Under the pieces are notes generated by a model that was not told the origin of the DNA, ran no database searches, and worked only from the letters and a program-made list of their open reading frames with translations. From Bacteroidota bacterium (GTDB taxonomy: Bacteria; Bacteroidota; Rhodothermia; Rhodothermales; Salinibacteraceae), in NCBI GenBank assembly GCA_009908945.1, contig JAAAOI010000167.1, forward strand, positions 1-37,089: DNA of 37,089 bases. Reading direction: 5' to 3'. This document shows, in pieces, positions 1 through 37,089 of the stretch. Numbering within the stretch: position 1 is the first letter of the stretch; the number at the start of each line of letters is the position of its first letter. The position numbers and the translations under genes were made by a program.

Positions 1-117
1 GCGGCGGTTCAGCACCATCGTGATGGCCGCCGTCAACGTCGTCTTCCCGTGATCCACGTGACCAATCGTGCCTATGTTTACGTGCGGCTTTGTGCGCTCA
101 AACGTCTGCTTCGCCAT
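1..117 (-). CDS. tuf: Elongation factor Tu, N-terminal 39 residues (runs off window)
   Basis: Partial gene cut by the window edge. EF-Tu is the GTPase that brings aminoacyl-tRNA to the ribosome. The minus strand from an ATG at 117 reads [20 protein letters not shown] followed by VDHGKTTLT. This is the canonical EF-Tu N-terminus with its P-loop (GHVDHGKT, residues 19-26). It lies 60 bp downstream of fusA, the usual last position of a bacterial str operon, and is probably cotranscribed with it. Only the G1 motif is visible, so nothing can be said about the rest of the protein or about kirromycin-type resistance residues. Confidence 0.96.
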
Positions 118-177
118 GGGTAGGTAAGTCTAAGTGGTGTAAAACATTAAGGTCGGTAGGGGGTGTGCTGGCGCGCC

Positions 178-2280
178 TTACGCAAGTGCGCCCGTTTCGG
201 AGCTAATGATTTCCTCCGCAATATTGCGGGGCACTTCTTCATAGTCCTCAAACTGCATGCTGTAAATCGCGCGGCCCTGGGTGCGGCTGCGCAGGTCGGT
301 CGAATAGCCGAACATTTCTGCCAGGGGAACCATCGCCTTGACCACCTGGGCATCTTGCCGCTGGGTCATGCTTTCGATGCGTCCCCGGCGCCCGTTCAGG
401 TCGCCAATGACTTCGCCCATGTACTCTTCGGGGGTCACAACCTCAACGGCCATCACCGGCTCCATGAGTACGGGCGCAGCGTGACGCGAAGCGCGGCGGA
501 AGGCCATGCGGCCGGCCACCTCAAACGAGACCTGGTCGGAGTCAACAGCGTGCGACTTGCCATCGTACAGGCGGGCTTGCACACCGACGACGGGATATCC
601 GGCCAGCGGGCCCTGATCCATCGCCGCTTGGATGCCTTTTTCGACAGAGGGAATAAACTCGCGCGGGACGGAGCCACCCTTGATGTCGTCAACGAACTCC
701 AACTCGGGGCCTTCGTCGTTCGGGCCAAACTCGATGTAGACCTCGGCAAACTGCCCACGGCCCCCGGTCTGCTTCTTGTGGGTATACCGCTCGTCAACCG
801 TTTTGCGCAGCGCCTCGCGATAGGCCACCTGCGGGCGGCCCACATTCGCATCGACCTTAAACTCGCGCTTCAGGCGATCCACAATGATTTCGAGGTGGAG
901 CTCGCCCATGCCAGCGATAATGGTCTGGCCGGTCTCTTCATCCGTCTTCACCTGGAACGTGGGATCCTCTTCGGCGAGCTTCTGCAGCCCCTGCCCCAGC
1001 TTGTCGCTATCTGCTTTTGACTTCGGCTCGATAGCAATGCGGATAACGGGCTCGGGGAACTCCATCTCTTCGAGCACCACCGGGTTATCCGGGTCGCAGA
1101 GGGTATCACCGGTGTGGATTTCTTTGATGCCAACACCCGCGGCAATGTCACCGGCGCGAACGTAATCCACGTCCTCGCGGTGGTTCGAGTGCATGAAGAG
1201 CAAGCGTCCGATGCGCTCTTTCTTCTCGCTCGTCGCGTTCATCACGTTCGACCCCTTCTCCAAGGTACCGCTGTACACGCGGAAGAACGTGAGCTTGCCG
1301 ACGTAGGGGTCGGTGGCAATCTTGAAGGCGATGGCGCTGAACGGCTCGTCCATATCGGGACGGCGCGTGACTTCCTCTTCGCTCCGCGGAATACGGCCCG
1401 TAATGCCGGGCAGATCCACCGGGCTTGGCAGGTAATCAATAACGCCATCCAAGAGGCGCTGTACGCCCTTGTTCTTGAAGGCCGAGCCACAGAATACCGG
1501 GGTAATGTCGAGCCCGAGCGTGGCAGCGCGTACCGTAGCGGAAATTTCCTCCTCCGTGATCTCTTCCCCCTCAAGGTATTTCATGAGGAGCTCATCATTG
1601 TAGTCGGCAATGTTCTCGATGAGATGTTGCCGCCAGTGATTGGCTTGCTCCTCCATATCCTCGGGGATGTCCATCACATCCCAGGTTGCCCCTTGGGTGT
1701 CTTCGTGCCAGACGATGGCTTTGTTGCGCACCAAGTCGATGACACCGCGAAACATGTCGCCTGCGCCAATCGGAATCTGAACGGGCACCGGATTGGCCTT
1801 CAGCCGCTCACGCATCTGAGTTACGGCAGCTTCGAAGTCAGCGCCTACGCGGTCCATTTTGTTGACAAACGCGATGCGCGGCACATTGTATTTGTTGGCC
1901 TGTCGCCAGACGGTTTCCGATTGCGGCTCGACGCCACCGACCGCGCAAAACAGTGCGATCGCACCGTCCAGCACGCGCAGGGAGCGCTCCACCTCTACGG
2001 TGAAGTCGACGTGGCCGGGCGTGTCAATAATGTTGATGCGGTGATCATCCCAGAAGCACGTCGTCGCCGCACTCGTAATCGTGATGCCGCGCTCTTTCTC
2101 CTGATCCATCCAGTCCATCGTGGCGCCACCATCATGGACCTCACCCATGCGGTGCAGCCGCCCCGTGTAGAACAGAATCCGCTCCGTAGTTGTGGTCTTT
2201 CCTGCGTCAATATGGGCCATAATCCCAATATTGCGCATCTTGTCGAGCGATACGGACCGTGTGTTGTTGTCGTTAGCCAT
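178..2280 (-). CDS. fusA: Elongation factor G
   Basis: 700-residue translocation GTPase, the normal length for EF-G. It drives tRNA/mRNA movement after peptide-bond formation and, in some bacteria, ribosome recycling with RRF. Seen in the sequence: the P-loop AHIDAGKTT (residues 22-30), the G3 motif DTPGH (86-90), the G4 motif NKMD (140-143), and the domain II-V regions through to a conserved C-terminus around [10 protein letters not shown]. The gene starts with ATG at 2280, 75 bp after rpsG, and there is no obvious Shine-Dalgarno sequence. The family contains EF-G2 paralogues, but the setting between rpsG and tuf marks this as the housekeeping copy. Confidence 0.98.
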
Positions 2281-2355
2281 CGTCGTGCGGATGTTATTCT
2301 GTACACAATGCCTGGCACCGAGATGGTACCAGGTACTTCGGGAGCAGCAACCGCT

Positions 2356-2823
2356 TTAGAAGCGGAAATGAGCAAACGCCTTGTTCGACTCTGCCATGCG
2401 GTGTGTATCGTCCTTCTTCTTGACCGCACCGCCTTCACCTTGCGCTGCCGCGTGCAGCTCGTTGGCCAAGCGATTGGCCATGGTTTTGTCCTTTCGGGCT
2501 CGGGCGTACTGGATGATCCACCGGAAGGCCAGCGCGAAACGGCGGTCGGGCCGAACTTCGATGGGCACTTGGTAGGTAGCACCACCGACGCGGCGGCTGC
2601 GCACTTCGACCAGCGGCGCTACGTTGTTCAGCGCTTTCTTGAATACCTCCAAGGATTCTTCGCCTGTACGCTCTTCCAACACGTCCATGGCCTCGTATAC
2701 GATGCGCTGCGAAAGGCTTTTTTTGCCGTCGCGCATCAAGTAGTTGATGAAGCGAGAGACCAGTTGATCGTTGTATATCGGGTCCGGATCAACTTCTTGG
2801 CGTGTTGCTGTTTTTCTACGCAT
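2356..2823 (-). CDS. rpsG: 30S ribosomal protein S7
   Basis: 155 residues, the standard S7 length. S7 nucleates assembly of the 30S head by binding the 3' major domain of 16S rRNA. The N-terminus MRRKTATRQEVDPDPIYND, then LVSRFINYLMRDGKKS, is characteristic, as is the central VGGATYQVPIEVRPDRR segment that contacts RNA. The ATG start is at 2823. The gene lies 65 bp below rpsL and 75 bp above fusA in the str operon. In enterobacteria S7 is the translational autoregulator of this operon. No matching S7-binding structure was recognised in the spacers here. Confidence 0.98.
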   Translation of the reverse strand: MRRKTATRQEVDPDPIYNDQLVSRFINYLMRDGKKSLSQRIVYEAMDVLEERTGEESLEVFKKALNNVAPLVEVRSRRVGGATYQVPIEVRPDRRFALAFRWIIQYARARKDKTMANRLANELHAAAQGEGGAVKKKDDTHRMAESNKAFAHFRF

Positions 2824-2888
2824 AAAATATCAGAAAGTCTGAACGCTCGAGAACACCGCAAAGGCGGCGGTGGGCATCGGTGGCGAAG

Positions 2889-3260
2889 TTAGCGAGGGCG
2901 CTTCGTGCCGTACTTGGAACGGCCCTGGCGCCGGTCGTCAACGCCGGAGGTATCCAGGGCGCCACGTACGATGTGGTACTTCACGCCGGGCAAGTCTTTC
3001 ACACGGCCGCCACGGACCAGGACAATGGAGTGCTCCTGCAGGTTGTGCCCCTCCCCCGGGATGTACGCAATGACCTCCATGCCATTCGTCAGCCGCACCT
3101 TGGCGACCTTCCGTAGGGCGGAGTTCGGCTTCTTTGGCGTGGTCGTATATACACGCGTGCAGACGCCACGACGCTGAGGGCTTCCCTGCAGGGCCGCAGA
3201 TTTCACCTTTTTGGTTTTGTCTTTTCGCCCTTTCCGAATAAGCTGCTGAATCGTAGGCAC
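2889..3260 (-). CDS. rpsL: 30S ribosomal protein S12
   Basis: 123 residues, full length for S12, the decoding-centre protein. Seen: [15 protein letters not shown] at the N-terminus, then the [18 protein letters not shown] core and the [17 protein letters not shown] segment with the usual basic tail. The residue that is mutated in streptomycin-resistant strains is Lys43 (in TPKKPNS), so the wild-type sensitive form is present. The start is GTG at 3260, and no Shine-Dalgarno sequence is visible. This is the first gene of the operon, about 80 nt downstream of the predicted transcription start of the promoter at 3347-3375. Confidence 0.98.
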
Positions 3261-3657
3261 GTAGTTTTCGGTGTCTTCGCTAAGAGTCCGTCGGAGTCAT
3301 GCGCCGCTTTGCGCGGACGCAGTATAATTTTTTGCTGCAGTCTACTATTATAGCGATGGCTGGCTCAAAGTTCAAGCCTGACCGTTAAGGAGGCGTTAAT
3401 CTTACCGATTCCGCCGCCAACCCAGGCGCTACCCCCTCATCGCTCAGTACATTGTTTTATAACACTATACTACTGGCAGGGATAAATTCCCGGCGGGGCC
3501 AGCTATTGGTTGCTGCTTGCACCCACGCTCCGCTGTCATAGGAGCCTCGTAGAATGAAGGACCCATCCACGGGTTCTGTGCTTCGATGATTCTTCGTCTC
3601 TGCGCGCTCAAAGCGTCTGGCGCCAACAGCCCCTCAGGCCTACAGCTGCCCTCGGGC
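3261..3657. other. Intergenic region between PorW-like gene and rpsL
   Basis: 397 bp without a convincing gene. It holds the str promoter (3347-3375) and its leader. A weak imperfect inverted repeat near 3628-3658 (AGCCC pairing with GGGCT) overlaps the stop codon of the lipoprotein gene and could be a poor terminator. Small open frames here have no recognisable protein character. The stretch around 3450-3475 is notably AT-rich. Confidence 0.6.
3347..3375 (-). promoter_or_regulatory. Sigma-70-type promoter of the str operon
   Basis: On the minus strand TTGAAC (3375-3370) is followed by a 17-nt spacer and a perfect TATAAT (3352-3347). Spacing and -10 box are ideal, and the -35 box matches TTGACA at four of six positions. 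It faces rpsL with a leader of about 80 nt. Many Bacteroidota instead use a TAnnTTTG -7 box, so an E. coli-like promoter before a highly expressed ribosomal operon is informative. Confidence 0.78.
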
Positions 3658-6600
3658 TTAGTCAGTTGGGGGCTCGGGCTGTGGGGGCACGACGCGTACC
3701 GTGGCGCCGGAGGGAACGGTGCCCTCCAGCTTCTCCAGCGCCGCCGTGGCCTCTTCAGCTGTAGCGAATGGACCGGCACCCACGTGATAGACCGTGCCTT
3801 CGTCCGTTCCTACAGAAAACAGGGCCACGTCCACGTCTTGATCGCGCAGGCGATCCCGGAAGGTGGCCGCCGAGCGCGTAGCGTATTGCAGGTTATCCCA
3901 GCTCACCAACGAGATAGCGTGTTGCCCGGCGGCCCATGCGAAGTCGGCCGTCGTGTCGTCGCGTTCGGGGCCGGGAATGCCCGCTACGGCAGGCCTGGCT
4001 GCTTCCTCAGCCGCCGGCTCTTCTGCTATCGCATCGGGTACTGTTTCCGTAGGGTTCTTATCGTCAGCTTCTTCTTCCAGCAGGCGGGCCACCTGCTCGG
4101 CGCGTGCAGCAGCGGCGGCTGCCGGATACTGCATCTGTAGACGCCTGAAGACGTCCGCTACGGTGGCTCCTGCTGGGGGTGCGGTATGCGCTGCCGCAGC
4201 AGGGGGCGCGACTCCGACGCTGAGCAGGGGCTCGGGGGCACCCGACGGATCCCCCATTGCCTGCTCCCGGCTACCCGCCCGCGCCGCAACGGAGTCAGCC
4301 GGCGTACGTCCTACGCGGATCATGTCAGCAGGCCGCGCGGCGTCGGGCAAGCGGGGCCCCTCCGCGTAGGCGCGCAGGAGCGCCTGTGCCAAAGCGCGGA
4401 CAGACGCCGGGGGGTGCAGGGATGTAGGGCCCTGGGTAGACCCCGACGTGTCAGCCGGTTGCCCACGTCCTGCCGACGCATCGGTCGGAGCCTCCGCGTT
4501 TTGGGCCAGCCCCCCTTCTACCAAGCCCGCGACGTGCAACACATCAGGCGGGAGCAGTTGCCGCAGCGGTGTCAACGGATCGCGCCCAGATTCTACCAGC
4601 GACTCGAGGATGAACGAGCCTGCAGCATACAGCGCCTGTGGGGCGACGTCCGTCTCGTCATACGCCGTCGCCAACAGCAAAAGCTGTACGATGGCGTTCC
4701 GCGGCTGTGCTTCACGCCACTGCCGCACGGCGCGCCTGTAGGCGGCTGTTGCCGTTGCCGAGCGTCCATCGGCAGACTCCAGGTCAGAAAGCTCTTCGTC
4801 CCGCCGCAACTGCTGGGCTACGTCAGAGTCCGGGTAGGCCGTGAGCAGTTCCTGCTCCAGTCGGGCCGCGGCCGTGGGGTTGCCTGCGGCCTCGTGTGCC
4901 TGCGTGAGGGCGTACAATGCCCGCAGGGTTAGTTCATCATTGCCCTCGCGCTCCAGCACCTGCTCGTACCAGGGGATGGCATCGGCCGGCTGGTTTAATG
5001 CCAGCAGAAAGGCGTTGCCCACATCGTACATCGCGCGGCGCTGCCGAGCCTGCAGGGCCTTGCGGCTGGCAGCATCCCGCGGTACATCAGACACGTCCAC
5101 TGGCGGCAGGACTTCGTCGCGCTCCGCCTGCGCCAGTATTTCCTCTGTCATGCCGGTATCGGCCGTCTCTACCGTGTCCGTTTCTGAACGGCGTTCAGCG
5201 CGTTGCATGCGCGCAGCGGCGCCTCGGCGCCAGTCGGGCGTGAGAGGTCGATCGCCCCAGCGACGCACAAAGCCAACGAGGGCGTCCTGTACCCGCACGG
5301 GATCGCGGTATGACAAAAACCCGGCACCTTGCTGGCCGCTCGCCTGCCCTCCCCCCTGTCCCCCCAGTTGCCCCTGCTGCCCCATCTGCTGGTCAGCTGT
5401 GGCCTGGAGTTCAGCCCGAACGTCGCTCGCGCGAAGCTCCCGCCGGACGCCCGCGCCGGGGCGCGCCCGGGTACGCCGCTCTGCCGCCAGCTCTGCCGCT
5501 CGCTGCTCACGCAACTCGCGCACAAAAGCTTGAAACTCTTCTTGGCTCAGCGCGCCCAGTTCCAGGAGCGAGTCGGTGTGCGTTACCTCTTGGTAGGCCT
5601 CCGCAAACTGGGAGAAGATAGCGCGCTGCTCCTCTGCGTCGGCAATAGCGGCTGGCGCAAGTGGGCGCTGTGGGCCATCGTCTGTCCGTGTACGCCCCAG
5701 CCGCGTCGCTGCAGTATCGTAATGAGCGGCTGCACGTTCGTAGTCGGCGTGAGCGTAGCGATACAACTCTGCGAGGCCGTAGTGAATACGCCCCTCGACG
5801 TCGGCATCCAGCGGGGCTTCTCGCTCGTTGAGCAGCGCTTGATACCGCGCCACGGCCGCGTCCGGGGCCTCCATGGCCTGCAGGATGCGGGCAGCCAGGT
5901 AAGCGGGCTCCGCGCGGCGTTCGAAGTAGGCACCGTCGCGCGCCAAGCGCTCGGCACGTTGCAGGGCCTGCTCCCGGTCGCCCTGAAGGCCTGCCACTTC
6001 GATGGCGCTGTACCGGGCGGCGTACGTCAGCTCAAAGTTGAGCGCTGCCGCTGCTGCCGCGCTGTACGCCTGCTCCGCCTCGCCGTGGCGTCCGAGCGCC
6101 TCATTCACCTGCCCCAGCAGGAAGAACCCGCGCGCCTCCAGGGTTCGGTTGGGGGCGGCTGCGGTCCCTAACCGAAGCGCGTCCCGCGCGGCGGTCCAGT
6201 GTTCCTGATAGGCCTCAGCGGCCCCGAGGATCAGCCAGTACTGACTCCGCCAGTGGTCGGGCACCTCCTCATCCGCGGCCAATACGGACTCCAGAAAGCC
6301 GGCGGCCTCCCCGTACCGCTCCGCCCGCAGCAACGTACGAGCCAGCCACACCTGTGCTTCGTGCCGGCGCTCGGTTTGCAGCGCTGCAACCTCTTCGAAC
6401 TTCTCTACCGCCCCCACATAGTTCTGCAGGTAGACGTACGACTGGCCAATCAGCATCAAGGCGTCGTCGACGTAACGGGAGTTGCCGTGGCGTCGCAGAA
6501 TATCGGCGCTTTTCTCAACGGCATCATCAAAGTGCCGAGGATCCCGGACCGGCGCCGGCGGGGCAAACAGCGAGAGCAGGCGCGTGCGGTCGATACGCTC

Positions 6601-6873
6601 ATCCGCTGGCGCAACCTGGGCTACGCCTTCCTCGAACGCGCGCTCTGCATTGTAAAATGTGTTGTAGTACGCGGTGAAGTTGGACCACCGCTGGCTCACG
6701 AACGAGCTCTGGCCGCATCCGCTAAGCAGGAGCAGAACGATCAGCACGACCGCCACAGGGAGGACCCGCGAGGCCGCAACAGCCCAGCCCACAGACGTCC
6801 GGAACGCGGAGACAAGAACAGGCACAGGGCGAACGGCTGGCACAGCGGCCAGCTCACAGATGAGAGGAAGCAC
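3658..6873 (-). CDS. PorW/SprE-like TPR lipoprotein with C-terminal SPOR domain
   Basis: Large putative outer-membrane lipoprotein of up to 1071 residues. Lipobox LLSGC places the lipidated Cys at residue 53. The GTG start at 6873 gives a long leader, whereas an internal GTG at 6792 gives a textbook signal peptide of about 25 residues, so the true start may be 6792. After the Cys comes the segment FTAYYNTFYNAERAFEEG, which resembles the conserved N-terminus of PorW/SprE, a Bacteroidota type IX secretion and gliding protein. Helical TPR-like repeats rich in A-Y-G patterns follow, then a Gln/Gly-rich linker (about 470-500), more TPRs, and a disordered Ala/Pro-rich stretch. The last ~85 residues look like a SPOR (peptidoglycan-binding) domain. 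It begins 9 bp after pyk. The SPOR addition is unusual for PorW, and the secretion role is inferred from the N-terminus only. Confidence 0.72.
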   Translation of the reverse strand: MLPLICELAAVPAVRPVPVLVSAFRTSVGWAVAASRVLPVAVVLIVLLLLSGCGQSSFVSQRWSNFTAYYNTFYNAERAFEEGVAQVAPADERIDRTRLLSLFAPPAPVRDPRHFDDAVEKSADILRRHGNSRYVDDALMLIGQSYVYLQNYVGAVEKFEEVAALQTERRHEAQVWLARTLLRAERYGEAAGFLESVLAADEEVPDHWRSQYWLILGAAEAYQEHWTAARDALRLGTAAAPNRTLEARGFFLLGQVNEALGRHGEAEQAYSAAAAAALNFELTYAARYSAIEVAGLQGDREQALQRAERLARDGAYFERRAEPAYLAARILQAMEAPDAAVARYQALLNEREAPLDADVEGRIHYGLAELYRYAHADYERAAAHYDTAATRLGRTRTDDGPQRPLAPAAIADAEEQRAIFSQFAEAYQEVTHTDSLLELGALSQEEFQAFVRELREQRAAELAAERRTRARPGAGVRRELRASDVRAELQATADQQMGQQGQLGGQGGGQASGQQGAGFLSYRDPVRVQDALVGFVRRWGDRPLTPDWRRGAAARMQRAERRSETDTVETADTGMTEEILAQAERDEVLPPVDVSDVPRDAASRKALQARQRRAMYDVGNAFLLALNQPADAIPWYEQVLEREGNDELTLRALYALTQAHEAAGNPTAAARLEQELLTAYPDSDVAQQLRRDEELSDLESADGRSATATAAYRRAVRQWREAQPRNAIVQLLLLATAYDETDVAPQALYAAGSFILESLVESGRDPLTPLRQLLPPDVLHVAGLVEGGLAQNAEAPTDASAGRGQPADTSGSTQGPTSLHPPASVRALAQALLRAYAEGPRLPDAARPADMIRVGRTPADSVAARAGSREQAMGDPSGAPEPLLSVGVAPPAAAAHTAPPAGATVADVFRRLQMQYPAAAAAARAEQVARLLEEEADDKNPTETVPDAIAEEPAAEEAARPAVAGIPGPERDDTTADFAWAAGQHAISLVSWDNLQYATRSAATFRDRLRDQDVDVALFSVGTDEGTVYHVGAGPFATAEEATAALEKLEGTVPSGATVRVVPPQPEPPTD

Positions 6874-6882
6874 GACGCAACG

Positions 6883-8310
6883 TCAGACGCGGCTGACGTG
6901 CACCATGTTCGTCCGGCCCTTCGCAGGAAGCGGCATGCCCGCCGTAATGACAACCAGGCTTCCAGGCTTCACAGAGCCATAGTTATTGAGGATACGATGC
7001 ACAGCAGCCACCCCCTCGTCGGTATCATCCTGAAAGGGAATCTGGAACGCCTGGGTGCCCCAGAGGAGGCTTAGGCGACGGACGACCCGCTCGTTGTCAG
7101 TAAATGCATAAATAGGAGAGTCCGGGCGGTGACGCGCAATCATCCGCGCGGTCGTGCCTGAGGCCGTTAGACAGGCAATGGCATCCGCGTGCACTTGCTC
7201 AGCTACCTGGCAGGCCTGGTAGCTGATGGACTCGGTGACATCTTGCGAGGATGTGGCTCGGCCGCTGGCCGGCTGCACTTTCATGCGATATTGCTCTTGG
7301 TAGCGCTCGGCCTCGAAAATGATCTCAGCCATCGTTTCCACTACACGTACCGGGTACTGTCCTACAGCCGTCTCGCCGCTGAGCATCACTGCATCACTGC
7401 CATCCAGCACAGCGTTGGCCACATCGCTCGATTCCGCACGGGTCGGGCGTGGGTTCTCGATCATGCTCTCCAGCATCTGCGTGGCCGTGATGACGGGCTT
7501 GGCTGCCTGTAGCGATCGCTGGATGAGGGTCTTTTGCGCCCGGGGCACATGCGACATCGGCATCTCTATCCCCAGGTCGCCGCGGGCTACCATGATACCG
7601 TCGGCCTTCCGCATAATGCGATCGATATTGCGCACCGCCTCCGGCTTTTCGATTTTGGCAATCACATTGGTTTCCTTGCCCGAGGCGTCGATTTGATCCA
7701 GCAGCCGCACCACATCGGACTGGTCGCGGACAAACGAGAGGGCTACAAAGTCGACATCGTGCGATAACCCAAACTGAAGGTCGCGCCGGTCTTTCTCGGT
7801 CAGGGAGGGCGTGCTCGTGCGGATGTCCGGCAGGTTCACACCTTTGCGCGAACGCAGCGGGCCGCCGACGACCACCTCGGTGACCACCTCATCGTCATGA
7901 ATCGCCCGCACCTTCAGCTCCAGGAGCCCATCGTCGATGAGGACCCGGCCGCCCACGGACAGATCCTCCGAGAGGCCCTCATAACTGACGAACACCCGCT
8001 CGTTCGTACTCTCCTCCCGTGCCTGTGAGGTTAGGATCAACTCCTGCCCTTGCTTCAGCAAGACGCCGCCCCCTTTCACATCCCCGATCCGGATTTTGGG
8101 GCCCTGCAAGTCCTGCAGGATCGACACCGTCTTCCCCACCTCTTCAGCAGCCTTCCGGACGTGGGCAATGTTGGCGGCATGGTCCTCATGCTTCCCGTGC
8201 GAGAAGTTAAGCCGTGCTACGTTCATCCCCGCCTCGATGAGCGCCCGGATGGTGGCATAATCAGAGGTGGCGGGGCCCAGCGTGCAAACAATCTTCGTTC
8301 GTCGTTCCAT
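6883..8310 (-). CDS. pyk: Pyruvate kinase
   Basis: 475 residues from the ATG at 8310. It converts phosphoenolpyruvate and ADP to pyruvate and ATP in the last step of glycolysis. The start was chosen because MERRTKIVCTLGPATSD is the family N-terminus; the reading frame extends 33 codons upstream with no family resemblance. Seen: LNFSHG near the N-terminus, KIEKPEAVRNIDRI, and the signature region MVARGDLGIEMP with the catalytic Lys in the preceding KIEKPE. The ATQMLESMI segment and a C-terminal allosteric domain ending in TNMVHVSRV follow. The extra PEP-utilising domain found in some Bacillus enzymes is absent. The upstream spacer carries a 21-bp tandem duplication. Product feeds the pyruvate dehydrogenase encoded at 16701-20419. 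Confidence 0.97.
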   Translation of the reverse strand: MERRTKIVCTLGPATSDYATIRALIEAGMNVARLNFSHGKHEDHAANIAHVRKAAEEVGKTVSILQDLQGPKIRIGDVKGGGVLLKQGQELILTSQAREESTNERVFVSYEGLSEDLSVGGRVLIDDGLLELKVRAIHDDEVVTEVVVGGPLRSRKGVNLPDIRTSTPSLTEKDRRDLQFGLSHDVDFVALSFVRDQSDVVRLLDQIDASGKETNVIAKIEKPEAVRNIDRIMRKADGIMVARGDLGIEMPMSHVPRAQKTLIQRSLQAAKPVITATQMLESMIENPRPTRAESSDVANAVLDGSDAVMLSGETAVGQYPVRVVETMAEIIFEAERYQEQYRMKVQPASGRATSSQDVTESISYQACQVAEQVHADAIACLTASGTTARMIARHRPDSPIYAFTDNERVVRRLSLLWGTQAFQIPFQDDTDEGVAAVHRILNNYGSVKPGSLVVITAGMPLPAKGRTNMVHVSRV

Positions 8311-8383
8311 GCAGCAGCGGCAGTAGATGTAGAGGGGGGTTGAGCCGGAAGGTAACGCATGCGCTCCCGACGCGCAATCGGAC

Positions 8384-8427
8384 CACCCAAGGTCGTTACG
8401 GATGTTCACCCAAGGTCGTTACGGATG
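8384..8427. repeat. 21-bp direct repeat, two copies, period 23
   Basis: CACCCAAGGTCGTTACGGATG occurs exactly at 8384-8404 and 8407-8427, separated by TT. It lies in the 162-bp spacer upstream of pyk and downstream of the site-2 protease gene. The copies are identical, so the duplication is recent or maintained. It could be a paired regulator site in the pyk leader or a simple replication slippage product. Confidence 0.9.
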
Positions 8428-8472
8428 CGTCTGTCGCTCCACCCGTAGATCTGCCGGGCAGCAACCGTGGGG

Positions 8473-9705
8473 TTACGTGTTACGCGAATCCGGCGCGATG
8501 TCCGGGGCGGCCCCGGGAGGCCGGCTCTCATGGCCATCGCCTGCCGACGGCAATTGTTTCGGGTCAGCCGATGCGTCGTTCCCCCGGGCCCGCTTCAGCA
8601 TGACCTCCATGTCCTCGCGGTTGCCCGCTCGTTTCAGCGCTGATGAAATCATCATCAGCTCGCCCACGTTTTCCATTGTCAGCAATCCGACGATCTTGCC
8701 ATCGCGAACAACCGGGACGGTGGAGCAGTCGGCCTGCCGAATCTTGTCGAACGCCTCGCGCAGCATAGCGGTGTCTTCCACCGTGGCGCAGGCCTGCTGG
8801 GCAACCTCGGCGATTGGGGTATCGCGGGGTTGCTGTTGGAGGGCTTCCATCAGGCGCGGCCGCGTCAACATACCGACGACGCGCTCATCCTCAACCACCG
8901 GAAAGTCCTGCTCGGATCCGCTCAGCAACTCCTCCACGGCGTCGGCCAGCGTGTCGTCCGGCGCCAGCGTAGCAAACCGGCGCATCATCGCTTGCCGCAC
9001 GGATACGCTGTGGGTAATGGTGCGCATCATGGCGTGCTGTGCCTCTTGCTGCGCCCCGAAGAACACGAACATGGCGATGAAGAGCAAAATGACATCGAAC
9101 GTAAAGAGGCCGATCAGGCCAAACAAGATGGCCATGCCTTTGCCCACGTTGGAGGCAATTTGCGTCGCCCGCCCGTAGTCGCTCATGTTCGCTGCCAGCA
9201 GCGCCCGGAGTACCCGTCCGCCATCCATGGGAAAGGCCGGGAGCATGTTGAACACGACCAGCGCAAGGTTCAGCCACATCAGGTTCGCAAAAAACCCGAC
9301 CCCTACAACCAACGGCTCTACCGGCATAGCGCTGACTCCCGCGGCCGTCAGGGTAAGCACCAGAAGTACCGCGATAGCCAGGTTGACCGCCGGGCCAGCG
9401 ATGGCAATCCAGAACTCTTCGGCAGGATCCTCTGGAATACGCTCCAGCCGGGCCATTCCGCCAATCGGGTACAACGTGATGTCGCGGGTGGATACACTGA
9501 AGCGTTTGGCCGTCAGCGCGTGTCCCAGTTCGTGCAGCACGACACAGAGGAAAATGGCCGCCACGTAGGCCAGCCCCATGGAGGCAGCCTCCAGCCCCCC
9601 CTCATAGTAGAAGAACCCCAGCACCCCGGCCACCAGCAGCCAGAAGGTCCAGTGGATGTAAATACCGATGCCGGAGACGGTAGAAATGCGGAGCGAAGTG
9701 CTCAT
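8473..9705 (-). CDS. Site-2 protease family (M50) membrane zinc protease with paired CBS domains
   Basis: 410 residues from ATG 9705; ATG 9714 or TTG 9726 are alternative starts. Intramembrane metalloprotease of the SpoIVFB/Rv2625c-like group. Seen: a hydrophobic N-terminal helix beginning around IYIHWTFWLLV, the zinc site HELGH (residues 58-62), and the third zinc ligand Asp161 in NMLPAFPMDGG. Several further membrane segments are followed by two CBS domains (about 240-365) that usually sense adenine nucleotides. A hydrophilic tail rich in D, S and P follows. The substrate cannot be told from sequence; relatives cleave membrane-bound regulators. It is a single gene on the minus strand, with an independent promoter likely in the 280-bp spacer above it. 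Confidence 0.93.
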   Translation of the reverse strand: MSTSLRISTVSGIGIYIHWTFWLLVAGVLGFFYYEGGLEAASMGLAYVAAIFLCVVLHELGHALTAKRFSVSTRDITLYPIGGMARLERIPEDPAEEFWIAIAGPAVNLAIAVLLVLTLTAAGVSAMPVEPLVVGVGFFANLMWLNLALVVFNMLPAFPMDGGRVLRALLAANMSDYGRATQIASNVGKGMAILFGLIGLFTFDVILLFIAMFVFFGAQQEAQHAMMRTITHSVSVRQAMMRRFATLAPDDTLADAVEELLSGSEQDFPVVEDERVVGMLTRPRLMEALQQQPRDTPIAEVAQQACATVEDTAMLREAFDKIRQADCSTVPVVRDGKIVGLLTMENVGELMMISSALKRAGNREDMEVMLKRARGNDASADPKQLPSAGDGHESRPPGAAPDIAPDSRNT

Positions 9706-9920
9706 GAAGCCCATGGGCCTGTCCAATAATCAAGAGTGCGCAGCAAAGGCGCAATTAGCTGCACGAAGCATACGTTATAAGACGTGCAACAACCGGGGGG
9801 CGTTTCGGGCCTTCAAGTCGGTGCCGACAGGTAGGGGTGGCACAGCGGCACATTTCCGGGAGGATGGGCACCTGCGGTGGGCAGGTGACCATCGGGCATA
9901 AGCAGAAAACACACATCAAC

Positions 9921-9955
9921 CGAAAAGCCTCCGGCGGCAGCGCCACCGGAGGCTT
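9921..9955 (-). terminator. Rho-independent terminator after the 10009-10646 gene pair
   Basis: Perfect 10-bp stem AAGCCTCCGG (9925-9934) with CCGGAGGCTT (9946-9955) and an 11-nt loop. Read on the minus strand the stem runs into TTTTCGG, so it points away from the gene ending at 10009 and terminates that unit. No T-run follows on the plus strand. Confidence 0.82.
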
Positions 9956-10008
9956 GTGCATTGCAGAGTTGATCGCTGATCGAGGTGCTGTTGACTGGCG
10001 GGAAGCGA

Positions 10009-10431
10009 TCAGTCGCGCAGAAAATAGACCAGCCCGCCAATAAGCGCCGTGAGTGTCAACACGAGGCCGACAGCCGCTAAGGGGCGCTCGCGGGTGGCCG
10101 CTGAAGCGATGCGTGCTGCGTGCAGCTCTACCGGCGCCAAGCGGAGCAGGCGCGCACTTCCGGATGGCACCGCGCTTGCGCCGATCTTGGCCAACGGGCG
10201 CCCCTGATGCCGCACCACTGCTGTCAATCCGCTGGCCCGGAGCAGGTCATCCGCTGAGCGGATGCTGGCTTCGCGGCCTTGCTGAAGCGGCGCCATGCGC
10301 GTGAGCGCACGCCCGGCTTCCAGGCTTGGCAGGTCGATGTAGACCGTAGGCCCGTCAGCCGTGACGTGGATGTCCTCTCCACCCACCGAGATCATCAGGT
10401 TGGCAATAATGTCGACGAGGGGCCGATTCAT
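10009..10431 (-). CDS. Unrecognised protein with C-terminal membrane anchor
   Basis: 140 residues, family not recognised. The N-terminal ~60 residues (MNRPLVDIIANLMISVGGED, then HVTADGPTVYIDLPSLEAG) read as a compact alpha/beta domain. The last ~22 residues (VGLVLTLTALIGGLVYFLRD) form a single membrane helix with a short charged tail, so this may be a tail-anchored protein with its domain in the cytoplasm. It starts 5 bp after the stop of the 69-residue protein at 10437-10646, which implies translational coupling and a shared function. The unit is closed by the terminator at 9921-9955. No function is proposed. Confidence 0.75.
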   Translation of the reverse strand: MNRPLVDIIANLMISVGGEDIHVTADGPTVYIDLPSLEAGRALTRMAPLQQGREASIRSADDLLRASGLTAVVRHQGRPLAKIGASAVPSGSARLLRLAPVELHAARIASAATRERPLAAVGLVLTLTALIGGLVYFLRD

Positions 10432-10436
10432 ATCGG

Positions 10437-10646
10437 TTAGGCCCCCTGCTCGTGATCCTTCGTCGTGATGCGGATGGTGCCGCTCATCTTCCAGTGCGCA
10501 TGCTCGACGTCATCGCCGGTGCCGCTCGGAACGAGCAAATCGAAGTCTTCAAACTGGTACGTGATTTCAGCACCGCGGCCCGTGAGCTTGTCGTACAGGC
10601 CAATGGCCAGTTCGGGCCAGGTGGTCGTGCCTTTGGGGTCAGCCAT
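10437..10646 (-). CDS. Small conserved-looking protein of unknown function (69 aa)
   Basis: MADPKGTTTWPELAIGLYDK opens the protein, followed by LTGRGAEITYQFEDFDLLVP and a charged end (HAHWKMSGTIRITTKDHEQ). There is no signal peptide or membrane segment. The composition and the beta-strand-like alternation suggest a small soluble fold. The WPELAIGLYDKLTGRGAEI pattern looks family-like, but I cannot name the family. It is first in a two-gene unit with the tail-anchored protein at 10009-10431, and the 248-bp spacer to the divergent SDR gene must hold its promoter. It is probably real because of coupling and amino acid composition. Confidence 0.72.
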   Translation of the reverse strand: MADPKGTTTWPELAIGLYDKLTGRGAEITYQFEDFDLLVPSGTGDDVEHAHWKMSGTIRITTKDHEQGA

Positions 10647-10894
10647 AATACTGGATACCTCCGGTTAGGGGGTTGTGGATAGTGATGTATTATTTGATTA
10701 ACAACACTACTATACCTGGTACACCAAGGAAGCGGGTCCATCACCGCTGCAATTTTTTCGTAATGCTGCGGCCTATGTTCGAAAAGCCGGACACGCAACG
10801 AATCGTAGCTACCGGATGCACCGTCTGTTAACTTATAGTGTTACGACAGATCCAATGATTACGTTATGCTGCTTTACTAAACTGCTATACCGTT

Positions 10895-12388
10895 ATGGCC
10901 GCGCAAAAAATACTGGTTACCGGAGCCACCGGGTACGTAGGCGGCCGCCTGGTGCCGTGTCTGCTGGAAGCCGGGTACGAGGTGCGCTGCTTTGCGCGCA
11001 ACCCCAAGCGGCTCCAGGGACGCGCCTGGAGCGACGCGGTGGAAATCGTACAGGGGGATGCACTGGACTACGACAGCGTCCTCCGCGCAATGGACGGCAT
11101 CGACGTGGCCTACTACCTCATCCACTCGCTCGCGGCTGGTAAAGGGGATTTTGAAGACCTCGATCGGAAGGCCGCCAACAATTTTGGAAAGGCCTGCCAA
11201 GAGCAGGGCGTAGGGCGGATCATCTACCTCGGGGGGATGAAGCCCTCCGGAGAGCACGTCTCTGAGCACCTCCGCAGCCGCCTGGAGACTGGCGACATGC
11301 TACGCGAGTGGAATGTGCCGGTGACGGAGTTTAGAGCCGCCGTGGTTGTAGGGTCAGGGTCGCTTTCATTTGAGTTGATCCGGTACCTTACCGAGCGTGT
11401 GCCCATCATGCTGTGCCCCCGCTGGGTACAGACGCCAACGCAGCCTATCGCCATCCGCAACGTGCTGCAGTACCTTGTGCGCGCCATCAGCGTACCCGAG
11501 AGCACAGGCGAAACCATCCAGATTGGAGGCACCGATGTCCTCTCGTATGCCGAGATGTTCAAGATCTACGCAAAGGTCCGCGGGCTACGGCGCCCCGTCA
11601 TTAACCTGCCCTTTCTGACGCCCACGCTATCGGCTGGATGGGTGGGGCTCATTACGCCCGTGAACACAGACATCGCACGCATCCTCATCGAAGGGCTCGA
11701 CAACAAGGTGGTCGTCACCGATGACAAGGCAGACCGGCTGTTTGACGTGCGTAAGATCTCCTACGAGGCCGCCGTTCGCTTGGCCCTGCGGCGCTTTGCC
11801 GATCAGAACGTCGAAACGACGTGGCACGACGCCCGCTCCTCATCCGACACTCTGCAGCAGCACCGCCCCACAGAAGTGCTGAAGGATACAGAGGGCCTGA
11901 TTCAGGAACAACGTCAGCTCCACATTCCCGCCCGGCCGGGCGCTGTCTTCAACGTGGTGACGGGCTTGGGCGGAGACACGGGCTGGCTGTTTGCTAACCT
12001 GCTCTGGCAGATTCGCGGCTTTGCGGATCTCCTTATTGGAGGCTTTGGCCTACGGCGTGGCCGGCGGCATCCGCGGGAGCTGCGCGTGGGAGACGCGCTG
12101 GACTTCTGGCGCGTAGAGGCTCTGGAAGAGAACCACCTGCTCCGCCTGCGCGCCGAGATGAAGGTCCCCGGCAAGGCCTGGCTACAATTCGAACTGGAGC
12201 CCACCGACGAGGGCACGTTCGTCACCCAAACCGCGCTGTTTGAGCCCAAAGGGCTGTTCGGGCTGGTGTACTGGTACCTGTTTTACCTCCCGCACAAAGT
12301 GCTCTTTCCCGGGATGCTCCGCGAGATTGGCCGCAACGCCGAAGCCATCGATGCGGTGGCGCGCCCCGAGCCGGTGACGGCCGAGTAG
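10895..12388 (+). CDS. SDR-family NAD(P)-binding protein with DUF2867 domain
   Basis: 497 residues in two parts. The N-terminal ~300 residues are an atypical/extended SDR Rossmann domain with glycine motif VTGATGYVGGRLV (residues 8-20), a DVAYYLIHSL strand, and an NmrA/complex-I-like fold; the usual YxxxK is not evident. The C-terminal ~150 residues match the DUF2867 pattern (GWLFANLLWQIRGFADLLIG and a GLFGLVYWYLFYLPH ending). Proteins of this architecture are common and mostly uncharacterised; a sugar-nucleotide or lipid-linked substrate is possible but not shown. ATG at 10895 follows an AT-rich 248-bp spacer. Its 3' end nearly meets hisI from the opposite strand (19 bp). Confidence 0.9.
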   Translation: MAAQKILVTGATGYVGGRLVPCLLEAGYEVRCFARNPKRLQGRAWSDAVEIVQGDALDYDSVLRAMDGIDVAYYLIHSLAAGKGDFEDLDRKAANNFGKACQEQGVGRIIYLGGMKPSGEHVSEHLRSRLETGDMLREWNVPVTEFRAAVVVGSGSLSFELIRYLTERVPIMLCPRWVQTPTQPIAIRNVLQYLVRAISVPESTGETIQIGGTDVLSYAEMFKIYAKVRGLRRPVINLPFLTPTLSAGWVGLITPVNTDIARILIEGLDNKVVVTDDKADRLFDVRKISYEAAVRLALRRFADQNVETTWHDARSSSDTLQQHRPTEVLKDTEGLIQEQRQLHIPARPGAVFNVVTGLGGDTGWLFANLLWQIRGFADLLIGGFGLRRGRRHPRELRVGDALDFWRVEALEENHLLRLRAEMKVPGKAWLQFELEPTDEGTFVTQTALFEPKGLFGLVYWYLFYLPHKVLFPGMLREIGRNAEAIDAVARPEPVTAE

Positions 12389-12407
12389 CCGTTCCCAGGC
12401 GCCCGGA

Positions 12408-12812
12408 TCAGTTGAGCCGCTTGTATACTTCGTCGGGATCAAACACGCGCTCGCCGATAACGATAAACCGTCCATCGCCCAACATCCGGTGGAAACAGCT
12501 CTCGTAGCCTGTATGGCAGGCTGCGCCGCCTTCCTGCCGCACTTTGAACAGTAGGGCATCGCCATCGCAGTCGATGCGCACCTCCCGCACGTGCTGTGCG
12601 CGGCCGCTCGTGGCTCCCTTCACCCACACCTCCTGTCGCGACCGGCTCCAGTACGTCATGCGCCCCGTCCGAAGTGTTTGCTCCAGCGTCTCTGCATTCA
12701 TGTAGGCCTGCATCAGGACCTCGTTGGTCGCGTGGTCCTGCACAATGGCGACCACGAGGCCAGAGTCGTCGTACGTCACGGCGTCCAACAGAGGCTTGAA
12801 GGCGTCGGGCAT
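12408..12812 (-). CDS. hisI: Phosphoribosyl-AMP cyclohydrolase
   Basis: 134 residues. It opens the adenine ring of phosphoribosyl-AMP in the third step of histidine biosynthesis. Seen: the metal site DCDGD (residues 81-85), with zinc-binding ACHTG (Cys99, His100) and SCF (Cys106). The substrate-binding motif [11 protein letters not shown] (49-59) is also present. No HisE pyrophosphohydrolase domain is fused, unlike the HisIE of enterobacteria, so HisE must be elsewhere. The gene stands alone, away from other his genes, in convergent orientation with the SDR gene. The ATG is at 12812, with the cell wall hydrolase diverging from the same 170-bp spacer. Confidence 0.97.
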
Positions 12813-12983
12813 GGTAGAATCTGCAAGTTAACAAGCGGCATGATTTTCCCGAGGTGCTATCCCTTCCGCAGGCAGACGTTTCCTGAAGCCGCCCATCGGT
12901 TGGCACGCGCTCAGGCATACGGATTGCTCCATAGAAACGTGATCACGGGTTTCACCTGCGTACAGCCTCTCGTCCAGTATTCT

Positions 12984-13736
12984 ATGCTTTCCATGCGCCT
13001 CCGCTCTTCTGCCGTTTCGGTCGTGCTTACCGTTGTAGCAACGCTCGCCCTGGCGCCTGCGGCTGCGCTCTCGGCGGCGGATGACTCCGTGGCCGAGCGC
13101 CTGCAGGCGCTCTCCGCATTCGATGCCGACGAGGTGCTGTGGCTTGCGCGGTGCATCTACTCCGAATCCAACCGCCCCCACGAACAGGAGCTGGTGGCTT
13201 GGGTGGTGCGCAACCGCGTCGAAACGGGGTTTCGCGGGGGCTCCTACCGTGACGTCGTGCTCGAAGACCGGCAGTTCAGTGCCTTCAACACCCCATCTAC
13301 CCGCCGGAATCATATTCTGCAGTTAGATGCCCACAGCCGCGCGCCCGGCTGGCGAAGGGCGTTGACCATCGCGTTAGACGTATTTGAGGCGCCGGCCGAG
13401 GAGCGCCCGTTTGCACAGACCACCCGCCACTTCTATAGTCCCGTGTCTATGCGCGGCCGCGGCAAGCCGCACTGGGCGGAGGAAGCGACGCCGCTCTCGG
13501 CTGATGCGCTGGGGGTGACGGCGCATCGGTTCCAGTTTTTCGATGGCATTGACGTGGACGCACGTGCCCTCGCGGAGGGGCCGGTCCGGCCGCCTTCCGG
13601 TGCGGAGGCTGCGGGGGCCCGGCGCACCGTCGATGCGCGTACCTTGCGGGCGCGGATGCGTGCCCGCTCCTCCGGACGTGTGGCCCGGCCGGTTTCACCC
13701 GGCGTGCGGCAGGTGACACGTCCGAACCGTCCGTAA
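12984..13736 (+). CDS. Secreted cell wall hydrolase, SleB type
   Basis: 250 residues from ATG 12984 (ATG 12993 is a possible alternative). The frame is open further upstream, but only these starts give a proper signal peptide: [20 protein letters not shown] then [11 protein letters not shown]. The mature part carries the hydrolase_2/SleB pattern: [12 protein letters not shown] with the likely catalytic Glu in [30 protein letters not shown], and [10 protein letters not shown]. SleB-like enzymes are lytic transglycosylases; outside spore formers they are thought to trim peptidoglycan. The C-terminus is an Arg/Pro-rich tail, probably disordered. Standing before yidD, it may belong to an envelope gene cluster, but each has its own spacing. 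Confidence 0.9.
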
Positions 13737-13839
13737 CTCGTCCTCTGGTAGCAGGGGCCTGGCCGCGCACCTGCGGAACCGAGCGGCTGAGGTGCCGATT
13801 AGCCCATTCCCTTACCCTCAGTGCCCATCGTGCCGCCTG

Positions 13840-14190
13840 ATGCCCCGCCTTTACACCGTGCTACGTCTGGTCTATCACCTCCCGCGCAATCTGCTGATCA
13901 GAGGGATACGCCTGTACCAGATGACCCTCTCGCCGTGGCTGGGCGGTGAGTGCCGTTTCGCGCCAACGTGCTCGCAGTACGCGGTGCAGGCGCTGCGCCA
14001 GTACGGGGCCGTCAAAGGATTTATCCTGCTGTCGTGGCGCATCTTGCGGTGCAACCCGTACGGGAGCTACGGCTACGATCCGCCGCGCTGGTTTGGGGAG
14101 CCGAAGCCGGAAAACGATATTGAGCTGCCAGACGTCTGCTGCGCCTCCCCCCCTCCTCGCTCCACTGCTGATACCCCACCTTCCCCATGA
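13840..14190 (+). CDS. yidD: Membrane protein insertion efficiency factor YidD
   Basis: 116 residues from ATG 13840; a GTG at 13792 opens the same frame but adds residues unlike the family. YidD is a small peripheral membrane protein that helps the YidC/Oxa1 insertase. The signature is complete: [19 protein letters not shown], then [21 protein letters not shown] with the family Cys residues. The C-terminal ~25 residues are Pro-rich and poorly conserved. In most bacteria yidD sits in the rpmH-rnpA-yidC cluster; here it is detached and its stop overlaps the ATG of the next gene (ATGA at 14187-14190). Confidence 0.96.
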
Positions 14191-14699
14191 GCTCTCCCCA
14201 TGCTGGCGCGCCCACCCTGCGCTTTGCCCTTGTCACTGTACACCCCGACGCTACAGAAGAGACGGACCGCGTGGGGGGATTTGTGCGCCAGCGGTTGCAG
14301 CGCCACGGGCACAAGTTGGTGCTGTACCGCATCGTCCCGCCCAAGCCAGCGATGATACGGGAAGGCATAACCAAGATGGAAGGCCGGGTCGACGTCGTTC
14401 TTTTCAACGGCAGTGCTGGGATCGGGGCCGCGGGGGTTGCTGTAGACGCCCTCATGGAGCTCGTGCCCGACGAGTTGCCCGGCTTTGCTACACTGCTCAC
14501 CCAGCTGCACTTTGCCGAGTCGGGCGCCGCCGCTCAGCACTACCGCCCGTTCGCAGGGCTACGTGGCGACACGCTCTACGCCGCCCTGCCAAGCGACCTT
14601 ACGGTGGCTCGCCTGGCCCTGGACCAGCTCCTCCTCCCCGACCTCCGCGATCGTCTGCCTACCCTGCGCGCCGCACGCCAGGGCACGACTGCGGCGTAG
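14187..14699 (+). CDS. MoaB/Mog-like protein with altered active-site loop
   Basis: 170 residues. The fold order follows MoaB/MogA molybdopterin-binding proteins: an N-terminal strand [41 protein letters not shown], then FNGSAGIG where the family has a GGTG(I/L) loop. It continues with [20 protein letters not shown] and a terminal helix region. Asp residues needed in the classic GGTGxxPRDVT loop are missing ([12 protein letters not shown]), so adenylyltransferase activity is doubtful. Translation is coupled to yidD by an ATGA overlap, and no other molybdopterin gene is nearby. It may be a binding protein repurposed for another ligand. The family call rests on pattern and fold order, not on intact catalytic residues. 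Confidence 0.68.
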
Positions 14700-14971
14700 C
14701 CATACAACCACACTTCGTGCCTGAAGAGACGCGGTGACGAGTCCACGCTAGCAAGTAGAGGCGCTCTACCGGATGCCAAAGGCTAAACGGCCGGCCCCTT
14801 GCCATAAGTGAGGTCGAGGTCGCCCCTCCACTCGCGTGCGCCGCTCTGCTGCTCTCAGTCATGCGTCGGGCCATGCCCTCGGTTTATCCTGGGGGCAGTT
14901 TTGGGAGGGTTCCTCGGTGCTCGGGTTCGGGGGCCCCTCTACTCGCGGTGGTAGTGGCCGCCCGTGCCCTC

Positions 14972-15811
14972 CTACAGCCATCCCATCAGCCCTGCCCCTG
15001 CAGTGAGGGCCGGCCATAGCAGAAAAGCGTCCAAGCGCGTGGCGAAAGCCGGTGCCTCGGGGGACGTCTGCAGTAGCCAGTAGAGCAGCAGCAGGTAGCC
15101 CAGGCTGTCCAACGCCAGCAGGCCATCGCCGTATCCTACGGCCAGCCCAGCGGCGAGCCCGCCCGCCAGTGCGAGCGGCGCGCAGCCCACCAACCACAGC
15201 CTGCCCCGCGACCAGCGCACGGCGGGCGTGATGAGGCCTGCTTGCCAGTCCCCCTCCCGGTCGGGGTAGTCCGCCAGCAGGGTAGCCGCCCAGAGGAGGG
15301 CCCAGCGGTAGCCCCCGAGGGCGGCGATGGGCTGATCCAGCCGCAGGTTGGCTTCGAGGGCCGGGAGCAAGACCGCGCCGAGCGTCCACACGCCAGCGAC
15401 AACCACAGGCTTGAAGCTCCCTAACCCTTTCAGGCGCGTGCCCCAGAAGGTGGGCAGGACGTAGGCCAGCCCGACGACAGCCAGCAGCAGGCCCACGGCC
15501 ACCGTCGCTGCCTGCAGGAAAGGCAGCATGGCGAAGGCCACGACCAGCAACACGCCTGCCGACACCTTCAGCCCCCTACGATGCTGCTGGGCCCAAGCCA
15601 TACGCGCGGGCTGGTTGATGCGGTCTTCGGGCGCGAACAGGCCAAGGCGATCGATCTGATAGAGGCCGGCCACCCCACAAAAGGCCAGCGCCAGCAGCGG
15701 CAGGGACGGTGCTACGCCCAGCAGGGCGAACGTGCCGGTCTGCAGGGCTACCGCAACGAGCCCGGCCAGTACGCCTGAGTACCGCAGCACGCGAGGCATG
15801 GAGGCAGGCAT
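14972..15811 (-). CDS. UbiA-like membrane prenyltransferase family protein
   Basis: 279 residues and seven to nine hydrophobic segments. UbiA enzymes move prenyl chains onto aromatic or other acceptors using two Asp-rich motifs. The second motif is clear: LADYPDREGDWQAG (DxxDxxxD). The first is altered: YQIDRLGLFAPEDR keeps Asp residues but not the usual NDxxDxxxD spacing. The ATG at 15811 overlaps the stop of the metallophosphoesterase by one base (TGATG), indicating coupled translation. No quinone or chlorophyll gene is adjacent, so the acceptor is unknown. This is a divergent family member, and loss of prenyl transfer is possible. Confidence 0.7.
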   Translation of the reverse strand: MPASMPRVLRYSGVLAGLVAVALQTGTFALLGVAPSLPLLALAFCGVAGLYQIDRLGLFAPEDRINQPARMAWAQQHRRGLKVSAGVLLVVAFAMLPFLQAATVAVGLLLAVVGLAYVLPTFWGTRLKGLGSFKPVVVAGVWTLGAVLLPALEANLRLDQPIAALGGYRWALLWAATLLADYPDREGDWQAGLITPAVRWSRGRLWLVGCAPLALAGGLAAGLAVGYGDGLLALDSLGYLLLLYWLLQTSPEAPAFATRLDAFLLWPALTAGAGLMGWL

Positions 15812-16641
15812 CAGGCAGCGGTATTGGGCGAAGAGGAAGGCGCTGGCGTCATACGCGGAAAGTCAGCGGTGCGCGCTTCTACAAACCGCCCATCCTCCGA
15901 CACGAACCGGTGCTCGGCTATCGTAAACGTGTCATCGGTGACGGTGATCAGGTTGAAGTAGTTCGTGGACTCGTTCGACCCTCGGCCACGGTCGCTGGTG
16001 GCGGTACCGGCGCTTGCAATCACGAGCTGATGGGCCTGGTCACTCAGCGTGACGGGCTCCACGTGGGAGATGTGCAAGTGGCCGCAGAGCACCAGGTCTA
16101 CGTTGTGGGCGATGGCCATCTCCAACGTCCGGCGCGCATGGCGGGCCAAGTCGTGCCCGCGCTCCATCTTGAGTGTAATTAGGTGATGATGCACCACCAG
16201 CACCTTGAACACCTCCGAGGGCTGCTCGGAGAAATACCGGCGGATGGCGGCGCGCTCCTCGGAGCCGATGGTTCCGCCCTTAATCGTGTAGCCATGGGCC
16301 GAGTTGATGCCCAACACCGCCAGCCCCGGTTGCTCCAGCGTGGGGGTCGGGTTGGCGTCGATGTAGCGCCGGAACCGCGTCAGCGGCGTGCGCAAGCGCT
16401 TGATGGGGTGCCACCAGGGGTACACGTCGTGGTTGCCGGGCACCACCAGGGTCGGCGCCTCAAACGCGCTGAGCAACGCCGCTGCCGCCTTATACTCGCG
16501 TTTCCGAGCGCGCTGGGTAAGGTCGCCGCTCAGGATCACAGCATCTACAGCAGCCGCATTGATTTCCTGCGTCAGTGCCGCCACGATGTCCGGGTGCGCA
16601 ATCCGACCGAAATGCACATCGGAGATATGGGCGAGCCGCAT
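15811..16641 (-). CDS. Calcineurin-like metallophosphoesterase
   Basis: 276 residues from ATG 16641, chosen because MRLAHISDVHFG is the family start; the longer open frame upstream has no relation. Two-metal phosphoesterase, probably cytoplasmic. Seen in order: D-x-H (residues 8-10), GDLTQ (39-43), GNHD (69-72), a central VVHHHL and C-terminal CGHLHISH that closes the metal site. The members with this compact layout include cAMP phosphodiesterase CpdA-like and many of unknown substrate. It lies 59 bp below the E2 gene and overlaps the UbiA-like gene, so it is probably cotranscribed with the pyruvate dehydrogenase genes. The substrate cannot be assigned. Confidence 0.92.
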   Translation of the reverse strand: MRLAHISDVHFGRIAHPDIVAALTQEINAAAVDAVILSGDLTQRARKREYKAAAALLSAFEAPTLVVPGNHDVYPWWHPIKRLRTPLTRFRRYIDANPTPTLEQPGLAVLGINSAHGYTIKGGTIGSEERAAIRRYFSEQPSEVFKVLVVHHHLITLKMERGHDLARHARRTLEMAIAHNVDLVLCGHLHISHVEPVTLSDQAHQLVIASAGTATSDRGRGSNESTNYFNLITVTDDTFTIAEHRFVSEDGRFVEARTADFPRMTPAPSSSPNTAA

Positions 16642-16700
16642 ACCAGCAGAAGCAACAGCGAGGGGGTTACGTGAGAGCACACACCGTCCATCCGGCGTTC

Positions 16701-18104
16701 TTACAGCAGCAGATTCATGGGTTCTTCCAGGTGTTGCTGCAGCGTGTTGAGGAAGGCCGAGCCTACTGCGCCGTCCACCACGCGGTGATCGCACGAAAGC
16801 GTCACCTTCATCCGCTTGCCGGGTACCACCTCGCCGTTCTTCACTACCGGCTCATCGCGAATGGCGCCGATGGCCAGGATGCAGGCGCTCGGGGGGTTGA
16901 TGATCGCAGTGAACTCCTCAATGCCAAACATCCCGAGGTTGCTCGTGGTGAAGGTGGCGCCTTCCATCTCGGCCGGCTGCAGCTTGCGCTCGCGGGCGCG
17001 ACCGGCCATCTCGCGCGTTTCTGCTGCAATCTGCGACAGGCCTTTCCGATCTGCGTGGCGGATGACTGGCGTGACCAGCCCTTCATCAATAGCCACGGCC
17101 ACGCCTACGTGCACCTGGTTGTAATAGCGGATTTCGCCTTCTTTCTCCAGGTAGGCACTGTTGACGTCTGGGTGCTTGCGCAGCGCCGTAGCGCAGGCCT
17201 TCGTGATGATGTCGTTGAAGGACACCTTCGGGCGTTCCTGGGCCTTTGTGAGGTCGTTAAGTTGCTTGCGGAAGGCAATGGTGCCCTCCATGTCGATGTC
17301 GATGGTGAGGTAGAAGTGGGGCGCGGTAAACTTGCTCTCGGCCAAACGGCGGGCGATGGTCTTGCGCATCTGCGAGAGCGGCACGGCTTCGTAGAGGTCT
17401 TCGTCGTCCACCGATACCACGTCGCCCGGGCGCTGGTACGCGGGGGCTTTCGCTTCCGTCTCCTCGGCAGCCGGAGCGGCCTCCTCAGCAGCAGGGGCTT
17501 CCTCGGCAGCGGGGGCTTCCTCGGCAGGTGCCGCTTCCTTCGCCTCCAGCGCCTGCTCAATGTCGCGCTTAATGATGCGCCCCTGTGGCCCGGACCCATC
17601 AATGGTGGCCATGTCCAGTTCGTTTTGGGAGGCCATCCGGCGGGCCAGCGGAGAGGCTTTGATGCGGCCGTCGTCGGCTGCTGGCGCCTCGTCCCCAGCC
17701 GGCACGGGTGCTTGCTGTGCCGCGCCATCGCCCGAGGGCGCACGTTCGGCTGTGGCTGGCGCTTCGTCGGGTGCCTCTGTAGCCTCAGCCTCCGCCGCTT
17801 CAGCTTCCCCGTTCGCAGCGCCTTCCCCCGCCCCAAACTCTTCCAGGACGCTTGAGATATCCTCACCTTCATCCCCGAGCACGGCAATCAGCGCGCCAAT
17901 ATCGACGGCATCGCCTTCCTCCACCAATTTCTTCAGCAACACCCCGTCGTCGAACACCTCCAGGTCCATCGTGGCCTTGTCCGTCTCCACCTGGGCAATC
18001 ACGTCACCGGCGGAGACCTGCTCGCCTTCATCGGCCAGCCAAGCCACCAGCACCCCTTCCTCCATGGTGTCGCTCAGTTTGGGCATGTCAACGGGAATGG
18101 CCAT
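16701..18104 (-). CDS. pdhC: Pyruvate dehydrogenase complex E2, dihydrolipoamide acetyltransferase
   Basis: 467 residues from ATG 18104 (MAIPVDMPKLSDTMEEG is the normal start). It forms the core of the complex and transfers acetyl groups from lipoate to CoA. Seen: one lipoyl domain with the modified Lys43 in ETDKATM, an acidic Ala/Glu linker (about 85-145), and a peripheral subunit-binding domain around SPLARRMASQ. A second hinge of AAEEAPA repeats follows, then the catalytic domain ending with DHRVVDG (His440, Asp444). It follows pdhB by 113 bp. No E3 (lipoamide dehydrogenase) gene is in the window. The acidic linker fits a salt-adapted relative, which is only an inference. Confidence 0.96.
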   Translation of the reverse strand: MAIPVDMPKLSDTMEEGVLVAWLADEGEQVSAGDVIAQVETDKATMDLEVFDDGVLLKKLVEEGDAVDIGALIAVLGDEGEDISSVLEEFGAGEGAANGEAEAAEAEATEAPDEAPATAERAPSGDGAAQQAPVPAGDEAPAADDGRIKASPLARRMASQNELDMATIDGSGPQGRIIKRDIEQALEAKEAAPAEEAPAAEEAPAAEEAAPAAEETEAKAPAYQRPGDVVSVDDEDLYEAVPLSQMRKTIARRLAESKFTAPHFYLTIDIDMEGTIAFRKQLNDLTKAQERPKVSFNDIITKACATALRKHPDVNSAYLEKEGEIRYYNQVHVGVAVAIDEGLVTPVIRHADRKGLSQIAAETREMAGRARERKLQPAEMEGATFTTSNLGMFGIEEFTAIINPPSACILAIGAIRDEPVVKNGEVVPGKRMKVTLSCDHRVVDGAVGSAFLNTLQQHLEEPMNLLL

Positions 18105-18217
18105 AAGTCGGTTGGTCGTTTGTAGGAGAGTCGGAAAAGGGGGCGGTGTAGCGCTCAGCGGCCCAGATGGCAACAGACCGCCTGCGCGAACCTACTGGTG
18201 CGGCCTCCGGGACGCGC

Positions 18218-19198
18218 TCAGAGGTACATTACGTCGCGGCAGGCCTGGTAGGCATCGTCCGCCTGCGGCATGTAGTAATCCATCAGATTCTTCGCATACG
18301 GCGCCGGCACATCCTTCGCAGTGATCCGCCGGACTGGAGCGTCCAGGTAGTCGAACGCGCGCTCCTGGATCTGGAACGCGATTTCGGACGAGAGACTGGC
18401 AAACGGATTGCTTTCGTCGATGATGACGCAGCGGTTCGTCTTCTTGATGGACGCGATGATGGTGTCGAAGTCCAGCGGACGGATGGTGCGCGGGTCGATG
18501 ACTTCCGCCTGATGGCCGTCCTCCGCAAGTCGGTCGGCTACTTCCAGCGCAATGTAGTAGTCCTTACCATTGGCCACGAGGGTGACGGCGTCACCTTCCC
18601 GGACCACGTGCGCTTGGCCGAGCGGGAGCACGTAGTCCTCCTCGTCCGACACCTCCCCCTTCAAGCCGTACATGCGCTCACTCTCGAGGAAAAGCACCGG
18701 GTCATTGTCTCGAATCGATGCCTTCAGCAGTCCCTTGCTGTCGTTAGGCGTGGAGGGCGAGACCACCTTCAGGCCAGGAATGTGGGCGTAGAACGACTCG
18801 ACTGACGTGTTGTGCGTGGCTCCGAGTTGGCCCGCTGCCCCGTTGGGTCCGCGAAACACGATGGGGAAGCTGAACTGCCCGCCCGACATGTAGCGGATCT
18901 TGGCGGCGTTGTTCAGGATTTGGTCGAAGGCCACGAAGGAGAAATTCCACGTCATCATCTCAACGATGGGGCGCAGGCCGTTCATCGCGGCCCCGATGCC
19001 GAGTCCGGTGAAGCCGTTCTCCGAAATGGGCGTATCCACGACGCGCTTGGGCCCGAACTGGTCGAGCATGCCTTCGCTCACCTTGTACGCACCGTCGTAT
19101 TCGGCCACCTCTTCCCCAATGAGGAAGATGTCCTCGTCGCGTTCCATCTCCTCGGTCATTGCGGCGCGAATGGCCTCTCGAAACTGAAGTTCTGCCAT
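18218..19198 (-). CDS. pdhB: Pyruvate dehydrogenase E1 component, beta subunit
   Basis: 326 residues, the usual length. With the alpha subunit it forms the thiamine-diphosphate-dependent E1 that decarboxylates pyruvate and acetylates E2 lipoate. Seen: MAELQFREAIRAAMTEEMER, GEEVAEYDGAYKVSEG with the cofactor-contacting Glu, RVVDTPISENGFTGLGIGAA, and the C-terminal IIDESNPFASLSSEIAF region. ATG is at 19198. It lies 51 bp after pdhA and 113 bp before the E2 gene, the ordinary alpha-beta-E2 order of the branched-chain/Gram-positive-type complex. Branched-chain 2-oxoacid specificity cannot be fully excluded from sequence. Confidence 0.96.
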   Translation of the reverse strand: MAELQFREAIRAAMTEEMERDEDIFLIGEEVAEYDGAYKVSEGMLDQFGPKRVVDTPISENGFTGLGIGAAMNGLRPIVEMMTWNFSFVAFDQILNNAAKIRYMSGGQFSFPIVFRGPNGAAGQLGATHNTSVESFYAHIPGLKVVSPSTPNDSKGLLKASIRDNDPVLFLESERMYGLKGEVSDEEDYVLPLGQAHVVREGDAVTLVANGKDYYIALEVADRLAEDGHQAEVIDPRTIRPLDFDTIIASIKKTNRCVIIDESNPFASLSSEIAFQIQERAFDYLDAPVRRITAKDVPAPYAKNLMDYYMPQADDAYQACRDVMYL

Positions 19199-19249
19199 GA
19201 GTGGGTGTAGGGTAAGTCAGCAATAAAAAGGGGGAACGGCGGCAGCCGG

Positions 19250-20419
19250 TTACGCCAGGAAGGGATAGTCGTCCTGGGTGTACACATCCTCGTAGATGGC
19301 CTCGAGGTCGGGCAGCGGGCTGTTTTCGGCAAAGTCGATGGCGTCCAGCACCTGCTGCTTCACCTCGTCGTCGATGTCGTCGAGCGCCTCGTTGGTCGAC
19401 AGGTCGTGCTGCACGAGGTAGCTCTTGAGGCGGATGATGGCATCCTCGCCCTTCTTCTGATCCAGCTCGCCTTTGGTGCGGTAGTTGGCCGGGTCGCTCA
19501 CGGAGTGGCCCTGATACCGGTACGTCCGCACCTCCACGAACGACGGCTGGTTCTGGCGCGCCATGGCCACGTGATCGCGCATGGCTTTGGTGACGCTGAA
19601 GACGTCCATGCCGTCCACGATGGAGGCCGGCATGCCATACGGTACGGCTTGCTTGCAGAGGTCGGGGTCGGCGAAGGCGCGGTGGACGGCCGTGCCCATC
19701 GCGTACTCGTTGTTTTCGATGACGAAGACGATGGGCAGGTCGTACAACCCCGCCAGGTTGGCAGCTTCATGCATGGCGCCCTGCCCTACCGCGCCGTCCC
19801 CGAAGAACGTGAGGCATACCTTCCCATCGCCGCGGTACTTGTGCGCAAAGGCGATCCCCGTGCCGACCGGGATGTGCTGCCCCACGATGCCGTGCCCTCC
19901 AAACATGCGCTTCTCCTTGCTGAAGAAGTGCATGGAGCCGCCTTTCCCTTTCGAGCAGCCGTCCTTTTTCCCGAAAAGCTCAGCCATGCAAGCGTTCGGG
20001 TCCATGCCCATGGCAAGCCCCATGCCGTGGTCGCGGTAGGCTGTGATTACCGTGTCTTCACCCACGTCAATCGACTGCATTGCACCGGTCGACACGGCTT
20101 CCTGCCCGATGTAGAGATGCAAAAAGCCCGAGATGTTCTGCTTGCGGTACATCTGCAGGGAGCGCTCCTCGAAGCGGCGCTGCAGGAGCATGTTGCGGTA
20201 TATCCGCAGCAGCGTGTCGGTGTCGAAGCCCAGTTCGTCGTGCTTGATGGTGCCGCCGCGGTACACCTTAAACGTTTGCTCAAACTCCAACGCATCCGGG
20301 AGATCGAGGGGGTCGGGCCGTGCATCCTCGTTTTGCGGCTTCGTAAACCCTTCGTGGCTTTCGGACGCCTGCGGCTCTTCCGTAGCGGTAGGAGAAGTCT
20401 CTTTCGAATTGCTTGCCAT
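19250..20419 (-). CDS. pdhA: Pyruvate dehydrogenase E1 component, alpha subunit
   Basis: 389 residues. Thiamine-diphosphate binding motif: GDGAVGQGAMHEAANLAG then ENNEYAMGT (the GDG...NN signature). Family segments RRFEERSLQMYRKQNISGFL and YRDHGMGLAMGMDPN are present, and the phosphorylation-loop-like RYQGHSVSDPANYRTK resembles the eukaryotic-type E1 alpha. The N-terminal ~55 residues are an acidic, Ser/Thr/Pro-rich extension not typical of the family core. First gene of the unit, with a 267-bp divergent spacer to the glycosyltransferase. The alternatives, branched-chain or acetoin dehydrogenase alpha, share this architecture; the E2 with one lipoyl domain does not decide it. Confidence 0.94.
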   Translation of the reverse strand: MASNSKETSPTATEEPQASESHEGFTKPQNEDARPDPLDLPDALEFEQTFKVYRGGTIKHDELGFDTDTLLRIYRNMLLQRRFEERSLQMYRKQNISGFLHLYIGQEAVSTGAMQSIDVGEDTVITAYRDHGMGLAMGMDPNACMAELFGKKDGCSKGKGGSMHFFSKEKRMFGGHGIVGQHIPVGTGIAFAHKYRGDGKVCLTFFGDGAVGQGAMHEAANLAGLYDLPIVFVIENNEYAMGTAVHRAFADPDLCKQAVPYGMPASIVDGMDVFSVTKAMRDHVAMARQNQPSFVEVRTYRYQGHSVSDPANYRTKGELDQKKGEDAIIRLKSYLVQHDLSTNEALDDIDDEVKQQVLDAIDFAENSPLPDLEAIYEDVYTQDDYPFLA

Positions 20420-20713
20420 AGAGTGGGTACGTCGTCAATCAGGGGGGCAAAGGCAGTGTACGTGGCGGGCCACGGAAAGCATCGTTTCTATTCAAGGCTG
20501 CGGAGCAGGTTTCTTTTCGGGCACCACGGGAGGGCCCGGCAGCCTCGCTGCAGTTTACTCGCCAGGATAGAAAATCCAATCACCAAATGCCGAACGAAAA
20601 AACGGTGAGCGTCAGGCGTAGAAGCCGCGCGTCGGGTCGTTGTAAATCAGCCCCGTTCCTCCTACGTTTAAGACTCCACCCTTTCGGTGTCTTGCTTTCT
20701 GACGGTCGTCCCT

Positions 20714-21448
20714 GTGCCCCTCCCCGACCTTACCCTGTTCATCGTACCGACCTACAACGAGGTCGAAAATATTGGCACGTTGCTGACGGATACCCTGCGC
20801 CTGCCAGACCGGGTGCACGTGCTGGTGGTAGATGACGCCTCGCCCGATGGCACAGCCGATCTTGTGGCAGGGTACTGTGAGGCCCATCCCGCGCGCGTGC
20901 ATCTCTTGCGCCGCGACGGCAAGATGGGGTTGGGCAGCGCCTACCGCACCGGGTTTCGGTATGCGCTCCGGCGCGGCTACCCGTTGATCGGAGAGATGGA
21001 CGCTGATCTCTCCCACAACCCGGCCGACATCCCGGACCTGACGGCTCCGCTCCGCGCAGGTACCGCGGATATGACCATCGGCTCTCGCTACGTAAATGGG
21101 GTGCGCGTGATGAACTGGCCCCTCGGGCGGCTGATCCTGTCGTACAGCGCCGGCATCTACACCCGCGCCATTACCCACCTCCCGGTGTGGGACGTCACCG
21201 CTGGCTTTGTGTGCTACCACCGGCGGGTGCTGGAGGCTCTCGACATCGACCGCATCCGGTCCACCGGCTACTCCTTTCAGATCGAGATGAAATACCGCGC
21301 CTGGCGTGCAGGCTTTCGGGTCGAGGAGGTGCCTATTGTTTTTACCGAGCGCACGGAAGGCCAGTCCAAGATGAGTAAAGCGATTGTGCGTGAAGCCGCC
21401 TGGAAGGTGTGGGAACTGCGCCTGCGCGACACCATCGGGCGGTTGTGA
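20714..21448 (+). CDS. Polyprenyl-phosphate mannose/glucose synthase, GT2 family
   Basis: 244 residues from GTG 20714; the frame opens at GTG 20687 and either could be used. DPM1-type enzymes transfer a sugar from a nucleotide donor to a polyprenyl phosphate at the inner face of the membrane. Seen: the Rossmann-like start LTLFIVPTYNEVENIGTL, VLVVDDASPDGTAD, GLGSAYRTGFRYAL, and the donor/metal motif EMDADLSHNP. A GSRYVNGV loop, VTAGFVCYHRRVL and SYSFQIEMKYRA follow. There is no C-terminal membrane domain, so it is the short soluble type. The lipid-linked sugar product would feed glycan or protein O-mannosylation, but no glycosylation gene is next to it. Confidence 0.93.
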   Translation: MPLPDLTLFIVPTYNEVENIGTLLTDTLRLPDRVHVLVVDDASPDGTADLVAGYCEAHPARVHLLRRDGKMGLGSAYRTGFRYALRRGYPLIGEMDADLSHNPADIPDLTAPLRAGTADMTIGSRYVNGVRVMNWPLGRLILSYSAGIYTRAITHLPVWDVTAGFVCYHRRVLEALDIDRIRSTGYSFQIEMKYRAWRAGFRVEEVPIVFTERTEGQSKMSKAIVREAAWKVWELRLRDTIGRL

Positions 21449-21528
21449 GGGGGACCGCGCGCCGTGGCCGTGGTACCGCTTTCCACGCTTCTTCCCATTC
21501 GGCCCCTTTCTTCTGTAGGAATGCCTGC

Positions 21529-21611
21529 TATTTTTGTAACAGCTCCAGGCAAGCCCCGCGTACCCCTGGCAACGCCAGGGCTCCTTCTTGCACACACCTT
21601 CTTGCACACAC
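21529..21611 (+). promoter_or_regulatory. Leader upstream of icd: TATTTTTG box, hairpin and 14-bp tandem duplication
   Basis: TATTTTTG (21529-21536) fits the Bacteroidota -7 consensus TAnnTTTG, but no TTG lies at the right distance upstream, so it is a weak promoter candidate. A 7-bp hairpin CCCTGGC-AAC-GCCAGGG lies at 21564-21580. CTTCTTGCACACAC is repeated exactly in tandem at 21584-21597 and 21598-21611. The hairpin could end the glycosyltransferase transcript, but no T-run follows. Confidence 0.4.
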
Positions 21612-21670
21612 CACCGACCAGAACCGCTGTGGCAGGTCCCGCGCAGCGCTCCTCCTTCACTTACCCCCGC

Positions 21671-22933
<1,263 letters not shown>

Positions 22934-22958
22934 CTGCCCTGCGCGGCCATGCGTGACG

Positions 22959-22990
22959 AGCCCCTGACCGGTCCCTGGTTGGGGGCTTTT
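22959..22990 (+). terminator. Rho-independent terminator of icd
   Basis: Stem 22959-22969 pairs with 22977-22987 over 11 bp (two positions as G-U), with a 7-nt loop (GGTCCCT), and is followed by TTT at 22988-22990. It begins 26 bp after the icd stop codon and faces the plus strand. Confidence 0.85.
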
Positions 22991-23148
22991 CCTTGGCCGA
23001 TACCGAGCGCTGGGTGGTCATGCCTCTGGCCGTGACGATACGGCAATACCTCCAGTGCACGCGCGCTGCCCACCGCACGTCCCGGAACTGCGCGCAGTAG
23101 CACGACTCTACTTTTGCACCCTGGTTTTCATACGACTGCTGCTTCGCC

Positions 23149-23601
23149 ATGCCCACGCGCACAACCACGTACACGGACGACGGCCACCTGATTGCCATCC
23201 ACATGGCCAAGTCCGTCTCCACGCGTGACGACATTGAGCGGGCGCACCATCAGTTTATCGTGGATCACTGGACGAGCTTAGCCGCAGCGTCCTTTCAGGG
23301 CTTCAAAACGTATGGCGCCGGCGCCATCATCGTCAAGAAGCGCAGCGACGAGGCGGCCGATGCGGACCATCCCTTCCCCACCTATCAGGTGTGGTTTGCC
23401 ACCCATATGAACGACTGGCTCACGGCCGCGCTGGATACAGCGGTGGCGCAGTGGCTGGACGACCAGCTGCAAACGTACGACCCAAACGAGGCGGGCCTCT
23501 ACGTTTTCTTCGACGAAACGCTGGGGGCCCGCCCGTACCTGGTCGAAGGTACGCCGACCCCACCGACGGCGTTCAAGGCTTCCCGCGCGGCGTTTAATTA
23601 G
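23149..23601 (+). CDS. Unrecognised 150-residue soluble protein
   Basis: No family recognised. The start ATG at 23149 is preceded 33 bp upstream by TACTTTTG (23109-23116), a match to the Bacteroidota -7 box. The sequence has balanced composition, no signal peptide and no membrane segment. Segments such as HHQFIVDHWTSLAAASFQGF, VWFATHMNDW and GLYVFFDETLGARPYLV suggest an alpha/beta fold with aromatic-rich strands. It is likely a real gene because the frame is clean, with a start after a terminator and stop before purB, and its codon use is like its neighbours. It is a single transcription unit between icd and the convergent purB. Confidence 0.72.
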   Translation: MPTRTTTYTDDGHLIAIHMAKSVSTRDDIERAHHQFIVDHWTSLAAASFQGFKTYGAGAIIVKKRSDEAADADHPFPTYQVWFATHMNDWLTAALDTAVAQWLDDQLQTYDPNEAGLYVFFDETLGARPYLVEGTPTPPTAFKASRAAFN

Positions 23602-23699
23602 AGGGCGGTTGGGGGCCTTGAAGGGTAGCGACGTTGCTCGCGCTGACCGAGAATGTCCCGCCGCGCGCTGCGGCGCTACGGCCTGCGCCCAAGCGAACA

Positions 23700-25001
23700 T
23701 TACTCCGTTAGCCCTACGCGCTCGAAGATCGTGTCCACGTTGCGCAGGTGCACGTCCGTGGTGAAGGCCCGGGTGATGTCCTCTTCCGACAGGTGCGCCG
23801 CCAGCGCTTTGCTATTGCGGACGATCGACTCAAACGCCTCGCCCCCCTCCCAGGCCTGCATGGCCAGGGGCTGCACGAGGTCGTAGGCTGCCTCGCGGCT
23901 CAGGCCCGTTTCCACCAGTGCCAGCATCAGGCGCTGGCTGTTGTAGAGCCCGTGCGTGCGCTCCATGTTGCTCCGCATGTGTTCGGGGAAGACCACCAAC
24001 CGCTCCACGATGCCCGCGAACCGATGCAGCGCGTAGTGCAGTAGCGTGGTGGCATCCGGCAGGATGATACGCTCCACCGACGAGTGCGAGATGTCGCGCT
24101 CGTGCCACAGCGCGACGTTCTCGTACGCCGACACCATGAACCCTCGTAGCAGCCGCGCGCAGCCGGTGATGTTCTCGGAGCCGACCGGGTTGCGCTTGTG
24201 GGGCATGGCCGAGGAGCCCTTCTGCCCGCTCCCGAACGCCTCTTCCACCTCGCGGACCTCGCTGCGCTGCAGATGCCGCACTTCCACGGCCATCTTCTCC
24301 AGCGTCGCTCCGATCCCTGCGATAACCGCCAGGTAGTGCGCGTGGCGGTCGCGCTGCAGCACCTGCGTCGAAATAGCCGCCGGCCGCAAGCCGAGGCGCT
24401 CGCAGGTGAGGCGCTCTACGTCCGGCGGGATGTGCGCAAACGTGCCCACCGCCCCAGACAGCTTCCCGACGCGCATCTCCTCCGCAGCGTGCACGAAGCG
24501 CTCGCGCTGCCGCTGCAGCTCGCTGTAGTACAGCGCCATCTTCAGCCCGAACGTCGTCGGCTCCGCATGCACCCCGTGGGTGCGGCCCATCATGAGCGTG
24601 TGCTTGTGGGCATGCGCTTTCGCCGCCACCGTCTCGATGAGCTGATCCAGCGCGCTGATGAGCAAGCCGTTGGCCCGCTTGAGGCGCACCATCCAGGCGG
24701 TATCCACGACGTCAGAGGACGTCAGGCCGTAGTGCACCCACTTGCGCTCCGGGCCCAGCGTTTCGCTCACCGCCCGCGTAAACGCCACCACGTCGTGACG
24801 CGTCTCTTGCTCGATGGCGTGGATGCGCTCCACGTCAAAATCAGCGTTATCGTAGAGCGTACGCACGTCTTCCTCAGGAATCACTCCGGTGGCTTCGCTC
24901 CACGCTGCACATGCGGCCAGTTCTACATCCAGCCACGATTGATACTGCTGTGTTTCGCTCCACAGGTCGGCCATCTCAGGCCGGGTATACCGCGCAATCA
25001 T
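23700..25001 (-). CDS. purB: Adenylosuccinate lyase
   Basis: 433 residues, the normal length for the short bacterial type. It cleaves succinylaminoimidazole carboxamide ribotide and adenylosuccinate, releasing fumarate, in purine synthesis. Seen: the fumarase/aspartase-superfamily segments TSSDVVDTAW (about 94-103), GRTHGVHAEPTTFG with the general acid His142 region, and the signature SSAMPHKRNP (263-272), which holds the catalytic Ser loop. The ATG at 25001 is preceded by a 15-bp tandem duplication (25013-25042). No other purine gene is adjacent, so this is a single-gene unit. The 65 bp to the ECF sigma factor stop might let it be cotranscribed with that gene. Confidence 0.97.
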   Translation of the reverse strand: MIARYTRPEMADLWSETQQYQSWLDVELAACAAWSEATGVIPEEDVRTLYDNADFDVERIHAIEQETRHDVVAFTRAVSETLGPERKWVHYGLTSSDVVDTAWMVRLKRANGLLISALDQLIETVAAKAHAHKHTLMMGRTHGVHAEPTTFGLKMALYYSELQRQRERFVHAAEEMRVGKLSGAVGTFAHIPPDVERLTCERLGLRPAAISTQVLQRDRHAHYLAVIAGIGATLEKMAVEVRHLQRSEVREVEEAFGSGQKGSSAMPHKRNPVGSENITGCARLLRGFMVSAYENVALWHERDISHSSVERIILPDATTLLHYALHRFAGIVERLVVFPEHMRSNMERTHGLYNSQRLMLALVETGLSREAAYDLVQPLAMQAWEGGEAFESIVRNSKALAAHLSEEDITRAFTTDVHLRNVDTIFERVGLTE

Positions 25002-25012
25002 CTATTGGCAGA

Positions 25013-25042
25013 GGGTTGTATGGAAAAGGGTTGTATGGAAAA
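25013..25042. repeat. 15-bp tandem duplication in the purB leader
   Basis: GGGTTGTATGGAAAA appears twice without a gap at 25013-25027 and 25028-25042, followed by GG. On the minus strand it reads TTTTCCATACAACCC and ends 11 bp before the purB start codon, so it lies within the transcript leader. It may be slippage or a paired protein/RNA site. Confidence 0.88.
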
Positions 25043-25066
25043 GGAGAAAGAGCTGCACCGGCACCA

Positions 25067-25678
25067 TTAAAACGTCCCCTGCTTTTGCCGCAAGCGTTTG
25101 TAGAGCAGCTTCCGCGCGCGGAAGATATGGGCTTTCACCGTGCCGAGCGGCAGGTCCAGCTCGGTGGCAATCTCGTCGTACGATTTCTCCTGCTGATGGC
25201 GGAGCACGATCACCCGGTAATACTTCGGTGGCAAGCCGTCGATGGCTTCCTGGATGAGCTCCCGCCGCTGGTCGTCCACCACGTGCTTGTCCGGCCGGTA
25301 GGTGACGTCCGGCAGCTCCATCTCAAGCGTGCCTTCCTTCGTCTTCACCGGCTTGTGGATGGAGCGTGTTTTCAGCTTCTTTTTGCGCAGGTAATCAATC
25401 GCATGGTTGGTGGCAATCCGGTAGAGCCACGTGGAGAAGGCATACTCCTCCGAGTAAGAAGGCAGCGCGTTGAAGGCCTTGATGAAGGTCTCCTGCACGA
25501 GGTCCTCCAGTTCCTTCTCATCCCGCACCATCTTGCGGATGTGGTAGTACAGCGCGCGCTGGTATTTTTCCATGAGCGCGGTGTAGGCACTCTCGTCACC
25601 CTCCAGCGCCCGGCGCACGTACGCCCGGTCCTGTTCGCTGGATTCGGATGGAGAAGACGCGGGCGTCGACTGTGACAT
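25067..25678 (-). CDS. RNA polymerase sigma factor, ECF/RpoE type
   Basis: 203 residues from ATG 25678; an ATG at 25702 adds eight codons. Sigma-2 region: ALMEKYQRALYYHIRKMVRD and DLVQETFIKAFNAL, with STWLYRIATNHAIDYLRKKK at the region 2 end. Sigma-4 region: LPPKYYRVIVLRHQQEKSYD followed by the helix-turn-helix IATELDLPLGTVKAHIFRAR. A charged linker separates them. No anti-sigma factor is encoded next to it, unlike many RpoE types, so it may be regulated by expression or by an anti-sigma elsewhere. A TATCTTCG box (25748-25741) 63 bp upstream could be its promoter, but without a matched -33 TTG this is weak. Confidence 0.93.
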   Translation of the reverse strand: MSQSTPASSPSESSEQDRAYVRRALEGDESAYTALMEKYQRALYYHIRKMVRDEKELEDLVQETFIKAFNALPSYSEEYAFSTWLYRIATNHAIDYLRKKKLKTRSIHKPVKTKEGTLEMELPDVTYRPDKHVVDDQRRELIQEAIDGLPPKYYRVIVLRHQQEKSYDEIATELDLPLGTVKAHIFRARKLLYKRLRQKQGTF

Positions 25679-25824
25679 GCAACCGGGTACGTACTTCAAC
25701 ACAAAATAAAATGGCGCCCCGCTGGGACGTACGTCGTTGGCGAAGATAGAAAAAACGGAACGGCATCGCTAATCTTTTCTTGGACGCGCGAATCTTCGCG
25801 GCCTGCGGTCCCATCATACATGAG

Positions 25825-25856
25825 AGGCCCGCACCAGAAAGGTCTGATGCGGGCCT
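25825..25856 (-). terminator. Hairpin terminator downstream of glnA
   Basis: AGGCCCGCACCAGA (25825-25838) pairs with TCTGATGCGGGCCT (25843-25856) over 14 positions with a 4-nt loop. The single mismatch C-A on the plus strand becomes a G-U wobble on the minus strand, so the structure is intact only in RNA of the glnA orientation. It lies 48 bp after the glnA stop. No strong T-run follows. Confidence 0.75.
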
Positions 25857-25903
25857 CCGTGGCCGCAGGGCCGTTGTGGTAGGTGCAGGTGGCACCGGGG
25901 GCG

Positions 25904-27241
25904 CTAAAAGGTTTCGAGGTACCGCTCCAGCTCCCAGCCGGAGACGGATGCGAGGTAGTCGGTGTACTCCAGCGTCTTGGCCTCGATGAACTTTCCACTC
26001 ACGTGGGGCCCGAGAGCGTCCAGGATCACGTCGTCGGCCTTCAACGCTTCGACGGCCCGTCCCAGCGTCGACGGCAGCGTTTCGATGCCGCGCCCGATGC
26101 GGTCCTCTTCGGTAAACTCGTAGATGTTCTCGCGTACCGGGCCGGGCGCCTCCATGCCCTGCTCGATGCCATCCAGCCCGGCATGCAGCATCACCGCCAG
26201 GGCGAGGTAGGGGTTGCAGGACGGGTCGGGCGAGCGCAGTTCGATGCGGGAGGCGGCAGGCACGCGGGCGGCCGGCTTGCGCACCAGGGCCGAGCGGTTG
26301 ACGTCGCTCCACGCCACGTAGATGGGCGCTTCGTAGCCGGGCACGAGGCGCTTGTACGAGTTCACCGTGGGGTTGCAGATGGCCGTAATCGCTGGCGCAT
26401 GGGCCAGGATGCCCCCGAGGAACTGGTAGGCGGTGGCGCTCAGGTTGAACTCGTCGTCATCGTCGTGGAAGGCATTGCTGCCGTCCTTAAACAGGGAGAT
26501 GTGCGTGTGCATCCCCGAGCCATTGATGCCGGCGATGGGCTTGGGCATAAACGTGGCGTGCACCCCGTGCAACTCCGCAATTGCGCGAACGACCGAGCGG
26601 AAGGTAGCAATGTTATCGGCTGTGGTGAGCGCGTCGGCGTACTTGAAGTCAATCTCGTGCTGTCCGCGGGCTACCTCATGGTGGCTGGCTTCCACCTCAA
26701 AGCCCATGTTCTGAAGCGCGTAGATGATTTCCGCCCGGATCTCCTGCGCCATATCCTTCGGCCCCAGGTCAAAGTAGCCCCCCGCATCGTGCGTCTGTGT
26801 GGTGGCGCGCCCGGCCGCGTCCTTCTCAAAGATGAAGAATTCCGGCTCCGTACCGGCGTTCATCTCAAACCCCATGGCCTCGGCTCGGGCGATGGCCTGC
26901 TGCAGTACGTAGCGGGGGTCGCCCTCGAAGTAGTCCCCGGTGCTGGTGTTGATCACGTTGCAGATGAGGCGTGCCGTAACGGTGCCATCGGAGCGGCGGC
27001 TACGCCACGGTAAGATGGCAAACGTTTCCGGATCGGGTTCCAGGCGCATGTCGGATTCCTGAATGCGCACAAAGCCTTCGATGGACGATCCGTCGAAATA
27101 AATACCTTCGCCAAAGGCCTTTGCTGCCTGGTCGGCCGGGATCGACACGTTTTTGACGGTGCCGAGGATGTCCGTAAACTGCAACCGCAGAAACTGGACG
27201 CCTTCTGCTTCAATGGACGCTAAGATGTCTTCCTTGGTCAT
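25904..27241 (-). CDS. glnA: Glutamine synthetase, type I (GSI-alpha-like)
   Basis: 445 residues, the shorter GSI-alpha length (GSI-beta is about 470). It makes glutamine from glutamate, ammonia and ATP. Seen: the N-terminal beta-grasp domain with FDGSSIEGF (49-57), EPEFFIF (132-138), the substrate/metal region [12 protein letters not shown] (240-251), NRSALVRKP (315-323), and [17 protein letters not shown] (331-347). The E. coli adenylylation Tyr motif (NLYDLPPEE) is replaced by NIYEFTEED, so the enzyme is probably feedback- or protein-regulated rather than adenylylated. It lies 68 bp downstream of an Lrp/AsnC regulator gene and is likely controlled by it. There is no Shine-Dalgarno before the ATG at 27241. 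A hairpin terminator follows. Confidence 0.97.
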
Positions 27242-27309
27242 CGTTGAATACTGAGTGGTTGGTTGGGGTGATGCGGGTGAGAATGCGTGCTACGGGCCGG
27301 GGTGCCGGG

Positions 27310-27810
27310 TTAGGTGCCGGGCTGCTCGGCGGGGTCGTAGGTAAACAGCTCCATGGGCTCGGTGGCCACGGTGCGCGTCTCCTTGAAGGTGCTGAGCACA
27401 ATGCTGGAGGAGGTGCCGCCTACGCCCGGCAGGGCTTGCAGACGCGCCAGCAGGCGCTCCAGCGTGGTGGTATTTCGGGTGCGGACCTTGAGGATGTGTG
27501 ACCCCTCTCCGGTGATGGAATGCGTCTCCAGCACTTCGTCCATCGGGGTCACCGCCTCCACAAAGGCCGGATAGTGCTCCGAGCCATCGACGTTGACGCG
27601 GATGAACGCGGTGATGTCGTATTGCAGGCGCTTGGCATCTACAGTCGCCGTATAGCCCTGGATGACGCCTGCCGCTTCCAGCTTGCGCATGCGCTCGCTG
27701 GTGGCCGGAACGGAAAGCCCCACCACCTCGGAGACGGCATTCCGCTTCATGCGGCCCCGCTCCTGCAGGAGCTCCAGGATCTTGGCGTCGATTTCGTCGA
27801 TGCGGTCCAT
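27310..27810 (-). CDS. Lrp/AsnC-family transcription regulator
   Basis: 166 residues. N-terminal helix-turn-helix: ILELLQERGRMKRNAVSEVV and GLSVPATSERMRKLEAAGVI (about 10-50), the feast/famine DNA-binding pattern. The C-terminal RAM effector domain runs from about 70 to 150 (ALPGVGGTSSSIVLSTFKET). Such proteins form dimers and octamers and bind amino acids. The adjacent glnA, 68 bp downstream on the same strand, suggests control of glutamine synthetase by amino acid supply. The promoter candidate at 27842-27872 lies 30 bp above its ATG. The C-terminal ~20 residues extend past the normal RAM end with an acidic tail. Confidence 0.94.
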   Translation of the reverse strand: MDRIDEIDAKILELLQERGRMKRNAVSEVVGLSVPATSERMRKLEAAGVIQGYTATVDAKRLQYDITAFIRVNVDGSEHYPAFVEAVTPMDEVLETHSITGEGSHILKVRTRNTTTLERLLARLQALPGVGGTSSSIVLSTFKETRTVATEPMELFTYDPAEQPGT

Positions 27811-27841
27811 ACGGTACGGGTTGCTTTATTTTATCTGATGC

Positions 27842-27872
27842 CGAACATAGCCTAATTTTTTTAAGTCGTCAA
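27842..27872 (-). promoter_or_regulatory. Promoter of the Lrp/AsnC-glnA unit
   Basis: Minus strand TTGACG (27872-27867) followed by 17 nt and TATGTT, or equally TTG plus 20 nt and TATGTTCG (27849-27842), which fits the Bacteroidota -33/-7 arrangement. Both models place transcription start about 30 bp above the regulator ATG at 27810. A long A-tract (TTAAAAAAATTA) lies in the spacer. Confidence 0.7.
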
Positions 27873-28037
27873 GATGAAGGGGTTTGATTTCACATAATTC
27901 CAACAGATCCGGCGGGTAAGGATTTCTGTCTGCCCTCCCCCCGGTGGGCTCCTGCTTCGGGGAACGGATGAAAGCAGGGCGCTTTTGTAGCCTGTGATGT
28001 CCTGTCCCACCATGGTTGGCGTACCGGGCAGCCCTCC

Positions 28038-28113
28038 GGGCCCGTAGCTCAGCGGTTAGAGCAGTCGACTCATAATCGATTGGTCGGGGGTTCAAATCCC
28101 TCCGGGCCCACCA
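28038..28113 (+). tRNA. tRNA with CAU anticodon, probably tRNA-Ile2 (lysidine-modified)
   Basis: 76-nt cloverleaf with encoded CCA. Acceptor stem GGGCCCG pairs with CGGGCCC, the D-arm is GCTC...GAGC, and the anticodon loop is CTCATAA with anticodon CAT. The T-arm is GGGGG TTCAAAT CCCTC, where one end pair is G-C and the rest pair normally. The anticodon stem (GTCGA/TCGAT) and TTGGTCG variable segment resemble the E. coli minor isoleucine tRNA (ileX), which reads AUA after TilS modification, more than elongator or initiator Met tRNA. The identity depends on this resemblance. A strong hairpin terminator follows at once. Confidence 0.92.
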
Positions 28114-28116
28114 CGC

Positions 28117-28161
28117 AAAAACGGCTCAAGCGCGCCAGAAATGGGCGTTTGAGCCGTTTTT
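28117..28161 (+). terminator. Terminator of the tRNA gene (bidirectional)
   Basis: AAAAACGGCTCAA (28117-28129) pairs perfectly with TTGAGCCGTTTTT (28149-28161) over 13 bp, with additional inner pairing. It ends in a T-run on the plus strand and, because of the leading A-run, also on the minus strand. It starts 4 bp after the tRNA CCA. Confidence 0.88.
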
Positions 28162-28466
28162 AGTAGGCTTATCCCCGGGCCATGGGTTTGCGTAGAAATG
28201 CAGGGTTTTGCGCCGAAAAGAAAATCTATGGGGAATATATGGAAAAGTGAATTCTCCATAGGTACGATGACGCAGTAGCGGTGGTAAAACCTGCATCCGG
28301 ATTCCAGGGATCGCAAACACCGTCCTCCCCTTCCTTTTCCAGTTTCGTGAGCCGGCGCCGAGCCACTTCTTTCCGTGTGGTGCGCAGGAATATTTCCTCC
28401 TCGTCGCGTCCGTCTCAGGCGCGACGCACCATTTGGAGCACCACCGGTCCCAGTGTAAAGGCATGC
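28162..28466. other. Gene-free spacer between tRNA terminator and hsdM
   Basis: 305 bp with no gene I can support. An 11-bp inverted repeat, CTATGGGGAAT (28226-28236) with ATTCTCCATAG (28251-28261), separated by 14 nt, pairs fully with one G-U on the plus strand. No rho-independent terminator for hsdM was recognised. This is the junction between the core genome and the defence locus, but no copy of the tRNA 3' end was found here. Confidence 0.55.
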
Positions 28467-29963
28467 TCAGCCCTCCACCTCCAACTCCTCCTGTATCCCG
28501 CTAAACTGCTCCAGGGCAGCCCCCAGGTTTTCGACGATGGTGGAGGCCAGCACGTCGGGCAGTGGGAGGTTTTCGGTGTCTTCGAGGCTGTCGTCTTTCA
28601 GCCAGAAGATGTCGAGGTTTGTTTTGTCGCGGGCCACGAGGTCGTCATAGTCGAACGACCGGAAGCGCTCGCTCTCCTCCCGGTTGTGCCGCTCGCCCGG
28701 ATTGTAGCACGCGATGAAGTCCTCCAGGTCGCTGAGGGTGAGCGGGTTGCGCTTTAGCGTGAAGTGCTTGTTCGTGCGCAGGTCGTAGATCCACAGCTTC
28801 TGCGTCCACGGCGTTTCGCTGGCCGATTTGCGCTCGAAAAAGAGCACGTTGGCCTTCACGCCCTGCGCGTAGAAGATGCCGGTCGGCAGGCGCAGCAGCG
28901 TGTGGACGTCGTACTGGCGCAGTAGCCGGTCGCGTACGGTTTCGCCTGAGCCACCCTCAAACAGCACGTTGTCGGGCACTACGATGGCGGTCTCGCCGCC
29001 GATGGCCAGCATGTTCGCCACGTGCTGCACAAAGTTAAGCTGCTTGTTCGAGGTGGTCGTCCAGAAGTCGTCGCGCTCGTAGGTGAGTTTCTTCGTCTCC
29101 GCCTGGCCCTGTTCGTTGACGATCGTGAAGCTGCTCTTCTTGCCGAACGGCGGATTGGTGAGCACGATGTCGTAGCGCTGATCAGGGAGCTCCAGTAGGG
29201 CATCGCCGACAACCACGGGTGGTTGCTGAGCGTCGGTGATGGCATCCGAGCCGATGCCGTGCAGGTACAGGTTCATGGTGCACAGCCGCGCGGTGTTGTC
29301 CACAATCTCCCAGCCCTGAAAGGTCTCCCCGCGAAGCGCCTCGTGCTCGTCCCGTGTGAGGTTGGGATAGTGTTCGGTGATGAAGTCCTTGGCAGCCAGG
29401 AAGAACCCGCCCGTGCCACAGGCCGGATCGGCGATGGTTTGGCCGGGCTCGGGCGCGATAGCCTCCACCATCGCCTGGATAAGCGGGCGCGGCGTGAAGT
29501 ACTGGCCGGCGCCACTCTTCGTATCCTGCGCGTTTTTCTCCAGCAGGCCCTCGTAGATGTCGCCCTTCACATCCACGTCCAGCCCCATCCACGTTTCCTC
29601 GTCGATGTACTCGATGAGGCGCCGAAGCCTCGCGGGGTTCTGAATGCGGTTCTGGCTTTTGCGGAAGATGATGCCGAGCATCCCCCCTTCGTTCTGCAGG
29701 GCCTGCAACGTTTCGATGTAGTGCTGCTCCAGCTCCGCGCCCTTTCGCTCGTGGCCCGCCTCATCCCGCAGGAGGCGCTCCCACTGGTACGCTTCGGGGA
29801 TGGGCGACTCCTCACCGAGGTATTCCCGCCGCTCCTGATCCATCTTCAGGAAGAGCAGATACGTGAGCTGCTCCACATAGTCGCCATAACTTACGCCGTC
29901 GTCCCGCAAGACGTGGCAGTAGTTCCAGAGGCGCTGTACGATTTGAGGGGAGTTGTTGGACAT
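28467..29963 (-). CDS. hsdM: Type I restriction-modification methyltransferase (M) subunit
   Basis: 498 residues. Adenine-N6 methyltransferase that protects host DNA as part of the HsdM2-HsdS complex. Seen: the HsdM N-terminal helical domain (MSNNSPQIVQRLWNYCHVLRDDG, then LTYLLFLKMDQERREYLGEE in sequence), the gate motif YFTPRPLIQAMVEA, AdoMet motif I DPACGTGGFFLAA (179-191), and catalytic motif IV NPPF (270-273). The C-terminal region contacts HsdS. This is the last gene of the minus-strand unit, 22 bp after the GIY-YIG gene. It stands away from hsdS and hsdR, with two other genes in between, which is uncommon. All residues needed for activity appear intact. Confidence 0.96.
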   Translation of the reverse strand: MSNNSPQIVQRLWNYCHVLRDDGVSYGDYVEQLTYLLFLKMDQERREYLGEESPIPEAYQWERLLRDEAGHERKGAELEQHYIETLQALQNEGGMLGIIFRKSQNRIQNPARLRRLIEYIDEETWMGLDVDVKGDIYEGLLEKNAQDTKSGAGQYFTPRPLIQAMVEAIAPEPGQTIADPACGTGGFFLAAKDFITEHYPNLTRDEHEALRGETFQGWEIVDNTARLCTMNLYLHGIGSDAITDAQQPPVVVGDALLELPDQRYDIVLTNPPFGKKSSFTIVNEQGQAETKKLTYERDDFWTTTSNKQLNFVQHVANMLAIGGETAIVVPDNVLFEGGSGETVRDRLLRQYDVHTLLRLPTGIFYAQGVKANVLFFERKSASETPWTQKLWIYDLRTNKHFTLKRNPLTLSDLEDFIACYNPGERHNREESERFRSFDYDDLVARDKTNLDIFWLKDDSLEDTENLPLPDVLASTIVENLGAALEQFSGIQEELEVEG

Positions 29964-29985
29964 AAAGGTAAATCAGGTTGTGTGT

Positions 29986-30834
29986 TTATTGACGTTCAAG
30001 CTCATCGAGTGTCTGCCCCGCTCTGTTGCGCCACTGCTTCCAGCCGTTGGCCGGGCGTCCCTGTACGGTCTGTGCTGCTGCACTCGGAGAGGTGAACACG
30101 TAGTCTTCCGAAAAAATGAGATGGTCGCCATTTTCAATCAAGAGGCCATCTTCGCGGAGTTTCTGTCTTAGGCTACGCACCCACTCCGCCTTATCGTTGA
30201 TGTCGTCACGCCGGGCCTGGGAGCCCTTGAATACAACGAAACCATCTTCCGTGTATTCACCGCTGGCCTCTATGCCGAGCTTCTGGACGCCGCAGTACAG
30301 CACTTCCCGTTTCTCCGCCGGGTCCCCGGCCTCTTGCAAGACCGGAAAACCGAGCGTAGAAAGCAGGATGCGGGTGGTGCCAATATAATCGTAGAGATCA
30401 GCCTTGGTGGGCTCGGCCAGATAGGGCTCGCCCGGAGCTACTGAGTTTTCGAGATGGTAGCGCCCTATTTCTTGCGCCTGCTGGAGAAAATACCACTCCA
30501 GGTACCGGGCCTGCGCTTTATCGAAGGCACCTGTTTTCGATGAGATAATAACGGCCGTCGTCCAGAAGTCCTTTGACTGGTTATGTTGGCGAACCCGTTG
30601 GTAGCAGTCTTCGGCCTCCCCGATGTAAACATGGGGTTTGGCCGAGTCCTCGACATCACCAAAGAGGAAGTATACCCCCACGGTCTGGGGCTCTGGACGA
30701 ACATCAGCTGCACGGACTTTACTCCGCGGTATCTGAATAGCGTGGATGGTGCGACTGGTAATTTCCGCAATGCGGATACTCCGCGCGTTTCCGTCCGGCA
30801 GGAAAATCTGAATGGTTTTGGGTTGGACAGCCAT
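29986..30834 (-). CDS. GIY-YIG nuclease-like protein with C-terminal DUF4357
   Basis: 282 residues from ATG 30834 (GTG 30843 is alternative). The central region (about 50-130) has the GIY-YIG order: GVYFLF (53-58), VYIGEAEDCYQRVRQH (69-84) with Arg, then an acidic helix QARYLEWYFLQQA with a likely metal-binding Glu (113) and a terminal Asn (130). The motif Tyr-Ile-Gly is kept, so nuclease activity is plausible. The last ~55 residues (YVFTSPSAAAQTVQGRPANG and WKQWRNRAGQTLDELE) match DUF4357, a domain often found beside restriction systems. It lies between the SIR2-like gene and hsdM. Role within the R-M system, as an extra nuclease or regulator, is not known. Confidence 0.88.
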   Translation of the reverse strand: MAVQPKTIQIFLPDGNARSIRIAEITSRTIHAIQIPRSKVRAADVRPEPQTVGVYFLFGDVEDSAKPHVYIGEAEDCYQRVRQHNQSKDFWTTAVIISSKTGAFDKAQARYLEWYFLQQAQEIGRYHLENSVAPGEPYLAEPTKADLYDYIGTTRILLSTLGFPVLQEAGDPAEKREVLYCGVQKLGIEASGEYTEDGFVVFKGSQARRDDINDKAEWVRSLRQKLREDGLLIENGDHLIFSEDYVFTSPSAAAQTVQGRPANGWKQWRNRAGQTLDELERQ

Positions 30835-30975
30835 AGATGGCACTTCGGCTATTAGGAAGTCACGGACCAGCTGGAAGAAGCGATTCAGTCACCGCCATTC
30901 CGGAGGACGCGGCAATAACTCGCCACTATCCTCCGTGAACGGTACAACGTCTGTACACTCAGTGCCGTGTTCTTT

Positions 30976-32199
30976 TTACGAAAACAGTTCCTCAATTCCT
31001 TGTTCGCTACCCACAGGCATCAACTCAATGCGGTCTGAATCTTCGCTCACACTGTAATCTGCCCATAACGCATGCTCTCTCTTCTCGATTCCTGGTCGAT
31101 CTACGACGACCATAGTTCGACTTGGGTCTCTATTCATCCATCGAAATATAACATGGTTAATATGTTTATCACCAAATGAGTACCCGATTGAGACGAGCTC
31201 ATCGCATGCTTCCAGTCTCCTCTCAAAGGCTCTAAATAGCTCAAGAAAGGGGCCTTCCTCTGTTAGTTTGTTTCCAGAACCAAAAATAAGGGCTGGCTCA
31301 GACTTTGGCCCAGAGTACACTTTACTTATGTCGACTCTCTCGATCGTACGCTGCGGAAATATTTTTCCATCATTCTGGCTCTTCAAATTCAGGTCCGAGA
31401 AAAGCCAGTCAATTGATCCGTGGAGTTTGAGTAATTCAATTCCATACGCAACCGGCTCAAGCAAACTGTTTTGACGCCAGCGCTCTAAGCCTAAGTCAAC
31501 ACCCACTCCTAAACGATTCCCCGCCACCTCAACGGTATTGTCATAATTCAATGAGGCGATAGTTAATGCATTCATTTTTCCCATCTGTACCAGAGGATCC
31601 AAATAAGCGGTCTTACCCTCATCGTCAACCCAAACAAAATTCTTCAGGACCACTGTCAATTGTTTTGCTGCCTCGGCATAAGCATCCCTATGCCATGGCA
31701 TGGCATGGCTCTGAAAATAGTTCTTAAGCTCGCTTACAAATCTCCTTGCCACGAACCTAAAATCCGGAAGACGTGCGGATGTGTTCGGCTTGTCCCTCGC
31801 GGCTGCTTCAAGTGCGCGCTCAAATTCGTCTTCAAGCCTTCTTTCTTTGTCATGCGTATGGTCTCTTTTATCGATTTCCTCAACTCCTTTATGCCACTGC
31901 GTCACAAAAGGCGCAATATCGAGTTCGCTGCGTTGAGCAAGCATTCTAATGGATGCTATCAAATCCTCGATATTTATATTCTTGAGCGGATTCTTTCCCT
32001 GGTTTCCGGCCCTCATAGCGAGACCTCCCGCGACAAATCGAACCACGTCGACATGTCTGGTCCTCAACGGTTGAGCAATTCCAGGCGTGAAGCGCTCAAT
32101 TTCGAGAATCTTCTCGGTCATTTGCGTAGCCGTCGGAATACCCGCAGGGACGGATGCACCCGCACCAAGCAAAACAAAAGTTGGGTTTCTTGATGACAT
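30976..32199 (-). CDS. SIR2-like domain protein, putative NAD-degrading defence effector
   Basis: 407 residues. SIR2_2-type Rossmann core: N-terminal FVLLGAGASVPAGIPTA with GAGAS at 12-16, ASLNYDNTVEV (216-226) containing the family Asn and Asp, LLKLHGSIDWLF with the catalytic-type His260, and VSIGYSFGDKHINHVI (337-352). Family members in defence islands hydrolyse NAD when phage is sensed and kill or arrest the cell. Between the motifs lies a helical insert (residues 75-180) that may carry the sensor or multimer contact. No signal peptide or membrane segment is seen. It lies alone between hsdS (141 bp upstream) and the GIY-YIG gene (141 bp downstream), with a palindrome just before its ATG. 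Base composition is clearly more AT-rich than neighbours, suggesting recent transfer. Function is inferred from family. Confidence 0.85.
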   Translation of the reverse strand: MSSRNPTFVLLGAGASVPAGIPTATQMTEKILEIERFTPGIAQPLRTRHVDVVRFVAGGLAMRAGNQGKNPLKNINIEDLIASIRMLAQRSELDIAPFVTQWHKGVEEIDKRDHTHDKERRLEDEFERALEAAARDKPNTSARLPDFRFVARRFVSELKNYFQSHAMPWHRDAYAEAAKQLTVVLKNFVWVDDEGKTAYLDPLVQMGKMNALTIASLNYDNTVEVAGNRLGVGVDLGLERWRQNSLLEPVAYGIELLKLHGSIDWLFSDLNLKSQNDGKIFPQRTIERVDISKVYSGPKSEPALIFGSGNKLTEEGPFLELFRAFERRLEACDELVSIGYSFGDKHINHVIFRWMNRDPSRTMVVVDRPGIEKREHALWADYSVSEDSDRIELMPVGSEQGIEELFS

Positions 32200-32221
32200 G
32201 TTGACTACTGTCGATTGGAAT

Positions 32222-32240
32222 ACTCGGGATAATTCCGAGT
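32222..32240. promoter_or_regulatory. 19-bp palindrome before the SIR2-like gene
   Basis: ACTCGGGATAATTCCGAGT is a near-perfect palindrome: 8 of 9 pairs match around a central A. It lies 22 bp upstream of the SIR2-like ATG at 32199, where it would overlap the promoter or early leader. It could be an operator or a short RNA hairpin. Confidence 0.5.
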
Positions 32241-32340
32241 TGGCTCAGTATAACATCGGGGGAATGATAGGCTTGTCCTGGCAGAGCTCTGTAGCAGTTT
32301 AGCATCTTGCGCAACTGAATCAGACGTCCAATGACGATCG

Positions 32341-33828
32341 CTACAGGTCCATCGTCACCTGACCGGTAGGCTCGGCGGTGGGTTGGGGCGCGGGTGCGCT
32401 GTCTGGATCGGGTGCAACCAACGTCCCACTAAACGCCTGCTTCAAGATGCTCTGCCGCAACCGCTCGGCGCGCTGCAGTCCGCGGTCAATGGTGGCGGCG
32501 GTATCATCGGCAACGGACAGGAGACGCTCGACTTCGGCGACGATTTGTTTTTGTTCGGCGAGGGGTGAAAGGGGAATCGGTATTTTCTGCGTTATCCCTT
32601 TATTTAGTGCTTTCTGATTATTTCCTGATCCGAGTCTCCTAAGTGCCTGATACTGGCTCTCCAGGTAGAAATACACGAACATTGGAGGTACGTCCGACAT
32701 GGAGACACGAATCGCCGCCGAGTTCTGACTGTGGGCTGCTGGTACCTCCAGCTTAGCTACCATTCCCCTGGTCGGTCCCTGCCCTATCATACCCAGCAAC
32801 AGAGTACCAGCGGGATGAACGTCGGTCGAGCAATTGTTCAGTCCCTCTTCGGTTATCGTCTCCTCAGTATCGGTAATGCTTCGTTGATTGATTTCGCTAC
32901 TATTAGCCCACCTGATCTCTCCATCCCAATACTCTTCTCTTGATCTACGTGGCGTAGCACCGACGTGAACATCAAAGGCTTGGCCTAAGGAAGTCCAAAC
33001 CCACCCCTCAGGCAGCGCTGGTAAATCCTCGTTATCTGGTGACTCCGGCTCTTTGTACCGCTTCTTCCACCCGCTCGGCGGCTCCTTGCCCTTCGCTTCG
33101 TATTTGGCGCGATAGTCATTCTCCCACTGCACCCGCCGCTCCTCCAGAATCCGCTCCAGCAGCTCCTCGGCGGGTTCGGGGTCGTGGGACTGGCGCCAGT
33201 CGGCGGTGAGGCGGCCTTCGACGGCGGCCTGGAGGACGCTCTGCCGGTAGCGGTCGACCTGCCGGCGGGCGGTCTTCAGCGACGCTACCCCCGCATCCAG
33301 ATTGGAGAACAGCTCTTCGATCTTGTCGACAATCCGGTGCTGCTCCGGCAGGGGTGGGACTGGAATGGGAATTTTCTTGAATCGTGCTGCCGATAACTCC
33401 TTGAATGTCGTACCACTCGCAAAACTTTCGGCCAGTGACTTGCTTGCCAGCAAGTAATGATACACGTACTCGCTCGTAACGCTGTCTCCCGGAATTAAAT
33501 TCTTGAATCCCTGATTAGTCGAAATTGGGTTCTTTGCTATCACTGTATAGCCAATGGGCGCCCTCGAAGAAAACAGCACAGATCCTTCGGGCAGTAATCG
33601 TGCAGAACATGAGCTTAAGCCCTTCTCGGTTATGTTGCGACTTCCCTCGCGAATATACTTGCCCTGATAATCAGAAAGATCTGCGGGAGTCAGCCAAGGT
33701 ATCTTTCCACCAAAGTTAGAATCGTCTTTTGTAGAAGGCGTACTACCTGATTGGACTTCCCCGATTTCCCCAATTCTACTCCACTTCCAGTAGGCCGGAA
33801 TCGGGTAGGGCTGGCTTTGGTTACTCAT
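32341..33828 (-). CDS. hsdS: Type I restriction-modification specificity (S) subunit
   Basis: 495 residues with the usual two target-recognition domains. TRD1 is about 8-155 (YPIPAYWKWSRIGEIGEVQS and IPIPVPPLPEQHRIVDKIEE at its end), followed by a helical spacer. TRD2 is about 275-425 (LPEGWVWTSLGQAFDVHVGA, ending IPIPLSPLAEQKQIVAEVER), followed by a second helical spacer. The two PLPEQ/PLAEQ repeats are typical. It decides the bipartite DNA sequence read by both methylation and cleavage. The ATG at 33828 overlaps the hsdR stop by four bases (ATGA), so translation is coupled. The TRD DNA is more AT-rich than the spacers, consistent with TRD exchange. The target sequence cannot be read from this. 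Confidence 0.95.
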   Translation of the reverse strand: MSNQSQPYPIPAYWKWSRIGEIGEVQSGSTPSTKDDSNFGGKIPWLTPADLSDYQGKYIREGSRNITEKGLSSCSARLLPEGSVLFSSRAPIGYTVIAKNPISTNQGFKNLIPGDSVTSEYVYHYLLASKSLAESFASGTTFKELSAARFKKIPIPVPPLPEQHRIVDKIEELFSNLDAGVASLKTARRQVDRYRQSVLQAAVEGRLTADWRQSHDPEPAEELLERILEERRVQWENDYRAKYEAKGKEPPSGWKKRYKEPESPDNEDLPALPEGWVWTSLGQAFDVHVGATPRRSREEYWDGEIRWANSSEINQRSITDTEETITEEGLNNCSTDVHPAGTLLLGMIGQGPTRGMVAKLEVPAAHSQNSAAIRVSMSDVPPMFVYFYLESQYQALRRLGSGNNQKALNKGITQKIPIPLSPLAEQKQIVAEVERLLSVADDTAATIDRGLQRAERLRQSILKQAFSGTLVAPDPDSAPAPQPTAEPTGQVTMDL

Positions 33829-36599
33829 GCCGTAATCGCCTCATTCAGTTCATCCATAATGCTGGTGAGTTCATCGCGCCCAAAGAGCTTGATCGCGCGT
33901 ACGGGTCCGCCCCGGTCGTAGAAGGGCGGGTTTTGCAGGTCTTTCAGATCGATGGTCAGGTTGGCAGCCATGTAGCTTTTAATCAGCTCCAGCCATTCCA
34001 ACTGTTCGGCCGTAAAGCGCTGCTGGCGGTCCTGCTGGTCGAGCCACTCGTAAAAGCGCGCCTCCACCTCCTCCTGGTACGGGCGCAACTCGTCGTCCTC
34101 GCCCATGGCGTGGCGCACCAGCGAGATGATGTCGGTGAGGAGCCGCCTTTCGCCCGCCCCCTTTACTTTGGCGCGCTCCAACTGCGCGTAGGCGTTCCAG
34201 AGGTCCTCCGGCGTAAGGTAGAGCGGCGGTTGCTTGATAGCCTCGGCCAGCTCGCGGATCTGCTGCAGGGTCAGGTGCCGCTTCCCGTAGGGCTGGTTGT
34301 AGAAAATCTGCAGCGCAGTGATTTCGTCCTTGTGCGTTTCAATAAAGTCCTGAAACGACTCCACCGCCTTGGCTGCATGTTCCTCGGTGCCCACCGCCCC
34401 CACCTCCAGCACCTCGTCCTGGCTTACTTCGTCGAGCGTGATGTAGCTGCGCTTGCGCACCGTTTCGATGGTCTTCCGCACGGCAGGGTCGTCGATGACG
34501 CGGCAGGCCTCGTCGATCAGGTCGGCGGCCACCGCCTCCAGCTGCTCCTCCGAGGGACTGTCGGTTTCGTATCGGGCTTTGGCCTCCTTCACCTGCGTAT
34601 CGGCGTCCGTGGCGTCAATCAGTCCGTTGATGAGATCGGGCAGCGAATCCGCTTCGTGGCCGCGCTCCTCGGCGCTTTGCTCCAGCGCTTCGGTGATCTC
34701 CTTCCGGTCGCTCCGCGTGAGCCCCTGGTTCATCCGGGCGAGGCGGTCGGCGAGGGAGCAGAGGCTGTCCTCATTCCGCATCGACCCCAGCGCAATGCCG
34801 CGCATCAGCTTATCGAACAACACCGACGGCTTCCGGTCCAGCGGCTGTGTATCCGTTTTGTCGTTCTCCGTGACGCCCACCGCATCCACCAGCACAAAGT
34901 GGTCCTTGATCTTCGCATCGCCCGTCACCGCCTGCAGGTCCGTCGGGTCGATGGTGCGCGTGCCGCGGCCTTTCATCTGGTCGAAGTATACGCTCGACTT
35001 CACGTCGCGCAGGAAGAGCAGCACCTCCAGCGGCTTGATGTCGGTGCCCGTCGCGATCATATCCACCGACACCACAATGCGCGGCAGGGGCGAGTTGCGA
35101 AACTGCTTGATGACGGCCTCGGGGTCCTGCACGGTGTAGGTCACCTTTTTCGCGAACTCGTTTCCGCGGCCAAACTCTTCGCGGACGATGGCCAGCACCT
35201 CTTCGGCGTGGTTGTCATCTTTGCAGAAGATGAGCGTTTTGGGGACCTGCGAACGGTTCGGGAAGATGTCCGTGCAGATGCGGTCCCGAAAGGCCTTGAT
35301 GACGGTCCGGATCTGGTCGATGGAGGTCACCGACCGGTCGAGTTGCTTCGCGGTGTACTCCAGCTCCTCATCAAGCTCCTGAATGCGCTGGCGTCGCGTC
35401 TTCTTCTCGCGCTGCACCACCTGCTGCCCCGCCTCAATGGCGCTTCCTTCCTCCGATATTTTTGTGCGGATGCGGTAGATGTTGTACCCCACATTTACCC
35501 CGTCGGCCACGGAGCGCTCGTAAGGATATTCGCTCACCATGTTTTGGTTGAAGAAGCCGAATGTTTGCTTCGAAGGCGTGGCGGTCAGCCCGATGACGAA
35601 GGCGTCGAAATACTCGATGACCTGTCGCCAGAGGTTGTAGATGGAGCGATGCGACTCATCCACAATCACAAAGTCGAACGTCTCCGGCGGGATATCCGGG
35701 TTGTAGGCCACATCCTGCACCGTGCCCTCCGGCGTGTGCTCATAGAGGGACTGTTCTTCGTCGAGGGGATCCAGCTCACGCCCCCGCAGCATCGAGTAGA
35801 CGCGTTGAATGGTGGAGATGCACACGTCAGACACCCCCTCCACCGCATGCGACTGTAGCAGCTGCACGTTGTAGAGCTCCGTAAACTTGCGCCCGTCATC
35901 CGCCGTGGTGTACTGCTGAAACTCCTTTTCCGTCTGCCGCCCGAGGTTGGTACGATCCACGAGAAACAGGATGCGGTGGGCGTTGGCGTGCTTCAGCAGG
36001 CGGTAGGCCTGCGTCACGGCCATGAACGTTTTCCCAGCCCCCGTGGCCATCTGCACCAGCGCCCGCGGCCGGTTCTCGGCGAGGGAGCGCTCCAGCCCCG
36101 TGATAGCCTGAAACTGGCAGTCGCGCAGGGTGCCCCGCTGGATCGGCGGCATGGTTTGCAGGCGGGTGCGGAGCGTCTGGTCCTGCCCGCTCCAGCGTGC
36201 GAGCGTCTCAGGCTGGTGGAAGTGAAAGACGCGCCGCGAGCGGCTGTGCGGGTCGCGGGTGTCCCGAAAGTTGGTTTCGGTGCCGGTCGACTCGTACGCA
36301 AACGGCAGCGGCAGCTCCACGTGCGGCACATCCGCCGGCAACCCTTTCACGTACTTGCCCGACTGCTCCGCCACGCCGCTCAGCGTGGTGCCCTCCTTCT
36401 TCGCCTCGATGACGCCCACGGCCTGGCGGTCAACAAACAGCACATAGTCGGCCGCGCCCGTCGCCAGCGAGAACTCCCGCAGCGCCACGCCTTGCCCGGC
36501 ACTAAGGTCGAGCGCCGAGGCATCCTGCACCACCCAGCCCGCCTCCGCCAGCATGGCATCGATGCGCTTGCGCGCGCGGCCTTCAGGGGTGGACGGCAT
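33825..36599 (-). CDS. hsdR: Type I restriction endonuclease (R) subunit
   Basis: 924 residues. Translocating SF2 ATPase with an N-terminal nuclease. Seen: the PD-(D/E)xK nuclease with Asp51 (ADYVLFVD) and Glu65-x-Lys67 (VIEAKKEG), Walker A ATGAGKT (185-191), DESH (314-317) for motif II, LTATP (338-342) for motif III, and the later SVDMIATGTDIKPLEV and FDQMKGRGTR helicase motifs. The C-terminal helical region binds HsdM. First gene of the unit, ATG at 36599. The stop codon overlaps hsdS. Length is in the normal range for the family (about 900-1100), and every key residue appears to be intact, so the system is probably active if hsdM and hsdS are expressed. Confidence 0.96.
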   Translation of the reverse strand: MPSTPEGRARKRIDAMLAEAGWVVQDASALDLSAGQGVALREFSLATGAADYVLFVDRQAVGVIEAKKEGTTLSGVAEQSGKYVKGLPADVPHVELPLPFAYESTGTETNFRDTRDPHSRSRRVFHFHQPETLARWSGQDQTLRTRLQTMPPIQRGTLRDCQFQAITGLERSLAENRPRALVQMATGAGKTFMAVTQAYRLLKHANAHRILFLVDRTNLGRQTEKEFQQYTTADDGRKFTELYNVQLLQSHAVEGVSDVCISTIQRVYSMLRGRELDPLDEEQSLYEHTPEGTVQDVAYNPDIPPETFDFVIVDESHRSIYNLWRQVIEYFDAFVIGLTATPSKQTFGFFNQNMVSEYPYERSVADGVNVGYNIYRIRTKISEEGSAIEAGQQVVQREKKTRRQRIQELDEELEYTAKQLDRSVTSIDQIRTVIKAFRDRICTDIFPNRSQVPKTLIFCKDDNHAEEVLAIVREEFGRGNEFAKKVTYTVQDPEAVIKQFRNSPLPRIVVSVDMIATGTDIKPLEVLLFLRDVKSSVYFDQMKGRGTRTIDPTDLQAVTGDAKIKDHFVLVDAVGVTENDKTDTQPLDRKPSVLFDKLMRGIALGSMRNEDSLCSLADRLARMNQGLTRSDRKEITEALEQSAEERGHEADSLPDLINGLIDATDADTQVKEAKARYETDSPSEEQLEAVAADLIDEACRVIDDPAVRKTIETVRKRSYITLDEVSQDEVLEVGAVGTEEHAAKAVESFQDFIETHKDEITALQIFYNQPYGKRHLTLQQIRELAEAIKQPPLYLTPEDLWNAYAQLERAKVKGAGERRLLTDIISLVRHAMGEDDELRPYQEEVEARFYEWLDQQDRQQRFTAEQLEWLELIKSYMAANLTIDLKDLQNPPFYDRGGPVRAIKLFGRDELTSIMDELNEAITA

Positions 36600-37089
36600 A
36601 GGCGGGGGTTACAGAAGAGGTCGTGCGGGCAGGTGCATCAGTGTACGAATGCGGGGAAGGAAATGCCAGCGCAAAGAACGGTGGTGGTGTACCTTCGAGA
36701 TGCTGCGCTCAGGTGCGGCGTGAGGGAGGAGCGTCCTGCCGGTGCGATGGATGACGTAGCATAGGGGGGAGCGCAAATTTCTCAGACCAGGAGGGTTTGA
36801 GCATCACGGGCGACCGTCTAAATGACGTTCGCCACCTGTACTTGCCATCAAGGCCCATGATGGCCTAAAGCTCGGTAAGAAAAGCACACTGAAATGCCCC
36901 CAACGCTCGACATCTAACTCAAAGAAGACTGCCAACTCTTCCACGCCCACACGCCCTTCGCCCATACGCCCACACGCCCCTTCGCCCACACGCCCTTCGC
37001 CCACACGCCCTTCGCCCACACGCCCACGCGGAAAAATGCAACCCACCCGGAGCCTCTCGGTTAAGCGGTCCTTGTTTGCGCTTCTGCTG
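36600..37089. other. Gene-free region upstream of hsdR
   Basis: 490 bp to the window edge without a supported gene. The hsdR promoter should be here, but no convincing -35/-10 pair was found. It holds the repeat array at 36944-37027. An open frame on the minus strand over this array encodes only GRVGEGRVGEG-type repeats and is not a gene. Confidence 0.55.
36944..37027. repeat. Array of 11 units of 7-8 bp (CGCCCACA / CGCCCTT)
   Basis: Reading plus strand, eleven consecutive units each start with CGCCC and alternate mainly as CGCCCACA and CGCCCTT, with variants CGCCCATA (36959-36966) and CGCCCCTT (36975-36982). The order mostly forms a 15-bp compound unit. G-rich on the minus strand (GGGCG tracts), it may form unusual structure or bind a protein. 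Confidence 0.88.

Follow-up and report, generated by a model that had tools for sequence, protein, structure and literature searches.

The stretch of DNA analysed here (the window, 37,089 nucleotides of a contig from a Salinibacteraceae genome) carries on its minus strand, from position 6873 down to 3658, a gene whose product is probably a genuine PorW/SprE, the lipoprotein scaffold of the translocon for type IX secretion in a Rhodothermales bacterium, with a tethered, exchangeable C-terminal module that would dock the translocon to the wall or to an envelope partner. At the sequence level, this one genome is shown to combine a lipoprotein signal, a PorW core, a tethered SPOR domain, SprA and CTD-type secretion signals.

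The porW gene and its product

The open reading frame (3658 to 6873, minus strand; supported by NCBIfam and Pfam) starts with GTG and encodes 1071 amino acids. The plus strand of the same interval, read in the same frame, is interrupted by stops. The exact start is uncertain, as five further GTG codons precede the lipobox. The gene begins 9 bases past the stop codon of the upstream pyruvate kinase gene pyk (6883 to 8409, minus strand; TIGR01064, 569.5 bits, cut-off 306.4). The preliminary description was therefore right to place it directly behind pyk, and this neighbour is conserved across the class (adjacent at 90/101 loci). The source genome is a draft in 268 contigs and is 90% complete.

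The earlier assignment of the product to PorW/SprE-like lipoproteins is well supported. Residues 47-749 (4627 to 6735, minus strand) match the NCBIfam PorW/SprE equivalog model NF052312 with 286.6 bits, above its cut-off of 250 (E 4.8e-85), and the Pfam families TPR_12 and TPR_16 score above gathering in the protein, as expected of a TPR scaffold. A type II signal peptide is indicated by the lipobox LSGC followed by G (residues 50-54; 6712 to 6726, minus strand; Gly at +2 after Cys, where the family has Ser or Gly), which was read by eye. The nearest structure by sequence is the solved F. johnsoniae SprE (8gl8_I; phmmer E 9.1e-13, residues 41-691). The PorW model exceeded its cut-off in 160 of 195 class genomes and in none of the 14 control genomes, 12 of which match below cut-off through TPR-like matches. 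At E up to 0.001 all 195 class genomes have PorW matches, yet so do 11/14 control genomes, and matches at this level were therefore discounted as evidence of presence.

Both low-complexity regions in the preliminary description were recovered. The Gln/Gly-rich linker spans residues 490-518 (5320 to 5406, minus strand). In a single pairwise alignment it falls opposite the SprE Finger Region, and the segment that follows, FLSYRDP...RRWGDRP...DWR (5227 to 5319, minus strand), is aligned with SprE FYFYNP...KKMWGNR...NWR. The Finger Region covers E445-T550 and, in F. johnsoniae, includes a disordered part to which PorD binds (PMC10994853, excerpt). The PorW core is joined to the SPOR domain by residues 750-984 (3922 to 4626, minus strand), a stretch that is Ala/Pro-rich from about residue 780, with 52 Ala and 23 Pro among the 205 residues of 780-984.

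The SPOR domain and its ligand face

The C-terminal SPOR domain proposed earlier holds up in both family and fold. PF05036 matches residues 1001-1050 (3724 to 3873, minus strand) with 26.7 bits against a cut-off of 21 (E 7.1e-6). In the AlphaFold2 model the domain extends over residues 985-1061 (3691 to 3921, minus strand), with a strand-helix-strand-strand-helix-strand order and block pLDDT of 90-94 across most of its length, and this predicted structure has the RNP-like beta-alpha-beta-beta-alpha-beta fold. It superposes on the RlpA SPOR domain with Z 9.3 (2.8 A, 76 residues), and the SPOR domains of DedD, CwlC and DamX rank 4 to 6 in the structural comparison. Foldseek E-values are weak, the best (4.1e-3) belonging to a mitoribosomal chain.

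The suggestion that this domain anchors the protein to the septum or cell wall fared less well. SPOR domains with solved structures show high conservation of a strand-1 Gln that lies outside the Pfam definition of SPOR (PMC6895207, excerpt). At the column aligned with this residue (Q270 in RlpA, Q351 in DamX) none of the 53 distinct SPOR domains of PorWs has Gln (0/53), and Ser stands there in the window protein. The window protein also has His at the position of the strand-2 Arg, which is kept in 29/53. Canonical binding of denuded glycan by the PorW SPOR domain is therefore doubtful.

These substitutions bear on a tentative alternative with a real but limited chance of being right: the PorW SPOR domain may be a protein-docking module and not a glycan binder, with the fold kept, the ligand face changed, and an envelope protein as its putative partner, perhaps common to a SPOR protein encoded beside an ExbB/TolQ-like gene. 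Among the other SPOR proteins of the genome, this one (contig C123; also L005, L143) scores highest with the PorW-SPOR model, at 68.4 bits against best-domain scores of 15.7-17.6 for the rest. Strand 1 of its matched region likewise has no Gln, as in all 53 PorW domains. The module that replaces SPOR in sister lineages, TonB-C, is a protein-binding domain. Glycan binding could nevertheless persist without the Gln, since SPOR glycan recognition is partly carried by main-chain atoms (PMC6895207, excerpt) and 29/53 domains keep the strand-2 Arg; both points argue against a purely protein-docking role.

C-terminal modules across the class

Most PorW scaffolds of the class carry at their C-terminus one of two cell-envelope domains that are interchangeable: among 147 distinct class PorWs, 53 finish with SPOR and 76 with a TonB-C-like domain, and 18 have neither. 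SPOR prevails in one clade (51/69 rows) and TonB-C in the other (71/78). The SPOR-PorW pairing is the commonest architecture of its clade and is not peculiar to the window genome. All three genus members drawn for the class (window, G126, G162) retain it, and the records that show the same architecture in two genus genomes besides the window's have 69% and 48% best-segment identity (L047, L048). One clade is nearly free of modules, with 12/13 rows lacking both. On the PorW tree, which was built with FastTree only and with warnings for long outgroup branches and uneven composition, the module changed at least 11 times, against a mean of 57.7 in shuffles. Repeated replacement by another small periplasmic module at one position would be expected of an exchangeable docking module.

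Some of the 173 tails come from genomes that occur in both collections; the tree contains the 147 distinct class rows. One locus (L033), a probable misidentified ORF, was dropped from the tree, and classification leaves out 15 PorWs truncated at contig ends as well as three loci that have no ORF of 400 aa. Since these very tails served to seed and iterate the local SPOR and TonB models, the E-values of those models lack independence; none of 1038 reversed or shuffled tails matched them at E up to 1. As an independent check, Pfam at E up to 0.01 recovered SPOR in 12/29 tails and TonB_C in 28/60, in groups first split by eye. For a model of the TonB-C-like module the best 17 Foldseek rows are TonB-type CTDs, including those of FusB and HasB, with Z up to 7.0. 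Profile comparison gives no support for SPOR and TonB-C as related modules (1.2-1.4%).

A further possibility, which appears unlikely, is that the module is a dispensable decoration, PorW working by its core while the tail drifts between SPOR, TonB-C and disorder without strong selection. In F. johnsoniae, T9SS function was not detectably altered when the C-terminal tail of SprE was deleted (PMC10994853, excerpt), a result that fits such drift and counts against docking. The 18/147 class tails with neither module, including the nearly module-free clade, point the same way. However, SPOR or TonB-C is present in 129/147 distinct PorWs across large divergence, and 11 changes are far fewer than the shuffles give.

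Type IX machinery in the window genome and its class

Of the type IX genes that the preliminary description proposed to look for, only SprA was found. SprA/Sov is clearly present in the window genome (TIGR04189, 1773 bits, cut-off 200), together with 19 matches to the T9SS C-terminal signal (TIGR04183) at E up to 0.001. The PorL/PorM motor and PorK/PorN ring were undetected in this 90% complete genome, where the GldL, GldM and GldN profiles had no match. As the PorW model matches and SprA and the 19 CTD matches are in the genome, neither of the results that had been named as fatal to the PorW assignment (no PorW match, or a genome with no other type IX genes) was obtained. A GldK match (C154, 19.6 bits) proved to be EgtB (577.8 bits against a cut-off of 360), and the gene after it encodes EgtD (392.1 against 290.9). 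A class-specific PorM profile also had no match in the window genome, and no credible PorM was found in the other two genus genomes (85-88% complete). TIGR04183 is over its cut-off in 31/31 genomes of the relatives draw; among controls 2/14 match and 1 is over the cut-off.

T9SS transport is currently described as energised by a motor complex acting via a moving PorK/GldK-type track (PMC12635249, PMC10994853, excerpts). In the class this motor is rarely detected. The PorM profile (A3), built from a class operon, matches 23/195 class genomes, with G126 (19.5 bits) counted as spurious, and 15/159 when the count is restricted to a completeness of 90% or more. Of 148 phylum genomes, 35 exceed the cut-off for GldN and 36 that for GldL, all of them outside the window's class. 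In the class genome G035, GldL matches with 31.6 bits, short of its cut-off, and PorM matches as well. Complete absence of the motor from the class is refuted by a divergent operon in same-family relatives (L145, L147) and in f14 (L146). Its PorK-like and PorM-like proteins reach 229.9 bits with GldK and 57.5 bits with GldM, both below cut-offs. For the PorL-like protein the sole match is to Pfam GldL_N and falls short of the cut-off (20.0 vs 24), and the PorN-like protein was matched by no model, so these two are named by position and by eye.

Among 16 motor-bearing genomes 8 have no module, 7 have TonB and 1 has SPOR, and among 90 motor-less genomes 42 have SPOR, 41 TonB and 7 none (Fisher p 0.00016 for the two sets), a count that covers 16 of the 22 genomes with a motor, all but G116, G142, G170, G178, G180 and G184. 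Phylogenetically independent pairs give no support for the association (6 pairs, median p 1), and despite the Fisher p motor loss is unsupported as an explanation of the SPOR domain.

An improbable further reading makes the module an adapter. In most Rhodothermia the translocon would run without PorK/L/M/N, and the module would link it to a different envelope system that supplies energy or bears load (a motor of the ExbB/D or TolQ/R type, or the wall) in place of the PorLM motor and PorKN track. Such replacement would agree with the rarity of PorM (23/195, one spurious) vs PorW (160/195), with the lack of GldN and GldL over cut-off in class genomes, and with the binding of PorN, i.e. the motor side, by the C-terminal region of P. 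gingivalis PorW (PMC8754138, excerpt). However, module and motor are not independent evidence: 8/16 motor-bearing genomes carry a module and 7/90 motor-less genomes carry none, the six independent pairs are null, and a more divergent motor may have been missed (G035 has its GldL match below cut-off along with the PorM match).

Among the matches listed for T9SS together with Rhodothermus, Salinibacter, Balneolaceae or Rhodothermia, no title or abstract mentions a missing T9SS motor, although gliding and Por genes were surveyed in 2013 (PMC3553832) and that survey may contain an earlier notice. PorW and 'SPOR domain' together gave a sole match, on Salmonella and chlorhexidine, which was judged unrelated by title and abstract, and 'TonB C-terminal' is absent from a further set of literature matches listed (10 of 11).

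Proposed mechanism

In the preferred reading, docking by an exchangeable module, the lipid anchor would hold PorW beneath the outer membrane, its TPR scaffold would sit on the SprA rim, and the Gln/Gly-rich linker, as a putative finger loop, would recruit PorD, all by analogy with F. johnsoniae. The domain architecture further suggests that SPOR, on its long Ala/Pro-rich tether, reaches into the periplasm, where it may dock the translocon to the wall itself or to a partner associated with it. PorWs of the sister lineage have a TonB-C-like domain in that place. A chance SPOR-like match or a chimeric misassembled gene, for which the modest Pfam score (26.7 bits) and the 268-contig draft might speak, is very improbable given the same architecture in two other genus genomes (L047, L048) and the silence of all 1038 reversed or shuffled tails.

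PorW and CTD signals thus occur across a class (with SprA present in the one genome tested) in which the usual motor genes are mostly undetected, and this makes the power source of its type IX secretion a directly testable question. The swapped SPOR and TonB-C modules on PorW are the first place to look for it.

Comparison with known systems

PorW tails of other classes were taken from the 30 best-scoring loci of the phylum draw, which we infer to be Bacteroidia; five of them (L246, L247, L248, L256 and L258), which do not have that tail, were dropped beforehand. Compared with SPOR as possibly diverged SPOR domains, the tails give a profile score of 18.2 over 69 aligned columns, and 0/100 column shuffles reach this score, yet slices of other alignments reach 18.12 (75 slices of the PorW core, PorM and PorL alignments, the top ones from one PorW-core stretch with 24-26 aligned columns). 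The hhalign probabilities are only 0.5 to 9.5%, and Pfam SPOR was found in 1/14 (E 0.017) and 0/11 of these tails. The two other-class tail profiles, A7 and A8, represent one domain (95%, E 3.3e-8). The SprE tail, earlier described as not conserved, belongs to a domain found widely in PorWs of the phylum.

SprE of the F. johnsoniae T9SS Extended Translocon (8gl8_I) has the lipoprotein anchor and TPR scaffold in common with the window protein, and its disordered finger loop a putative counterpart there in the Gln/Gly-rich linker. F. johnsoniae differs in its own type of C-terminal tail and in carrying GldK/L/M/N. SprE residues 759-870 (PMC10994853, excerpt) form another conserved domain, matched by A7 at 745-869 (E 6.6e-45), and both SPOR and TonB_C are absent from this SprE-type domain (Pfam, 11 relatives). 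PorW of P. gingivalis belongs to the same equivalog family by NCBIfam model name and also has a C-terminal extension past the TPR core, but its C-terminal D6 region binds PorN (PMC8754138, excerpt), which is undetected in the window genome.

The SPOR proteins RlpA, DamX, FtsN, DedD and CwlC share with the window protein a Pfam SPOR match over cut-off and the domain fold (Z 9.3 to RlpA). The roles known for such proteins lie in division or morphogenesis (PMC6895207, excerpt), whereas the window domain sits on a secretion scaffold and lacks the conserved Gln. The TonB-C module of sister PorWs resembles the TonB C-terminal domain in fold and in its Pfam TonB_C matches (28/60 tails, E up to 0.01), but it is carried by an outer-membrane lipoprotein scaffold and not by inner-membrane TonB, and it has two nearly invariant Cys.

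Identity and domain structure of the window protein

The minus-strand porW/sprE ORF (3658-6873) encodes 1071 aa from a GTG start, the position of which is uncertain since five additional GTG codons precede the lipobox; on the plus strand the same frame of this interval is interrupted by stops. The predicted mature N-terminus is Cys53 (LSGC|G). Residues 47-749 match the NCBIfam PorW/SprE equivalog model with 286.6 bits (cut-off 250), TPR_12 and TPR_16 exceed their cut-offs, and among solved chains a sequence search with an E limit of 0.001 detected just one, Flavobacterium johnsoniae SprE (8gl8_I, E 9.1e-13). In the alignment to that chain, a Gln/Gly-rich linker (residues 490-518) is found opposite the SprE Finger Region, the disordered part of which is described as PorD-binding in F. 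johnsoniae (PMC10994853, in the text available). Judged by sequence, the window protein is a genuine PorW of the known type IX secretion system (T9SS).

The C-terminal end matches the Pfam SPOR model with 26.7 bits (cut-off 21). The last 119 residues and 24 relatives were used as AlphaFold2 input, and the resulting model has a strand-helix-strand-strand-helix-strand order with block pLDDT of 90-94 across most of the domain. In structural comparison the top hit was the RlpA SPOR (2.8 A over 76 residues, Z 9.3), and the SPOR domains of DedD, CwlC and DamX took ranks 4 to 6. Foldseek gave weak E-values, the best of them (4.1e-3) for a mitoribosomal chain, and a probability of 1.00 for RlpA. Taken together, the Pfam score, the predicted structure, the RlpA superposition and the PorW model match confirm the preliminary description, which had proposed a PorW/SprE-like N-terminal part, a Gln/Gly-rich linker and a SPOR tail. 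Both other genomes from the window's genus share this SPOR.

PorW modules and gene neighbourhood in Rhodothermia

PorW exceeds its cut-off in 160 of 195 class genomes. A limit of E 0.001 admits all 195, a figure of little meaning because 11 of 14 controls also match. Named relatives, taken from GTDB contigs, were mostly Rhodothermales/Rhodothermia and Balneolaceae. PorW was extracted at 187 of 190 loci, and 172 complete proteins plus that of the window were classified by their tails: 87 are TonB-C-like, 66 SPOR and 20 neither. The local models behind these counts were trained on the same tails they classified; none of 1038 reversed or shuffled control tails matched them at E up to 1. With Pfam alone, in two groups split by eye, SPOR was found in 12 of 29 tails and TonB_C in 28 of 60; one tail of the first group, identified as L056 from its alignment and classification, matched TonB_C (E 3.3e-19). 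The TonB-C-like module is also recognizable by structure: its best 17 Foldseek rows are all TonB-type C-terminal domains and structural comparison gave Z up to 7.0. An alignment of one such tail (L102) with 32 others has two nearly invariant cysteines (C32 and C121 in its first row), a possible disulfide. The pair is of interest because disulfides link outer-membrane parts of the T9SS to its track in F. johnsoniae, as the accessible part of PMC12635249 reports.

In a FastTree phylogeny of 154 PorW cores without tails (147 from the class), one clade of 69 rows is dominated by SPOR (51; none 13, TonB 5) and another of 78 rows by TonB (71; none 5, SPOR 2). At least 11 module changes are required, against a shuffled mean of 57.7. 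Two SPOR-tailed PorWs are placed inside the TonB clade (L096 and L113); in L096 (8320-9099) the SPOR is a tandem pair, detected by Pfam as two stretches (64.0 bits). Modules seem to have been swapped in both directions. A separate clade of genomes from the window's family lacks the module in 12 of 13 rows. The C-terminal module of PorW is lineage-typical and exchangeable in the class; no report of a SPOR or TonB-C-like module on PorW was found in the literature searched.

The porW start is 9 bases past the stop codon of pyk, the pyruvate kinase gene (NCBIfam, 569.5 bits, cut-off 306.4), and the position right behind pyk, pointed out earlier, turns out to be ordinary in the class: pyk is directly upstream on the same strand at 90 of 101 loci having at least 500 bases upstream (counts pool both collections, with some genomes counted twice). 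At the remaining 11 it is beyond the distance rule in 4 and absent nearby in 7, of which two have under 1.5 kb upstream and one more is a partial case. In other classes none of 30 loci has pyk in this position.

Other genes in the window

Type I restriction-modification-like M, S and R subunit genes (NCBIfam, below cut-off) occupy 28467-36599 on the minus strand. Between M and S are a 407-aa ORF with a SIR2-like domain (30976-32199; Pfam 37.9 bits, over cut-off) and an unmatched 285-aa ORF (29986-30843), and the region looks like a defence island. A 431-aa ORF (20612-21907, minus strand) adjoins the pyruvate dehydrogenase E1 alpha gene and has no NCBIfam match at 1e-5 and no Pfam match at 0.01.

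Type IX components and the motor

Other type IX genes were recovered in part. The window's genome (90% complete, 268 contigs) contains SprA (1773 bits, searched in this genome only) and 19 matches to the T9SS C-terminal signal (CTD) at E up to 0.001, while PorK, PorL, PorM and PorN were not detected: the GldL, GldM and GldN models have no match, and a GldK match was rejected, the protein being EgtB. The CTD model exceeds its cut-off in every one of the 31 genomes drawn as relatives and in 1 of 14 controls. CTD enzymes are known in cultured Rhodothermales, among them the cell-attached Xyn10A of R. marinus (PMC6539836, available portion).

A draw of 148 genomes from the phylum served as positive control for two models: 36 have a GldN match (over cut-off in 35) and 39 a GldL match (over cut-off in 36); the sole class genome matching there was G035, with GldL below cut-off (31.6 bits). 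Weak partial GldM matches in 17 of 41 relatives, none over cut-off, led to a porK-L-M-N operon of divergent sequence, carried by some members of the window's family and of f14 (L145:6823-11124; L146:5590-8433; L147:4717-9127). Its PorK-like protein scores 229.9 bits with GldK (cut-off 350) and its PorM-like protein 57.5 bits with GldM (cut-off 180). The PorL-like and PorN-like proteins were named by position and by eye; the former has a sub-threshold Pfam GldL_N match, and in L145 neither is matched by the NCBIfam GldL and GldN models. A profile from the operon PorM has matches in 23 of the 195 class genomes, and in 15 of the 159 that are at least 90% complete; in the three genomes of the window's genus nothing credible turned up, the one match there being at 19.5 bits in G126. 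The majority of class genomes therefore possess no PorM visible to the models used, although a more divergent motor is possible, and the T9SS of the class mostly lacks a detectable motor.

Possible role of the tail

SPOR domains bind denuded glycan via the face of their sheet, using a highly conserved Gln together with a basic patch (PMC6895207, in the text available). None of the 53 distinct PorW SPORs has the Gln, and 29 retain a strand-2 Arg; the window protein has Ser and His, respectively, at these positions. The best other SPOR domain in the window's genome with the PorW-SPOR model (68.4 bits) is encoded beside an ExbB/TolQ-like gene. On contig C123 of this genome (L143:6484-13674) a large TPR protein, one more ORF, the 408-aa protein that carries this SPOR domain and an ExbB/TolQ-like protein are encoded in a row; in the 408-aa protein Pfam SPOR scores 22.3 bits and an HU-type DNA-binding match stays below threshold. 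The favoured reading of the PorW tail is a putative tethered docking module, which may target either wall glycan or a protein. That the module would plug a motor-less T9SS into another envelope system is improbable: module and motor loss are associated in raw counts only, and over 6 phylogenetically independent pairs the median p is 1, so a tie between module and motor loss is not supported once phylogeny is considered.

Comparison with PorW tails outside the class

The C-terminal D6 region of P. gingivalis PorW is PorN-binding (PMC8754138, accessible part). The F. johnsoniae SprE tail is presented in the available text of PMC10994853 as unresolved, not conserved and dispensable. A profile of 11 tails from phylum genomes matches SprE residues 745-869 (8gl8_I) with E 6.6e-45 and is homologous to a further 14 tails. 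The SprE tail therefore belongs to a conserved domain, found in 25 of the 30 PorWs (L235-L264) examined from other classes within the phylum.
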